DNA from: Phytophthora sp. 'mugwort'
Taxonomy: Eukaryota; Oomycota; Peronosporomycetes; Peronosporales; Peronosporaceae
Reading direction: 5' to 3'
Assembly: GCA_033558025.1 (NCBI GenBank)
Contig: JAUCEF010000007.1
Span: 1,860,001-1,924,000, forward strand
DNA: 64,000 bases
Shown here: in pieces, positions 1-64,000 of the stretch
Numbering within the stretch: the first letter of the stretch is position 1
Layout: every line of letters begins with the position of its first letter
The notes under the pieces: model-generated
Seen by the model: the letters and a program-made list of their open reading frames with translations, nothing else
The model's database searches: none
Told to the model about the DNA's origin: nothing
Position numbers and translations under genes: made by a program

Positions 1-286
1 ATGCCGTTGCGAGCAGCGGCGCTGGCACGGAATAGATCTGAGCATAGTACTACGTAGTAATAAGACGGCAACGAGAAACTTGGCATACAACAACAATCGC
101 CCATCTATGCTTACGATGTAGCCATGTTCCATCGCACTTAGTTGGATTTCTTGCGCCACGTGTCAACTCGACCGTTAACATACATGTAGTGAAACCTTGT
201 CAATGTGTTTAAAACATCACGCCCCGAAGATCACGCCGTCAGTGTTAGACATTCGCGCTTTGGACGAGTAAGAAAGAGGAGCGATC
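1..286. other. Upstream region of the disulfide isomerase gene
   Basis: No coding potential was seen on either strand beyond shadow frames. The segment must hold the promoter of the isomerase gene that starts at 287. I could not pick out a convincing oomycete initiator element here. The upstream neighbour lies outside the window. Confidence 0.5.
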
Positions 287-1375
287 ATGGGTATGTGGAA
301 GCTCGCAGTTTCGCTTGCGGCAGTGGCGCTGGGCGTCGTGACCGCTGGTGACGTGAAGGTACTGACCCCCGACAACTTCGATGAGGTCGTGGACGGCTCC
401 AAGCACGTGCTGGTCAAATTCTACGCGCCTTGGTGCGGCCACTGCAAGAGTATGGCGCCGACCTACGAGACGGTGGCCACGGTCTTTAAGAAGGCTGACA
501 ACGTGGTGGTGGCCGAAGTGGACGCCGATAACTACAAGGATCTTGGCTCCAAGTTTGGCGTGACGGGTTTTCCCACGCTGAAGTACTTTCCCATGGGCTC
601 CACGGAGGCCGAGGACTACAAGGACGGCCGCGGTGAGGAGGACTTCGTCAACTTCCTGAACCTGAAGGCTGGTACGCACTTGCATGTGGCTAAGGCCCCG
701 AGCCACGTGGCTGCGCTGACCGATGCAGACTTCGACGCTGAGGTCATTCACTCGAAGAAGCACGCCATCGTCGAGTTCTACGCCCCATGGTGCGGCCACT
801 GCAAGCAGCTGGCTCCGACCTACGAGGAGGTAGGCGCCATCTACGAAGGAGAGGACAACGTGCTCATTGCCAAGGTGGATGCTACTGCCAACACTGAGCT
901 GGCCAGCCGCTACAACGTCAAGGGCTACCCGACGCTCTTCTACTTCGCCCCCGGCTCGGACGAGCCCGAGGACTACTCGAACGGCCGCGACAAGGCCTCG
1001 TTCGTTGAGTTCATTAACGAACACGCTGGTACGTACCGCACGGTGGACGGCGGACTCACAGCGGAGGCTGGCCGCGTCGAGGAGATTGACGTGACCATCT
1101 CTGAGAATGGCGACATCACGACTGACGTGCAGAAGAAGGTGCAGACGGTTGTTGACAGCCTCGAGGGCAGCGATGCAAAATACGGCTCGCTGTACGTCAA
1201 GGCCATTAAGAAGATCGTCGCGAAGGGACCTTCGTACGTGGACTCTGAGCTTAAGCGTCTTGAGGGTTTGCTGGAGAACGACAACGTGTCGCCGCAGAAA
1301 AAGACGCTCTTCGCACTCCGCCAGAACATCCTCAAGTTTTTCCAGGAGAAGCAGAACGAGAAGACGGAGCTATAA
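287..1375 (+). CDS. Protein disulfide isomerase, two thioredoxin domains plus ERp29 C-domain (ERp38/PDI-D type)
   Basis: Single-exon gene of 362 residues. It should form and rearrange disulfide bonds of secretory proteins in the ER lumen. Residues 1-20 are a clear signal peptide. Two thioredoxin domains follow, each with the redox motif WCGHC (residues 49-53 and 168-172). Residues from about 255 to 350 form an alpha-helical region of the ERp29-C type. This order (signal, a, a', ERp29-C) and length fit the small PDI class found in plants, fungi and Dictyostelium. The protein ends in KTEL, a weak variant of the KDEL/HDEL retrieval signal, so the ER location is inferred from the whole layout. 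The ATG is the only one that gives a signal peptide. It faces the kinase gene tail to tail, with 177 bases between their stops. Confidence 0.95.
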   Translation: MGMWKLAVSLAAVALGVVTAGDVKVLTPDNFDEVVDGSKHVLVKFYAPWCGHCKSMAPTYETVATVFKKADNVVVAEVDADNYKDLGSKFGVTGFPTLKYFPMGSTEAEDYKDGRGEEDFVNFLNLKAGTHLHVAKAPSHVAALTDADFDAEVIHSKKHAIVEFYAPWCGHCKQLAPTYEEVGAIYEGEDNVLIAKVDATANTELASRYNVKGYPTLFYFAPGSDEPEDYSNGRDKASFVEFINEHAGTYRTVDGGLTAEAGRVEEIDVTISENGDITTDVQKKVQTVVDSLEGSDAKYGSLYVKAIKKIVAKGPSYVDSELKRLEGLLENDNVSPQKKTLFALRQNILKFFQEKQNEKTEL

Positions 1376-1552
1376 GCTTGTCGAGTCGGCAGTCGCACCT
1401 GTAGGATCGAGTAGCCACGCTGCTATATCACTATAGGTAGCGTTAGAATGTCAACGCGGTTCCTTGTTTTCCTGCTTCATTTTGTTGTTTCTGATTAATA
1501 AACACACGGCATGAAGATTAAAAAAGGAGGAAAGAAAAAAGTGGTTATAAAC

Positions 1553-3138
1553 TTAATCCACGTAGTGTGTGGCATGGTGAACACCGAGCTCTTCGGGAGA
1601 AACGTCCGATCCGTTCTGGTCTTCCTCGATTACGTTAACGTTCATCTCCACGTTCTGCCCACATATGACAAGGTCATTAGTATCCAGGCGACGAGAATCT
1701 GTATCAGAAAATGACAACCCAAGCAGAACTGCACGTACCGCGCGTACGAGCGTCTCCTTGCGCACGTCGTTCTCGAGGAACTGCACAATCTCCTCAAAGG
1801 TGGGACGCACCGACTGGTCGTCGGAAGTGCAGCGCTTGTACAGGTCGCGCACGCTGTCCATGCAGTTCTTGCTCAGCGACGGACGCAGGTTCTCGTAGGC
1901 CACCATGTGCATCAGTGTGCTACCCGAAACCTTTTTGTTGCGGGCTCCCTTGGCCTTAATGTCATGGTACGGGATCTTGCGCGTGTCGAGCTCCGCTAGC
2001 ACTGTTCATCATAGGTAGGACATTAGTCAGTCAATCTGCAGCAATGGCAGCTTCAACCTCCCCATCATACCAATGCCAAAGCTGTACACGTCCGCCTTCT
2101 CCGTGTAACGCTCTCCGCGGATCATCTCGGGCGGTAGCCAAAGCGGCGTACCGGTCACGCTCATAGTCTCATCCACGGACTTTTCACGGCTCAGGCCAAA
2201 GTCGCTCACCTTGGCGCCCCAGGTCGAGCTAGAATGCACGTCATCGTCAAGCAAACAGGCGCAAACTATGTCAGAGCGGATCACACTCTATCTGATAGAG
2301 CGCTAGACCCAACTGTGTCGGGTGTTACCTAACTAGGATGTTCATGCTCTTGAGGTCGCGGTGGATGATTGGAGGCTTCATACTGTGCAGGTAGGCCATG
2401 CCGCGCGAGGTATCGATGGTCATGCGTAGAATAGGCTTGGCCCAGGTCATCTTGTTTTCCGGATTGCGCAGCACCGCAAACATGTCCCCCCGCTCCAGGA
2501 ACTCCGTCACAAAGCAACTGCATAGAGGCACAACACAACCATCTCAGACAAGTCAGTACCTGCAAGCTCAAACATTCCTTACCCACAGCTGGACGGACGT
2601 ACATGTTGGAGTACGAGTTCCAACTGGCGCCGATGAACTGCACAATGTTAGGGTGGCGCAGGTTCATCATGAGCTGGATTTCGTCGCCGAACATGCGCAG
2701 GTTGTCCTCCGTGATCTTGTTTCGCAGCATGCGCTTGACTACAACAGGCGTGCCGCAGTACGTGCCCTTGATGACCTCCCCAAAGGCGCCGGCACCGATG
2801 ATCTTTTGCAGTTTGAGGTCGTTGAAATTGATCTCGGCCATGCGCAAGCCTTTGTTGCTCTCGAGCATGGTCTCCACCACGTTTTTCTCCTTGTCCTTGA
2901 AATCCTGGAAGTCCACCGTGTTGTTATTAGGCCGCCGGTTTGACCTGCCAGCACGCTCGGAGGCCGGTTCGGCGGTCGCCGGACGTCCGCGTCTAGAGCC
3001 ACCGCCCTCGCCTGTTCCGCGCTCGTGCTGGTTGGTTCCCGCGTGTGAGCGGTGGCCTCCACCGTTGGCCATAGGACCGGGTTGGTTGTCCTGCGCGACG
3101 TAATCCTTAGGGTCGCTCTTGGAGGAACACCCGCCCAT
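1553..3138 (-). CDS. Dually acylated TKL-type (Raf/MLK-like) protein kinase
   Basis: Four exons on the minus strand: 3138-2603, 2517-2329, 2228-2071 and 2001-1553, with introns of 85, 100 and 69 bases. Spliced length is 443 residues. The start MGGCSSK has a Gly2 myristoylation site and a Cys4 that could be palmitoylated, so membrane attachment is likely. After a low-complexity segment (to about residue 85) comes a complete kinase domain: glycine loop GAGAFGEV, lysine in VVVKRM, catalytic HRDLKSMN, DFGLS, and PPEM in place of APE. The NSYSN motif before the hinge and the MNLRHPN motif fit tyrosine-kinase-like families that phosphorylate Ser/Thr. A tail of about 60 residues after the domain has no recognised motif. 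Splice phases were fixed by requiring SNICFVTEF, NILVSSTWGAKVSDFG and SFGIVLAEL to read through. The target is unknown. Confidence 0.88.
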
Positions 3139-3467
3139 GGTCGTTCGATGGTTTTATCTATCTGTATTGACGTCTGCTATGTATTGAGGCGGGAAAGCCG
3201 CGACTTGGGAAATGCCTCGCCTGCCTCTTACCAGGCTGTGGATCATATGGCGCGTTTGTATAGGCCGTCTGAACTCTTAGGTCCAGTTGGTGTGGCATGC
3301 CTGTGATCTCGACGAGCGACATACTTACAGTACATCCTCCTCTCCTTCGATGGCTACACCATACAAGTGAACCCGGCACGCTACGTTACACCATACAGTG
3401 TATGTATTATCTCGCTACAGCTACGAGCACAGCTAGACAGGCCAATGTACCTACAATTAAATACATG
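3139..3467. other. Gap between the kinase start and the 3' end of the coiled-coil gene
   Basis: Holds the kinase promoter (minus strand) and the 3' untranslated part of the coiled-coil gene. No further gene or repeat was seen. Confidence 0.4.
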
Positions 3468-4114
3468 CTATGGGGCCAGCGGACCGGCAGCCAGCGCGGC
3501 GCTGAACTTGCGCACGTCCACCCCCTCGATACGTGCCTGCTCCAGCAGCGCCACGACGTCGGATTTCAAGCTGGCTGCGCGAGCTTTCTCCTGCTCCACC
3601 TGCGCCCGCGTACGCTCCTCGTCCAGACTCGACACCGCCAGCTAGAAGCAACGTCAATAACATCAACTCCAAGCCAATGGCAATTGCGACTGGCAAACGA
3701 CCCCACCATCTCGACCAGCAACTGACACTTGAACTTCTCCATGTTGGATTCCTCGGCCATACGCGCGCACTTGTCCAATAGTTTGGCATTTTCGTCCTCG
3801 AGTGCGGCGTTGCGCTCCTCCAGCACCCGCACACGCTCTTCTGTCTGCTGAAGCGTTGTGTCATCTGCACCATCAATAAAAAACATCCACCGGAACCCCA
3901 AGCGTCAGTTCCGCTATCTTTACGACCCGCCGTGCAGCGGACAGAACGCACCAAGCTCCCACTTCCCCGCAGCACCGAGCGACAGCGTCGCAGCTCCCAG
4001 CGTCAAACGGATCGGAATCTCTCGGTTCATCGCATTCACCTCCTCCGACGGCAGCAGAGACCGGGTCGCTGGTGGCGTCTTAGTCGCAGCCGTCGCCATG
4101 TGATTTTCCATCAC
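3468..4114 (-). CDS. Small coiled-coil protein, function unknown
   Basis: Three exons: 4114-3952, 3864-3707 and 3641-3468, with introns of 87 and 65 bases; 164 residues. The first 50 residues are Ala/Thr/Leu-rich with no signal peptide. Residues about 55-140 are strongly heptad-like (for example TEERVRVLEERNAALEDEN), so a coiled coil and a dimer or scaffold role are inferred. The phase of intron 1 is decided by donor GTGCGT at 3951; the second donor (GTGGGG) is weaker. ATGs at 4114, 4111 and 4099 are all possible starts; 4114 is the longest. It shares a 221-base divergent promoter region with the PRP8 gene. I recognise no family. Confidence 0.65.
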
Positions 4115-4335
4115 TGTTCCTGCAGGACATAAGAAGTTTTTATTAAGAATACCTCAATTACCAAAAGTCAGTAGTGCCTACCAAACAGCATAATGATCCA
4201 AAGTATTCCCTCCCACAAGTCTCAACCCTCCCCGCCCCAAACGCTTGCCACCCATACAAAAGTGACGCTAAAGCTACGCGCGCGCGGCTGTAAGGAGCGA
4301 CAGACGAAGCCAAGGGGACGACCGGCCGAGCGAGG

Positions 4336-7300
4336 ATGCCACCGCCAGGAGCTGCCGACGTGGACATGACAGGCGCCGCGCCCGTGTCTAACGGCCATAG
4401 CAACGGCCGCGGCCTGAACGGCGTCGCCCCATCCCCAGCCTTCCTGACGCCCGAGGAGAAGCAGAAGATGCTGGAGGAGCGCAGCCGGCGCTGGAACAAG
4501 ATGAACGCCAAGCGCTACGGTGAGAAGCGCAAATTCGGCTTCGTCGAGAGCGTCAAGGACGACATGCCACCTGAGCACGTGCGCAAGATCGTCAAGGACC
4601 ACGGCGACATGAGCAGCAAGAAATTCCGCCACGACAAACGCGTTTATCTGGGAGCACTGAAGTACGTGCCACACGCCATCTTCAAGCTCTTGGAGAACAT
4701 GCCCATGCCCTGGGAGCAGGTCAAGGACGTCAAGGTGCTATATCATGTTACTGGTGCCATCACCTTTGTGAACGAGATTCCGTGGGTCATTGAGCCCGTC
4801 TACATCGCCCAGTGGGGCACCATGTGGGTCATGATGCGTCGCGAGAAGCGCGACCGTCGACACTTTAAGCGCATGCGCTTCCCTCCGTTTGACGACGAGG
4901 AGCCGCCGCTGGATTATGGCGACAATATTCTGGACATTGAGCCCTCGGAAAGCATTACGATGGAGCTGGATGAAGAAGATGATGAAGCAGTGATCGAGTG
5001 GCTCTATGACTCCAAACCCCTAGTGGACTCGAAGTTTGTCAACGGACCGAGCTACCGCAAGTGGCGTCTGCCGGTACCGATTATGGCGAATCTGCATCGT
5101 CTTGCTGGCCAATTGATGAGCGACTTGATCGACCCGAACTACGAGTATCTATTCGATAAAAAGTCGTTCTTTACGGCCAAGGCACTGAATGTGGCGATCC
5201 CTGGAGGGCCCAAGTTTGAGCCGCTGTATCGTGATTTGGACGAGGATGACGAAGACTGGAACGAATTCAATGACATTAACAAGATTATTATCCGTCACCA
5301 GATCCGTACCGAATACAAGGTGGCGTTCCCGTTCCTATACAATAGCCGACCGCGCTCGGTGCACATTCAACCGTATCACACGCCCATGTTGTGCTATATT
5401 AAAGCAGAGGACCCGGACCTCCCGGCGTTCTACTTTGACCCGATTGTGAACCCGATCTCCCACTTCCGAGTAAACCGCTCTGGAAAGGTCAGCAGCCGTC
5501 AAGAAGAGGAAGAAGACGATGAGGACGACGAGTTCCAGCTGCCGATGGGATTCGACCCACTTCTGACGGATGAGCCGCTGTATACCCCGGAAACAGCCAA
5601 CGGCATCGCTCTGTACTGGGCTCCACGGCCGTTTAACCTTCGTACAGGTCGTACGCGTCGTGCTATCGACGTGCCTCTGGTCAACAAGTGGTTTCAGGAA
5701 CACTGTCCACAGGGCCAGCCGGTTAAGGTCCGTGTCAGCTACCAGAAACTGCTGAAATGCTGGGTCCTGAACTCCCTGCACCACCGCGCTCCGAAGGCTC
5801 TGAACAAGAGATATCTGTTCAAGTCACTGAAGTCTACAAAATTCTTCCAGAGCACCGAGTTGGACTGGGTCGAAGCTGGTCTGCAAGTATGTCGTCAGGG
5901 ATACAATATGCTCAACCTGCTGATTCATCGCAAGAACTTGAACTATCTGCACCTGGATTACAACTTTAATTTGAAGCCTATCAAAACGTTGACGACTAAA
6001 GAACGTAAAAAGTCGCGTTTTGGTAACGCTTTCCACTTGACTCGAGAGATTCTGCGTCTGACGAAGCTGATCGTGGATGCTCACGTCCAGTATCGGTTGG
6101 GCAACGTGGATGCGTTCCAGCTTGCTGATGGACTGCAGTATATTTTTGCCCACGTTGGTCAGCTGACGGGTATGTACCGATACAAGTACCGCCTCATGCG
6201 TCAAGTGCGCATGTGCAAGGACTTGAAGCACTTGATCTACTACCGATTCAACACTGGACCGGTGGGCAAGGGACCTGGATGTGGGTTCTGGGCTCCAGGT
6301 TGGCGCGTGTGGCTATTCTTCCTGCGAGGTATTGTACCATTACTTGAGCGATGGCTCGGCAACTTACTGGCGCGTCAGTTTGAGGGTCGCCACTCGAAGG
6401 GTATCGCAAAAACTGTGACGAAGCAGCGTGTGGAAAGTCACTTCGATTTGGAGCTACGTGCAGCCGTGATGCACGATATTCTGGACATGATGCCTGAAGG
6501 TGTTAAGGTCAACAAGTCGCGAACGATCATGTCGCATCTCAGTGAAGCGTGGCGCTGGTATGTATGTTTGTAATTATCTGCAGGTAGTGTGTGTGTGTTT
6601 CTGATGGTTATTTGTTCTTTTTCTGTAACAGTTGGAAGGCAAACATCCCATGGAAGGTGCCAGGCTTACCAGCTCCGATTGAGAACATGATTTTGCGATA
6701 TGTCAAGTCCAAAGCAGACTGGTGGACCAATGTGGCCCACTATAACCGGGAGCGTATCAAGCGTGGTGCTACTGTCGACAAGACTGTCTGTAAGAAGAAC
6801 TTGGGTCGACTGACACGATTGTGGCTGAAGGCAGAACAGGAGCGTCAACATAACTACCTAAAGGATGGTCCTTACGTGTCTGCTGAAGAAGCTGTCGCTG
6901 TGTACACGACTACAGTGCACTGGCTGGAAAGCCGGAAATTTGCTCCCATCCCGTTCCCGCCGTTGTCGTACAAGCATGATACCAAGCTTCTCATTCTAGC
7001 TTTGGAAAGGCTAAAGGAAGGCTATTCTGTCAATAACCGGTTGAACCAGACGCAGCGTGAAGAGCTGGGTCTGATTGAACAAGCTTACGACAACCCTCAT
7101 GAGGCACTGTCGCGTATCAAGCGGCACTTGCTTACCCAGCGCGCTTTCAAGGAAGTCCACATCGAGTTCATGGATCTGTACAGCCACTTGATCCCAGTGT
7201 ACGACATTGAACCGTTGGAGAAGATCACGGACGCGTATCTTGACCAGTATTTATGGTATGAAGCAGACAAGCGTCACTTGTTCCCCAGTTGGATTAAGCC

Positions 7301-10300
7301 AAGCGACTCTGAACCGCCTCCGCTTCTTGTTTACAAGTGGTGCCAAGGTGTTAACAACCTGCACAACGTATGGGATACGTCCGAGGAGGAGTGCGTGGTG
7401 ATGCTCGAATCCAAACTGGAGAAGGTTTACGAGAAGATCGACTTGACGCTGCTGAACAGGCTTCTGCGATTGATTCTGGACCACAACATCGCTGACTACA
7501 TGACAGCAAAGAACAATATTGTTATAGCGTACAAGGACATGATGCACACGAACTCGTACGGCCTCATTCGCGGATTGCAGTTCGGTTCTTTTATCTTCCA
7601 GTACTACGGCCTGATTTTGGATCTGTTGCTGTTGGGTCTTACTCGTGCGACTGAGATTGCTGGTCCACCGGAGCTCCCGAACGAATATTTGTCGTTCAAA
7701 GACACTGCGACGGAGACTCGGCACCCGATTCGCCTGTACACGCGCTACATTGACAAAATTTACGTGCTGTTCCGGTTCGATGCTGACGATTCTCGCGATC
7801 TAATCCAGCGCTATTTGACCGAACACCCGGACCCGAACAATGAGAACGTCGTCGGTTACAACAACAAGAAGTGCTGGCCTCGTGATGCTCGCATGAGGCT
7901 GATGAAACACGACGTGAACCTCGGAAGAGCTACGTTCTGGGATATGAAGAATCGCTTGCCGCGATCAATGACAACGTTCGACTGGGATAATAGCTTTGTG
8001 TCGGTGTACTCAAAGGATAACCCGAACTTGCTGTTCAGCATGTGTGGGTTTGAAGCGCGTATTTTGCCGAAGATTCGTGCAGTCAACGCCGAGTTCACTC
8101 ACAAAGATGGCGTGTGGATTCTGCAAAATGAAACAACAAAGGAGCGTACAGCACAGGCTTATCTCCGCGTCGATGAAGAGTCGATGCACTCATTCGAGAA
8201 CCGAATTCGTCAGGTTTTGATGTCTTCTGGTAGTACGACATTCACGAAAGTTGCGAACAAGTGGAACTCAGCACTGATCGGTCTAATGACTTATTACCGC
8301 GAATCTGTCGTTCAGACGCAGGAGCTACTAGACCTCCTTGTGAAGTGCGAGAACAAGATTCAAACTCGTATTAAAATCGGGTTGAACTCGAAGATGCCGT
8401 CACGATTCCCGCCTGTGGTGTTTTATACGCCGAAGGAGCTGGGTGGTCTAGGTATGCTTTCAATGGGCCACGTGTTGATACCGCAGTCGGATCTTCGCTA
8501 CTCAAAGCAAACCGACGGTGGTGGCGTGACCCATTTCCGTTCGGGTATGTCCCATGAGGAGGACCAACTGATCCCGAACTTGTTCCGGTACTTGCAGCCG
8601 TGGGAGTCGGAGTTTATTGACTCACAGCGTGTGTGGGCTGAATATGCCTTAAAGCGACAGGAAGCTAACGCTCAGAACCGCCGCTTAACTCTGGAGGATC
8701 TGGAAGACTCCTGGGATCGTGGTATTCCACGTATCAACACGCTTTTCCAGAAGGACCGTCATACGTTGGCGTACGATAAGGGCTGGCGTGTTCGTACGGG
8801 CTTCAAGTGCTACCAGGTGCCGCGTCATAACCCGTTCTGGTGGACTCACCAACGGCACGACGGCAAACTGTGGAACCTGAACAACTACCGAACGGATATG
8901 ATTCAGGCACTAGGTGGTGTGGAAGGTATTCTTGAGCATACACTTTTCAAGGGAACTTACTTCCCTACATGGGAAGGTTTGTTTTGGGAGAAAGCTTCTG
9001 GTTTCGAAGAGAGTATGAAGTACAAGAAGCTGACGAACGCTCAGCGATCAGGTCTGAACCAGATTCCCAACCGACGATTCACGCTCTGGTGGTCTCCTAC
9101 GATCAACCGCGCCAATGTATACGTTGGATTCCAGGTGCAATTGGATTTAACGGGTATTTTCATGCACGGTAAAATCCCGACGCTCAAGATCTCTCTGATC
9201 CAGATTTTCCGCGCTCATTTGTGGCAGAAGATTCATGAATCGCTGGTGATGGATCTGGTGCAAGTGTTCGATCAGGAGCTGGATGCGCTGGAGATTGAAA
9301 ACGTGCAGAAGGAAACAATTCACCCGCGTAAGTCGTACAAGATGAACTCGTCGTGCGCAGATGTTCTTCTTTTTGCTGCCTACAAGTGGCAGATGGGACG
9401 ACCAACGTTGCTACACGATACGAAGGACAGCTACGATGGTTCAACGAGCACAAAGTACTGGATTGATGTGCAGCTTCGTTGGGGCGACTTTGACTCGCAC
9501 GATATTGAGCGGTATGCACGTGCCAAGTTTTTGGATTACACAACGGACAATATGACGATTTATCCGTCGCCGACTGGCGTGCTGCTTGCAGTGGATCTCG
9601 CGTACAACTTGTACAGTGGCTATGGCAACTGGTTCCCGGGATGTAAGCCGCTCATGCAGCAGGCAATGGCCAAGATCATGAAGGCAAATCCTGCTTTGTA
9701 TGTGCTGCGTGAGCGTATTCGTAAAGGTTTGCAGCTCTACTCTTCTGAGCCGACAGAGCCGTATCTATCGAGTCAAAACTATGGTGAACTGTTCTCAAAC
9801 CAAATTATTTGGTTTGTGGATGATACGAATGTGTACCGAGTGACGATTCACAAGACCTTTGAAGGAAACCTGACGACGAAGCCTATCAATGGTGCTATCT
9901 TCATCTTCAACCCGCGCACTGGTCAATTGTTCCTTAAGATTATTCACACGTCAGTATGGGCTGGTCAGAAACGTTTGGGCCAACTGGCGAAGTGGAAGAC
10001 GGCCGAAGAAGTAGCAGCCCTCATTCGGTCGCTGCCTGTTGAAGAGCAGCCGAAGCAAATCATTGTGACGCGAAAGGGGATGCTGGACCCGCTGGAAGTG
10101 CATCTGTTGGACTTCCCAAATATTGTCATCAAGGGCAGTGAGCTCCAGTTACCATTCCAGGCCTGCTTGAAGGTCGAGAAGTTTGGTGATTTGATCTTGA
10201 AGGCAACCGAGCCGCAGATGGTTCTTTTCAACATCTACGACGACTGGCTGAACACTATCACATCGTACACGGCATTTTCTCGTCTGATCCTGATTCTACG

Positions 10301-11498
10301 TGCGTTGCATGTGAGCAATGATCGCACCAAAATCATTCTCAGACCTGACGGAGAAACGACGACGCAGCCGCATCATATCTGGCCGTCACTGACCGATGAG
10401 CAGTGGCTCAAGGTGGAAGTGCAGCTAAAAGACTTGATCCTGGGTGACTACGGCAAGAAGAACAATGTCAATGTTGCCTCGTTGACCCAGTCGGAGATCC
10501 GTGATATCATTTTGGGTATGGAGATCTCGGCGCCGTCGCTACAGCGCCAGCAGGTCGCCGAGATCGAGCAGCAGGCGAGGGAACAGAGCCAGTTGACGTC
10601 CGTGACGACCAAGACGGTGAATAAACATGGTGATGAAATGGTGGTCACGACCACCAGCCAGTACGAACAGCACTCGTTCGCATCCAAGACGGACTGGCGC
10701 GTGCGTGCCATCTCGGCGACGAATCTGCACTTGCGTACGAACCATATTTACGTCTCGTCGGACGATATCAAGGAGACTGGGTTTACCTATGTGTTGCCGA
10801 AGAACGTGCTGAACAAGTTTATCACCGTGTCGGACCTGCGTACACAGATCTGTGGTCTCATGTACGGGGTCAGTCCGCCGGATAACCCGCAGGTGAAGGA
10901 GATCCGATGTATTGTCATGCCACCGCAGCTCGGTACACACCAGAACGTGACGATTCCGCTGCATATGCCCGAGCACGAGTACTTGGAAGGTATGGAGGCA
11001 CTTGGCTGGATCCACACGCAGCCCAATGAACTGCCGAGTTTGCCACCGCAGGACGTGACTTTCCACTCAAAGATCATGTCAGAAAACACCTCGTGGGATG
11101 GCGAGAAGTCCATTATTATCACATGCAGCTTCACGCCAGGTTCGTGCTCACTGACGGCGTACAAGCTGACGCCTGCTGGCTACGAGTGGGGGCGCCAGAA
11201 CAAGGACAACGGTGCCAACCCGGCGGGTTTCGCTCCAACGCACTACGAGAAGGTGCAGATGCTGCTGTCGGACCGGTTCATGGGCTTCTACATGGTGCCT
11301 GAGGAGGACGTGTGGAATTATAACTTTATGGGGGTCAAGCACAACACTGGGATGAAGTATGACTTGAAGCTGGGCAACCCGAAGGAGTTTTACCACGAGA
11401 TCCACCGCAAGACGCACTTTATGAACTTCAGCGCGCTCGAGGCCACGGACGAGGACGTGGCCACCGTCGATGAGGAGCAGCAGAACGTCTTCGCCTAG
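4336..11498 (+). CDS. PRPF8: Pre-mRNA-processing-splicing factor 8 (U5 snRNP core)
   Basis: Two exons, 4336-6557 and 6632-11498, split by one 74-base intron (donor GTATGT, acceptor TAACAG). Spliced length is 2362 residues against about 2335 in animals. PRP8 is the scaffold of the spliceosome catalytic centre, holding U5 and U6 snRNA and both splice sites. Conserved stretches run the full length: the N-terminal PRO8NT and PROCN blocks, an RRM-like block, U5- and U6-snRNA binding regions, the RNase H-like domain IV and a C-terminal JAB1/MPN-like domain that regulates the BRR2 helicase. The junction reads [14 protein letters not shown], as in other eukaryotes. The first 35 residues are a variable low-complexity leader. 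The gene is intact and codon use is uniform. Confidence 0.97.
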
Positions 11499-11907
11499 TT
11501 GCCATTAGCCACAGGATACGGCCAAAACCTTTCATCAGTAATAATGCTACATGTTGCAGTCAAATCTGATTGGTTATAATGATTAAGTGCGATTTATCCC
11601 ATGCCCCCCACTACACCACTCGGAAATCCGCCAAGGAAACAAGAAGAAAAGTCTCGAGTGCTTGCTCGTGCGCCCCCTTGCTTCTCTTGTCACTTTGCTG
11701 CCTTGTACCACAGAGCACGTAACAGCAGCGGAAAGAGGTGCGTCTAATCTCTGTAATGCAGTCGCTACTGCGCTAACGGATCTCTGTCGCGTTGCAATCG
11801 CGAGGTGAACAGTATTGACACTTTGCTCAAAATTGCAGGAACCGAGGCTAAAACGCCATTTACAAGCAAAACACGTGTCTTTTATTGACTGCAACAACTA
11901 CACGCTC
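11499..11907. other. Intergenic region between PRP8 and the CNOT10-like gene
   Basis: Contains the PRP8 3' end and the promoter of the downstream gene. Short antisense ORFs here lack any recognisable motif. Nothing else seen. Confidence 0.4.
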
Positions 11908-14290
11908 ATGTCAGGGGCCAAGGACAACAAGTCTTCGTTGAGCCATCGCGCCCAGCAGAAATTTAAGTAAGTCTTGCTCAATTTCGACAAGCAATCTTGC
12001 ACTTCAATAGCGTTATTGACACTTGATCCTTGCTGTAGCGCTGGCAAGTACGAAGAGGCCGTGGACGCGCTGGAGAAGCTCGTGGAGGAGATTGACCCCC
12101 GCCAGGACTTTAAGGTGCGTCATAACGTAGCGCTGGCCCGCTTTGCCGCGCGGTTAGACACGCCCGAGAAGCTGCAGCAGGCGCTGCGGTTGAACCTGCG
12201 CACACAGCTGCAGGAGCACGACAAGAATGGCAAACCCGCGGTGGCTGCAGGAGGTAATGGGGGAACCGAGGATGTCGCTACGGCGGAAGACAACGGGTCG
12301 TTCTCCATTGAGAGGGAGATGGCTTACCTGCGCTACAACTTTGCGGCGTCATTGTTCCTGTCCAAGCAGTACGCACAGGCCAGCTCAGTGTTGGAGGCTG
12401 TGATGCGCAACGTCGACCCTGTCGATGAAAACGTGGCAATGCACGCCAGTTTCTTGTACTTGGACGTCATCTTGCACAGCACCAGAGGCTGTGTAAGCAC
12501 GGAAAAGGAACGCGCCGCGACCATAAAGAAGGCGCAGAGTATCTTGGCGTTTTTGGAGAAACCGCACCGGTTTAACACTATGCAGGACGTGGCTGATCAT
12601 CTGGTGCAACGTGATCCTAATGGAAATGTGGTCGAGACGGAGGCGCAGAAGAAGAATCGATGGGATGTGACGGAATTCCGCTTCCGGCTGCATTTGTACC
12701 GAGCCAAGTTTATGTTGCTGCAGAGCAACCTGAAGACGGCGAAGAAGGAGGTGAAATCGGCGCTGGAGATTTTCCAGAAGGAGATTAAGACGTATGACAG
12801 GAGGGAGGCCGCTGCCACGACGTCGTCTTCGCTGGCGATGGAGTCGGAGAAGACGAGCTCGGCGATTGGACACCCGTGCCTAGTGGTGCAGAACTCCACG
12901 GCGCTGTTTTTGAAGGCGAATCTGGAATATTTAAAGAAGAACTACAAGAAATGTATCAAGCTTCTTGCCTCGTGTACACAGGAAGCCGTGAGCGAGGTAC
13001 GTCGGCTTTTCAGTTGCTCGGGCTACAATTGTGAGGTGGAAGATGGAGCTGACTTGTTTGTGTATTGTTGTTGATGATTGCAGAGTGTTTTGTTGAATAA
13101 TATGGGCTGTATTCACTATCAATTGGGGCAGCGCAAGGCGGCACAGTCGTATTTTGCCAGAGCACTTCAAGCTATCACTAAGGCCACCAAGATGGACGTG
13201 GTCGTCATTGCAAGTTCTTCCCACCATGAAATCATGTACAATAACGGACTGCATTTGTTGCTTCAAGGGGAGTACGCGCTGGCATTCCGGTGCTTCCACG
13301 AGTCGTCGCGGTTGTTCTTTAACCGCCCGAAGCTGTGGCTGCGTCTCGGCGAGTGCTGTACTGCGGCATTTGCCAAGGAGCAGAAATTGGCAGTGGTGGC
13401 TGGAAACAAAAGTGGTTTGATCCAGGGCATCGTGGGCTCTGGTTCACACCGTCGTGTGCTGCTTCCCACCAGCTTGCCGTCCTCGGCATCGCAGGACATT
13501 AAGCTTCCAGAGAAAAACGGCAACGGCAACCGAGCCCGTATAGCGTCTACAGACGCTAATGATGTGGGCGGTTCCCCGACGATGAGTCTGCCGTTCGGTG
13601 CTAAGTGCTTCAAGAACGTGGTTTTGCTTTGCAATCAGCTTTTAGATGCCGGAAACGTGAATGGAAATGCTGATACTGCGGCAGCACCAGCTGCTGGTAG
13701 TGAGGCTGTAGATAGTGAAGCCCTCGACGCAAAGGCACTCGATGTGTTGCGGCAGAAGGCTTTGGCCAACCTGTCGTACGTTTACCTGTCGATGTACGAG
13801 CCCCAGCTTGCGATCACGAGTGCGAAGGAGTTACTGGCGTTGCCAACTTGCTCGAAGGCAAACAACTTTCTAGCACGGTCATATACTGCCGAGGCGCTTT
13901 GCATGCTGTCAAGGGCGTCAGATGCGACGGAGACATTGCAGTCGGAGCGGGACCTGATTGCTATGGCCGAAGAGTACGCACGGGAAGCCAATATCCAGGT
14001 AAAACTAGTGGAACTGGATGGCGTTTGATGTTGTGGTATGAGGTTCGGTATATCTGATGCTTGTACAATGTGTGCAGTTGTCGCGTGCGCGAGCTGGTGT
14101 CCATGTGAACAATGCCACTACGCTTCTGCTGCAGGGACGCAACTCGGAAGCCGAAGAAAGCGTGACGCGTGCCGTGAGGGAAAACCCGAATTGCCGCGAG
14201 TCACTGGAGCTCTTGGTCTACGTATTGCTGAAGAAGGGGGACACGAAGAAGGCGCTGCGTGTGCTGAAGGAGGCACAGGTAGTGCAATAA
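11908..14290 (+). CDS. CNOT10: CCR4-NOT transcription complex subunit 10-like TPR protein
   Basis: Four exons: 11908-11966, 12039-12996, 13084-13998 and 14078-14290; introns of 72, 87 and 79 bases; about 714 residues (animal CNOT10 is about 740). It is a helical TPR protein that in animals pairs with CNOT11 in the deadenylase complex acting on mRNA poly(A) tails. TPR-like helices are visible as NAGKYEEAVDALEKLV near the N-terminus, the central block FLKANLEYLKKNYKKCIKLL followed by NNMGCIHYQLGQRKAAQSYF, and C-terminal repeats around VNNATTLLLQGRNSEAEESV. The first exon (MSGAKDNKS) codes for only 19 full residues and was placed by the strong GTAAGTC donor at 11967. The last exon may end at 14290, or may splice at 14279 to a short exon ending near 14549. 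Confidence is high for the family and moderate for the C-terminus. Confidence 0.85.
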
Positions 14291-14941
14291 GCTGCTCAAC
14301 CCCCTGGTGTTGATACCAAGTAGCAACCTGGTTGTACGAGGGTTGGCAGTTGACAGGCATAGTAACACGATGTACACGGGTAACCAGGCAATCTGCACAA
14401 AGAATGTGAATGAAGAGAGGTGGGACCCCAAAGCCAAACGAAATGGATCATATAGATTCTTGACGCGGCGTTTCTTCGTAATTCGTCCTTGCAGCAGCTA
14501 TCAGACGTTGCTACTGCAGCGTGCAAAGCTGAAGAATGTCGGAAGATAAAGCATTTTGGTGCCAAGATACTGCAGTTATGCAGCGGTCTTTTTGTGTCAT
14601 TTCGGTTTGCCAAGCCCCTTTGCTTGCTGCTCTACCCTATCGAACCGAAAGGAGGTTGCTTCTTCACCTTAACGGTGTCGCCCACCTCACAACTTCACTC
14701 CCCCTCAGCTCTTTTGTGTCTGTGTCTGTCTTCCTACCTAGTGCGTTGCTTGTCAGGCATCGCAAGAGAAGCAACCAGTCATCGTAGCAGGTGGTTAACG
14801 TGACGAGCTCTCCCATCGCTGTGTACCCCTTCACTGCTCTCACAACCTGCTCACGACCTGGAACTCCTCGACTCTGGTGATCTCCCTCACCGCTGGCGTC
14901 CTGCAAGCCGGCAACCCCGGGTGCTGCAGATTATATACCGC
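14291..14941. other. Convergent 3' region between CNOT10-like and G3BP-like genes
   Basis: Two genes end towards each other here. A possible last exon of the CNOT10-like gene (about 14520-14549) lies inside. No other coding signal or repeat was seen. Confidence 0.35.
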
Positions 14942-16540
14942 TTACTCCGCCCGATTGTGCGACGCGGCGTCCACCTTACCACCACGGCGGTTGCCAGTCT
15001 TCTCGCGACGCGCGCCCTCACGCCGCTCGCCCTTGTTAGAGGCAGGAGCGTCTTCCCCAGTACGCTCCTTACGCTCACCGCGGCCAGCCTTGGGGCCGTG
15101 GCCACGACCACGACCACGCGAGTCATTACCACGGAAACCACCACGCTGTTCCTTACGCTCAGCACGCTCTTCGACCTGAAGCACCTTGTCAAACACCTTG
15201 AACTCCTTGGTCTCGGCAAGAGCACCACGCATGCTCTCCTCTTCATAGTAGTCCACGAAGGCAAAGCCACGCTGGGCCACCACGTTCACAGCGGCGATTG
15301 AGCCGTAACCTTTGAACAGCTCACGCAAGTCATTTTCACGCGACTGCGACGGCACGTCACGGATGAATAGACTGTAGAGACGCTTGTACTCCTTGTCCTT
15401 GCCGTTGCCGGACTTGTTCTTGGGCGACTTTTCCGGGGCCGGGGAACCCGTGGTCGGAGCAATCGCAGCCGGAGCAGGGGCCGACGCAGGGGCCGACGCA
15501 GCTTTCGGAGTCGCGGGCTTGGCCGGGGCCGAAGCGAGCGCCGCCGAGGGCGTGATAGACGCTGCAGCCTTCGAGGCCGAGAAAAGAGCAGCCCACGTCT
15601 TGGGCTTCTCGGGCTCAGCGGGAGGCGGCACCACCGGGTCAGCCGGAGCAGCGACCGAAGCGGCAACAGGAGCCGGTGACGCAGCAGCTGCTGAGGCCTT
15701 GTCCTGTTTCTTGGGTGACTTGACCGGGGACTTAACCGGAGACTTGACAGGCGACGGCGTCTTGGTACCAGGAGCCTCCTCCTCCTTCTTCGGGCTGATC
15801 GTCTTCTTCACTGGAGACGACGCGATCGTAGCCGTAGCCTTGACCGGCGACACAGGGGCAGCCTCCTTCACGACCTTGGTGATCTTAGAGACCGTAGTAA
15901 TCGCCGTCTTCACGGGTGACGCCACCTTCTTGGGCGAGGCGGGGACAGGTGTCTCCTTCTTCTCCTGGATCTTCTTCCCAGGCGATGTGGGCGTCTGCGT
16001 CTCAGTCTTCTTTCCGTTCTTAGTAGGCGACAATGGCGCAGCAGCAGGCGCAGTAACAACAGTCTTCTCCACCTTCTCCGACACGACGACCTCGACGGGC
16101 GACGCGCCTGGCAGCTCCAGGAAGCGCAAACAATCATTCAGCACAAAGTATCCCTTGGGTTGCACGGCCAGAAAGAACGTCTGCACAAAGGGCTTTGGCG
16201 TGGGACTGCTCCGTAGCGTCATGACGCCCGTAACCAGCACGAGTACGCCGTCCCCCAGCGAGTTCTGGCAGTCGATGGAGCCAGCGTCCAGGTCCACGCG
16301 CGCGCCCGCGTAGCCGCGTTTGAGAATCTGGTCGTTGATAGCGCGCTGGCCGGCAATGGGCTCCTCCATGTGCGAGCCCAGGCCGTGACACCAGCGGCTC
16401 TCGGCCTTATAGAAGCGGTGCAGACTCTGCGGCTCCTTGGCCAGGAAATGGTAGTACTGGCGCATGAACGTGTTGCCCACAGTGGACGGCGATGGCACCG
16501 TCTCGTCCTCGTGGGCGGCGGGGGCGGGCGTCTCGGGCAT
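14942..16540 (-). CDS. G3BP-like protein: NTF2 domain, long linker, RRM and RG-rich tail
   Basis: Single exon of 532 residues. Residues about 20-135 are an NTF2-like dimerisation domain (GNTFMRQYYHFLAKEP near its start, QTFFLAVQPKGYFVLND near its end). Residues about 140-380 are a low-complexity Ala/Pro/Lys/Ser linker with repeated SPVK and SPKK units. An RRM follows at about 383-455, with YSLFIRDVP as RNP2-like and QRGFAFVDYY as RNP1. The tail is Arg/Gly-rich. This layout is that of G3BP/Rasputin, the RNA-binding protein that nucleates stress granules; the role here is inferred. The repeated S-P-x-K units are possible phosphorylation sites for proline-directed kinases. Large ORFs on the opposite strand are shadows of the biased linker. 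Confidence 0.9.
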   Translation of the reverse strand: MPETPAPAAHEDETVPSPSTVGNTFMRQYYHFLAKEPQSLHRFYKAESRWCHGLGSHMEEPIAGQRAINDQILKRGYAGARVDLDAGSIDCQNSLGDGVLVLVTGVMTLRSSPTPKPFVQTFFLAVQPKGYFVLNDCLRFLELPGASPVEVVVSEKVEKTVVTAPAAAPLSPTKNGKKTETQTPTSPGKKIQEKKETPVPASPKKVASPVKTAITTVSKITKVVKEAAPVSPVKATATIASSPVKKTISPKKEEEAPGTKTPSPVKSPVKSPVKSPKKQDKASAAAASPAPVAASVAAPADPVVPPPAEPEKPKTWAALFSASKAAASITPSAALASAPAKPATPKAASAPASAPAPAAIAPTTGSPAPEKSPKNKSGNGKDKEYKRLYSLFIRDVPSQSRENDLRELFKGYGSIAAVNVVAQRGFAFVDYYEEESMRGALAETKEFKVFDKVLQVEERAERKEQRGGFRGNDSRGRGRGHGPKAGRGERKERTGEDAPASNKGERREGARREKTGNRRGGKVDAASHNRAE

Positions 16541-16786
16541 CGTGGTAGCTGACTGGCACTAACGAGGGGGAACTCTGAGCGATAGACGGGAGATTTCAGA
16601 TTGGATCTCGATCTGCTGGCGGCAAACCAAAAAAAAATCTAACGGTGGGGCACCACGTCTGCAACATACAAAATACGAGTCTAGCTTGTCGAAATAATTG
16701 AGCTGATATTGAGTAAATATGATGTAGGCATTGGGGTTTTATGCCTCTGTAGATGCCGCTCTATAATGCTACAACATGCCTTTCGG

Positions 16787-17461
16787 TCATTTGAGCGCGA
16801 AGACGAGCGGGATGATAATGGCGGCCAACACCAGGGAGAGCAGGCAGAGATACCAAAGGTATTTCTGCCGGGCTTCGCGTTGCAGCTGACGCGCATGCTG
16901 CAGCTCGTCGACGCCTTTGCCGATTTCGACTCGCACGGCTTCGACTTTTGTGGCGATCTGGTCCACGCCTTGGCCTTGCTCGCTAACCAGCGTCCCGACT
17001 TGGCGGAACAGAGCGTTGACAGCTGCAGCTTCTTGAGCGATCTCACCAGCTTCAAGGACTTCTTCTTTCGCGGTCTGGATCTCCTGTGCTGAGATCGCAA
17101 CGGACCCGTTGCCGGCGAGGAAGTCGGCGTCACACAGCGCCTCGCGACGGACCGCGGCTTGACGTTGAGCGCTCTGCAGCTCATGCATGACCTTGACGAA
17201 GGCTCGCTGCACGTCCCGGAAGCCGTTGGGTTCGGCTTTGCCGCGCTTATGTTCTCGCAGGAAGGCAGCGAGAACCTGGTACGTCCCCGTCGCCTCTTCG
17301 AGCTGTGGCACCACGCCGATAATGTAGTCTTGCTCAGTCTTGAGCGTCGGACTCGAAGCTGCTTCGCTGATATTGGAAGTAAGCGTACGCAGTTGTTCTA
17401 GCAAGGCACTGGCATCTTCAAGCGTCGAGATAGCTGACACGGAAGCGCCGTCTACAGTCAT
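16787..17461 (-). CDS. Syntaxin-like t-SNARE (Qa type), tail-anchored
   Basis: Single exon of 224 residues. The N-terminal 120 residues are helical and fit a syntaxin Habc-like bundle. Residues about 140-197 form a SNARE helix with the central glutamine in GTLVSEQGQGVD. Residues about 202-222 are a hydrophobic anchor (WYLCLLSLVLAAIIIPLVF) and only two residues follow, so it is tail-anchored with the bulk in the cytosol. It should pair with other SNAREs in membrane fusion; the target membrane (endosome, vacuole or plasma membrane) cannot be told. Its start is back to back with the TOG-array gene across 466 bases. Confidence 0.85.
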   Translation of the reverse strand: MTVDGASVSAISTLEDASALLEQLRTLTSNISEAASSPTLKTEQDYIIGVVPQLEEATGTYQVLAAFLREHKRGKAEPNGFRDVQRAFVKVMHELQSAQRQAAVRREALCDADFLAGNGSVAISAQEIQTAKEEVLEAGEIAQEAAAVNALFRQVGTLVSEQGQGVDQIATKVEAVRVEIGKGVDELQHARQLQREARQKYLWYLCLLSLVLAAIIIPLVFALK

Positions 17462-17927
17462 GGCTCGTTGACAACGGTGAGAGATAACGGAGACGTGTGA
17501 GACGAGTAGAACCTGGTTAAGCGTAGTGTCGTTCCCTCAGCAAGCTAACAATACTTTTAGGAATAAAGGGACAACATACTCTGATCTTCATTGTAACATT
17601 CTTCGTTCTACGAATAAATAAACTTCCAGATCAGCTCCAATCACCTCGTCACTTGTAGCACCCTTAAATAGGAGACGTTGATGCTTAGTATGCGTAGGAG
17701 TGAATGAATGTCGTTCAGTACTGCGACCGAAAATACATGTAGTGCTGTCTTTGCCGCTACTTTTTAGCGGGCACCAAGTGAATTGAGTGCACGGTCCGTT
17801 TCGCTCTATTTTAAACAATGGAAAGCCTCGACTGCAACAATACATGCTCAGTTCAAGTTGAGCGCTCGGCCCCGGGCTCATTTCTTACGACCAGCGTCCA
17901 GTACCAAGCCAAACGAGTTCGGAAGCG
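17462..17927. other. Divergent promoter region, SNARE and TOG-array genes
   Basis: No gene of its own. It must drive transcription both ways. An initiator-like motif for the plus-strand gene is described separately at 17876. Confidence 0.5.
17876..17884 (+). promoter_or_regulatory. Candidate oomycete initiator (GCTCATTTC)
   Basis: GCTCATTTC lies 43-51 bases before the ATG at 17928. It matches the oomycete core promoter start motif GCTCATTYY described for Phytophthora genes. One match by eye in a single promoter is modest evidence. Confidence 0.4.
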
Positions 17928-20900
17928 ATGCCTGGCCCAGTCTTTTCGAGTCCAAGTAGCATCACTCACAAGTCGGGGAAGTCAGCAACTGAAGGTGTGG
18001 AAGCTGTCGTCAAGAAGAGTGTCATCGGAAGGATCAAGAGCAAGTTGTCGAAGAATTTAGGACGTCGGAAGTCCATCACGACGGTGGCTTCACCTACTTC
18101 GCAGGATTTAATTGACAAGGAGCTTGTACCCGACCAGCAGCAAATTCAGCAGGAAGAGAACAACGAGGCAAGCAATAAAAAGGAAGATGTGGGTCCTGAG
18201 CTTCATCAATCTCCGAATAGTGAGACGGAGGTCGAGAGCCCCTCGGTAATGGACGCGGTGCTACAATTCGACGCGTCGCTGCTTACCCTCGAGAGCGTTT
18301 TCAGTGAACTCGACAGAGAATCCACTAGCAGTGTGGAGAAAAATGTGATTGAAGAGAAAGACAGTGAAACCCCAGAGCAGATTGAAGACGGCATTGACGT
18401 CGATGACGACGACCATAAGGTCGAATATATTCCAGGAAAGTATCCACAGCAGACACCTGATGAGGACGATGAGGACACGCTAGAAGTCTTCGAGAATGGT
18501 GCAGGAAACCAACAGCGGAATGCTTCTCCACGAGCTCCTGAGGATGACGATGAAGATGACAATTGCCTCGACAACGAAGCCGGTGCGAGCCGTTCTTTTG
18601 AGCCTTTAAGACCCATGCAGACTGTCGATCTTATGATTATCGGAGTAACTCCAATCTCGCTACGGAACTATATCCCATGTGACGATTTGTGCGACGAAAA
18701 AGAGGAAGAGCCTTTTGTGGATGCTGAACTTGATGTAGTATCGACACCGCGCATCAACGAGCCCGTTTCGTCTCCATTGAAGCGGGCGCGTCCTGGTGTT
18801 GACATGAAATCCCCGCGAGGAATATTCTCACAAGGAAACAATTTACCTCATCCTCCTCTCCAGGAAATTCGTGAAGAAGATGACAACACTTCCCCTGGTG
18901 ATCAGTTCCCAGCATCATTATGGAGAGTAAAAGAGCGACGTCATCCATTTTTGACATCAGAAGCACCAATTCTGGCTTCAGCTTCAGCGCAGTGCTCTCC
19001 ACAGGGTGAAGAAGAGTTTGAGGCACTATTAGGTACCAGAAATGCGGTTCAAGAGGAGCCTCGTGTTAATGAACGGGCCGAAGAAAATGACGATGCAGAT
19101 GTATTGGACACGGGTGCTTTGATCACGCGTGCGTTTGGTGAACGGATTGTGAATCTGTTGGCAGCTGACCCATGGGGGGACCGACAGGATGGTTTTGATG
19201 CTATTACGCTAGCGGTCAAGAAGATTAACGTGTCTACGCTTGATCCGGCCACTCGACAGCGTTTATTGTGCGCTTCACTTGCAGCTGTGCAGTGCGGGGT
19301 CGAGGACCGTATCGCCCCCGTCATGTTTTGTGCACTTGAGTGTTTTCGCGCAGTCCTCAAGGAATTTGCACGTGTCCTTCCCGATGAACGCATGTTTGGC
19401 GACACGGAATCGAATAGTGCAGCAGTTCTGAACACGCAGTTGTCCGTGCTAGTGGCCGTTCTAGTGAAGAAACTAGGAGACTCCAACAAGCGCACACAGC
19501 GTGAAGCTACTCAAGCATTGATACGTATCGCCCGTCTTCGATCCCTGCGCGCACTTCCCCACGTGTTGCTCCACTTAAGTGGACGCGAGGTTCCTCCACG
19601 CCGTCAGCTCGAGACACTGCGTCGTTTGATGCGAGAGCTTGGGCTTACCACGTCAGCTGATGCATCGACACAGCATCAGCAATTGACAGTGGAGACCGTG
19701 CTTCAATTCGTTGCCCCAAGTCTCAAGATCGTTGAGGAAAAGACCCGCAAAGCTGCAGTGGAGATTCTCGCTGATCTTCAGACACGAACAAGTCACTCGA
19801 CAGCTTGGCATGATCAACTCGCTCGTGCCGGTGCAGTCAAACCAGAAATGCTCCGTGTGATTACTCGTCGTGTGAAAGAAATGCTGACTAAGCGTGAACA
19901 GCAACAAGCAGCGGACGTGTCGGCAGCACCTGTAGCAGGTAGTACTGTAACGAATCAGACAGAAGAGCGAGTTGACGATGAAGCTGCGTTCCCTCCAGCC
20001 GAACTCGTTGATGTCCCTCAGGAAGACGCGCAGTCGAGCATTAACCTGCTTGAGGCGTCATTATCGAGTGCGCAAACCGTTGTGGGACCTGTTTGCTGGC
20101 GAAAGCTTTCGAGCAAGACATGGAGTGACCGAAAGGAGGCTCTCCTCGCCGTCGAGAAAGCCATGACAGAAGCGAAGTCAGACTTGCGCGACACTCGACC
20201 GGCGTTTGGTAGTGCTGCTCAGAGCACGTTTGTAGCGTACTGTGCGGTGCTGCACCGCGCGCTGGGAGACAGCATTGCGCCGGTAGTGAACACTGCATTG
20301 GACACTTTCACGACGCTCATCAAGATTTATGGCCCTCGTGTTGAATGGCGCGAGACAGACGTGCGCGAAGTCATTCTACTGACTTTGTTACGGTTGTTGG
20401 CTGCTATGCAGAAGCCAAACACACGAACGACTCGTGCTGCTTGTCGTGGGGTTCTCAAGTTGGCGCGACTGCCCAATGCCCGTCATCCGCTTCGATATGT
20501 ACTCTCTTGTGTCTTTGGTGGCGAGGGCAGCAGCGTACGTGACGCACAAGTCCAAATGCATTTGCTGCGTCTTCTAGTGCCAGAGTTTGGATTCCAGGCC
20601 GATGGATTGGGTGCCTCGCGCGTGCTTGATGCGGTTAGCAAGGGGTTGACGCATAGCAGTGCTCGTGTGCGTCGATCTGCTGCTGATGTCGCTCTGAGCG
20701 CTCAGCGACTTCTTGGTCGAGATTTCGTGCTATCTCGACTACAAGGTGTCAAGCCCGTGACCCTCAAGGAGCTCGAAAAGAGTTTCGTGGATGGGGTCGG
20801 AGGGTCCGGTGGTGGAGAACGTCCGCAAACTGTGCACGCTACGGCTGAACCTTTGACATCTGCCGCTAGTGGAGACTCAGAGCTATCACCTGTGACATTC

Positions 20901-21089
20901 GGTGGACTTGGAGAATTTTCATCGAGGCGCTTGCTTAGTAGTGCCCCGGTGGGCATTGGCCGTCTGCAATGCACACCGCTCTACGAAGAGACAAGTGCAG
21001 ATCCTCAGGCTCGTGCGTCAGTACTTAGCAACGAAGAAGAAAACTTAATGGACTCGATCGTCGGTGGAGATGATTTTCTAGGAGAGTAG
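17928..21089 (+). CDS. TOG/HEAT-array protein (CEP104/TOGARAM/CLASP-like)
   Basis: Single exon of 1053 residues. Residues 1-390 are acidic, Ser/Glu-rich and probably disordered, with a basic start (KSVIGRIKSKLSKNLGRRKS). Two helical arrays follow: about 395-690 and about 720-960. Both start with TOG-like signatures, a tryptophan followed by an R/K-rich helix: PWGDRQDGFDAI and, more typical, TWSDRKEALLAVEKAM. Each array continues with LGDS-type loops (LGDSNKRTQREATQALIRIA, LGDSIAPVVNTALDTF). TOG domains bind tubulin, so a role at microtubule or ciliary tips is inferred; oomycetes make flagellated zoospores, which would suit CEP104 or TOGARAM relatives. I cannot choose between these families by eye. 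No intron is needed. Confidence 0.7.
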   Translation: MPGPVFSSPSSITHKSGKSATEGVEAVVKKSVIGRIKSKLSKNLGRRKSITTVASPTSQDLIDKELVPDQQQIQQEENNEASNKKEDVGPELHQSPNSETEVESPSVMDAVLQFDASLLTLESVFSELDRESTSSVEKNVIEEKDSETPEQIEDGIDVDDDDHKVEYIPGKYPQQTPDEDDEDTLEVFENGAGNQQRNASPRAPEDDDEDDNCLDNEAGASRSFEPLRPMQTVDLMIIGVTPISLRNYIPCDDLCDEKEEEPFVDAELDVVSTPRINEPVSSPLKRARPGVDMKSPRGIFSQGNNLPHPPLQEIREEDDNTSPGDQFPASLWRVKERRHPFLTSEAPILASASAQCSPQGEEEFEALLGTRNAVQEEPRVNERAEENDDADVLDTGALITRAFGERIVNLLAADPWGDRQDGFDAITLAVKKINVSTLDPATRQRLLCASLAAVQCGVEDRIAPVMFCALECFRAVLKEFARVLPDERMFGDTESNSAAVLNTQLSVLVAVLVKKLGDSNKRTQREATQALIRIARLRSLRALPHVLLHLSGREVPPRRQLETLRRLMRELGLTTSADASTQHQQLTVETVLQFVAPSLKIVEEKTRKAAVEILADLQTRTSHSTAWHDQLARAGAVKPEMLRVITRRVKEMLTKREQQQAADVSAAPVAGSTVTNQTEERVDDEAAFPPAELVDVPQEDAQSSINLLEASLSSAQTVVGPVCWRKLSSKTWSDRKEALLAVEKAMTEAKSDLRDTRPAFGSAAQSTFVAYCAVLHRALGDSIAPVVNTALDTFTTLIKIYGPRVEWRETDVREVILLTLLRLLAAMQKPNTRTTRAACRGVLKLARLPNARHPLRYVLSCVFGGEGSSVRDAQVQMHLLRLLVPEFGFQADGLGASRVLDAVSKGLTHSSARVRRSAADVALSAQRLLGRDFVLSRLQGVKPVTLKELEKSFVDGVGGSGGGERPQTVHATAEPLTSAASGDSELSPVTFGGLGEFSSRRLLSSAPVGIGRLQCTPLYEETSADPQARASVLSNEEENLMDSIVGGDDFLGE

Positions 21090-21799
21090 GTGAACGAAAA
21101 TCAATGGAAGCGAAAGAGAACTGTGATGCATAAAGTCGCAAGCTAATCGAATAAATGATTGTAAGTTACGGCAAATATACTGGAATATTTGTTCAGAACT
21201 ATTTATTCTACAAGATCGCAGAAAATACGGAATAATTTTCGATCGTACTGTAAAGTTTACAGTCTACAGTGTAAACCTGACAATGTATACGTCTACAAAA
21301 AACTTTCTGGTAAGTACGTCTTTGTGCATTTCTGAGCGACTGCTGCATATTTTAGACACGGTGAAGGCGGCGCCGCCAGTAAACCTTTTCGTATCTTGCG
21401 GGACCGGAGGGCCCGCCCGTCGTACCGAAGCCGAAGGCGTAGGTAGCTCAATTACTAACCTAATACGGAAAGTAGTGGAGCGAGCCCCTGCGAGCTGAAC
21501 GGAGGCGTTTTCTACCGGAGCGTAGCGTACAAAAGTAGTGGAGCGAGCGAAACGGGCACCATCCAAACTTTTATTATCGCCACGTAGCGGCGGCGCATAG
21601 CACCTGACGTCAATAACAGCAGCAAACTGTTGTATAATTATTCCCAAGAGTTAATGTCCCGATCAAACATTTTCTTTCTTCCCTAGCAAGTTGCTAGTAG
21701 GAACTAGCCGCAATAAGCACGGCCGGCGCAGCAGAAACTATCAAGACGTAACAACTGCCTCGACGAGCTCATCGATACTTCGACAAACGACGACGCCGC
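21090..21799. other. Convergent intergenic region with short degenerate repeats
   Basis: Lies between the 3' ends of the TOG gene and eEF1B-gamma. The motif GTAGTGGAGCGAGC occurs at 21472-21485 and again at 21535-21548, and related GGAGCG/TAGCG words are scattered around. This looks like a short degenerate repeat or mobile-element relic. No ORF with a recognisable motif. Confidence 0.4.
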
Positions 21800-23092
21800 T
21801 TACTTAAACACCTTAGAGTCGGCGATGGGCTTGCCCTCCAGCTCGTCCTCATTGCACCAGTAGGCGGCCACGCGAGCCTTCGTCTCGTCGTTCAGCTCTG
21901 CCTTCTTCCACGTGTAGTACTCAGCGTCCGGGTTAGCCTCGACCATGTGCTCCGCTGAGTCGCCACGGAACAGCCAGCAGCCCGTGATGATGATCTCCGA
22001 GCCCTCGGCGCCGCACACGTCCATCACACCGAACGCGTACTTGCGCATGGCTTCCGAGCGTTGCAGGAATCCGCCCACGGCGTTGCACGTCATGAACATC
22101 TTGGTGTTCTCATTGTTGTAGTTGTAGTCGCAGAACCACAGCGAGTAGCCTTCCGTGTCCAAGTGCTCCCAGAACCACGTCATAGCGTCCGCCAGGTTCT
22201 TCGTGTTTGAGTACTGCACCTTCCACGCGTCAAGGTTCATGGAAGACGGCTTCTCGCGGTTCAGCACGGCCAGCGGGTGCTCCACTTTCTTGGGCTTGGG
22301 GGCCTCCTCCTTGGGGGTAGCCTTCTCCTTCTTGGGGGCGGCCTTCTTGGTGGCCTTCGTGGTCGAGTTGTCACCCTCGGCGGTCAGAGCCACGTCAATG
22401 AGCGGCACGTCGCCCACGATAGCCTGGAACTCCGGCTGGTTAACCAGGGTCGAGAACCAACGGTTCACGGCCGAGTACGGCTTGCGGAACTCCTTGTCTA
22501 GCACGAACTTGAACGGGTACACGAGGGCCGAGGCGACCACAATGTCAGCCAGCGTCACCTGCTCGCCCACCAGGTAAGTGCGCAGGTGCAGGTGGTTCTC
22601 CAGAACCTGGAGGGCCTTCTTCACGTCGGCCTTGGCCTTGGTAAGGGCAGTGGCGTTGAACTTGCCGACGCCGAGGATGGGGTGCACCCACACCTCAAGA
22701 GGAACCTCCAGCTCGTAGGCCGAGAAGTCGATCCAGGCGTCCACCTGGCCCGACTCGAAGAAGGTCTTGCCGTACAGGCCAGTGTCGGCGCGGAGACGGG
22801 CGACATAGCGGGCGATGGCGCCGCTCTCGAAGATGCAGCCCTCCTCGGTCTCAAGGATCGGGACCTTGCCCACTGGGGTCTTGCTCTTGAACTCCTTTGA
22901 CTTGATCTCCTTGGCAAAGTCGAACTCCGGCAGCTCGATGTCGATGCCGTTGTACTCGGCGGCAATGAGCACCTTAAAGACGCGGTAGTTTCCGGGGTAC
23001 GTGTAAAGCTTCTACTCGGAGGTAACAACAACAGAATATGGTGAGCTCCATAGAGGCGAGAAACAGAAGCAGCGGCGGTGTCATCGCACCAT
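21800..23092 (-). CDS. Translation elongation factor 1B gamma (GST-fold subunit)
   Basis: Exon 1 is just the start codon (23092-23090). A 78-base intron follows (donor GTGCGA, acceptor GAGTAG), then exon 2 (23011-21800). The protein of 391 residues begins MKLYTYPGNYRVFK, the usual start of eEF1B-gamma. Residues 1-80 are a GST N-domain, 90-200 a GST C-domain, 205-245 a Lys/Ala/Pro linker, and 245-391 the EF1G domain (HPLAVLNREKPSSMNLDAWK, then WFWEHLDTEGYSLWFCDYNY). It anchors the eEF1B complex, which reloads eEF1A with GTP during translation. Without the ATG-only exon the next ATG would cut the GST beta-strand 1. On the minus strand CCATTCT, an initiator-like motif, lies about 25 bases upstream of the ATG. 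Confidence 0.93.
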
Positions 23093-24068
23093 CTTGACAG
23101 TCTTGGAAGAAAGAGAATGGCGGCTGAAAGCGTTTGGGTCCCGAAAACGACTGGAGCCGCGCCAACATCGTCGGCATACTGTGATATTTGCGTTTGCACA
23201 GAAGATATTGACAAAAGGGGTGATAATCGTAGGGCTAAAATACTTTTAGTGTGTCCCACAAACCATTGCCAAGCGAAGTACTGTACATGTATCGGTATTT
23301 TGGGATGGTGCAATATGCAATTCTGCGTTAGTATTTATATGTGTATTTCTACTGAACCCACGCTAATCACAGCAGGACCTCGATCCGCCGATTACCGCCG
23401 GCTCTTCGCTGTTTTGTGGGCCTGCGATGGCAATTCCGTTAATAAAGCCAAGGCCATGCTGCTCGAGCTCGAGTTCCGCTCCAACATGGCCACCGTTGAA
23501 CCGTCCTTGAGGCGTCAGCCACGCCGCGCGAATAATTCTCTGCCAAATTTCTGCTCCCAGAATCCGGATAAGCGTCTGACTTTTTGCCAAATGATGCAAC
23601 TATATACCTAGGTACTGTGGTCAAATTTGGATCCTTTCCGGCGCATTCCATTATGTTACTAAGCTCAAATGAATACGCACTAACAGAGTAGTGTACGGCA
23701 TTAGTAGCAACACTACAGCCATTTCAAAAAATATTGTAACTAGCTGTTCCCAAAAAACGATACGACAAACTATCGAGGTATAGACTAGGTACTATCCGAG
23801 CCGGATAAAGTCCCACGATTATGGCATGTTTTCAAGTTTCCTGGGCGACCTTCGCGCGACCTTCCACAGTAACCGGCGCTGGCTTCTTGCTCGCTCAGGC
23901 ACTTGACGAAAGAGACGATCGACGCCGACGGGAAAGGCTCGAGAGCAGCGCCGTGTCCGTCGCCCTCGCTCCCGCACGCGTCTCGAGGCCCCAGCGAGGT
24001 CTACACAGATAAGCAGACAGACAACATTCAAGGTTCCAAACGCTAGCGTCATCTTGGAACTGTAGCGC
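23093..24068. other. Intergenic region, eEF1B-gamma to GPCR-PIPK
   Basis: Nearly 1 kb that must hold both divergent promoters. A stretch at about 23370-23610 is GC-richer and open in several frames, but none resembles a protein I know; it may be a degenerate mobile-element or gene relic. The rest is AT-rich with no signal. Confidence 0.35.
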
Positions 24069-27000
24069 ATGGCCAGTAGAGACAGTCAAGATAGCGGCAG
24101 TCTCCGCGTGTCCGAGCGCCAGCCAGTGTACAGCGGGCCCAACAGCTCCGACCGCAGAGCCAAGTCGCACCGCCCGCACGCACCACCACCTCCGCCTCCC
24201 TCGCATCTCCAGCAGCAACAGTACGACCCGAACGAGATGGAGTACGGCATGTCCGAGCCTGAGCGCCAATTGCCTGGTAGCGACATGCCCTACTACGTCC
24301 GCACAGACAGCGCCCCGAACGCCCAGGGATTCCCCAACGGCATGCTCGAAGCAGGGTACGTTGCGGTAGATTGGTGCTTCTATACGTTGAATGCCGTGCT
24401 TAATTATCGCTTTGTGTCGTATTGACCCCACGCAGTAATGGCTACTCGTTCATGAAAACTCCGGTTGAGCTGAAGAAGTCGCCCAGCTCTAAACAAATTC
24501 GTTCTGTAGACGAGAGCTCCGAGGACAGTTTTGACAATGGCAGCTACGTGACCGACAAAATCCAGGGCGGCCCCAATGAAGGCATCGGCTGGTTCCACGC
24601 CAAGATCAAGGTCGAGAACTCCATCCACTGGGCCAACAATTACAAGATCCAGTGCTGCATGTTCTTTATTTTCATCTGTGGTGCCGGGATGACTGTTGCC
24701 TTCGCAGACAATGACGCCGAGGCGTCAGTTGGACTCGTGTCGGGGAGTGTCATCACGCTCTTCTGTTGTTGCGCTGTCGTGTACACGTTCCTGACGCGTC
24801 CGACCTGGCGGAAACATCCGAACCCTATCATTTTCTTCCGCAGTATCTGCGATATCTGCCTTGTGGCGGTGCTGCTCATCACGGAGCTATACAAGTGCGG
24901 CAATGGCGACTGCTCGAAGACACTCACAGGAGCGTCGTGCACAGCGACGGCAGCGCTCACGCAGTTTTTCCTCTGGACCTCAGAGAGTTGGTTTTTCGTG
25001 ATGGCTATCGACATGTTGTCGTCGCTTCAGAGTCCTTTCACAGACTACAAGAGCAATGTTCGTCGCTACCACAGCTTTGTGTGGGCAACAGGTGCGCTAG
25101 TTGTTTGTGCCATGTCGCACCGATGGACGCTGATGTACTAACATGTTCAGTATTGTAACGACGTTTACATCGGCAGGTCTTCTGACGTGCATTTTACTGG
25201 TGTCTATCCCTGACTTCGCCGGTGAATCCGAATTTGGGTACTGCTGGACAGCGAGCAAGAGCAAGTTGCGCCACGACCGCGGTGATAGCTCCGGCTCAAG
25301 CGAGACGGGCAACCTTTGGAACCTTAACTTTCAGTAAGCTTACCTTGTAACCCCTGGTGGCACGATGAAGGTGGGATTGGTAACGATATGGTATCTGTTA
25401 CTTTGTGTGTGATCAGGTCGTGGCTACTCTTCTACATCTGGCTCATTTTCTTCTGGGTCTACGCTATCACGTACGTTCTCAGCGTTGGCGCACTTAGCTT
25501 TTGTGATTTGAATCTTGTTCTGACCTGGAAATATTTTGTTCGATGTTCTTGTCTACAGGGTTATCTACTGGGCGTACAGACGTCTCAACTCCGGTCTATC
25601 GGAGACATTGCGCATGCGTCTTCGCGTGCTGCACTCGGTTACGATGTAAGTTTTTTTGCTTCAGTTCTGTGAATGGACGTTTTCCTGAACTTCTGTCTGT
25701 TTCTAGCTACGTGATCGCCATTATCATCTATTGGGGAATTTCTTTTTGTATCTACGTGCCGTTTTTGGTGCAAGGTGACGATCGGTCAAGCTGGGTGGAG
25801 CAGATGATGAACTTCATGATTACGTGCAAGGGTTATTTTGACTTCGTAGTCTGGTTCCAGATGAACGATTTCCACGATACGTCGAAGAAGGGCAAAGAAA
25901 AGAAAGCAGATGTCGATGTGGATGTTGATTTGAGCCCGCAAGTGAATCTTGCTCTTCGGTGCGAGGTGTTGTACTACACTACGACAGGAATTATTCAGGC
26001 TGTGCGTGATACGCAGCATCTACCACCTGGAGCCAATCAGCAAGAGTTGTATTTGCAGCCTCAAGGCACGGAGGACAATCGCGGATCACTTGGTGTGGAC
26101 GAGTACATGATTCGAACTCGACCAAAAGCAGCACTGGGGAAGGGCACGCTATTTATTGACTACTGTCCTCACACTTTCCAGACCATTCGCGAGCACTTTG
26201 GCATTGACACGAACCAGTACATCGAGAGTCTTAGCCGGACAACCAAAGAGCGCCTTAGTGAAGGTGCCAGTGGTGCCTTTATGTTCTTCTCGCACGATCA
26301 GCAGCTGATTGTGAAGAGTATGAGCGATGAAGAGTCGGTTTTTCTCCGCTCGATTGCTGCGGAATACGCTTCTTTCTTGCTTACGAACCCGGACAGTTTG
26401 CTGACGCGGTTCTATGGATGTCACGCTATTCGACTTTACGGGAACACGTTTAACTTTGTCGTGATGGCTAACTTGTTTAGTACGGAGAAGGTGATTCATC
26501 GTCGTTACGATATAAAGGGTTCATGGGTGAACCGCAGTGCTAAGCACCCTTCCAAGGGCAAGCGGGTCACGTGCCGTCACTGTAACGCAAAGTACGTGTT
26601 CGGCTCGACTGATGCTGAGAACTGTCGGGCACGAGTTGGTCGCCATGAGCCTAATGTGATTCTCAAGGACAATGATTTAACGGCGAAGGTTCGTTTGGAC
26701 CCGAAGGTCGCCGATGAACTGTACGACCAACTGGTAAAGGACGCCAACTTCCTTTCGCGCTTGGGAATTATGGATTACTCACTTCTGCTTGGTATTCACA
26801 ACGTCGAGTACATGGTGAACCCAGATTTGGAGGAAGAACCTGTCATCCCCCCGAAGGATGCGGTCGGACCGAGACGTCGTACCATCAACAATTCCACAAT
26901 TAATCGCGGCGGCCACGAGGGATCTAACCCCGCGCCTCTTAGGGAATCCAAGCCTCGTACACACCTTCCACGTGTTGCGACGGGAACGCGTCGGGCGAAC

Positions 27001-27285
27001 ACCGTCGTGGGTCCATCCATCTACTACTTCGGTCTCATTGACATTCTTCAAACGTGGAATATGGACAAGAAGTTGGAGCGCTTCGCCAAGACCAAACTGC
27101 TCGCCAAGGACGCCGACGGCTTGTCGGCGATTCCTCCTGCCGCCTATTGCGAGCGCTTTAAACGCAAGATGGGCGAGATCCTGTCCGTGACAACCCGCGA
27201 CGAATACGCAGAGTGCTTCGTGGGCGAACGGAGAGGTAGCAACAGCGGCAATGGGGACGCAGACCCCAACCGGCGTTTTTTTTAA
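24069..27285 (+). CDS. GPCR-PIPK: seven-helix receptor fused to phosphatidylinositol-phosphate kinase
   Basis: Six exons: 24069-24355, 24436-25091, 25177-25333, 25417-25470, 25559-25645 and 25707-27285; introns of 61-88 bases; 939 residues with phase kept throughout. Residues 1-190 are a cytosolic low-complexity region with a proline run. About 195-450 hold seven hydrophobic helices (first CCMFFIFICGAGMTVAF; last YVIAIIIYWGISFCIYVPF). The PIP-kinase domain covers about 555-925, with the lysine-bearing strand QQLIVKSM, RYDIKGSW, GIMDYSLLLGIH and GLIDILQTWN. The fusion is typical of Phytophthora GK proteins and related to Dictyostelium RpkA. It would couple an external signal directly to PtdIns(4,5)P2 synthesis at a membrane; ligand unknown. 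A Ser/Arg-rich insert (about 815-855) lies inside the kinase domain. Confidence 0.93.
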
Positions 27286-27688
27286 ACCGTGAGGCCTTGG
27301 TGGGAAACGAAGGCAATGGTGACGCCCCCCACCGAGGGCCCGCCCTCACGGAACGAAGAAAGCTCCACCCCCTGCTCCGCGGGTTTTTATGTTGACGACG
27401 TGCTGCTGCAAGTCAGCGGGTGTACTTTAGATGAACAACACAAGCAGCCAAGCACTAGTCCAAGCGAACAAATGACTCACTACCAATCACCAAGCTAATC
27501 AAACCAACCGATAATGAATCGAGCAATGCAGTTTTGATGTTTTTTTTTTACTTACCAACTAATAAAGATAAATAACCGTTTTGACTCTTAGGATGTGAGT
27601 TACAGCCTTTTTGACACGCTTAACGTCCGTTTTGGCGCCAAATCTCTTGACTTCACTATGCCGTCTTAACTGAAACCTACCATCAAAA
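27286..27688. other. Intergenic region after GPCR-PIPK
   Basis: Holds the 3' end of GPCR-PIPK and the promoter of the next gene. Includes A/T runs such as the T-run near 27540. No gene or repeat recognised. Confidence 0.4.
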
Positions 27689-30482
27689 ATGGCCCAAAAA
27701 CTTCCGACGTTAACGATGGCGGCAACTCGCCACGACGGTCGCAACCGCCGCCCAGTTCGCGACGCGCTGCTCAAGTGGCAGCTGAAGCAGGATCAGAGAC
27801 GCGTCGCGGAGACGAAGCGCCGTCTGATGCGCATGGCGGCGCCGTCCCCGTCGTCGTCTCTCGGCCTCGAGAGCAGCTACGACCGTCGACCAACAGTTCG
27901 GAGGCCGCGACCCGTGCGACACCACGACGCAGAGGAAGACGCCCTTATGACGCTCATTACAGAGCGAGAAGAGCGGGAAGCAGCCACGTCCAAGCATCAT
28001 AATGAACGATTCATTAGGCCTCCCAAGCCGTCCAAACTTCAGTATCCGTCGGCATTGCTATCTTTGCGCCGTCATGAGGGACCCAAGCCACCAGTTGATA
28101 ATTCCGTCAAGGGTATCACTTTACGGCCTACAGGACAGAAACTCAATGGTGCAGGAGATTTTTACTCCCCCGTGAGACCGCTAGAGGTGGCGCTGAACAG
28201 CTCGAGCTCGGAATTCCGACAGAATTTGGCCTTCTCTCGGATAAAAGCTCCGGCGCCGAAACGGTTGGTGGGGACGACAGCAACGCCGTCACCAAGGAAT
28301 CCACAGACTTATGACCAGATGAAGACCCCGGACCGGTGGCGTACCACTGCGATGCGGTCGAATCAAGAAGAGCTCAATGAGTCAGCATTGAGACGATGGG
28401 AGGAGGAAGACGCCCGACAAGCGGACAGGTTGTTAGAGAAAGCTGCAAGGGATGGAGATCACGAAGCGCTCTGGAATGATTTATTTTACGGGACGAAATC
28501 TGCACGCGCCAAGACGAATCAGTTACCGGAACAACCTGTAGTGTACTCGACGAGCAGCTTTCCGGAGGTCTATTCGCGCAGTAGACCCTCAAATTCACGT
28601 GGCAGCTCGTGTTTTAAAGCTGAAGATGATCGGTCCAAGTCACCTCATATTGCTGACGGTGGGATGTTACCGAGTGATTTATCTGCGAAATGTATTAGCA
28701 AACACATAAGGCCGTCGTCCACTATGCAGGATAGCGAGGTTCGGTCTCGTGCTGCCGACTCGACTGCCCCCACATCAACGCAGACTATATCAGAGATGTT
28801 GGCGTCCATGGAGAAGTCAAGTGAACTTGAGCCAGTCGATGCGGATCTTGTAGCTAGGGATGATCAGAATCACGCCGGCTCGAGTGATGGAGCCGATAGA
28901 GGAGAGTTTCCGCGTAGCGAAGTGTCTGTACAAGTCGGAGCATCATCTGGCATGGAGATTCCACGATGGAGCGTACTGGTGGTGACTAGCTGCTTGGTGG
29001 TTGGGACGAGTGGGTTTTTCATGGAAGAGTTGATGACCTTGATGTTTTTTTTCTCGAGACGAACACTGGTTACACTTTCACAAGTTGAGCAAGAACGGAT
29101 GCGCGATCGAGTAAATGCTCTTCAGCAAGATCTTCAGAGCTTCCAGCTCTCGACCTCGGAGATTGGTGTCAAGTCGCAGACAGTTTTAACCGAGCTGCAG
29201 CAACACATGGATAGAATGCGGCTAAATCGCGAGAAGCATCAAGACATGCTCGCGAATGAAATGCAAGAGCTACGTCGCCATATTTTACACGTCACCCACG
29301 AACTGGTGGAGAAGGAGCGGGAGTCCATGCAGGCACAACTTGAAGAATTAATGACGATCCAAGTTGTTAAAGTAGAAAAGGTGGGTCCTCGAGACGCCAT
29401 CGCGGTTTTTGACGTTAAAAGCGATGAAAATCCGGAAGATACTGCATCTGAAGCGTCGATTCTAGTCGAGTCGAATACCGGTAGCACAATGAGCAAGCCT
29501 GTACTTGAGTCGATCTCTGATTCATCCGCGGAAGATGAAATTGACCGCAAGACCGATGACAACCAGGTCTATCACGGCCAAAAGCAGATCGTCGCTCCGA
29601 TCCAGCTAAAAGACGACTCCGCTATAGCTTTCTTGCAAGCTTCGAGTCAGCTCGATAAAAACCGAGCTCAGACTGAACAGAGTCTCGCTCAAATAAAGCA
29701 GGATGTAACTGTTTCTTCGTCACCAGAAATATTCGTGGATATCCAGGATATTAACTTCAAGTCTGTACCGCAAGTTCACGTTGAAGAGATTAAAATCGAG
29801 CACGTCCAGGAAGTCGTAGCAGTTCCAGCATCAAACCTCGAACAAGGTGGAAACAGCAAGATCCACGTTTCTGTAGCGCCTGCACCTCAAGTTAAGACCG
29901 TCGTAAAGCCTCGGAACGCGTCTGAGATGTCGTGGGAAGGAATTTTCCTGCTCGTGGGCGTCATGTTTCTCGTCGCCTGCGTCGTGCTTCGAGTTTACAA
30001 CATTAACCGTCGCAAAAGGTGGTTTGAAGAGCGTCGCAAGCGGAGAACCCAGCGAGCGTTGCGGCTAGCTCAGCAACGAGCACGGACTATGGCAGAACAT
30101 CGAGATGACAGTGATGAATGGGATGGCGACGAGACGGACGGAGATGTCGAGGAGGTATCTCTCATGACACCCGTACGCGACAGCGAGGATGACGAAGCCG
30201 GACTGGAGCAGTCTCCAGAAGCTGATACGGATATCGGTGAAAACAACAACCAGAAGGACCAAGCATCGTATTCTCCAGGCGAAACATATCACCTGACAAC
30301 GATTGATGTGAGTACAGACAGCCTTTGAGTTGGTTGCATATTGTTTAAAAGTGATTTTTTTCCCGTAGCAACGAGCTCGCACAAGAACACGGCTCAAGAG
30401 CAGCTATAGTCGAAGATCACCACTGCTGCTTCGTCCACGGAGTCCGCAGTCACGCCGGCAGCACCAGATGCCGGAGTATTAG
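27689..30482 (+). CDS. Coiled-coil protein with two hydrophobic segments, function unknown
   Basis: Exon 1 27689-30307 and a predicted short exon 2 30369-30482, split by a 61-base intron with donor GTGAGT and a T-rich tract before CGTAG; 910 residues. Without the splice the ORF ends at 30328 with 879 residues. Residues 1-420 are basic and low-complexity. A hydrophobic segment at about 428-452 (WSVLVVTSCLVVGTSGFF) is followed by a coiled coil (about 455-565, with VEQERMRDRVNALQQDLQ). A second, stronger membrane helix lies at about 748-768 (GIFLLVGVMFLVACVVL), followed at once by a dense Arg/Lys patch and an acidic tail. The layout recalls organelle or nuclear-envelope tethers, but I recognise no family. 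Predicted exon 2 adds 37 Arg/Ser-rich residues. Confidence 0.65.
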
Positions 30483-30596
30483 CTGTATACACATACAGGA
30501 TAGGCGATATCTAAGTTAGTATCACTTTATAAGAAGGGGAAACGCTACCCTGATCCAACTGTTGGGTATATGTATCCATCATCTTCTATTCCGACG

Positions 30597-31170
30597 ATGC
30601 TCGCGCGAGTAGCAAGTCGTGTACAGCGCGCAACGCCTCGCCGCACCTTCGCCTCCGCAGCAGGAGGTGCCGAGACCGAAGAGCGCGCCGAGTCGCTCTA
30701 CTTCACCACCCGTAGGGCTCTACCCCACCGGCCTATGACTCTTCTACCTCACAAGTCTTACTATAATTTTCCACTTTTTTGTCCTAATTGATGCTGCAGG
30801 CGACTACATTAAAGGGCGAGAGGTGCTGGAGGAGTTCGGCATGGTGTCGGCCGTGGCGGTGCGCTCCAAATCCGTGATTAGCGACATGTACGTGGCCTTG
30901 GCGGGACTCGTCGGGGGCGAGGCGGCGTCGTACACATCGCTAATGAACGAGACGATGGCGGAGGCGGTGCATCGCGTGCAGTACGCGGCTAGAGCACAGG
31001 GCGCCACGGCATTGATCAACGTGCGGTTCGACTCCAACACGACCATGAATCGACTGGTGTTCGGCATGCACTGCTCAGTAATCTGCTACGGTACAGCGGT
31101 GAGGTGCCGTCCTCTAAAAGACTCGACTCGGGTGATGTCACCGTTCATGATGATGGAAAAGAAGCAGTGA
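30597..31170 (+). CDS. YbjQ/UPF0145-family protein with probable mitochondrial presequence
   Basis: Two exons, 30597-30711 and 30800-31170, with an 88-base intron; 161 residues. The start MLARVASRVQRATPRR is Arg-rich and lacks acids, as in mitochondrial targeting peptides. An in-frame ATG at 30570 would add nine residues and is less likely. The body from about residue 36 follows the bacterial YbjQ family: LYFTT at the first strand, a GMVSAVAV strand, GLVGGE, a YTSLMNETMAEAVHR helix, GATALINVRFD and the closing CYGTAV. YbjQ folds as a small multimer; its role is unclear despite its annotation as heavy-metal binding. It is the last intact gene before the transposon island. Confidence 0.8.
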
Positions 31171-31689
31171 GGTAAATAGAAGGTGACATTTTTGAAAAGT
31201 TACATGTGGGTCATTCTTTGAACGGGATTTGACGGTGGAGCGAGAATTAGGCCGATCGTGTAACGGGGTTACTCGAAAGTAACACGAAGTGTAGCCATCC
31301 TACCTGTTCTCTGGAAATTTATATCCAGTTTTAGGGCGAATCGAGAACCCCCGAATCCTGTATGAACACAAAATTGGTCACCGATGTAATTACCCAATGC
31401 GCAGTCTCTTACAGTTTCCTAAACAAAGCGACGAAACAACTGATAATCTGTCACATTGCATCCAAAATATGTGAATGTTGACCCAATCGGCCTAGAATAA
31501 GATTCGTGCGACCGCACGAAAATGTTGACCCAGTCGACCTAGAGCAACATTCGTGCAACAAAACGCGAAAGCTATCCCCAGTCGGCCAAGAGGAACATTT
31601 GTAGCGACCTTGGCAGGTCTTGGATGTCGTGTACCGGTACATTCTCGTGTCGCACGTAAAAATAATCTCTCTGATATTTTGCAAGTCCC
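31171..31689. other. Start of the transposon island, with imperfect ~47-base repeats
   Basis: From about 31475 the motif ATGTTGACCCA-TCG-CCTAGA recurs at 31475 and 31522, with a weaker third copy near 31573. Each is followed by a TTCGTGC or similar word. No gene. The repeats abut the helicase relic downstream. Confidence 0.45.
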
Positions 31690-31953
31690 TATGGTACCTG
31701 TATACTCGCTAACAACCGAGAAGTGTCAAGGCCTCACCGTAGTCAAGATGATTCTCGCGCATCTCCGACATCCAACACGTCGAACCCCTCAAGGTTCATC
31801 GTTTACGTGGCTGTCAATCGAGTCACAACGTTAAAGCAGCTTTACTTGAAGGCACCTCTGACGAAGCAATTCTTAAATTACTTCATCCCAAGCGAGAACG
31901 CCTTGCGAGAAAGCAACCGCTTGCATGTTATTGAAGAAAATCAACCGTTGTAA
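31690..31953 (+). pseudogene. PIF1-like helicase C-terminal relic (Helitron or related)
   Basis: A short coding relic in two frames. The first part reads VPVYSLTTEKCQGLTV, which matches the PIF1 helicase motif in which a Thr-x-x-Lys-x-Gln-Gly-x-Thr core precedes the final strand. After a frame change near 31800 comes NRVTTLKQLYLKAPL, which fits the closing SR(V)xxxxxLYL motif. Everything upstream (Walker A and B, Rep nuclease) is missing. PIF1 helicases carried by Helitrons are common in oomycete genomes, so a Helitron origin is inferred. It cannot be active. Confidence 0.6.
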
Positions 31954-32465
31954 GCGCTAGTCTGAAATAAAAAAGAGGTCACATCCCCTGTCATAAATAT
32001 GTAGAGCTTTCCTGGCGAAGCACGGCACTAGTCAGTCACCTTGGAATAAGTGGTACTTGGTACCGCTTGGATTAACAGGATTTCAGTACGTGGCCACAGG
32101 GCCACTCGATATGCCTTTGATTAGGTTTAACTATGGTAGATAGTTAGTCATACAATTACGCTACAGGGGGCTATGCCGCAGATTGAAAACAAATAGCAGT
32201 TCCGTTGTAGCAGCAAAGAGAATATTGTCCTAGGTTTAGGAATACCGACTCTTTGAGTCTTTAGTGATACTGTACTACCTCCGCTCGGAAAATAACGCAC
32301 ATTTCAGAAAATTTTGCGCAGCGCTCCGTCCTCGTTCTTTATCCGGGTATAAAATATGCAAAGATGCTCTCTTGTTAGCAAACGACCTGAAGGTTTTGAC
32401 TGAAAAACTGCCACCACTAAGAAAATGGCGAGCTACGTCAGCTATGGCGTTCTTGCTCCGCCTGC
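31954..32465. other. Non-coding spacer between two transposon relics
   Basis: AT-rich; no ORF of note. May include the 3' part of the mariner element, which runs on the minus strand towards this side. No terminal repeat could be confirmed. Confidence 0.35.
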
Positions 32466-32940
32466 TCAATACCTCAATGCATCTAAATCGTTAGTAACAG
32501 CACATGGTTCAGTGAGATATCCTGCAGCCTTTGCCAGGCACCTAGTGTAGAGGTCTACATCACAAGTCAGTGTAGTAGGGAGCTTGTCAGCTCGAAGCAG
32601 CTTGTTCTTCTGCATGTGGCGCAGCGGAAACTTGTTGCCGCCGTCGTGCTTCATAATGTCCTGCATGACGATCTGCATTGAGTGAAAGGTCTTATTCAGC
32701 GTCGTAGATGTCGTTTCTTGAATCTCACGTTCCAGCTCGCCAATGAGCTCCTGCGTTTTGCGCGGCACCGTGGTAGACGGTAGCGACTGTATCGAGTTGA
32801 AGAAACCGCAATCTAACGCATTCAGGTCTGGGCTCTGCGCGGGCTGCGCCGTGATGTACATGCGCCAGCCGTCTACTTGCGGCCACGCTGACTCCACCGA
32901 GCCTCGACGACTGCTGCAACGCGGTCGCCCATCGAGCGGA
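32466..32940 (-). pseudogene. Plant-type mariner-like transposase, 3' fragment
   Basis: An open stretch of about 143 codons on the minus strand ends at 32466. Near its N-terminal end it reads AQSPDLNALDCGFFNSIQS. This is the last catalytic block of plant-type mariner-like (MLE) transposases, with the third acidic residue in the DLNxLD context followed by GFFxxIQS. The first two catalytic blocks, including the usual QQDN, are absent: the frame is lost near 32900 and the sequence runs into the gypsy element at about 33000. The remaining segment covers only the C-terminal quarter of a normal 400-500 residue enzyme. Inactive. Confidence 0.75.
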
Positions 32941-33033
32941 TCCCCTGACGCACTACGCTACGCAGCCCCGCTGCACCTGGTAGCACTTGTAGTCAATCCC
33001 GCACCTGAGTCTTAGGACTATTCCTCGGTGAGG

Positions 33034-33944
33034 ATGGAGCAGACAGCGTTTTCCAACCTGTCCCAGAGCCAGCAAGACGCGCTTAAGAAGTTTTTGTCTT
33101 TGCTCGGCCTTAAGGCATAACACATCTTGCTTCGCAAGGCCAGGGTGGAAGTCTTCCGCACTCGCCCTTCTTCTTTTGAAGTGACCATGAGAGTGGCGTT
33201 GAACGCCGAGCTCAACTTTAAGTCGTCTCGACTTGGCTGGGGCGTTGCTAACGCTTCTCCGTCCGATGGACCAGTTCATATGGACCTCAGATATGCTGAA
33301 GATGAGGAAGCTGAGCTTTTTCGCTGCCGAGCAGCGTATGGGTGTTCGTCGGTGCTCTACCTACCAAAGCACCACCCATTTGAAGGCAACCTGCCCGTCG
33401 CGCAGGTCACGTCACGGTCCTATGAGCTTTCGCTCTGCATCCAGCCAAGCCATCGGCTCGTCGCGGGGAAGCGGCCACACTCAGTAGGCGCGGGACGTCC
33501 AGCTGGCGAAGAACTGAGTTCTGTTGAGCCTTGTGGAGGTGTAGATCAACAGGGCCCATCCCCGGAGAGAGCCGTTCTCTCTAACACGGAACATGTATAC
33601 AAGCCGGGCTTTCTCGTCGTCGAGGCGACGGTGAAGGGCTTTGAGAAACCATAAATCATCTTTATCGATTCCGGAGCGTCGGGCAAATAGCTCAACGCTC
33701 CATGATGGAAGGAAGTCAGCCGTACGGTGAGGCGCTCGGAGAGCGCAGCGGCGACATCGTCACTGTTCGCCTAGCGACGGGGACCCGCCTCACAGTGCCC
33801 AAGGTTTATGTGAACCTGGGTGTGAGGTTTCTCTACTTTGATATCGGGAACGCTGTCTGATCCTGGACCTGGATTCGAGGTACGACCTCATCCTGGGTAT
33901 GGCATGACATGGATTGATTGGAGGTCGAAGCCCTTGAACGCAAC
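33034..33944 (+). pseudogene. Ty3/gypsy element, gag-end and protease part (5' truncated)
   Basis: A decayed polyprotein start. An open stretch at 33127-33654 is followed after one stop by IDSGAS, the aspartic protease active site of gypsy elements, then another stop. In shifting frames the region continues to a DLILG motif and a WIDWRSK motif near 33930, which in gypsy polyproteins follow the protease core. The 5' LTR and most of gag are missing, cut off at the mariner fragment. The sequence stops abruptly at 33944, where a hAT element begins, and resumes at 38510-38518. Confidence 0.75.
33937..33944. repeat. Left target-site duplication of hAT element 1 (AACGCAAC)
   Basis: Eight bases just before the element. 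They match GACGCAAC at 38510-38517 at seven of eight positions, as expected for an aged hAT insertion. Confidence 0.75.
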
Positions 33945-34275
33945 TAGTGCTGGCAACGTTTAGCCATGAACACACCGCAAACACCCTCTCTACACAACAC
34001 CCGGGTGTCCACGGTAAAACTCTTTTAAACTCCCTCCAACCCCACTGAGCACCTCTTACATCTTTCACTTGAAACGACTATCGTGCATAGCAAAAGAAGG
34101 ACAAAGCTACCGCCAAAGCGAACGCTAGCTCACTGAGATAAGCTCAGTCATCAAGATGGAAGTTCGTAGGTAGCCACATCACGCTTTAACGAGCGACACT
34201 GATAGCGGGCCAGGTACGCCGCAGCCTCCCAGAACGCCGCCACGCAGAAATCCCTTCCAGTTCAATGTTTCATCG

Positions 34276-36930
34276 GTGCCTCAAACCCCTCGGAAATCAC
34301 GGCGCCCGGAGATGCTCACTCAAGAGTCAATCCATGCGCAAGGTCTGCAGACTCCCGAATTTGCTTCTACATACTCGCCCAATCGGTCACAGCAGGGCCC
34401 ACAGCACCACCCTCCGTCGTCTCGACTAGTTCCAGAGCGACTCGCACGTTTAACGAACCCTGCTCTGTTATGTGAGCGTTCTCGGTCGATTGACACGAGC
34501 ACTTTAGCTGCAAGAACCATACGAGAAACGAGCCTAAGGCTCTACAAGATGAACCGCCAAAAGAGGAAGGACGTCTGGAACTTTGCTCGTCTGGTTCTAA
34601 AAGACGAGTTTTGGCGCGTTGCCGACCTTGACCTCACGAACGAACATGGCAGCAAGGTTATTTGCCTTCTGTGCAACACTATTCGAACATTTCGCGTGGG
34701 GAAGCACAGGATGGTGGAGCATATGGAAACAAAGCACCCTGTTGAGCTGGAAGTCTACCTGGAGGAGCAAAACCTTGCTAAAGGTATGCAACGCGTGGCA
34801 CGCCGCCTGGATGCCCAGCTTACAGATGCAGTCGATACATGTAAAACAATTCCAATCAGAACGATCACGACGAAAGAATGCAGCAGGTGAACAAGTCGCT
34901 TGCCATGTGGGTTGCTCGTCACTTCCGCCCGATGATTATTGTGGAAGATGAGGGCTTTGTAGAATTTGTTTATCTCATCACACATGAGTTAGGCCGCATT
35001 AGTCTGGTTCTACCCAAGCGCACACAACTCCGAAAAGATATTGTTGCTTTGGCTGCTCATTATCGCAGACTGGTCAAGGGGGGTATCGCACAATTTTGCA
35101 TTTACTATTCGTTGACTAGTGATATCTGGAGTGGTCGTGATGGACATAGTTATCTCTCACTCAGTATTCATTATGTGACAGACACGTTTTGAGTCCCGGA
35201 ATTGGACGCTAGAGGTCCGAGAACTTCCTGGAATTCACGACGGCCTTGCTGTGGCCACTGCATTGGATCAGATCATGGAGGAGTGGGCGCTTTTCAAAGT
35301 CTACTGCTCTAAGTTTCTGCGCTAGCGGATCAAACATTGTCAGAGTTGCATCCATGATGCAAGTGGACGATATGGCATACATCGCACACACGGTTCACTT
35401 GGTAGTTGACGGAGCTTTGATCAAGAAAAACAAGAAAGACGTTGCTTCGGAGAACCCAGCATGGGCAGTGGAAGTCGACCAGGAAAATAATGAGCTCATC
35501 TTAAAACACCACGAAGACGAGCATCTCACTGAAGAGGACCGCATCAAAATGGAGAAGACTCGCGATTTTGCTGTAGATGAGATGGAGGCGTTTCTCGACG
35601 CAACCATTTTGAGTCTTTAACGCAGCGATCTAGATGCAGTACGTGTAATCGTCCAGCGCTATCGGACTTTGGCTAGCTACTTCAGGAAGTCACCCAAAGG
35701 ACAGCAACGTCTGAGCGCGCTGCAGGTGAAAGTGCAAGGTGTTTCGCCCGGTGAAATTCTTCACATTCAAGTGGATTGCCCGACGAGATGGAGTAGCTAC
35801 TGGGAGATGCTACAGCGATTCATCGTTCTTGAGCAAAGTGCCGTGAGCTTCTTTGCGTTATGAAAAGCCGCGAGGGCCGCGTTGAGTTTAAGGATATGGC
35901 GGGCAAGCTACAACGACCGAGCACCGCAGACTGGCTGACGATTAAGTGCCTCACAACGCTACTGGCCTCATTACTGTTGTGACTGATGCACTTGATGGCC
36001 AGAAGTACCCCCACACTGCCGCCTGTTCATCCAGCTCTTTCGCGGGTTAGAAAGCATTCGGCACGAACCGATTTGTTTGCTCCTCTCCTGGCCGTGGCAG
36101 GCGAAGAGCAGTACGTTGATGAGACTGAGGTCATGATGAACGAGTGTCGCAAAAATATCTTGAAGCTGTTCGCCAATCGCTTCGCGGATCTGCAATGCAG
36201 CGAATTGATGTGGATTGCTTATCTGGATCCTCGAGTCGGCAAGCGATGGCACACTTGAGCCCCGCGGACAAACAGAGTGCATGTGATGCTCTCGTCGCAG
36301 CAGCTATTGATTTGGCTGTAGAACACAATCCGTCGCGCGATGAAAGTGGGCACGGCGTTGTTGCACGGACTCCAGTTCAAGCAGCTCAAGAAGCACGTAG
36401 CTTCATGGTTGACCACATGCTTTTTTTGGACCGGACGAGATTCCCGAACAGCAAACCGATTTGGGCAGCGCGTGTGCGGATGAGTTCACGCTCTACCAGA
36501 GCGATATAAAGACTGTGTAGAGCAAAGATGATCCTCTCGTGTGGTGGCGTATGAATGGTTCCAAATATTCGAACTTGAGTCGTCTTGCTAGGAAGTGGCT
36601 GGGGACGATGGCGACAAGTGTTCCATCGGAGCGTGCATTTTCCACAAATGGAAACGCATTGACAGCCAAGCGATGACCCTCTCGTGTGGTGGCGTATGAA
36701 TGGTTCCAGATATTCGAACTTGAGTCGTCTTGCTAGGAAGTGGCTGGGGACGATGGCGACAAGTGTTCCATCGGAGCGTGCATTTTCCACAAATGGAAAC
36801 ACATTGACAGCCAAGCGATGCCCTCTATCTTTTTCAATGGGCTGCAATCTGGTGTTCATCGCTCAGAACTGGAACGTCGACTATATATAGTGCATCCAAA
36901 GCTAGCCATTCCTTGGATTTCGTCGCGCTG
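34276..36930 (+). pseudogene. hAT transposase relic with BED zinc finger (element 1)
   Basis: The first open stretch (34276-34890) carries a BED-type finger (VICLLCN...HRMVEHMETKHP; Cys2His2 spacing) after a basic low-complexity leader. The second (34878-35192) has TSDIWSGRDGHSYLSLSIHY, the first part of the hAT RNase-H-like catalytic fold. Further pieces hold QVDCPTRWSSYWEML (about 35768-35812), the conserved Arg-Trp motif, and at the end the hATC dimerisation block (WWRMNGSKYSNLSRLARKWL, then ATSVPSERAFS). Stops and frame changes lie near 34890, 35190, 35330, 35620 and 35860. The hATC block occurs twice because of a 145-base duplication. The pieces are in order, so this was one gene of roughly 800 residues. 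Confidence 0.82.
36528..36817 (+). repeat. Tandem duplication of 145 bases in the hATC block
   Basis: Bases from about 36528 to 36672 are repeated at 36673-36817 with a period of 145. I count only a few differences (for example AAATATTC versus AGATATTC, and AACGCATT versus AACACATT). 145 is not a multiple of three, so the second copy is in another frame. Confidence 0.9.
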
Positions 36931-37649
36931 AAGTGGCATTAGTGTTGTATATATTGTTTTCCTTGGGTATTAATCCGTTTGCATCTATGTATGCCAGCGT
37001 TGTTCTTTCATTAGCCACTCGCTGTGTACAAACATCTGGAGTTAACAGCATGGACTAACGAACCTACCGCTTAGCCATCAAGACTGCAATCACTGGTGAG
37101 AAGTCATCCTTGTAACTTGGATGCATCTTGTTGCCAAGACCGAAAAATTGACCATCGTGTACGCACTCATGCTCACCTCCACGCCCCGAGCGCGTTATCC
37201 ACACCGTTTTCTTTCGGCGCAGATATCCAAGCCCCATGTCAAGCACTGCAAATTATTACCGCACGTCAAACTTGATCTGCTACCACGATTGACGCTGAAC
37301 AGAGCGATGTTGATGCAAATAATACGCAGGTAGTGCGGCAAGCTCGCCTCGAATTTCAATTCATGCCGAGCACCTTCTCCACAATCGGAGCTTCGAAATC
37401 CCATAACGACGGTGGGCCGCACAGCCAGATCAGGTTTCTGCTGGTATTCAGCAGTAGCTTGCTCGACACAAAAGACAGGCCAAACTCCGACTTCTCCTTT
37501 GAGCGCACCAGGCCGACCACTCACAATGTCGTGCATCTCCTCGGGCTGGGCCGCCGATCGCAAATGCCAACGGCTTAATGTCCCCTGCACCGCAAGTGCC
37601 GGCATGCATGTCCGTCTGTTCAACGATAATTGCGAGCTTGATCAGGTTG

Positions 37650-38330
37650 ATCACAAACCCGAGTACACGAATTTACCGCCGATCTCCGCATCATAACCGG
37701 TATCGAGTCGCTCGCACGGCACAAGGTTGGTCTTGAACTGCTGCGATACCAGCAGCTCGGAGAAGGAGGCGCCGCTGTGGCCTCGTGCGCGGAGATTAGC
37801 AGCGGCTCGGGGCGCGACAGCTGCGCGACGATCTGGACCAGCTTGCGGGAGATCTCGCACTCATTGTAGACCATGTCCAAGCACAGAAGAACGTCGAACT
37901 GGCGTAGCAACAGCTCCTCCTGCTGCCCCATACGAGACTTGAGCACGGACATCACCCGAGATGCAGGAGAGCGCTCGGCTCAACCAGATGTTGATCTGGA
38001 TCCAGGGAACGGCATGGGGCTGCCAATGAACAAGGGAGCATTAGCGACGAACCGACTAACTATTCTAGTACATGAAAGTGTTGTGCACCATGTCGGTCAG
38101 CACGAGGTACCAAGCGCCGCAGCAGCCAGGACGAGCACGTCGAAGGAGTAGCCCGGCTCAATCGCGCTCTTGCTCGTGAGAAAGACTGTCGGGAAGAAGC
38201 CGTCGTTGGCCAAGAGGTTGACCGGCACCAGCGCGCAGTCCCAGACTGGCCTATCGGCGACTTGCTCGCGCTTTAGGCGGGCCGCCAGCCCCCACTCGTG
38301 CCTCGCTTACTTCTTTATGTAGTGCGACCG
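37650..38330 (-). pseudogene. Methyltransferase-like (Methyltransf_16 type) gene fragment inside hAT 1
   Basis: On the minus strand, three blocks occur in the right order but in different frames. The first, VWDCALVPVNLLA (about 38245), is followed by FDVLVLAAAALGT, which recalls the Trp-Asp and SAM-binding LxLGxGxG motifs. The second, FDVLLCLDMVYNECEISRK (about 37895), recalls the D-V-Y motif after strand 4. The third is FSELLVSQQFK near 37750. These fit the family-16 protein-lysine methyltransferases. Between the first two blocks is a stretch that could be an old intron. It lies in the transposon on the strand opposite to the transposase, so capture of a host gene piece is inferred. The Gly-rich SAM motif is degenerate. 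Confidence 0.5.
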
Positions 38331-38509
38331 ATACTCCTTATCGGAGCTGCTCCTGATGGTGTTCGGACCACACTTTAATAATCATACTTAACACAAGTAT
38401 AATTGTTGGGTTTTCAGGGGGGGGAGGTCAAGCAACGTTCAAGGCGTGGAACACCCTTCGAACGTCGGGTGGTGTAAGGAGAGGTGTTTAGCGAACGTTG
38501 ACAGCACTA

Positions 38510-38517
38510 GACGCAAC
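38510..38517. repeat. Right target-site duplication of hAT element 1 (GACGCAAC)
   Basis: Matches the left copy AACGCAAC at 33937-33944 except for the first base. Confidence 0.75.
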
Positions 38518-38706
38518 ACACTTTACTCCTGGTGGAGCTTTGGTGAGTCATGAACCCACATCCGCTAGGAAGCACAAGCGCTTTGGCGCGGCACTGGACC
38601 GAGTCGGTCAATGCGCTGGATATCGGAGTATCCGTCCTTGTAGACACTGAAGGTGTCGAGGACAAAAGTCCTGAGTAATGCTCGTGGGCTGTGGCTGGGG
38701 CCAGGT

Positions 38707-39030
38707 AACCCGCTGGGTGACACAGATGACATGTGTCATGACAACGACACTGTCACGATGATGGGGTGTCGCTACACGCCATGCGTGGGCGTGGCCGGCC
38801 GTATGCCGGGGCATCAAGGCCGCGGGTCTCAGGATGCATGTGGGGTGGCAGGCAATCCGCTGGGTAACCGACGTCATGGTGACGTTGGTCAAGATGGTGA
38901 CACTCATCACGACGACGAGTTGTCGCTACACGCCATGCGTGGTGTGGCCGGCCGTGGGACGGGTTATCAAGAGCGAGGGCCCACTGATGAAGATGACGTG
39001 GCACGTAATCCACGGGGTGGAGACTGGGAG
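38707..39030 (+). repeat. Degenerate ~150-165-base tandem repeat in the gypsy linker
   Basis: Words such as CGCTGGGT (38711 and 38858) and CGCTACACGCCATGCGTGG (38770 and 38934) recur at spacings of 147-164 bases, and a third partial unit starts near 39007. The translated unit begins NPLG or NPRG. Copies differ by many substitutions and small gaps. Confidence 0.65.
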
Positions 39031-40856
39031 CATTGCAGCTCCGCGACGGTTGTTGGTCAAGACATACCAGTCTCAGGTGAGACGCACACGGTGCAAGCAC
39101 CTGGAGACGCAGCTGATGTAACTGTTAGAACCTCTCCGAGGCAAACTGTCTCAGGGGGATAAGGCTGCGACGCCAAGCGTCAGGAAACGAAGGGCGTCTG
39201 ATGCCTCTAGCATGAAGAGTGAAAACACTCCTGGCGATAGCGGGCAGCTATATACACTCATCAACGGAGTGACAGGGGAATTCGATTGCGACATCAGTCT
39301 AGAAACTATGCTCACAGTGGACGCTCTGTTGGAGATGGACGAGATGTCCATTGCCGAGTTCGGAGACGCCTTGAAGTCCGACGAGTTAGCCGAGTTGGTC
39401 ATTCTACGACCTGAGGAGGAGTTAAATTCGTAGTCGCTTTTGGACAAAGCAGTCCTTGACGACACCAAGAAGGCGTTGATTGCGCGAGCAGGATCCTCGA
39501 TCCTCAAGGACCCCTCGGATCCGTACTACCCTTTGGTGAAGGAGTATCAAAACATGGTCTCGAAAGAACCTCCCACGAGGCTACCGCCGGATCGAGGTGT
39601 ACGTCATGAGATTGACCTGGTTCCTGGAACCAAATACTGCGTGGCAAGGCAGTGGCCTTTGCCACAAGAACCCGGTGACGTCATTGACGCTTTCTTCCGT
39701 GCTAGCGGGTATGGTCCGCGAGAGCAAGTCTCCGCTCTCATCGCCTACGTTCTCTGTCAGAAAGCCGAACTTCAAGTGGCGAATCGGTCATGCGTTTAAC
39801 AAGCTAAAAAAAAGCGACCACCATTCCGGACAGACGCCTATTCGTAGGAAGGAAGTTCTCCGGAACAACATGACGGGGTGTGTGGCGTACAGTGCCCTCG
39901 ACTTGGTCGATGGATACTATGAATTGCTCATGCGAGCAAGCGATATTCCGCTTACGGAGGTCAGCACTCCGAGCGCTATGCTCTGGGAGTGGCTAGTAAT
40001 GCCCCAAGGGCTGTCGAACGCGCCTGCGACGTCCAATCGTCTTGTGACGCAACAGTTCAGACCCCACAGTGCGTATGCTCAGACATAATAAGACGACATA
40101 TTCGTCCAAACTCGTGCGGAGCACGGAAAAGCTGACGTGGAGAACCACATTGAGCACCTGCGAGCGGTGCTCGAGTGCATGCGCACACACAAGTTGTATG
40201 CCAACATTGACAACTGTGTCTTCGGCGCTGATGATATCCCCTTTCTGGGATGCTTCATTGGGAAGCGAGGCCTTCGAGCGGATCCCGCTAAGGTCAATGC
40301 CATTGTAGACTGGCCGGTAATAAAGAACCAGAAATACGTACGAAAGTGGTTTGACCTGGCCAATTACTTGCACAAGTACAACAAGAACTATGCTGAGGTG
40401 GCAAGGCCATTGTCCAATCTTTAAGAAGGATGTGGACTGGTGTTGGAACACCGGACATCAAGCCGATTTTGAAGCCATTAAGTAGAGTCTCCTCAGGCGC
40501 CGATCCTGGCGCTGCCAGATCCCGATCGTCCTTTCAGTGTCGTCCGTGACGCGTCGGACTTTGCCATCTGCAGTGCTTTGTTGCAAGCATACGCTGAATT
40601 TCGTGAACGCGTGATCGCGTTTGAATCTCGACAGCTTAAGCGGCTAGAAGAACTATCCAGTTCATGTCAAAGAGCTACTTGCGATGAAGTATGCGTTCGT
40701 CAAATTCAGGGTTCACCTGATCGGCTCCAAGCCGTTTGTAATCTACACTGATCATGCATCGCTACGCACTGCGACCAGTCGCTTCATCTCTCTCAGAGAA
40801 TGTCCCGTTGGCTCTCCTTCTTTGCGGAGTACAACTTCGAGGTGAAGTACAAGCCT

Positions 40857-41098
40857 GGCAGGCAGAACGTCTTGGCTGATGCGTTATCACGCAGGCTCGA
40901 CTATGAGATCGCTCACGTCACGACGGTGACTCCGTCTGTGACAGACTTGATCCGCGCTGCGTACGCACGTAACAAGTGGCAGACAGAACGTCTTGGCTGA
41001 TGCGTTATCACGCAGGCTCGACTATGAGATCGCTCACGTCACGACGGTGACTCCGTCTGTGACAGACTTGATCCGCGCTGCGTACGCACGTAACAAGT
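40857..41098 (+). repeat. Perfect-looking 121-base tandem duplication in gypsy RNase H/linker
   Basis: The segment beginning GGCAGGCAGAACG at 40857 recurs at 40978 (GGCAGACAGAACG) with one base changed that I can see. The second copy ends at AACAAGT, 41098. The period of 121 shifts the frame by one. Near identity in an otherwise decayed element implies a recent event, or an assembly artefact. Confidence 0.9.
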
Positions 41099-42899
41099 CT
41101 TGCGTAGCTCGGCTACATGCGCTAGGAAGCGCGGAGTTTGCTAGCTCAGGCATTAAGCTGTCAGCGCGGTTGCGCACGAGGCTGCATCGATACACTCACG
41201 AAGATGGCCTATTGTACTACAGTACTGGTCCAGAAGACACCCCACGTGTCGTGGTTCCTCACGAAGAGAATCTCAAGTATCGTATCCTCTACGAGGCACA
41301 TGATACCCCAGAGGGTGGTCATATCGGTTCGAGAGAAGACTAACAGCTCGGTGAGCTCCCAGTACTGATGTCCGAGGCTTTACAAGGGGGTCAGCACGTA
41401 TGTACGCACGAGTGAGACGTGTCAACGGGTTAAACCTCGCTACATTTGACCAGCTTGCCTGTACCCATGGGGTGTTGGCAAACCATGACTATGGACTTTG
41501 TGTTCGGTCTGCCGCGGGATACGGTGGGCAACACGGGCATCATGGTTTAGTCGACCGATTGGGCAAGATGGCTCTTTAGCGGCGGTGCCACACTCCATCG
41601 ATGGAGAAGGAATAGCCACGCTGTTCATTGATCTCATATTTCAACAGCATGGTCTGCCGGAGACAATTGTCTCGGATCGAGACAGTTTGGGCGTCGATCT
41701 TTAAGGTGCTCGGTACTCGACTCGACATGTCCACAGCGGACCATACGCAGCCAGATGGACCGGCGGAACGCGCGAATCGCGTTGGCAAAGACATGCTTCG
41801 GAGCGTCTGTGCGGACGGACCCAAGCAATAGAGCGCCAAGCTCCCACTCGTTGAGTTTGCATTGAACAATGCGGTGCATGCCTCGACAGGCTTCCCCCGT
41901 TGTACTTGAACGGCCTCACACACCCTCGCGTCCTACTGACACCGCCACTCCGTGGTTCTGGGCGTAGTGGGGGAAGGATAGCCGATAGGCTAGCTGATAT
42001 CAGCCAAGCTGCGATTCGGAAGCAAGTTGACACGTTCGTGTCTACGCGTTTGAGTGTCTTATGACAACTACACGATGCGATGGCCGAAAGCCATAACGTT
42101 AAGAAGGAACAGGCTGATGTAAAGGGCAGAATCAACATTGAGGTGTTTGAGGTCGGTGACAAAGTTATATTAACGCCAAGAGCTTACCTACACATGAAGT
42201 GTCTGCGTGCTTTAAGACTAAGTTGCGCTTCATCGGACCTTATAAGGTCGTGGCCAGGAAGGGCCTTGGGTACACGCTCAATCTTCCGAAGAAGATGCGT
42301 ATACACCCCGTGTTCTACGTAGGCTCCCTTAAGCCGAGCCGGGACCCGGCTCGGGGGAGCGCGGAGGCCTTGGCGCCACAGGCGGTGGTTGGCCGAAGCG
42401 CTGAAGCCGCACGAGGAGATGCAGCTGACCACGTAGATCGGCGAGCGAACGGTCCAGCGCTTCGAAGCGACGAGCAGCGGACTGCTCCAGGATCTCCAGC
42501 GATTGACAATCGAGTCAGGAGACTGGAACTAGTCGATCGGATGATGCCCGGCATCGATCTCGTCTGCGATACGGTCGCGGTAACTTGTCGCCCACTGCAG
42601 CGAACCCTGAAGGGCCTGCACCCGGTTCTGGACCGCTAGGATGTCACTGCGACTCGCAGCGCGAGGGCCCACCCGGTCAGAGACCGCCGCAGCAGTTGCG
42701 CGATGAGCAGGGGAATTTTCACTACCATGTGGAGCGCGCTGTGCGCTGTGTCGTCGCCAGGGTTGTACCCAATATCTGGTGAGGTGGAAGAGAGATCCTC
42801 ACTCACACAACTCATGGGGAACGAGGTTCCCCTTCGGCAAGATTGTCCTGACGTCGTGGACGCTTTCGATCGACGCGATCTGCAGCGCCACGAGGGCCA

Positions 42900-43540
42900 G
42901 TGACCAATGCGTCGCTCACCCCGCGCTTCCCGGCGATAGACGTTGGTGAGCCAAGACCAGCAGCGGAGCTGTCGCTCCGGCCTTGGAGAGGGGCGACCTC
43001 ACGTGCGTGAGAGCCGCTGGCTGTGACAGCAGGAGCACCGAGTGCGAGAGAGCCGTGTGGGCGAGACCGGTAGGCGGGGGGGGGGGATGGGGGGGGGTTA
43101 CTGGCGCTTCACCTTCAGTTTCGCGAACACGAAACGGAGTTAACGTTCAACTCGAACATCAGTTTCACTGAAACTACCCCGAAGGGCATCAATGGAAGAG
43201 AGCTTGCGAGCTCCTTTAACCCAGCTCTGGAACGACCCTCGTCTTCCCAAGACGTCTCTCCTGACAGGAGCACGACTAGATAAGTCCGCATCGGTGGAAC
43301 CGAGCCGTGCCGAGCTTGCACTTGCAGACGCTCACGATACTCGCGCTGAGTAGTCACTTGAGGAGTCAAGAATCGCTCTCGGAGAGACCCGCGCGTGGCG
43401 AGCTGGTCGGGCGTAGTAACCGCCGGCCCAATCACACGTGTTCAGCAGCTCCGATGCTCGTCGGCGAGCCACTTCGCTTGGGTCGCGAGGCGCGAAGCCA
43501 AGCCACGGCGTGGCGGGGTAAGCAATCGCCGAGCCATAGG
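42900..43540. other. Probable gypsy 3' LTR region with G-run
   Basis: Follows directly on the chromodomain end, where the 3' LTR of a gypsy element should lie. It is GC-rich, has a long G-tract at about 43075-43097, and no gene. No second LTR copy exists in the window for comparison (the 5' end is truncated), so the borders cannot be set. Confidence 0.35.
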
Positions 43541-43543
43541 CCG

Positions 43544-43815
43544 CTACGAGCGCGAGAGCTGCGGATCAGCAGCAGGCGGTTGCTCCTGGACTTTGTCCAA
43601 AGGATTGGTGTCGGCACCAGATTCCATGGGATCATCTTCTGTTTCCCGCAAAGGTAGCGGAGGCGCATTGCGCAACGCTCGTGGAGTCAAGAGCTCGAAC
43701 GGATTTGGAGCGCGCAGTTGGAGGCGCGGGCTCGGCGAGCGGACAGGCCTACCGCCGGTCACGGACTCAGTGTAGTCGACTACCTCTTCACCTTTCTCAA
43801 GGTTGTCGAAGAGGG
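43544..43815 (-). other. Unassigned minus-strand coding-like fragment
   Basis: Minus-strand frames read RDTLFDNLEKGEEVVDY and then RSPSPRLQLRAPNPFELLTP, ending at 43544. Codon pattern and composition look coding and retroelement-like, possibly a gag or linker piece of a further gypsy copy in opposite orientation. It abuts the broken RNase H of the copia element at about 43816. Confidence 0.3.
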
Positions 43816-43845
43816 TGTCTCGCTCATACCCAAATCAGCGTCTGC

Positions 43846-46800
43846 TTACGCTGTGAAATGGAGATCTGGGGACTCCACCTTCTTCCACACAAGACCATAG
43901 GCTACTGACCCTCGCAGATACCGCAGTACCCGCTTAGCCATAGCGAAGTTTGCCTGCGTGTACTTGTTCAAGTACTTGCCCAACGTGCGCACAGCGTTGG
44001 CCAGTTTTAGTCTCGAAGACTGCACTAGGTATTGTAGGCAACCAGCTATCTCTCGATATGATACAGAGTCATTAAGACCTTCCTCATCAGAGGTAACTGG
44101 TAATGGTAGCTCTCCTAAGGCTTGTGGTGTAGCCGCAGCGCGACATTGATACATCTGAAATCGCTTGAGAATTTTCTCAATATATCCACGCTGCGAATCC
44201 ACATTGCTTGGCCTGGAATATAGGTTATCTCCATTCCCAATAGCAAGTTCACAGAGCCTAAGTCCTGCAGTTTGAACTCGTGCGCTAGTTCACTGACAAC
44301 CAACTTGATATTCTCTGCAATAATGGCAATAACGAGGTCGTCCACATAAACCGTCAGAATATGAGACTCCCATTTGGCGCACGCCAGTAAACTCCGTTAT
44401 CCATCTTAGAACGATTGAACTCACATGCTCGCAAATGTTCATCTAGCATCTTGTACCAAATTAGCGGGGCCTGCTTCAATCCATACAAACTACGAAGCAA
44501 CTTGCATACTCTGCCTGTACCATCATTAAAGTATTCAGGCATCTCCATGTATATTTCTACGTCTTCCCCAATTGGCCCGTTCAAGAATGCCGTCACAAAG
44601 TCAATGTGTTCGCACAATAGGCCATAATGTAATGCTAGTAGCAAGACTAACTTTACAGCCTCGAACGACACTACAGGGGCGAACGTATCCCAAAACATGA
44701 CACCATACTCTTGATGGCACCCTTTAATGGTGATACGAGCGCGGAGCCGGATGACTACATCTCTCTGGTTGCGCCTTTCAGGCGCTCAACAAGTATCATG
44801 TATTATTCCTCATGAGATCTCCAAATTCCTGTTAGGGAACCTCTACCCACTTTTCAGCATCAGGGGACTGCAAAGCTTCGTCAACAGATTGCGGTTCCAG
44901 GATTAAGTTGACTGCTTGTATCACCGAACAGCAGGAATCTCCACATCATAATCTTGAAGACGTATGTTTGGTCGTCTCACTCGTGTCGATCGTCGAAACG
45001 ATGTAGGTGCTTGAGAAGCAGCTCCTCTCCACTCATCGGCTTCGACATCGTAGTCTTCATCGTCACATGCCCCACTATCTTGGAGTTTCATCATAAGAAC
45101 AACGCGGTCCATCAAACCCGCTGGGTCATCAAACGCGATGGTGTCCTTCTCGTCCTCATGTGAATCCATGTTCTAAACACTATTATCATCTGCATTACCC
45201 CCACCATTTGTACCTCCCACTGAAGGTGAGCCGTCACGATTTGACAGAATTTGCACGGTATCTCCATGACCGCTGTTAGGCAAGCACTACTCGCCGGAAC
45301 CTCGTTTCCGCTCGACAGCCATCTCCCAGACGCATCTGTAGATACTGCAGCAGGTTCTCCACCCATTTCAATAGGTAGGTCACAAGCAGCACGATCATCG
45401 CGACGACAACGCTTGGTAGGACGAACGTCGAGTTCAACAGAACTCCTCTTGCTTCCATGCGTCCCAGGATGCAACACCGGCAAATGAACGCACGAAATAA
45501 TCGCTGGTAGAACATATCGCCCTTTTCCATATCGATTGGATAGTATATACCCCACGTAACTACGCTCCACCGTCCAGTCTTCCTGAAATTTCACCGAGTG
45601 AACCTCATTTATGTTTCCATTCGTCAAATTCAAAATTCGGTAGCTTTCAGAATGTTTGGTATAACCCGCGAATAGTCCTGTCTTTCCAGGATTCTCCAGC
45701 TTATTTGTGCGCAACACCTTCGGTGTGAATACAAATACGACGCAGCCCCACGCGCACAGCACAGACACGTCAGGTCAAGAGCGAAAGCGACGGAAATAAG
45801 GTGATCACCGTTATTGCACTGCTTGCACTGATGTTGATAACATCCACCGCAAACTGGAATGCTTCACCCCATAGAGAATAGGCATGTTCGCTGCTGATAG
45901 CAAGCATCGCACTCGAGCCACCACAATTCCATCCATTTTCTCAACTAGCCCAATTTCCTCAGGACTATACGCGTTCGTCCAGATAAACGCAATGCCAGTT
46001 GCCTCGAGAAATGCCTTCATGCTTCGATTCAACAACTCACGCCCTTGATCCGAGCAGAACATCTCGATACGATGCCCCTGGCCTATGAGCCACTTAAGAT
46101 GAGCAATGACAACCTCAGTTGCATCTTGCTTACGGCGCATCAGAAATCCCCATAAGTATCTGCTCGCCTCATCTTGAATTAGCTGGAATTGTCCATAGCT
46201 ATCGTACGTCATAACACCGACATAACACATATCACTCATCAATTTCTGATACGGTCGGGTTGCGCGCCTAGTCACAGCCTTCATATAGGACATCCGTGTC
46301 ATCTTTGATGCCATGTACGTCCAGCATGGCGAGTCCATGTCTTCAGACAACTCATCTTCCATGCCTTCAGTCAACTCGTCTTCCATGCCAACAGCAATAC
46401 CGCTGCGAGCCATCTGCTGCAAAGTCGCGAAATTCAGGTAAAATAACGAAAAATGCCACCTCTCTAGCGACGCTGCACGAGTCTTCTTGCTTTGGTCACT
46501 ATCTTCTTGGAGTCACTCTGAGAACTCTGCTCTCCAGCCAGCAGCGATGGAACCCTGTAAATGGCAACAGCAGTTGCTTTCAGACGATAGCGCCGGTTGC
46601 TCTTCACCAGTACACTCTTTACGTAGCCAGCACACCGATTGGGAATTGATCCGACCAAACTTCACAGTCCATCCATCTGACTCCGGTGTATCGATGCTCA
46701 ACAGATTATCCGGAGCAGATTGCGAAAGCAAAACATTTTCGGATGACAGCATTAACTCTGCGTGTGGGGACTTATTATTTTTCTCCCGCAAAGTTACATT

Positions 46801-47394
46801 ACCCACTTGCTCACCTTCGCTTGTTTTCCCGTCATACCCTTGGAAGAAGTGAACATTATCCACGCGTACATTGTTAAGCACCGAACTCTCCTTACAGACA
46901 TGCACATCACTGGCAGAATCCAGCACCCACTCCACTTCGACATCAGTAGGAGTCTGGGTACTTGCAGCAGAAGAAATAGGCACTCCAAGCACATGACAGC
47001 ACAGAGCACTCACGCTCTTGCGTCCACGCTTGCCGTTATCGTTACATCGCTGATTCGAACCTTGCCACTTCTTGAATTCGGAAGTTGCAGGCTTGTCCGT
47101 ATCATCATCTTTCTGATTTGGACAGTTTGCTCTCAAATGGCCAACTTCACCGCACTTATGGCATGTGCGAGTTTCAATCTTCTTTCCTTGTCGCTGCCAT
47201 CCTTGTTTCGGTTTGGCCTTATAGCGACCTTTGCTTTTCTGCTGTTTATCCTTGACTTGATTTTGCTGTGGCTTGGGCTTTTGAGATTCACTCTGTGGCT
47301 GCTTGCCACACGAGAAAAGGTGTGCAGGTTTCGTCTCTTCCTCATTCGCCACTCGCTCATCCAAAGCTGACTCAGCCATCAATGCATTGATCAC
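43846..47394 (-). pseudogene. Copia pol relic: zinc knuckle, protease, integrase, RT, RNase H
   Basis: The first piece (47394-46513) has a CCHC knuckle (CHKCGEVGHLRANC) and a protease with VLDSASDVHVC; the usual active-site glycine is alanine. The integrase core is at 46422-45811 (FCSDQGREL, then NAYSPEEIGLVEKMDG) and its C-terminal part at 45768-45112. The RT starts at about 44698 (WDTFAPVVSFEAVKLVLLLA, then IDFVTAFLNG, then RSLYGLKQAP). A frameshift sits just before the catalytic block VYVDDLVIAI at about 44345. RNase H begins near 43990 and breaks near 43830. Pieces are separated by stops at about 46430, 45790, 45100, 44360 and 44200. It is dead, though open stretches are long enough to suggest moderate age. 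Confidence 0.85.
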
Positions 47395-47423
47395 TTGAGC
47401 CGAAGTGGGAACGGGACGAACAG

Positions 47424-48158
47424 TTACTCCGTCACGTACAATATAGTGTCTGAAAAAAAAAAATGACGTACTACCTCCCTGTGAGTATGGGATACATGAC
47501 CGAGCAAAGTCTCCGCATACTCTTTATCTGAACTGCTCTTGCCGAAATGATGAAGCCGGCGGCGTAAGGTCTCCATTTGACTTAGCCATTGCTCCATATT
47601 CTTATCAGGAGTGAACCGATTTGACACAAACTCATCGCGAGCAAAGATGTAATTTGAGTATTCTCTTTTAGTCTGCCTATCCACAAACCGGTTCCACATA
47701 GCCTCGGACATCACCTCCTGACAAATCATCTCAGAGTCAGCAACAGGCACGCCATATAAAATGGCTTCGCGAGCAGCTACATCACTCATCGCTTGAATGT
47801 TATTTCGATACGAGCCATCTACTACCGACCAGCAATCCAATCTTGTCAAGAATGCAGGCAGTTGGACAGCATACAAATCGAAGCTGTCTTTCATTGTTGG
47901 AGGCTTATGCGAGATATCCAACTCTAACGACGCTGCGCCAACCCGAGGCACACCTGCGTTTGTAACACCAGCTTCACCACATGGGTACACTCCAGATGCA
48001 ACACCACCGGAATAGCCAGCACCACCGAGACCACTGCCAAGTGAAGAAGATACTCCACCAACAAAGCTCCTTCTGCCAATCCCACTTGTTGAAGCAAATT
48101 CCACACTCGAGTTCCACCCTTCGCCAACCCTCACTATACCACCGGAATTAATGCCCAC
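47424..48158 (-). pseudogene. Copia gag
   Basis: An open stretch of 244 codons. The N-terminal third is Gly/Ser-rich. The rest reads as a copia-type gag: AVQLPAFLTRLDCWSVVDG, AREAILYGVP, MWNRFVDRQTKREYSNYIFARDE in parts, then MEQWLSQMETLRRRL and the AETLLGHV helix. It ends just after a run of eleven A/T bases near 47455, where a frameshift probably separates it from the zinc-knuckle part (47394). Confidence 0.75.
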
Positions 48159-48400
48159 ACTGGGTCCACCAATAGAGACTCCAGTACGCTACTAATCTGA
48201 CCAGCTTGAGGACAACGCAGTAGCCATTCCAGTAGTCGTAACTTGCTGCGAAGTGGCCATTGTAGTCGCCGACGTCGCGGCACCGACACTTCCCGGGGCC
48301 AAGGCTGGTGGCGGCGTGTTGTTCTTGCTTTCGCCACTGATGACACTCACGGCAGGCTCCAAACGCAATTGGGCTCATAACCGGTTCTTGTATAGGCAAA

Positions 48401-49134
48401 TCAGAGCGATTGAATGCACACGAGCCTAGAGCGTAAAAAAAGACCGAATGTATAAGGCTTGTTTCCCACTGAGAAGAATTGGGATTGAGGGGGGAGAAAA
48501 CCTCATGGGTGACAAACCCCCTCCGGTAATAGACGCAGTATACACCTAACGGCCGTATAGGACACGTCAACTTCAACGTCAACGTACTGAGCTAGCGGAG
48601 CTCGACACACTATTTCACAGTTGGACGCCGTTAATGTCAACACGATTGTTGTTATGAACTTGCAGTGTCAACACGATTGTCGTTATGATCTTGCAGTGTC
48701 AACACGATTGTCGAGACGTGGCTGCGGCCGTGCAGCCGCACTGCAACCACGTTCAACTTATCACCTATTGCAGCAAGCTGGAGCTGGCTACGGTACTGAT
48801 CCACTACACCGACAGCGGGCTCTAAACCTGGCGAAATGTGTTGGGCTGTCGCTCAGGAGACTGCACCAGCCTTCTTCCGGTGCTTCAGTAGCTTCCACTA
48901 GCGATACTGATCTTGAAAGAGGTTTGTATTGACCTATAAGATGCGGACTTCAGTTGCACTGTGGTGAGCTGTTCGAGGCTGGGAGTGCGATACTATTTGC
49001 AAAATCAACGAGCCCACGAAGGTGGTTTGGCCCACACCGTATGGGAGGTGGAAGCTACTAACAGGACCAGCTATTCTTGAACCAGCTGTAGGGCAACACT
49101 TAGCACGTTCATAAATATTACTTGAACGATATGT
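48401..49134. other. Possible copia 5' LTR and non-coding spacer
   Basis: No supported gene. The first 200 bases may be the copia 5' LTR. A three-copy 31-base minisatellite lies at 48635-48711. The rest has only short ORFs without motifs. Confidence 0.35.
48635..48711 (+). repeat. 31-base minisatellite, 2.5 copies
   Basis: TGTCAACACGATTGT starts at 48635, 48666 and 48697, a period of 31. Copies one and two differ at about two bases; the third is partial. It is not a CRISPR array: there are no variable spacers of constant length. Confidence 0.85.
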
Positions 49135-49446
49135 ATGCTGGCTTACTCCAAACTGATCGGTAGTGTCGGGACTTCGACACTCGGCGTGGTCGAGCTGATC
49201 GTCTACAATTCTTTGCACTGCGTAGTTCTCGCTACTGTTGTTGCTATGAGCCTGTTCTGGTCTGTACGCTCCGAGTTGAACTCCTCGGAAATAAGAGGTT
49301 TGTCTTTCATGATCGCCAATACCATCGACACAACTGTTTTGGATGTGAGCAACGAGAACACGCAGTTTAAAGCAGCTGTCTACGTGTCGCTGGTGATTAC
49401 TGGAGTTGTTTTCTCTGCTCCTCATCGCGATCGAGTTCATAAGTAA
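49135..49446 (+). other. Hydrophobic ORF of 103 codons, possibly a decayed membrane-protein exon
   Basis: Starts MLAYSKLIGSVGTSTLG and contains two hydrophobic stretches (CVVLATVVAMSLFW and AAVYVSLVITGVVF). Composition looks coding, unlike the flanks. No family recognised and no clear exons on either side, so it may be a broken copy of a host membrane protein gene. The overlapping minus-strand ORF (48934-49464) is probably a shadow. Confidence 0.3.
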
Positions 49447-49603
49447 GGAGCGCCGGCGTGTCATGGGTAGAGATTCCGTGACTCACAGAAGACAAACACG
49501 TATCTCATAATGTAGACCCAGCAGTCCGGAGCGTCAAAGCGCTCCCCGACAAGAGAGTACTGTTGAGAGAATGGAGGAGACAGATATCTAGATAGCTAGA
49601 AGA

Positions 49604-49905
49604 GTCGGTATGTGGCTTGCACGAATACGTTCTTTCATTTAGGTAGTCTCAACTAGTAGTTACTAAGGCACACATGACCAGTTTTTTCCACCACGTGACC
49701 TTGTGCTTGTCGCGTTGCTGCTGCTCGAGCTCGTCGAGCTCGTCACGGCGCTGAGTCCGCCTGAATTGGTCTTCAAGACGTACGCGAGCTAGCCAGGCGT
49801 CGTAGACATGCTGGTTCTCGGATTGCGAGCGCTGGCGATGCAGAACAGGCGAACTCTATGCTTTTCTCATCGAGTCACGCTCCGCCTTGCGAGAGGATCC
49901 CTTTA
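49604..49905 (-). repeat. Left copy of a ~300-base duplicated segment (broken 3' end of the 206-residue gene)
   Basis: From TATGTGGCTTGCAC (about 49606) to GAGAGGATCC (about 49899) this segment resembles 56193-56502, with many substitutions and small gaps. The right copy codes for the end of an intact gene; here the reading frame is broken and the start Met region is altered. Both copies have the same orientation. Between them lie the Crinkler relic and hAT element 2. Confidence 0.85.
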
Positions 49906-50169
49906 GTAGTACATACTGACACATTACACCGGCAGTTTTTTTCTTAATATTATTTCGCAAGGAGAATAGGTTTTATCGTTCCTAATGTCCAGCTGGTGTT
50001 TCTAACCATACAGCCAATCAATAACCTCAGAGCGTAAGGGACCATCTATCACATGTTAAGAGGTTCTGAGTAGGGTTAAACTTTCATCACAGTTCCTGCA
50101 ACCTATGTGACCACACCATTGCTTTTCACTTAGGTACGATCAAGAAAATCTCGACGCTTTATGTACAAG

Positions 50170-52666
50170 ATGGTGGAGGTAACCCTGATATGCGCGCTGG
50201 TTCGGAAAGGGGGAGGTGTCTTCCCTGTAGATATCGACGATAAGAAGACGGTGGGGCATTGAAGAAGGAGATCAGAGTGGAGATGCCGAAGAGGATAGAG
50301 TGTGATGCAGTCGACCTGCAGCTCTTCCTGGCGAAGCAGAGCGGCACCTGGCTGGAGAAGGACCCGGCTGCGCAGGCGCTGGATAATGGAGTGACTCATC
50401 CTGATGTCCAGAAGATGGTCGTTGAAAACAAAATGATGCCATCGTGGACAATTCAAGGAGTGGTGGACGATTTAAGATGACTGGAAAGCACGCTCCAAGC
50501 TCCAAGCAAGTTCACGTGCTGAAGAAGGTGGGGGACCGACATTGACGTCGGCGCGCAGCACGAGTTTTCCAGCCGCTGTACCGATGGGTCCTGATGTGGG
50601 TACCTTTTCGTGTGATGAGCTCCTCGCATTCTTGGAAAGTGAAATGACTAATAAGGAGAAAACTGTTTCAAGCACTCACATTTTAGAAGCCGACAGTTTA
50701 CAGTTTCGATCGGTTGGAGGGAAGAGGCGATTTGATTGCAACGAAGTGCTTCAGCGATATCATCGCGGTTAATGGCACTACAGCATCAAATCGCACGAAC
50801 CAGGCTATGCCTGTTTGCTCTGGTATTAATGGTTTGGGAAAACGCGTATGCTGAAAGAAGGCGGCACGATTTTGCAACAGATGAAGTTGGACCCCAAGCA
50901 CGTTGTCCGCCTGATTGCCCCGTACTTTAACGGGTTTAATATGCAACCAGTCGAGCAATCGATACCGATTGAGGCGTCTTTCTCATGGCGACTGGTGTAT
51001 CGATTTTTTCTGCACAAGAATTGCGCATTGGAATTCGACGAGTGATTCGAGACACGGCTACCTCGCAATGGAAGTCAGCTGAAGATACGTCGTGCACTCG
51101 GAGTCGTCGAGCGTAAGCTGCGTCAGAGAGTGCAAGGACGAGAGATGCTGTACCTTTTTCTTGGCATCGACGAATATTAAAAGATTGAAAACCTAGATGC
51201 TCCTCGAAAGCATCCCAACACGTCATTCGTGCGTCAACTCGTGGATACCTTAGGAGCTTTCCTGTGCTCGAAGTCATCGAATCTGGTTGTGCTGCCCATG
51301 TTTGCAGGAACGGATTTGGGTGTGATTGCCGTGGATTCAATTGCCAATTCCTCGTATTACGTGACGGAGCGCCTTCCCATGACCCTCTTGACGTTGCGTC
51401 AGGTGTTCATATTTGTCCAGAGCAATGCAGCTTATGCTGGGTTCCTGCGATATTCTCAGATTTGTCGCAATTTGTTCACTCTTGGAGGTGTTCCACGATG
51501 GGTTGTCGAGTACCTATTGGAACTGAAGAGGTGCCCGCAACCAGATGTCGTTAGCTTGGACAGTATCAACAAGTGCTTCATGAAAGTCTGGTCGAAGTAC
51601 GTGGATTCCTACTTGAGTTCAATATACACTCCGACGCTCGTCCGTGTGGCGGCCGTTGTCGTATCGGGCCAAATGTTTGACTCAAACGACACGATCAATT
51701 AAAAAAAAAAGGCACTTGAAGTGGGCAAGGCTTCGAGATTCTTCACTATTCTTGCTGATTCCGCGCGAAGCTTCAACATCTGGAGCGTGTGATGTTCGAG
51801 TTCAGTATGCGTTGTTAGCGAATTTAAATCCCATTCGACGCTTACAGGCCAAGAAGAAGGAATTTTGCGAGTACTCTGAAAAACCTGAAAAATGAGGTGG
51901 ATTTGGCGATGTTTAGGCTTCAACCGTGGCAGGCATGGGATTGATGTTTGGCGCTTGCTTTTATGCAGTCAGAATCAATGCGTTGTTGGTGTTTGGGCAC
52001 TTAAAGGTAACGCTGGGAGAACAACGCTGAGAGAACTGCTGCCTGACGCGTTGATGGCTCAGGAAACGCTAGCCATTTCAGTGAAACTTGCTCCGTCAAG
52101 AGTGTTTTGGTGTGCGGAAACATTTGGTTCTTCAACTCCGGCTCGTTTCACGACAAGGAAACCAATTGGAAAAGGCGACTGGACGTCGAGTGGCTGCATT
52201 GCTGTGAATGGTGATGGTGGAGCCGGCGTCGACATTGTTTTGCTCTGAAGGATGCTGCGACTGACAACTTGGTCGTCTTTGTCGACCAGCGAAAACGATA
52301 ATTGTAGATTACAGCCAAGTGTGTGTGTGTCATGAATTGCGGTTCCGCGTCAAATTTTGAGACGTATGTTGTGCCGCATGATTGCTTCCTCTTGAGCCGA
52401 GACGAGACTGAGCAGTTCTATGGAACATTGGCGTATCATCCAGCGTGTACGCCTGTCATCTCAATCAATTCGGCGTGCAAAACAGCTCTCCCAAAGCAGT
52501 ACTTCAAGGCACTGGGAAAGAGGTTGATGAAGCAGTTGAAAAAATCTTGAGGAAGAGGGAGGAACCGAGTGGAGGATTCAGCAGTTCCGAGGAACTGCGT
52601 TCTTTTTTCAAAGTCAAGCGGTTGGAAGTTCAGATTGATGACCATTACGCGGAGTTTCCATGTTAG
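50170..52666 (+). pseudogene. Crinkler (CRN) effector gene, decayed
   Basis: The start reads MVEVTLICALV and then FPVDID, as in the N-terminal ubiquitin-like domain of oomycete CRN effectors. The hallmark LQLFLAK lies at 50316-50336. A first frame break falls at about 50255-50262. The C-terminal part is scattered over frames: a GINGLGK loop recalling a P-loop near 50825, a long open stretch 51229-51702, then 51892-52248 (GVWALKGNAG) and VVFVDQRKR (about 52270), followed by 52323-52666. These fit the ATPase-plus-nuclease-like C-terminal layout of many CRNs. Frameshifts or stops occur at least at 50262, 50480, 50770, 51045, 51180, 51702 (next to an A-run), 51790, 51895, 52248 and 52550. CRNs are translocated into host cells and many act in the nucleus. 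This copy cannot make a full protein. Confidence 0.85.
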
Positions 52667-52801
52667 CGACAGGAAACATTTTGCTCTCTTTACTTACGTT
52701 GGTCGACATTGGTGTTGACAATTACGGCTATTCAAAAGGCAACGACTTATATGGTCCAACTTTCGACTCTGTTTTGGAAAAAAAAGTCTGAATGTAAAGC
52801 A

Positions 52802-52809
52802 ATTGCCAC
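52802..52809. repeat. Left target-site duplication of hAT element 2 (ATTGCCAC)
   Basis: Identical to bases 56081-56088. Confidence 0.93.
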
Positions 52810-52964
52810 TAGTGTTGTTAATTACCGTGGGATTAACTCCTAATAACTACCAAGCGGTAATCCCGTTAAAATATTTTTGTTGTCTACATGTTCACATTCG
52901 GACATTTATACTCGGACCTGAGGCTCCAGCGCAAGGCTATATATTTATGACTTCGCACAGTAGC

Positions 52965-53690
52965 CGTAGCTGCAAGCCGTACGTGCGCGGCTGCAGAGAA
53001 CCGTCCGTCGACTTGAGAAAAGAAAGACGATGCGCGCACACACGTCCAGCGGCGCGGAGACGGCGCTGAAGGAAGGCGACTACATCAGCGCCAACGGCAC
53101 GACCGGCGAGGCGATTAAGGGCGAGCAGAAGTTGCAGAAAGCTGCGATGACCAGCGAATTGGTGCAGTTCATGAAGTGCAGGAACGCGCAACGCCGCAAG
53201 GAGGTGTTCACGAAGGCCGACACTCCCGAGAATCCCCGCGAAGCCATTGCGCACGGTGCGCAGGGCATCGGTCTGACATGACTAAGCACTTGTTCTTCAG
53301 CTTCGCGCAGTGCGTCGTATGATCGATGCGGTGGAGCTGGACTCCCCAGCGCAGCAGGAGGCGCTGGACGTGCTGTGCACGTTTAAGCAGGGCAACTTCG
53401 AGGGACCTTTCGCGCCACGGACGGCTGCTCGAAACCATCCGTGCCGGGCCCGCCGCACGAGGGCAGTGAGCTGGATGAGCTGTAGCGCAGGCAATGTAGG
53501 TCAGCAATGCGGAGGTGCTACTGCGCGCGGAGGAGGCGAACTGAGTGATAGGTCTGAATGGCCGTCGTCTGGGCATCGTATACCCGGCCATCACGGGGAT
53601 GCAGGCGAAGGCCGTTGCGGAAGTGGCCATGAAGGTGGCAAGGAGGGCATCTCGGTGCACCCGTACATCGTGATCCAGCTGGTGAGTTGT
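52965..53690 (+). pseudogene. Pyruvate phosphate dikinase fragment captured in hAT 2
   Basis: In three frames but in the correct order: YVRGCREPSVDL, then GDYISANGTTGEAIKG (about 53078), the conserved loop that ends the swivelling phosphohistidine domain, then KADTPENPREAIAHGAQGIG (about 53215-53275), and later QGNFEGPF (about 53390). After a further frame change comes a PAITGMQAKAV-like helix, and the piece ends with KEGISVHPYIVIQLV near 53640-53683. These are the junction and first part of the PEP-binding TIM barrel of PPDK, which interconverts pyruvate and PEP. About a quarter of a normal 900-residue enzyme is present, with no catalytic cysteine region. It sits inside the transposon and has no flanking gene, so capture is inferred. 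Confidence 0.75.
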
Positions 53691-53959
53691 TCGAGGAATT
53701 GGAAGATCCGTATGCGTGCATCTTATCTGACAATAGGGGCGCGACGTCGGCTGCGCGGGTCTCTTATCTGCGGGCACGTGCGACTTCGTTGACCGCAAAT
53801 TCTGGTTGTCAAGGGAGTGGCCGGCTGGCGTCGATGCAAACAGAGATCGCCGCGCAGCTGAATTATCCTGGTGAACCCGCACACGGAAGTCGTTATTGCG
53901 ATGGTGACTGACAGCTCTCTGCGTTTCTTCATCACTGAAATAGCCGTCTGTATTGCTGT

Positions 53960-55854
53960 CGCTTTCGTTGGGGTTTGCATCGCCGTCGTCCTTGTAGTGC
54001 ATTTGACTGCTCGATGCCTTTTCACCTACATTGGTGTACAAGAAGGCGAGTTTCTCTACACGAGCAGGCTTCAGTCGATTCCGACGTTTTGTTGTGAATG
54101 AAAGAGTGAGCATTCCATGAACGCTCACTTCCTGCCGAAGACGTCGGGATACTCAGCACACGCGTCGCGAAGTCCCTGAGAACAGCAAAATCGGTACTCT
54201 TAAGCCTCCACCAATCGAGCGGTGTGTAGCTCGATGTCTGCTCCCATTTCTCCTGTGATCATCCATCCTTCGCGCGGATGAACTTCATGACAGCATCACG
54301 AAAAGTGCTTGCTGTTACTCCCGGCGATAGGCCTACGCGCACAGCCGCTCAACACATGCTGTGTCTGCGTTGTTCAAGTCATCACCATCAATGTCGTCAG
54401 GAGACTTGTCCAGCAAGAAAGCCGCAAGCACAGACTCCCGCTTGGTTGACTCCCACCGCTTCAAGAATTGCTTTGATGCTCGAGAAGACATTTTCCTCGA
54501 TGTCGTCATTCTGCGCACGGAAGGCTCGATGGTAGCCCTCGAAAATAATGATAGACCATCGAAAGGCAGCATCCATCTTTGTCAAGAGCCCCCAGCGCTT
54601 TAACAACAGGTTGAACTAAACGTAAAACAGCCCGTGCCTTCATCCAAAAGCTGCTATCGGCGAGGATTGCCTTTACCCGATTGAGTTTCGCCTCAGCAAC
54701 CTTATAGCGATCCAGTAAGACTTCGTTCGCAAAAACTTCTCGCAGCACTTCCTCATTTCGGACAAGATGGAAATGCAGTTGGTACTAGAGTACCATCTCA
54801 TCGAGACTGGAATAACCAAAGCGCGGCGTCGTTGGCGCGATCCCATTTGTCGTCGTTGCACCTCCAGGAATTGATATAGCAGCGCAGGCCTCTTACGGAC
54901 GAACTTACAGTGACACTGACAGCACTCTTGAGGACATCACCGAGGTACTTAACTCCAAACATGTCCTTCAGCAAATTTGAGGGTGTGTGCAGCGCATCCA
55001 TTGCAGGTTAGGGCCGCTATTAGCAGCTCCCATGACTTGCATAAATATTCGAAGCGTTATCGTGACCACAGCACAAACAGATCCCTTGCCAACGACAGTC
55101 TCAACCTCACCAATTACTTTGGTCAGCGCAACAGCCATGTGTTTGTCGTCTCGTGTTCGAATCGAGGACCAAAATATTGGCCGAATAAATGGTGACACCA
55201 CCATGAAGCTCACAGTACTCTTGCTGTTAGGATCCGACCAACCATCACACACCACCGCCCCAATGGTTTCGCCCTCTAACACCACCTTGACATTCTCCCA
55301 CTCCTCCGTGTACGCTTCGTCGAGCAAGCACTGGATAGGTCCTGGCGGGTGGGGAGGGTCATGCCTGGTCGATATCTGGTAAGGAAAAAGCGCATCGCAG
55401 GATTTTCGATGACACGAAATGGAATTCCAGAAGAATCGAATGCTGCATCTATAGCCTGATGGAACACTTTCTTGGCCATTTTGCTTACAGGCTCATGAAC
55501 ACTGGACCGGCGCGATGAGTCCCCCACCCGGGCCCGTTTAGGTGAAGCTACATCGCCTACTACGTCGCGAATTCGCTTGCCGAGTAGCGGCGCGAACTTA
55601 GCGCGGATTCCGTATGGAACCGTTGGACACTGACAGACAATGTGAGGAACCGTGCTCTTCTTGGGTTTCGCGTGGCGAAGCTCCTTGGAGCAGTGATTGC
55701 AGACTACACCGGGGTTATGCTTGCCTGGGTAGGCCCACATCGGAACATTGGGTCGCGAACTTACTCCACACAGGATGCAAAGGAGGACCGAGGTTGCTTT
55801 CAGTTGCTCGATCGTCGCCAAAGCGCGGTTTTCTTCGTCAGATTCTTCCGCCAT
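53960..55854 (-). pseudogene. hAT transposase relic with DUF659-type core (element 2)
   Basis: Read on the minus strand. The first piece (55854-55276) has a Cys-rich finger (CILCG, then VCNHCSKELRHAK) and a basic linker with PKRARVG. The next (about 55327-54968) contains VVCDGWSDPNSKSTVSFMVV, the DUF659 signature of hAT-related transposases. Middle pieces (55001-54506) include the KDMFGVKYLGDVLK and YKVAEAKLNRVKAIL helices. A late piece (about 54128-54040) has TKRRNRLKPARVEKLAFLYTN, typical of the extreme C-terminus of these enzymes. Several stops and frame changes separate them. No catalytic residues could be confirmed. The part of the minus-strand ORF below about 53960 overlaps the dikinase fragment and is probably a shadow. 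Confidence 0.75.
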
Positions 55855-56080
55855 GTTGCTGGGAAGGGTGTCGGCTTCTGGTTGATTCGTGTTGTGTCAG
55901 CTAGTTAGAAGAGAGGTGTGCGAAGATTGTGCTGCGCAACTTCAATTTGAAGCGTTGGCGTAAGCAAAAAATTTCTGCCACACTAGAGTTACACAAAACG
56001 GTAATACCGCTACTAACTTGGTAAGAGGAGCTACTACCGGTATTTAGGTAATACCTTGCTAAGGTTTTTCCCCAACACTA

Positions 56081-56088
56081 ATTGCCAC
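56081..56088. repeat. Right target-site duplication of hAT element 2 (ATTGCCAC)
   Basis: Identical to bases 52802-52809. Confidence 0.93.
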
Positions 56089-56192
56089 CAAGTGTGAGGA
56101 CCAATTTCAACATTACTTTTTTTTAATTTAATGTAATCATTGCAGAAGCGTGAGAGAGTACATAAACATAGATACAGCTGGATAAGCTGATA

Positions 56193-56502
56193 TGTGGCTT
56201 GCACACCATATTCTAATTCTTTCTTTCATGTACGTAGTCTTAGCTAGTAATTACTAAGGTCGAGTAGGCACACACGGCTAGTTTTTTCCTCCACGTGACC
56301 TTGTGTCTGTCGAGTTGCTGCTGGTCGAGCTGGTCGAGCTTGTCACGGCGCTGAGTTCGCCTGACTTGGTCTTCAAGACGGACGCGAGCTAGCCAGGCGT
56401 CGTAGGCCTGTTGGTTCTCGGATTGCGAGCGTTCGCGATGCAGAATAGGCGAACCGTTGGCTTTTGCCATCGAGCCACGCTCCGCCTTGCGAGAGGATCC
56501 CT
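56193..56502 (-). repeat. Right copy of the ~300-base duplicated segment
   Basis: Counterpart of 49604-49905 in the same orientation, about 6.6 kb away. It covers exon 3 and the 3' flank of the 206-residue gene. Because this copy is part of an intact gene it is likely the source. Confidence 0.85.
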
Positions 56503-56984
56503 CTGTCGTCTTCGGGTTGACATGCAGAGATGGAGGCTTTTGCCACGGCTTGGACTGGGCAGCGACAAATGTTAATCTATAGCAGTGATAGCAGGATATT
56601 AAGTGCGATTCGTCTAAACCTGTAAATTGGCTGTCGTATCGGCTGCGCTTTTGTGCCTCCTGTCGGTCCGCTTTCGTCGCAGAAAGTCCCGGAAGGCGGC
56701 GTCACATTCGGCCTGGTTGTCCTGGCTAGTGACCTCGTCCTTGGGTTCGTATGTGCGAGACTGTTTGCTAGCTCGAATCTTCTCCTTCAGCCAGTGGCTG
56801 TGCGATTTGGAGCTGCCGATCTGCGGTGACGTGTGGGAACAACTTCAACTACAGTGGCCAAGGAAGCAAGTGCACCCACCTTGAGGATCTGCCGCCGACA
56901 CGCTTCCTCGATGTCCATGGACTCGAATCGCTCTTGCCAGTGCCACGTCGCCATCTGAACCATGTTATGAGTCTGAGAGCGCAT
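56240..56984 (-). CDS. Basic helical protein of 206 residues, function unknown
   Basis: Three exons, 56984-56880, 56820-56620 and 56554-56240, with introns of 59 and 65 bases, all phase 0. Donors are GTGGGT and GTTTAG, acceptors CCGCAG and CCCAG. The product is rich in Arg, Lys, Gln and Glu, for example WHWQERFESMDIEEACRR, DAAFRDFLRRKRTDRRHK and AYDAWLARVRLEDQVRR, and probably largely helical. No signal peptide or membrane helix. Possible starts are ATG 56984, 56963 and 56954. I recognise no family. It is the first gene right of the transposon island, and a copy of its last exon lies at 49604-49905, so it has been involved in a local rearrangement. Confidence 0.7.
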
Positions 56985-57504
56985 TGCTAAATGCAGAGGT
57001 AGCCATGGCCATCATGCTCGACGGCGCCCATCATGTTGCTGTAGCCATTTTGGCCGCAGGGTGTAGCTATGTCTAAAAATAATACGATGTAAAACCTCGT
57101 TAGACAGTGCATCTTACCTTATTGAAGCCAAGTCATAAATTTAAACGGTTCCAAACAAACAAAACGAGGTTTTTCTCGATATAAAGAACGACCAAATTTT
57201 CTAACGAAAGTTTCTATCCCATCGATAGTGAAAACCAAGTGAAGTCAATGCCGTCGTACTTAACCCAAATAGAAATGCATCTGGCTGAGCAGGTTTCTTC
57301 CTCCAGCGCTTCCGCCCCCCTTCGCCGATTCTCACAGGCTAAAGACCGACCAATAGCCCGAAGCGGAAGGTAGATGCGCGCCCAATGAGAGCGAAGCGCT
57401 CTTTTCCGCCTATGATAAGCTCCGTGTGGCACTTCACTGACGTACATGTGTGTTCATGATGCACAGCAGCCCCTCGCAGCGTAGCCCCCCCAACTAACGC
57501 AGCC
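56985..57504. other. Divergent promoter region before NF-YC
   Basis: AT-rich on the left and GC-rich near the NF-YC start. Two CCAAT boxes are listed separately. No gene of its own. Confidence 0.45.
57350..57386 (+). promoter_or_regulatory. Two CCAAT boxes upstream of NF-YC
   Basis: CCAAT occurs at 57350-57354 and 57382-57386, 32 bases apart and 119-155 bases before the NF-YC start codon. This is the pentamer bound by NF-Y, the complex that contains the gene product itself. Confidence 0.4.
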
Positions 57505-58368
57505 ATGTCAAGTGACGGAGATGCCAACGCCAACAACGCCAACCTGCAGATGCAGCTGCAGCTTCAGAACCAGCGTGCGCAAATGCAGCAGCAGCAGCTC
57601 GCGCTACACGCCTTCTGGCAGCACCAGATCCAGGACATTTCGCAGATCGACCCCAACGCCTTCGACTTCAAGACGCATCAGCTCCCGCTCGCACGCATTA
57701 AGAAAATCATGAAGACGGACGAGGACGTGCGCATGATCAGCGCCGAGGCACCCGTGCTTTTCGCTAAGGCCTGCGAGATGTTTATCTTGGAGCTGAGTCT
57801 CCGGGCCTGGATCCACACGGAGGAGAACAAGCGCCGCACGCTGCAGCGCAACGACATTGCCATGGCGATCACCAAGACCGACGTCTTTGACTTCCTTATC
57901 GACATCGTTCCGCGCGACGATATAAAGCCTGCCAAGAAGGTGTGGCTGCTGTAGTTGTTGAGGAGAGATTTGCCGAGACTGACGCTTTTTTTGTTGCTAA
58001 TAACTTAGGGCCCCGTAGACCCGCAGACCGTGTACCAACAGCAGCTCCAGCAGCAACAGGCGGCCATGCTGCAGCAGCTTTTGCAGACCCAACAGAACGG
58101 CGCCGCGGGCGGGGGCGTGACGTGGCCCAACCAACAATTGCAGCAGCAGATGATCCAGCAATACCAGCGCATGCAGAGCATGCAGCAGAACGCGACGGCC
58201 GCTTCAGGTGGCGCCACCACGCCGTCGAACGGCGCTCTACCCAACCTGTCGCCCTCGGGAAGTGACGCAGCGGGCCAGACCTCAGCCAACACGACTCCTG
58301 GAGGAACGGTGAACAACACGTCGACATCCGACCAGCTCTCACTAAACCAGCGCAGCGTGGATGTATGA
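57505..58368 (+). CDS. NF-YC / HAP5, histone-fold subunit of the CCAAT-binding factor
   Basis: Two exons, 57505-57939 and 58009-58368, with a 69-base phase-0 intron; 264 residues. Residues about 35-130 are the NF-YC core: [46 protein letters not shown], then [13 protein letters not shown] and [12 protein letters not shown]. The histone-fold pairs with NF-YB, and together with NF-YA they bind CCAAT. Gln-rich tracts flank the core (residues 15-33 and about 150-205), as in activation regions of animal NF-YC. The C-terminus is Ser/Thr/Gly-rich. The ATG lies just before the Asp/Asn-rich leader and has no in-frame rival upstream that I can see. Confidence 0.95.
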
Positions 58369-58723
58369 TCGCTTTTTGCGCGGTACAGTACGAAAGGCTG
58401 ACAACTTTTGACGTGTTTTTAATGAATGAACAAGTTTTACTTTTCCATACGCTGTGTGTCCGGGAAGCATAGCGATGTACTGAAGTGCTAGTAGAACTTT
58501 GTTAGCTGCTAGTCTATAGGCTTCTGATTAGCGTGTACCTGAGCAATTAGTTCTTAAAGTATGTTCATTGGTTTCTGAACTTTATCTTTCAGTTAAACTG
58601 TACGCCAGCATCATTGGCTAGCGTCATTTGTTGCTCACGCCCCCATGGTCTTTCACTGCTTCGTTCTTCATGAACTGTAATCTATATCGTCTAATGTAAG
58701 GCAACGAAACACTTAGGCGCAGC
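58369..58723. other. Convergent 3' region, NF-YC and transporter gene
   Basis: Contains both 3' untranslated regions. AT-rich; nothing else seen. Confidence 0.4.
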
Positions 58724-60218
58724 TTACTCAGACGTTTTAACCGTAAGTGGCAATGGCAGCATTTTGGAATGCTTCTCAGAAATCTTGACTAGCTGGTAGG
58801 CAGCCACTCCGCCAATCTGTAGCGACATAGAAAAACATGCAAAGCCCATCAGCACAAATTTTGGAGCAGGCAAAAACAAAAAAAGAGTGTACAGTACGTA
58901 CCGCAAGTGCCATGCCCAGAATCGACTGGAACGTGACTGGGTTGCCAAAGTACAAGACAGCACTGAGAATGACGACCACGCGCTTCATCGTACTCATGAT
59001 GGAGAACGTAAGCTCCGAGACCTCTCCCAGCACCCACGACGAGCAGAAGCTACCAACGAAGTGCATCATACTGCACATTAACACCTTGCCGAACGGGAAA
59101 CTCGCGACGAAGTTGTCCTGGTGAGCACGTGCGGCCATCAGCACGAATGGAGCGTTGATAGCGAATGATACGAACGCGCTGTAGAAGTGAAGCTGTCAAA
59201 GGTATTTAGAGCAAACGCAATCAAATTAGACGCGTCCAGCTCAAAAACGTTCCATCGACTGCTCTTACGTTGACAGTATCCACGACAATCCGGCGACGCA
59301 GCAGGAACTTGGCGTACATGCTCTGCATGACACCCAGCAGTGCCGACATGACAGCGAACATGACACCAGAGAAGGCGAGGTCCTGGACGAAAAAGAAACC
59401 CATAAACACTCTTGTTAGCTATCGAGTTTACTCTTGTCAGTCGACAGAGGAAACTGCTTCACTTACGTTCATGCCCATTTCGGACACGGAGGCCATGACG
59501 ACGCCAAAGACGATCGGGACCAGACTCGAGTACGTCGGGATGGAGAACCGCGAGCGGTAGGCCATAAAGGCCAGTACCACGTTGAACAAGGGCTGCGACG
59601 CCTTGCACGTCTGTGTGATGGACACGGGCACGGCGTTGTAGCTCCAGTATGTGAGCGTCTTGGCGAGGACGGAGAAGAGACTGAGCGGCACGATCCATAC
59701 GATGCTGCGCATGCGCACGCGCTGCATGCGCCAGGCCCCGGAAGTCGTTGGCGAGCTCGGAAACGTCAGCACCACAACTGCCATAAGCACATAATATCAC
59801 GAGATGAGTCCTTTAATTGCTTATTCCGTAGAAACAAAACTATTCGAGCATTAGACGTACAGTCTAGGATAATGCTGATGAAGAGGTGGCACATGGTGAG
59901 CATCTCGGCCGATACGTGGTGCTCTTTGATCAGCACCTTGTTGGTGAACGTGGCGGAGGTGGAGAAGAGGTACCACACGACCAGACTGAGACCGATCTGC
60001 ACATATACAAAAGCGCCAAGAGTCTCTTGGTTAGGATAACTACACAGCTGGAAGGGAATGTGTCATACGTTCGAGTTGGTGCTCACCCGCAGCGCCTTGT
60101 TGTCCCTCAGGCGGCTAATGGCGTGGCCTTTGGCGGCCTTGTACTCTTTGGTGGGCACGCCCATGCCGCCCTCTAGGTCGTACATGGGGTACGGGGCTTT
60201 CATGCGCGCCAGCATCAT
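58724..60218 (-). CDS. Triose-phosphate-translocator-family (TPT/nucleotide-sugar) transporter
   Basis: Six exons: 60218-60087, 59996-59861, 59777-59467, 59382-59269, 59192-58902 and 58816-58724; introns of 76-90 bases; 358 residues with phases intact. A cytosolic leader of about 45 residues precedes about ten membrane helices: GLSLVVWYLFSTSATFTNK opens the first, and later ones include IVPLSLFSVLAKTLTYWSYN and FSGVMFAVMSALLGVMQSMY. The KASQPLF motif and the KRVVVILSAVLYFGNP motif near the last helices are typical of TPT-type antiporters, which exchange phosphate for triose-phosphate, PEP or related sugars, or carry nucleotide sugars. There is no plastid presequence and oomycetes lack plastids, so a Golgi/ER or other location is likely. 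The start is the first in-frame ATG (60218); ATG 60215 is next to it. Confidence 0.88.
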
Positions 60219-61618
60219 GTTCGGCCGCTTGACTGGTTCTTTCGCGAGTGGGTGAACAATAATTATAGCGAACTTCAGGATTTTGGTCTGGCTTTGGACT
60301 GGCTGCTTGGCTGCATCTTGGACAATAGTGTGGACCACACTTTCGTTAAACGCATCTCGATCAGACGGCAAATGAATGACAACGTTACTGTTAAAGCGTT
60401 GCAGCTGGCTATATAGCCCCGCGTTAGTTTTCTTCGATTGAACCTGACACTGCTGCTATCGTTGGCGTGCCTGTAAAGTTTGGATGCGCAGGCTTCATGC
60501 TGTTCGAAGCAGACTTTTCACGCACTGCAACAACCTTACTAGGTTTAGTTGGCAGCTTAAATCTAAGTTTCGTTTATATTCATGATTGCAATTGCCCACC
60601 GGAACAGTTTCCATTCCACAAAGCAGGCACTACAAGAAGAGTGGCGAGACTGAAGTGAGAGGATCAAGCAGGCCGATGAAATTAAATTCAAGCTACACTA
60701 ATATAATTTTGATCTTTCCCTCAAAAATATCGACTTTTCAGTGGTATCTTTACTATCACCAACCCCAAACTCCGATCAAGGGAGACAATTATTACCATCA
60801 GGAAGAATAAACCGTTCAGCTACATCAGCGAGTTGCCCTATGCACATTAAGCAGTCCCTCCAGCCACTCCTAGCAAATCGAGATATGCAGATCATAAACA
60901 GAGAAAACCAAGCGATTTCCCGTCCAATAAAAAAATGGAAAGTGAGCTTCTCTGATAAATTTTGAGGTGTGCTGTTTTAACAATTTTGTTCAAGTATTTT
61001 TTCCTTCTTCTATCAATTATTGAAGTTTCTGAGCACACAAGCTATATTTATTTGTAATTTAATTGAATCCACTATTTGCAAAAATAGATGCATTTTGTCT
61101 AATCGTTCGCACAATATCCTCTAAAGACGTAATTATTTTAGTTAAAACCATATTGTTTTTCCGAGAAATATGACTTGCGAGGCCCCCACAGGCTCCATAG
61201 ACTACTAGCCATCAGCAAACATTCGTGTGCTGTCGGTTTCTGGTTATGGTTCCTAGATTCTCTGTCTATATGTAATTGGCACCGTTGATGGCAAGCAAGC
61301 ATCCGACGGCTCAAGAGATTATACAGAAACGGTCAAATGGGACGACACACGAAGTCGCCATCGTTCTCGAAGACGGCTAATTCACGTTTACGTGGCGTGC
61401 CTACCTTAGGCTGCATTGTCATGGCCGGATATTTGTCGCAATCGTCATCGGCTAGGCGGCTAGATTCATGCGATGAAACGAAACGCACGAGCCTGCTGCT
61501 CCCAGCCAGCCAAGGCAAAACTGCTCTGCAATTGGCGACGCTTGGGCTGGGGGCGGATGTGAGGGCAACGCATTTCCGATTTAGCCTCGGCGGTCTCCAA
61601 AAGCAGCCAAGATAAACA
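60219..61618. other. 1.4-kb AT-rich intergenic region
   Basis: Promoter of the transporter on the left; otherwise only short ORFs without recognisable motifs, and AT-rich stretches at 60950-61180. No repeat or RNA gene was recognised. An open stretch at 61333-61767 on the minus strand overlaps the next gene and looks like a shadow. Confidence 0.35.
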
Positions 61619-61894
61619 ATGACTCTCAGTCGCCACGTCGAGATTGACGCCGCCCGCTTCCGCAAAGAGCTACTCTTCGTCTGCTGCAAGAACGACGACC
61701 CCACCATCGACCGCGTGCGACAGCTGCACGAGTATGATCTTAGTTGTATTACATTGCCGCCGAGCACTGTACTAACCGCTCTCTAATTCCTCAACAGTAT
61801 TCTTCCAAGCCCAACGGACAATATGCTGTCTCCTGTGACTCGAGCTCTCCGAGCACGGTCATTCCAGGGGCACAATCGGATGGCTGCTGCGTGA
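61619..61894 (+). CDS. Small 69-residue protein, two exons, function unknown
   Basis: Exons 61619-61731 and 61798-61894 with a 66-base intron (donor GTATGA, acceptor CAACAG after a pyrimidine-rich stretch). The product starts MTLSRHVEIDAARFRKELL, continues with a Cys pair (FVCCKNDD) and a DRVRQLHDILPSP segment, and ends GHNRMAAA. The first half is probably two amphipathic helices. The codon pattern is GC-rich at third positions, as in neighbouring genes, while the flanks are not. No family recognised. Too short for most gene finders. Confidence 0.5.
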
Positions 61895-62257
61895 GCCGTG
61901 CTACTTTCCGTTAGACTCGTTCCTCCCAACCGGTGCCAAGTCTCTCATCGCAGCTATTATAGTTTGCACATGTCAAGGAGAACGACGGATGTCACGCGCG
62001 TGCCATCACGTAAGAAGAAGAAGCCGTAGCCACTCAGCCACTCCTATCACCTCCTCCGCTACAGTTTTGCCAGCACCCGGATTTTTAGACCTCGACTGTA
62101 CGTCGTATCACACCATAACAATATCAACTGCAAAAAAAAAGATCGTTTTGGAAACGTAGCCATCCCATTTTCCAAACGTACCCATCTTATTTTCTACCAA
62201 TCGCATTACGAAGAGAAAACGACGTGAAGCGAATCCAAATTTTCTGTAGCTTGCGTC
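61895..62257. other. Intergenic region before VPS26C
   Basis: Holds the promoter of the VPS26C gene. Short A-run near 62130. No gene or repeat seen. Confidence 0.4.
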
Positions 62258-63637
62258 ATGAGCTCCACACTCGACGTGAAGCTCAATCGCATCGACCGTA
62301 TCTTCCATCCTCATGTACGTCTACGTACCCCGTCCGATTCATAAGAATATAATGCATAACCCCATGCGTACCCCTCCTTTCTTCCAAGCAGGAGATCGTG
62401 CAGGGCCAAGTGATCATCTCGTCCCCTAAGGGTTTCTCTCACCAGGGGCTGGCCATGAAGGTGGAGGGCAGCGCGCGTCTGCAATTGTCCTCCAAGGGTG
62501 CAGGGCTCTTTGATGCCTTCTACAACAACGTATCGCCTCTGGAGCTCGTGTATTTCCACCTGCCTGTAGCCCCGGCGGGCAAAGTCCCTCCTGGCATCTC
62601 CAAGTTCCCCTTCGAGTTCGAGCTGCAGGGCAACGAGGGCCAGGAGCTGCTGGAGACGTACCACGGCGTATATGTCTCCATTAAGTACGAGATCGTGTGT
62701 GACTGCGTCCGAGGCATCATGAAGAACAAATTGCACAAGACGCTGGAGTTCGTGGTGGAGGTGCCGGTGAGTGGCTGAAAACATTGCTGCGAAAGGTGTT
62801 GCAATAAGATTTTGACAGTGAAAATTGCTTTGGAATTTTATTTTTTCTAGCTGAGAGAACCTCTGCCAGACTCACCCGAAGAGTTCCATATTACGCCGGA
62901 ATCGTTGGAGAATGTCCGACCGGTGAGAGGACTAAACTGTTTGTTGTCTCTACCTTTGCTGATAACTCTTATTTTTCTGTTACAGCAAAGTCTGTCAGCG
63001 ATGCCGTATTTTCACATTACGGGCAAGGTCCACCGCACGAACTGCCCAGTGAACTTGCCATTCACAGGCGAGGTACGAGATTGTGCTTTAGGCTGGTTTT
63101 CGTGCCGGGCGGGGCTAACGATGACTCGTTTTGGGGGTGCTAGATAGTTATCGAGGAAGCAAAAAGCCCGATCAAGTCGGTGGAGCTGCAGCTAATTCGA
63201 GTGGAAAGCGTGGCACATGCAGAAGGTGTCGCGAGAGACGGTAAAATTCAATGAGGACAGCTACGGTTTGCTGCATTCTTTGTAGGTCGACTGACGAGAT
63301 TGTGTGTGCTGGACTGTGCCTAAAAGCAACTGAGATTCAGAATGTCCAGATTGGATGGGGCGACGTGTGTCGACAAATGGCGATTCCGATTTACATGATC
63401 TTTCCACGCTTATTTACGTGTCCTACCATGCTGACTCCAGGTGCGTGCTTGGTTGGTGAATTGGTGAATTGCATAAAATCGGTGGGTGGTCTAACATTTT
63501 ACGCTTGGAATTTTTAAAATTCTTGAAATCTGTTTGAGTTGTTAGCTTTCAAGGTTGAATTCGAAACGAACGTAGTGGTGCTATTTGAAAATGGGAACAT
63601 GATTACGGAGAACTTCCCCATTACTCTATACCGGTAG
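62258..63637 (+). CDS. VPS26C: VPS26C (DSCR3), arrestin-fold subunit of the retriever complex
   Basis: Seven exons: 62258-62314, 62392-62766, 62851-62922, 62986-63072, 63144-63240, 63327-63440 and 63546-63637, with introns of 63-105 bases. Spliced length is 297 residues, the same as the human protein. Retriever (VPS26C, VPS35L, VPS29) recycles cargo from endosomes to the cell surface with the Commander complex. Conserved blocks: GQVIISSPKGFSHQGLAMKV, FYNNVSPLELV, ETYHGVYVSIKYEIVCD, EFHITPESLENV, TNCPVNLPFTGE, SVELQLIRVES, ATEIQNVQIG, PIYMIFPRLFTCPT and the closing ITENFPITLYR. The first exon encodes MSSTLDVKLNRIDRIFHPH. One odd change: GWGDVCR where most homologues have a small/acidic pair before GDVCR. 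The gene is intact. Confidence 0.93.
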
Positions 63638-64000
63638 AACTCACAAGATCGCCTTTGCAAGCGAGCTTCGAGCGGTTGTTCTGTTGGTTTGATCAAGATG
63701 AAATAAATGAGTTAAGTAAAAAAAAATATGTTTTTAAATTGGTGTTCTTGACTACTGTAGTATGGGCCTACTACATCCCCAAGCTCGAGTGGCAGCAGCA
63801 CCGAATTAAGATACCAGTTCGATAAGCGCATCAAACTTCCCGAGGTCATTCATACACGCTCGACTCAGTAGACTATTCTTTCGATTGCGCAAGTCCACTT
63901 TACCTACCTAGCAGTTGTTGCAATTTGAGCATTAAATGTGCGTATATTTCCACCTGTTTTATTTCGAGGAGTGACTATGATAAGCTGCACCATTTCCATC
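63638..64000. other. 3' flank of VPS26C to window end
   Basis: No coding signal. Contains an A-run at about 63718-63726. Any further gene lies outside the window. Confidence 0.4.

Follow-up and report, generated by a model that had tools for sequence, protein, structure and literature searches.

A hAT transposon family in Phytophthora sp. 'mugwort' carries a frame-broken fragment of the pyruvate phosphate dikinase gene

Layout of the hAT element and its PPDK fragment

The window analyzed here, a 64,000-bp stretch of the Phytophthora sp. 'mugwort' genome (C7:1860001-1924000), contains a hAT element of 3,271 bp at window positions 52810-56080. As a sequence-only reading of the same DNA had proposed, the element is bounded by exact 8-bp target-site duplications (TSDs; ATTGCCAC, 52802-52809 and 56081-56088) and by exact 8-bp terminal inverted repeats (TIRs), with TAGTGTTG at 52810-52817 and its exact complement CAACACTA at 56073-56080. 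The start of TAGTGTTG, TAG..G, is what we take to be the short-TIR motif of the hAT superfamily. Exact 8+8 TSD/TIR pairs spaced 0.5-8 kb apart occur three times in the window, whereas first-order Markov sequences (n = 40) average 0.15 such pairs each, and the structure taken alone, from the window only, is suggestive of a hAT element and not decisive. GGTAAT/ATTACC subterminal motifs are located at element positions 12 and 47 on the left and 3191 and 3238 on the right, the latter two within the right end at 56000-56072. All four lie within ~80 bp of an end, as seen in a scan that had no chance control; among the other two copies scanned, L013 has one of its seven motifs internally and L010 has none at its right end.

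The left end of the element (52818-52946, ~130 bp) is not pyruvate phosphate dikinase (PPDK) sequence, as judged by alignment. It is followed on the plus strand by a frame-broken PPDK fragment (52947-53703) that corresponds to nt ~1430-2240 of the host PPDK open reading frame (1456-2240 by BLAST, with the upstream start read from the alignment by eye). The fragment had been placed at 52965-53690; it is indeed present there, but its homology starts near 52947 and runs past 53690 to an internal-deletion junction at 53701-53703. The identity of this fragment is evident from the plus-strand ORF at 52970-53278, which matches solved PPDK structures (5jvj residues 488-560, E 3.5e-13), and from the 72% DNA identity of 52974-53703 to the host PPDK ORF. 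A window ORF has only a sub-threshold match to the Pfam domain PEP-utilizers_C (E 0.097), whereas in a whole-genome scan all six other hAT loci exceed the 22.8-bit cut-off with 27-88 bits, mostly in sequence with stops or in short open pieces. The GC content is 0.597 over 53001-54000 as compared to 0.465 and 0.504 in the neighboring kilobases.

On the opposite strand, as had also been claimed, there are frame-broken remains of a hAT transposase lacking its deleted 3' end (53704-55854, from ORFs and Pfam matches), with the N-terminal ORF having its first ATG near 55854. The minus-strand Pfam order is a weak zf-BED match (E 0.55, 55276-55896), DUF659 (E 2.1e-10, 54968-55492) and Dimer_Tnp_hAT (PF05699; E 2.5e-10, 54022-54258), with the last reaching E 8.6e-16 in copy L013. 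The transposase tail is homologous to a P. citrophthora hAT protein (P0183, 46% identity over 355 alignment columns), and therefore the transposase itself is ordinary. An intact transposase was not found in any of six copies, where the longest open piece is 371 aa. The transposase frames of the six copies vary about equally at all three codon positions (p 0.10-0.78 in five tests), and the sampled copies therefore look like relics.

Copies of the element and decay of the captured frame

A search of the window's own genome (86.3 Mb) with the element as DNA query gave 32 matches, some of which are host PPDK genes. The hAT loci number seven, window included, and the PPDK piece is present at every one of them. 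Those outside the window are five near-full copies of 3.9-4.2 kb (on C5, C13, C14, C8 and at C7:6.2 Mb) plus a degenerate copy on C10 that is rearranged; all six contain both transposase and PPDK sequence. The near-full copies have common ends save for one damaged left end (scrambled in the C7:6.2 Mb copy), one damaged right end (short by 5 bp in the C8 copy) and one right end with a substitution. Perfect 8-bp TSDs of differing sequence flank four of the six near-full copies, namely the window copy and those at C5 (GTTGTAAA), C8 (GTACTACT) and C7:6.2 Mb (AGTGACCG), the last two being read by eye past the damaged ends, and a direct TSD is absent at C13 and C14:1.50 Mb. The reality of the hAT element is decided by these TSDs together with the occurrence of the same ends in other flanks in the five other near-full copies. 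Neither an absence of PPDK similarity nor copies with different ends, the two outcomes named beforehand as speaking against capture, was encountered.

The flanks differ among the copies, with one dispersed repeat common to the neighborhoods of the C5 and C14 copies. A scan for the 22-bp left end within three mismatches hit seven places (two at C5, plus the window, C13, C14, C8 and C10) relative to three for a reversed-pattern control, and taken alone is weak evidence for copies. Divergence among six copies (K2P) is 0.054-0.084. A close PPDK-free relative of the window element was not found in the genome, where distant transposase matches on C1, C6, C16 and C18 have 27-46% identity.

Several copies have local peculiarities. 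The C5 copy has two left ends 72 bp apart, each preceded by GTTGTAAA (L009, reverse-turned 1995 and 2067), which appears to be a tandem duplication of the left end plus TSD. A related repeat near this copy has the target site without an element (L009, reverse-turned 7180-7260), and an inverted copy of the target site adjoins the element in the left flank of the C14 copy (L011, 1990-2050). The C10 copy has 264-bp direct repeats, 95% alike and 4.9 kb apart (L014:3904-4166 and 8835-9098), that look like the LTRs of an insertion.

Relative to the five fuller copies, the window copy is ~790 bp shorter inside. All five have an extra 787-811 bp at element position ~892/893 of the window copy, and none has this deletion, which takes away the end of the PPDK piece and the transposase 3' end. 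At the junction there is a 3-base overlap, GGA (53701-53703, read from the alignment), as would be expected from interrupted gap repair. In the fuller copies the PPDK piece reaches to near the PPDK C-terminus. It matches nt 1443-2650 of the host ORF at 72-76% DNA identity (BLAST), which is the divergence from the genome's own PPDK that the sequence-only reading had asked for, and it represents roughly codons 470-890. The alignment places the start of homology near the GGMTSHAAV motif and shows bad degradation beyond nt ~2650. The piece is preceded by ~130-200 bp of the element's left end and followed by the transposase tail, the two being on opposite strands and tail to tail.

The captured frame was dead before the copies spread, and unconstrained both before and during that spread, because the five fuller copies have frame-breaking deletions in common and because codon-position variation among them is flat. 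Specifically, nine deletions are common to all five (13, 1, 1, 20, 9, 1, 9, 10 and 14 nt), most of them frame-breaking. Variation among these copies at codon positions 1/2/3 is.159/.157/.172 (chi-square p 0.86), as against.137/.125/.190 for the fixed differences from the host; both counts use columns free of gaps in all five copies and exclude the window copy. The position-3 excess in the fixed differences would be expected from the host gene's own branch. Over the stretch that it covers, the C10 copy also has the two 9-nt deletions and the 10-nt and 14-nt deletions and lacks the 1-nt deletion (by eye). The capture therefore predates the split of the C10 copy, which is earlier than that of the other copies. 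Thus the earlier suggestion that the family has been mobilizing an enzyme domain holds for the DNA but not for a working enzyme.

The donor gene and PPDK fragments elsewhere in the genome

The donor type is the intronless host PPDK gene, which is present in seven copies that are 99-100% identical and in mixed orientation within a 38-kb array (C5:2340832-2379055; L015-L019). Recent amplification, gene conversion or assembly duplication could each account for seven near-identical genes. The host gene shares 96% identity, across 98% of its length, with a cluster named for Phytophthora cinnamomi, a species in which four PPDK genes were reportedly described in 2001. Oomycetes have PPDK alongside pyruvate kinase, according to the excerpted text of one source (PMC5715807).

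When the whole host PPDK ORF was used as query it gave 47 matches, which comprise the seven genes and 40 fragments. These fragments represent at least 32 loci outside of the array (merged within 7 kb), a lower bound given that 40 of 48 candidates were scored. In a small control set of three genes, PRP8 (2745 bp) and aconitase (2292 bp) matched only themselves and PDI (1089 bp) matched itself and three short stretches of 136, 50 and 47 bp. Seven of the 32 loci are the window hAT family, 15 adjoin the non-PPDK sequence of a second, MULE-like element, two belong to a third repeat and eight are unassigned, the last group including C14:1244577, which resembles the MULE-like element in PPDK sequence alone.

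The second element has 56-bp TIRs (96% in the type copy L033, C7:4248307-4251799, L033:3308-6800), 9-bp TSDs and a SWIM finger, and hence is MULE-like. The five copies inspected are L031, L032, L033, L043 and L044, with only one end found for L031 and L043; the three with both ends (L032, L033 and L044) all have 9-bp TSDs, read by eye as AAAAAATAA, TTGTTTTAT and TTAAATATA. The SWIM finger (PF04434) was detected in L043 (E 5.1e-7) and is absent from the other open pieces scanned, among which there was also no Pfam match to a MULE transposase catalytic domain. Its cargo is the N-half of PPDK (ORF nt ~223-1329), on the strand opposite the SWIM-bearing frame. The hAT and MULE-like pieces do not overlap, being ~100 nt apart on the ORF, and in both elements PPDK lies antiparallel to the transposase, on its 3' side. 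The only deletions shared by the three fuller MULE-like copies are 3 and 21 nt, both in frame; fixed differences at the three codon positions are.085/.087/.149 and variation is flat (.122/.118/.123). Short MULE-like forms also occur, such as C17:4104183-4104786, that match the element ends and a bit of PPDK only.

The third repeat (C7:6.39 Mb and C14:2.55 Mb; L021:3226-4753 and L030:4175-7491) contains PPDK codons ~520-769, and no TIR or TSD was recognized in it. It is 78-81% (L021) and 71-79% (L030) identical to host PPDK versus 64-73% identical to the hAT piece, save for two short stretches, of 28 nt (93%) and 33 nt (85%). Since its similarity to the host gene exceeds that to the hAT piece, we take it as a separate capture, and a single capture behind both is rejected. 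The first ~158 bp of the third repeat recur at 69-74% at several other places. One of the eight unassigned loci belongs to a 224-bp PPDK stretch at C14:1679312-1679534 (L020:3810-4033), which agrees with copy L011 in its PPDK part at 100% identity. The surroundings of this stretch do not match the hAT element any further, and it may be filler DNA or a product of conversion.

Origin of the captured piece and comparison with known elements

The host gene capture that the sequence-only reading proposed is borne out by the common ends, the 8-bp TSDs at separate sites, the presence of PPDK at every hAT locus, and the shared breakpoints and frame-breaking deletions. Very probably, the 3' part of PPDK (~codons 470-890) entered a transposase-carrying hAT lineage in antiparallel orientation, at a place flanked by the element's left end and the transposase 3' end. 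It may have been acquired by repair as the element excised or replicated, through either gap repair or template switching at the PPDK array. Thereafter, with the element still transposing by cut and paste, the PPDK sequence would have decayed free of coding constraint. The window copy is an internally deleted family member with a broken transposase. The hAT-PPDK breakpoints themselves reveal no mechanism.

Given that PPDK fragments are widely scattered in this genome, a PPDK pseudogene could have been there first, with a hAT element landing in or next to it and merely seeming to carry it. This is extremely improbable, as PPDK lies within the TSDs, and copies whose flanks differ have the same piece between the same ends, down to its inner deletions; on such shared internal breakpoints at separate sites we reject it. 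It is also very improbable that the piece serves as functional or selected coding cargo, or did so while the copies were spreading. Copy L012 does have a 220-aa PPDK frame that is open up to its stop, and the shared deletions of the MULE-borne N-half are in frame, but the PPDK N-terminal domains are missing from the hAT cargo and the host motif LGICGEHGG, the Cys of which is presumably catalytic, is altered to LGIFLEYAG in L012 (peptides compared by eye). We reject selected coding cargo on the frame-breaking deletions in all five fuller copies and the flat codon-position variation.

A role of the piece as RNA, with transcripts that yield small RNAs acting on PPDK or on the element, would seem quite unlikely. 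Its tail-to-tail arrangement means that read-through from the transposase would give PPDK antisense, and many PPDK fragments exist in the genome, but a divergence of ~25% from the PPDK genes weakens targeting, and variation lacks codon-position constraint, though this is little informative on RNA. Capture through an mRNA or retrocopy rather than by copying of genomic DNA has a precedent in the excerpted account of fungal histone H3 (PMC6710886). We regard this route as unlikely, as clear homology stops before the host stop codon and the alignment shows no poly(A) tract following it; the donor genes being intronless, intron loss is uninformative on it. A broader reading of the PPDK captures is conceivable though rather doubtful. 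The PPDK array would be a recurrent source from which at least three unrelated families (the hAT with the C-half, the MULE-like element with the N-half and the third repeat with codons ~520-769) captured pieces independently. The inverted near-identical array may be a fragile site that feeds transposons, and small-RNA control of PPDK or the elements may draw on the antisense pieces.

Capture of a housekeeping gene by a hAT is not new in principle, as it is already known for histone H3 in fungi (PMC6710886, PMC3538342; comparisons here follow excerpts of the papers cited). The hAT of Pseudocercospora fijiensis that carries histone H3 has an 8-bp TSD and DUF659 (Dhillon 2019, PMC6710886), and there too a piece of a housekeeping gene was captured and spread and its copies were inactivated. 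It differs in having hundreds of copies that are RIP-inactivated and a cargo thought to derive from a transcript or retrocopy, whereas our case involves an oomycete, PPDK, few copies and an intronless donor. The H3L transduplicating hAT of Pyrenophora tritici-repentis (PMC3538342) is likewise transposase-carrying, with the captured gene between its TIRs and an internally deleted form; in contrast its copies are almost identical and several have full-length cargo frames. Similarity in principle to Pack-MULEs had been suggested, and it holds for the gene piece between TIRs, a feature of the cut-and-paste plant Pack-TYPE and animal Pack-TIR elements (PMC8903248, PMC8277862). It does not extend further, as Pack-TYPE elements are non-autonomous and without a transposase gene, whereas the window family carries its own, with remains in its copies. 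A gene fragment lying inside the ends and multiplied by transposition makes the family a case of transduplication.

Capture of one enzyme gene by several superfamilies, including hAT, is described for the fungal TET/JBP dioxygenase (PMC12730594), but that cargo encodes a dioxygenase thought to help the transposon, whereas here there are dead fragments of different halves. Regarding the MULE-like element, 9-bp TSDs, TIRs of tens of bp and SWIM fingers occur among described Phytophthora MULEs (PMC6446971), and the word 'dikinase' is absent from the main text of that paper. Among the literature titles and abstract beginnings searched, no published PPDK capture or gene capture by an oomycete hAT was found. 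The window family offers a clean oomycete case in which the ends and breakpoints can be read, as can the donor array and the succession from capture through frame death to spread. What is unusual is that different pieces of one metabolic gene were taken up repeatedly by unrelated elements, and the complementary half in a MULE-like element of the same genome raises the question of why. For annotation, the at least 32 loci of PPDK debris besides seven real genes are a warning.

Regarding relatives in other Phytophthora species, a tree of 17 rows (one 220-aa element peptide and 16 PPDK sequences) places the peptide with P. fragariae P0170 (support 84) near Phytophthora. The supports around this placement are 24-32 and both the element and P0170 branches are long, and therefore the tree dates nothing. 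Two other matches of the element peptide, P0121 (P. nicotianae) and P0123 (P. cinnamomi), were set aside as they look like ordinary PPDK pieces. P0170 is possibly the same captured lineage in another species. This 248-aa predicted protein is a degenerate PPDK that overall resembles the element (51% of 139 columns) no more than the host (50% of 262 columns), and both it and the element (L012) have GKLFDYKV where the host has GKAFDYKV.
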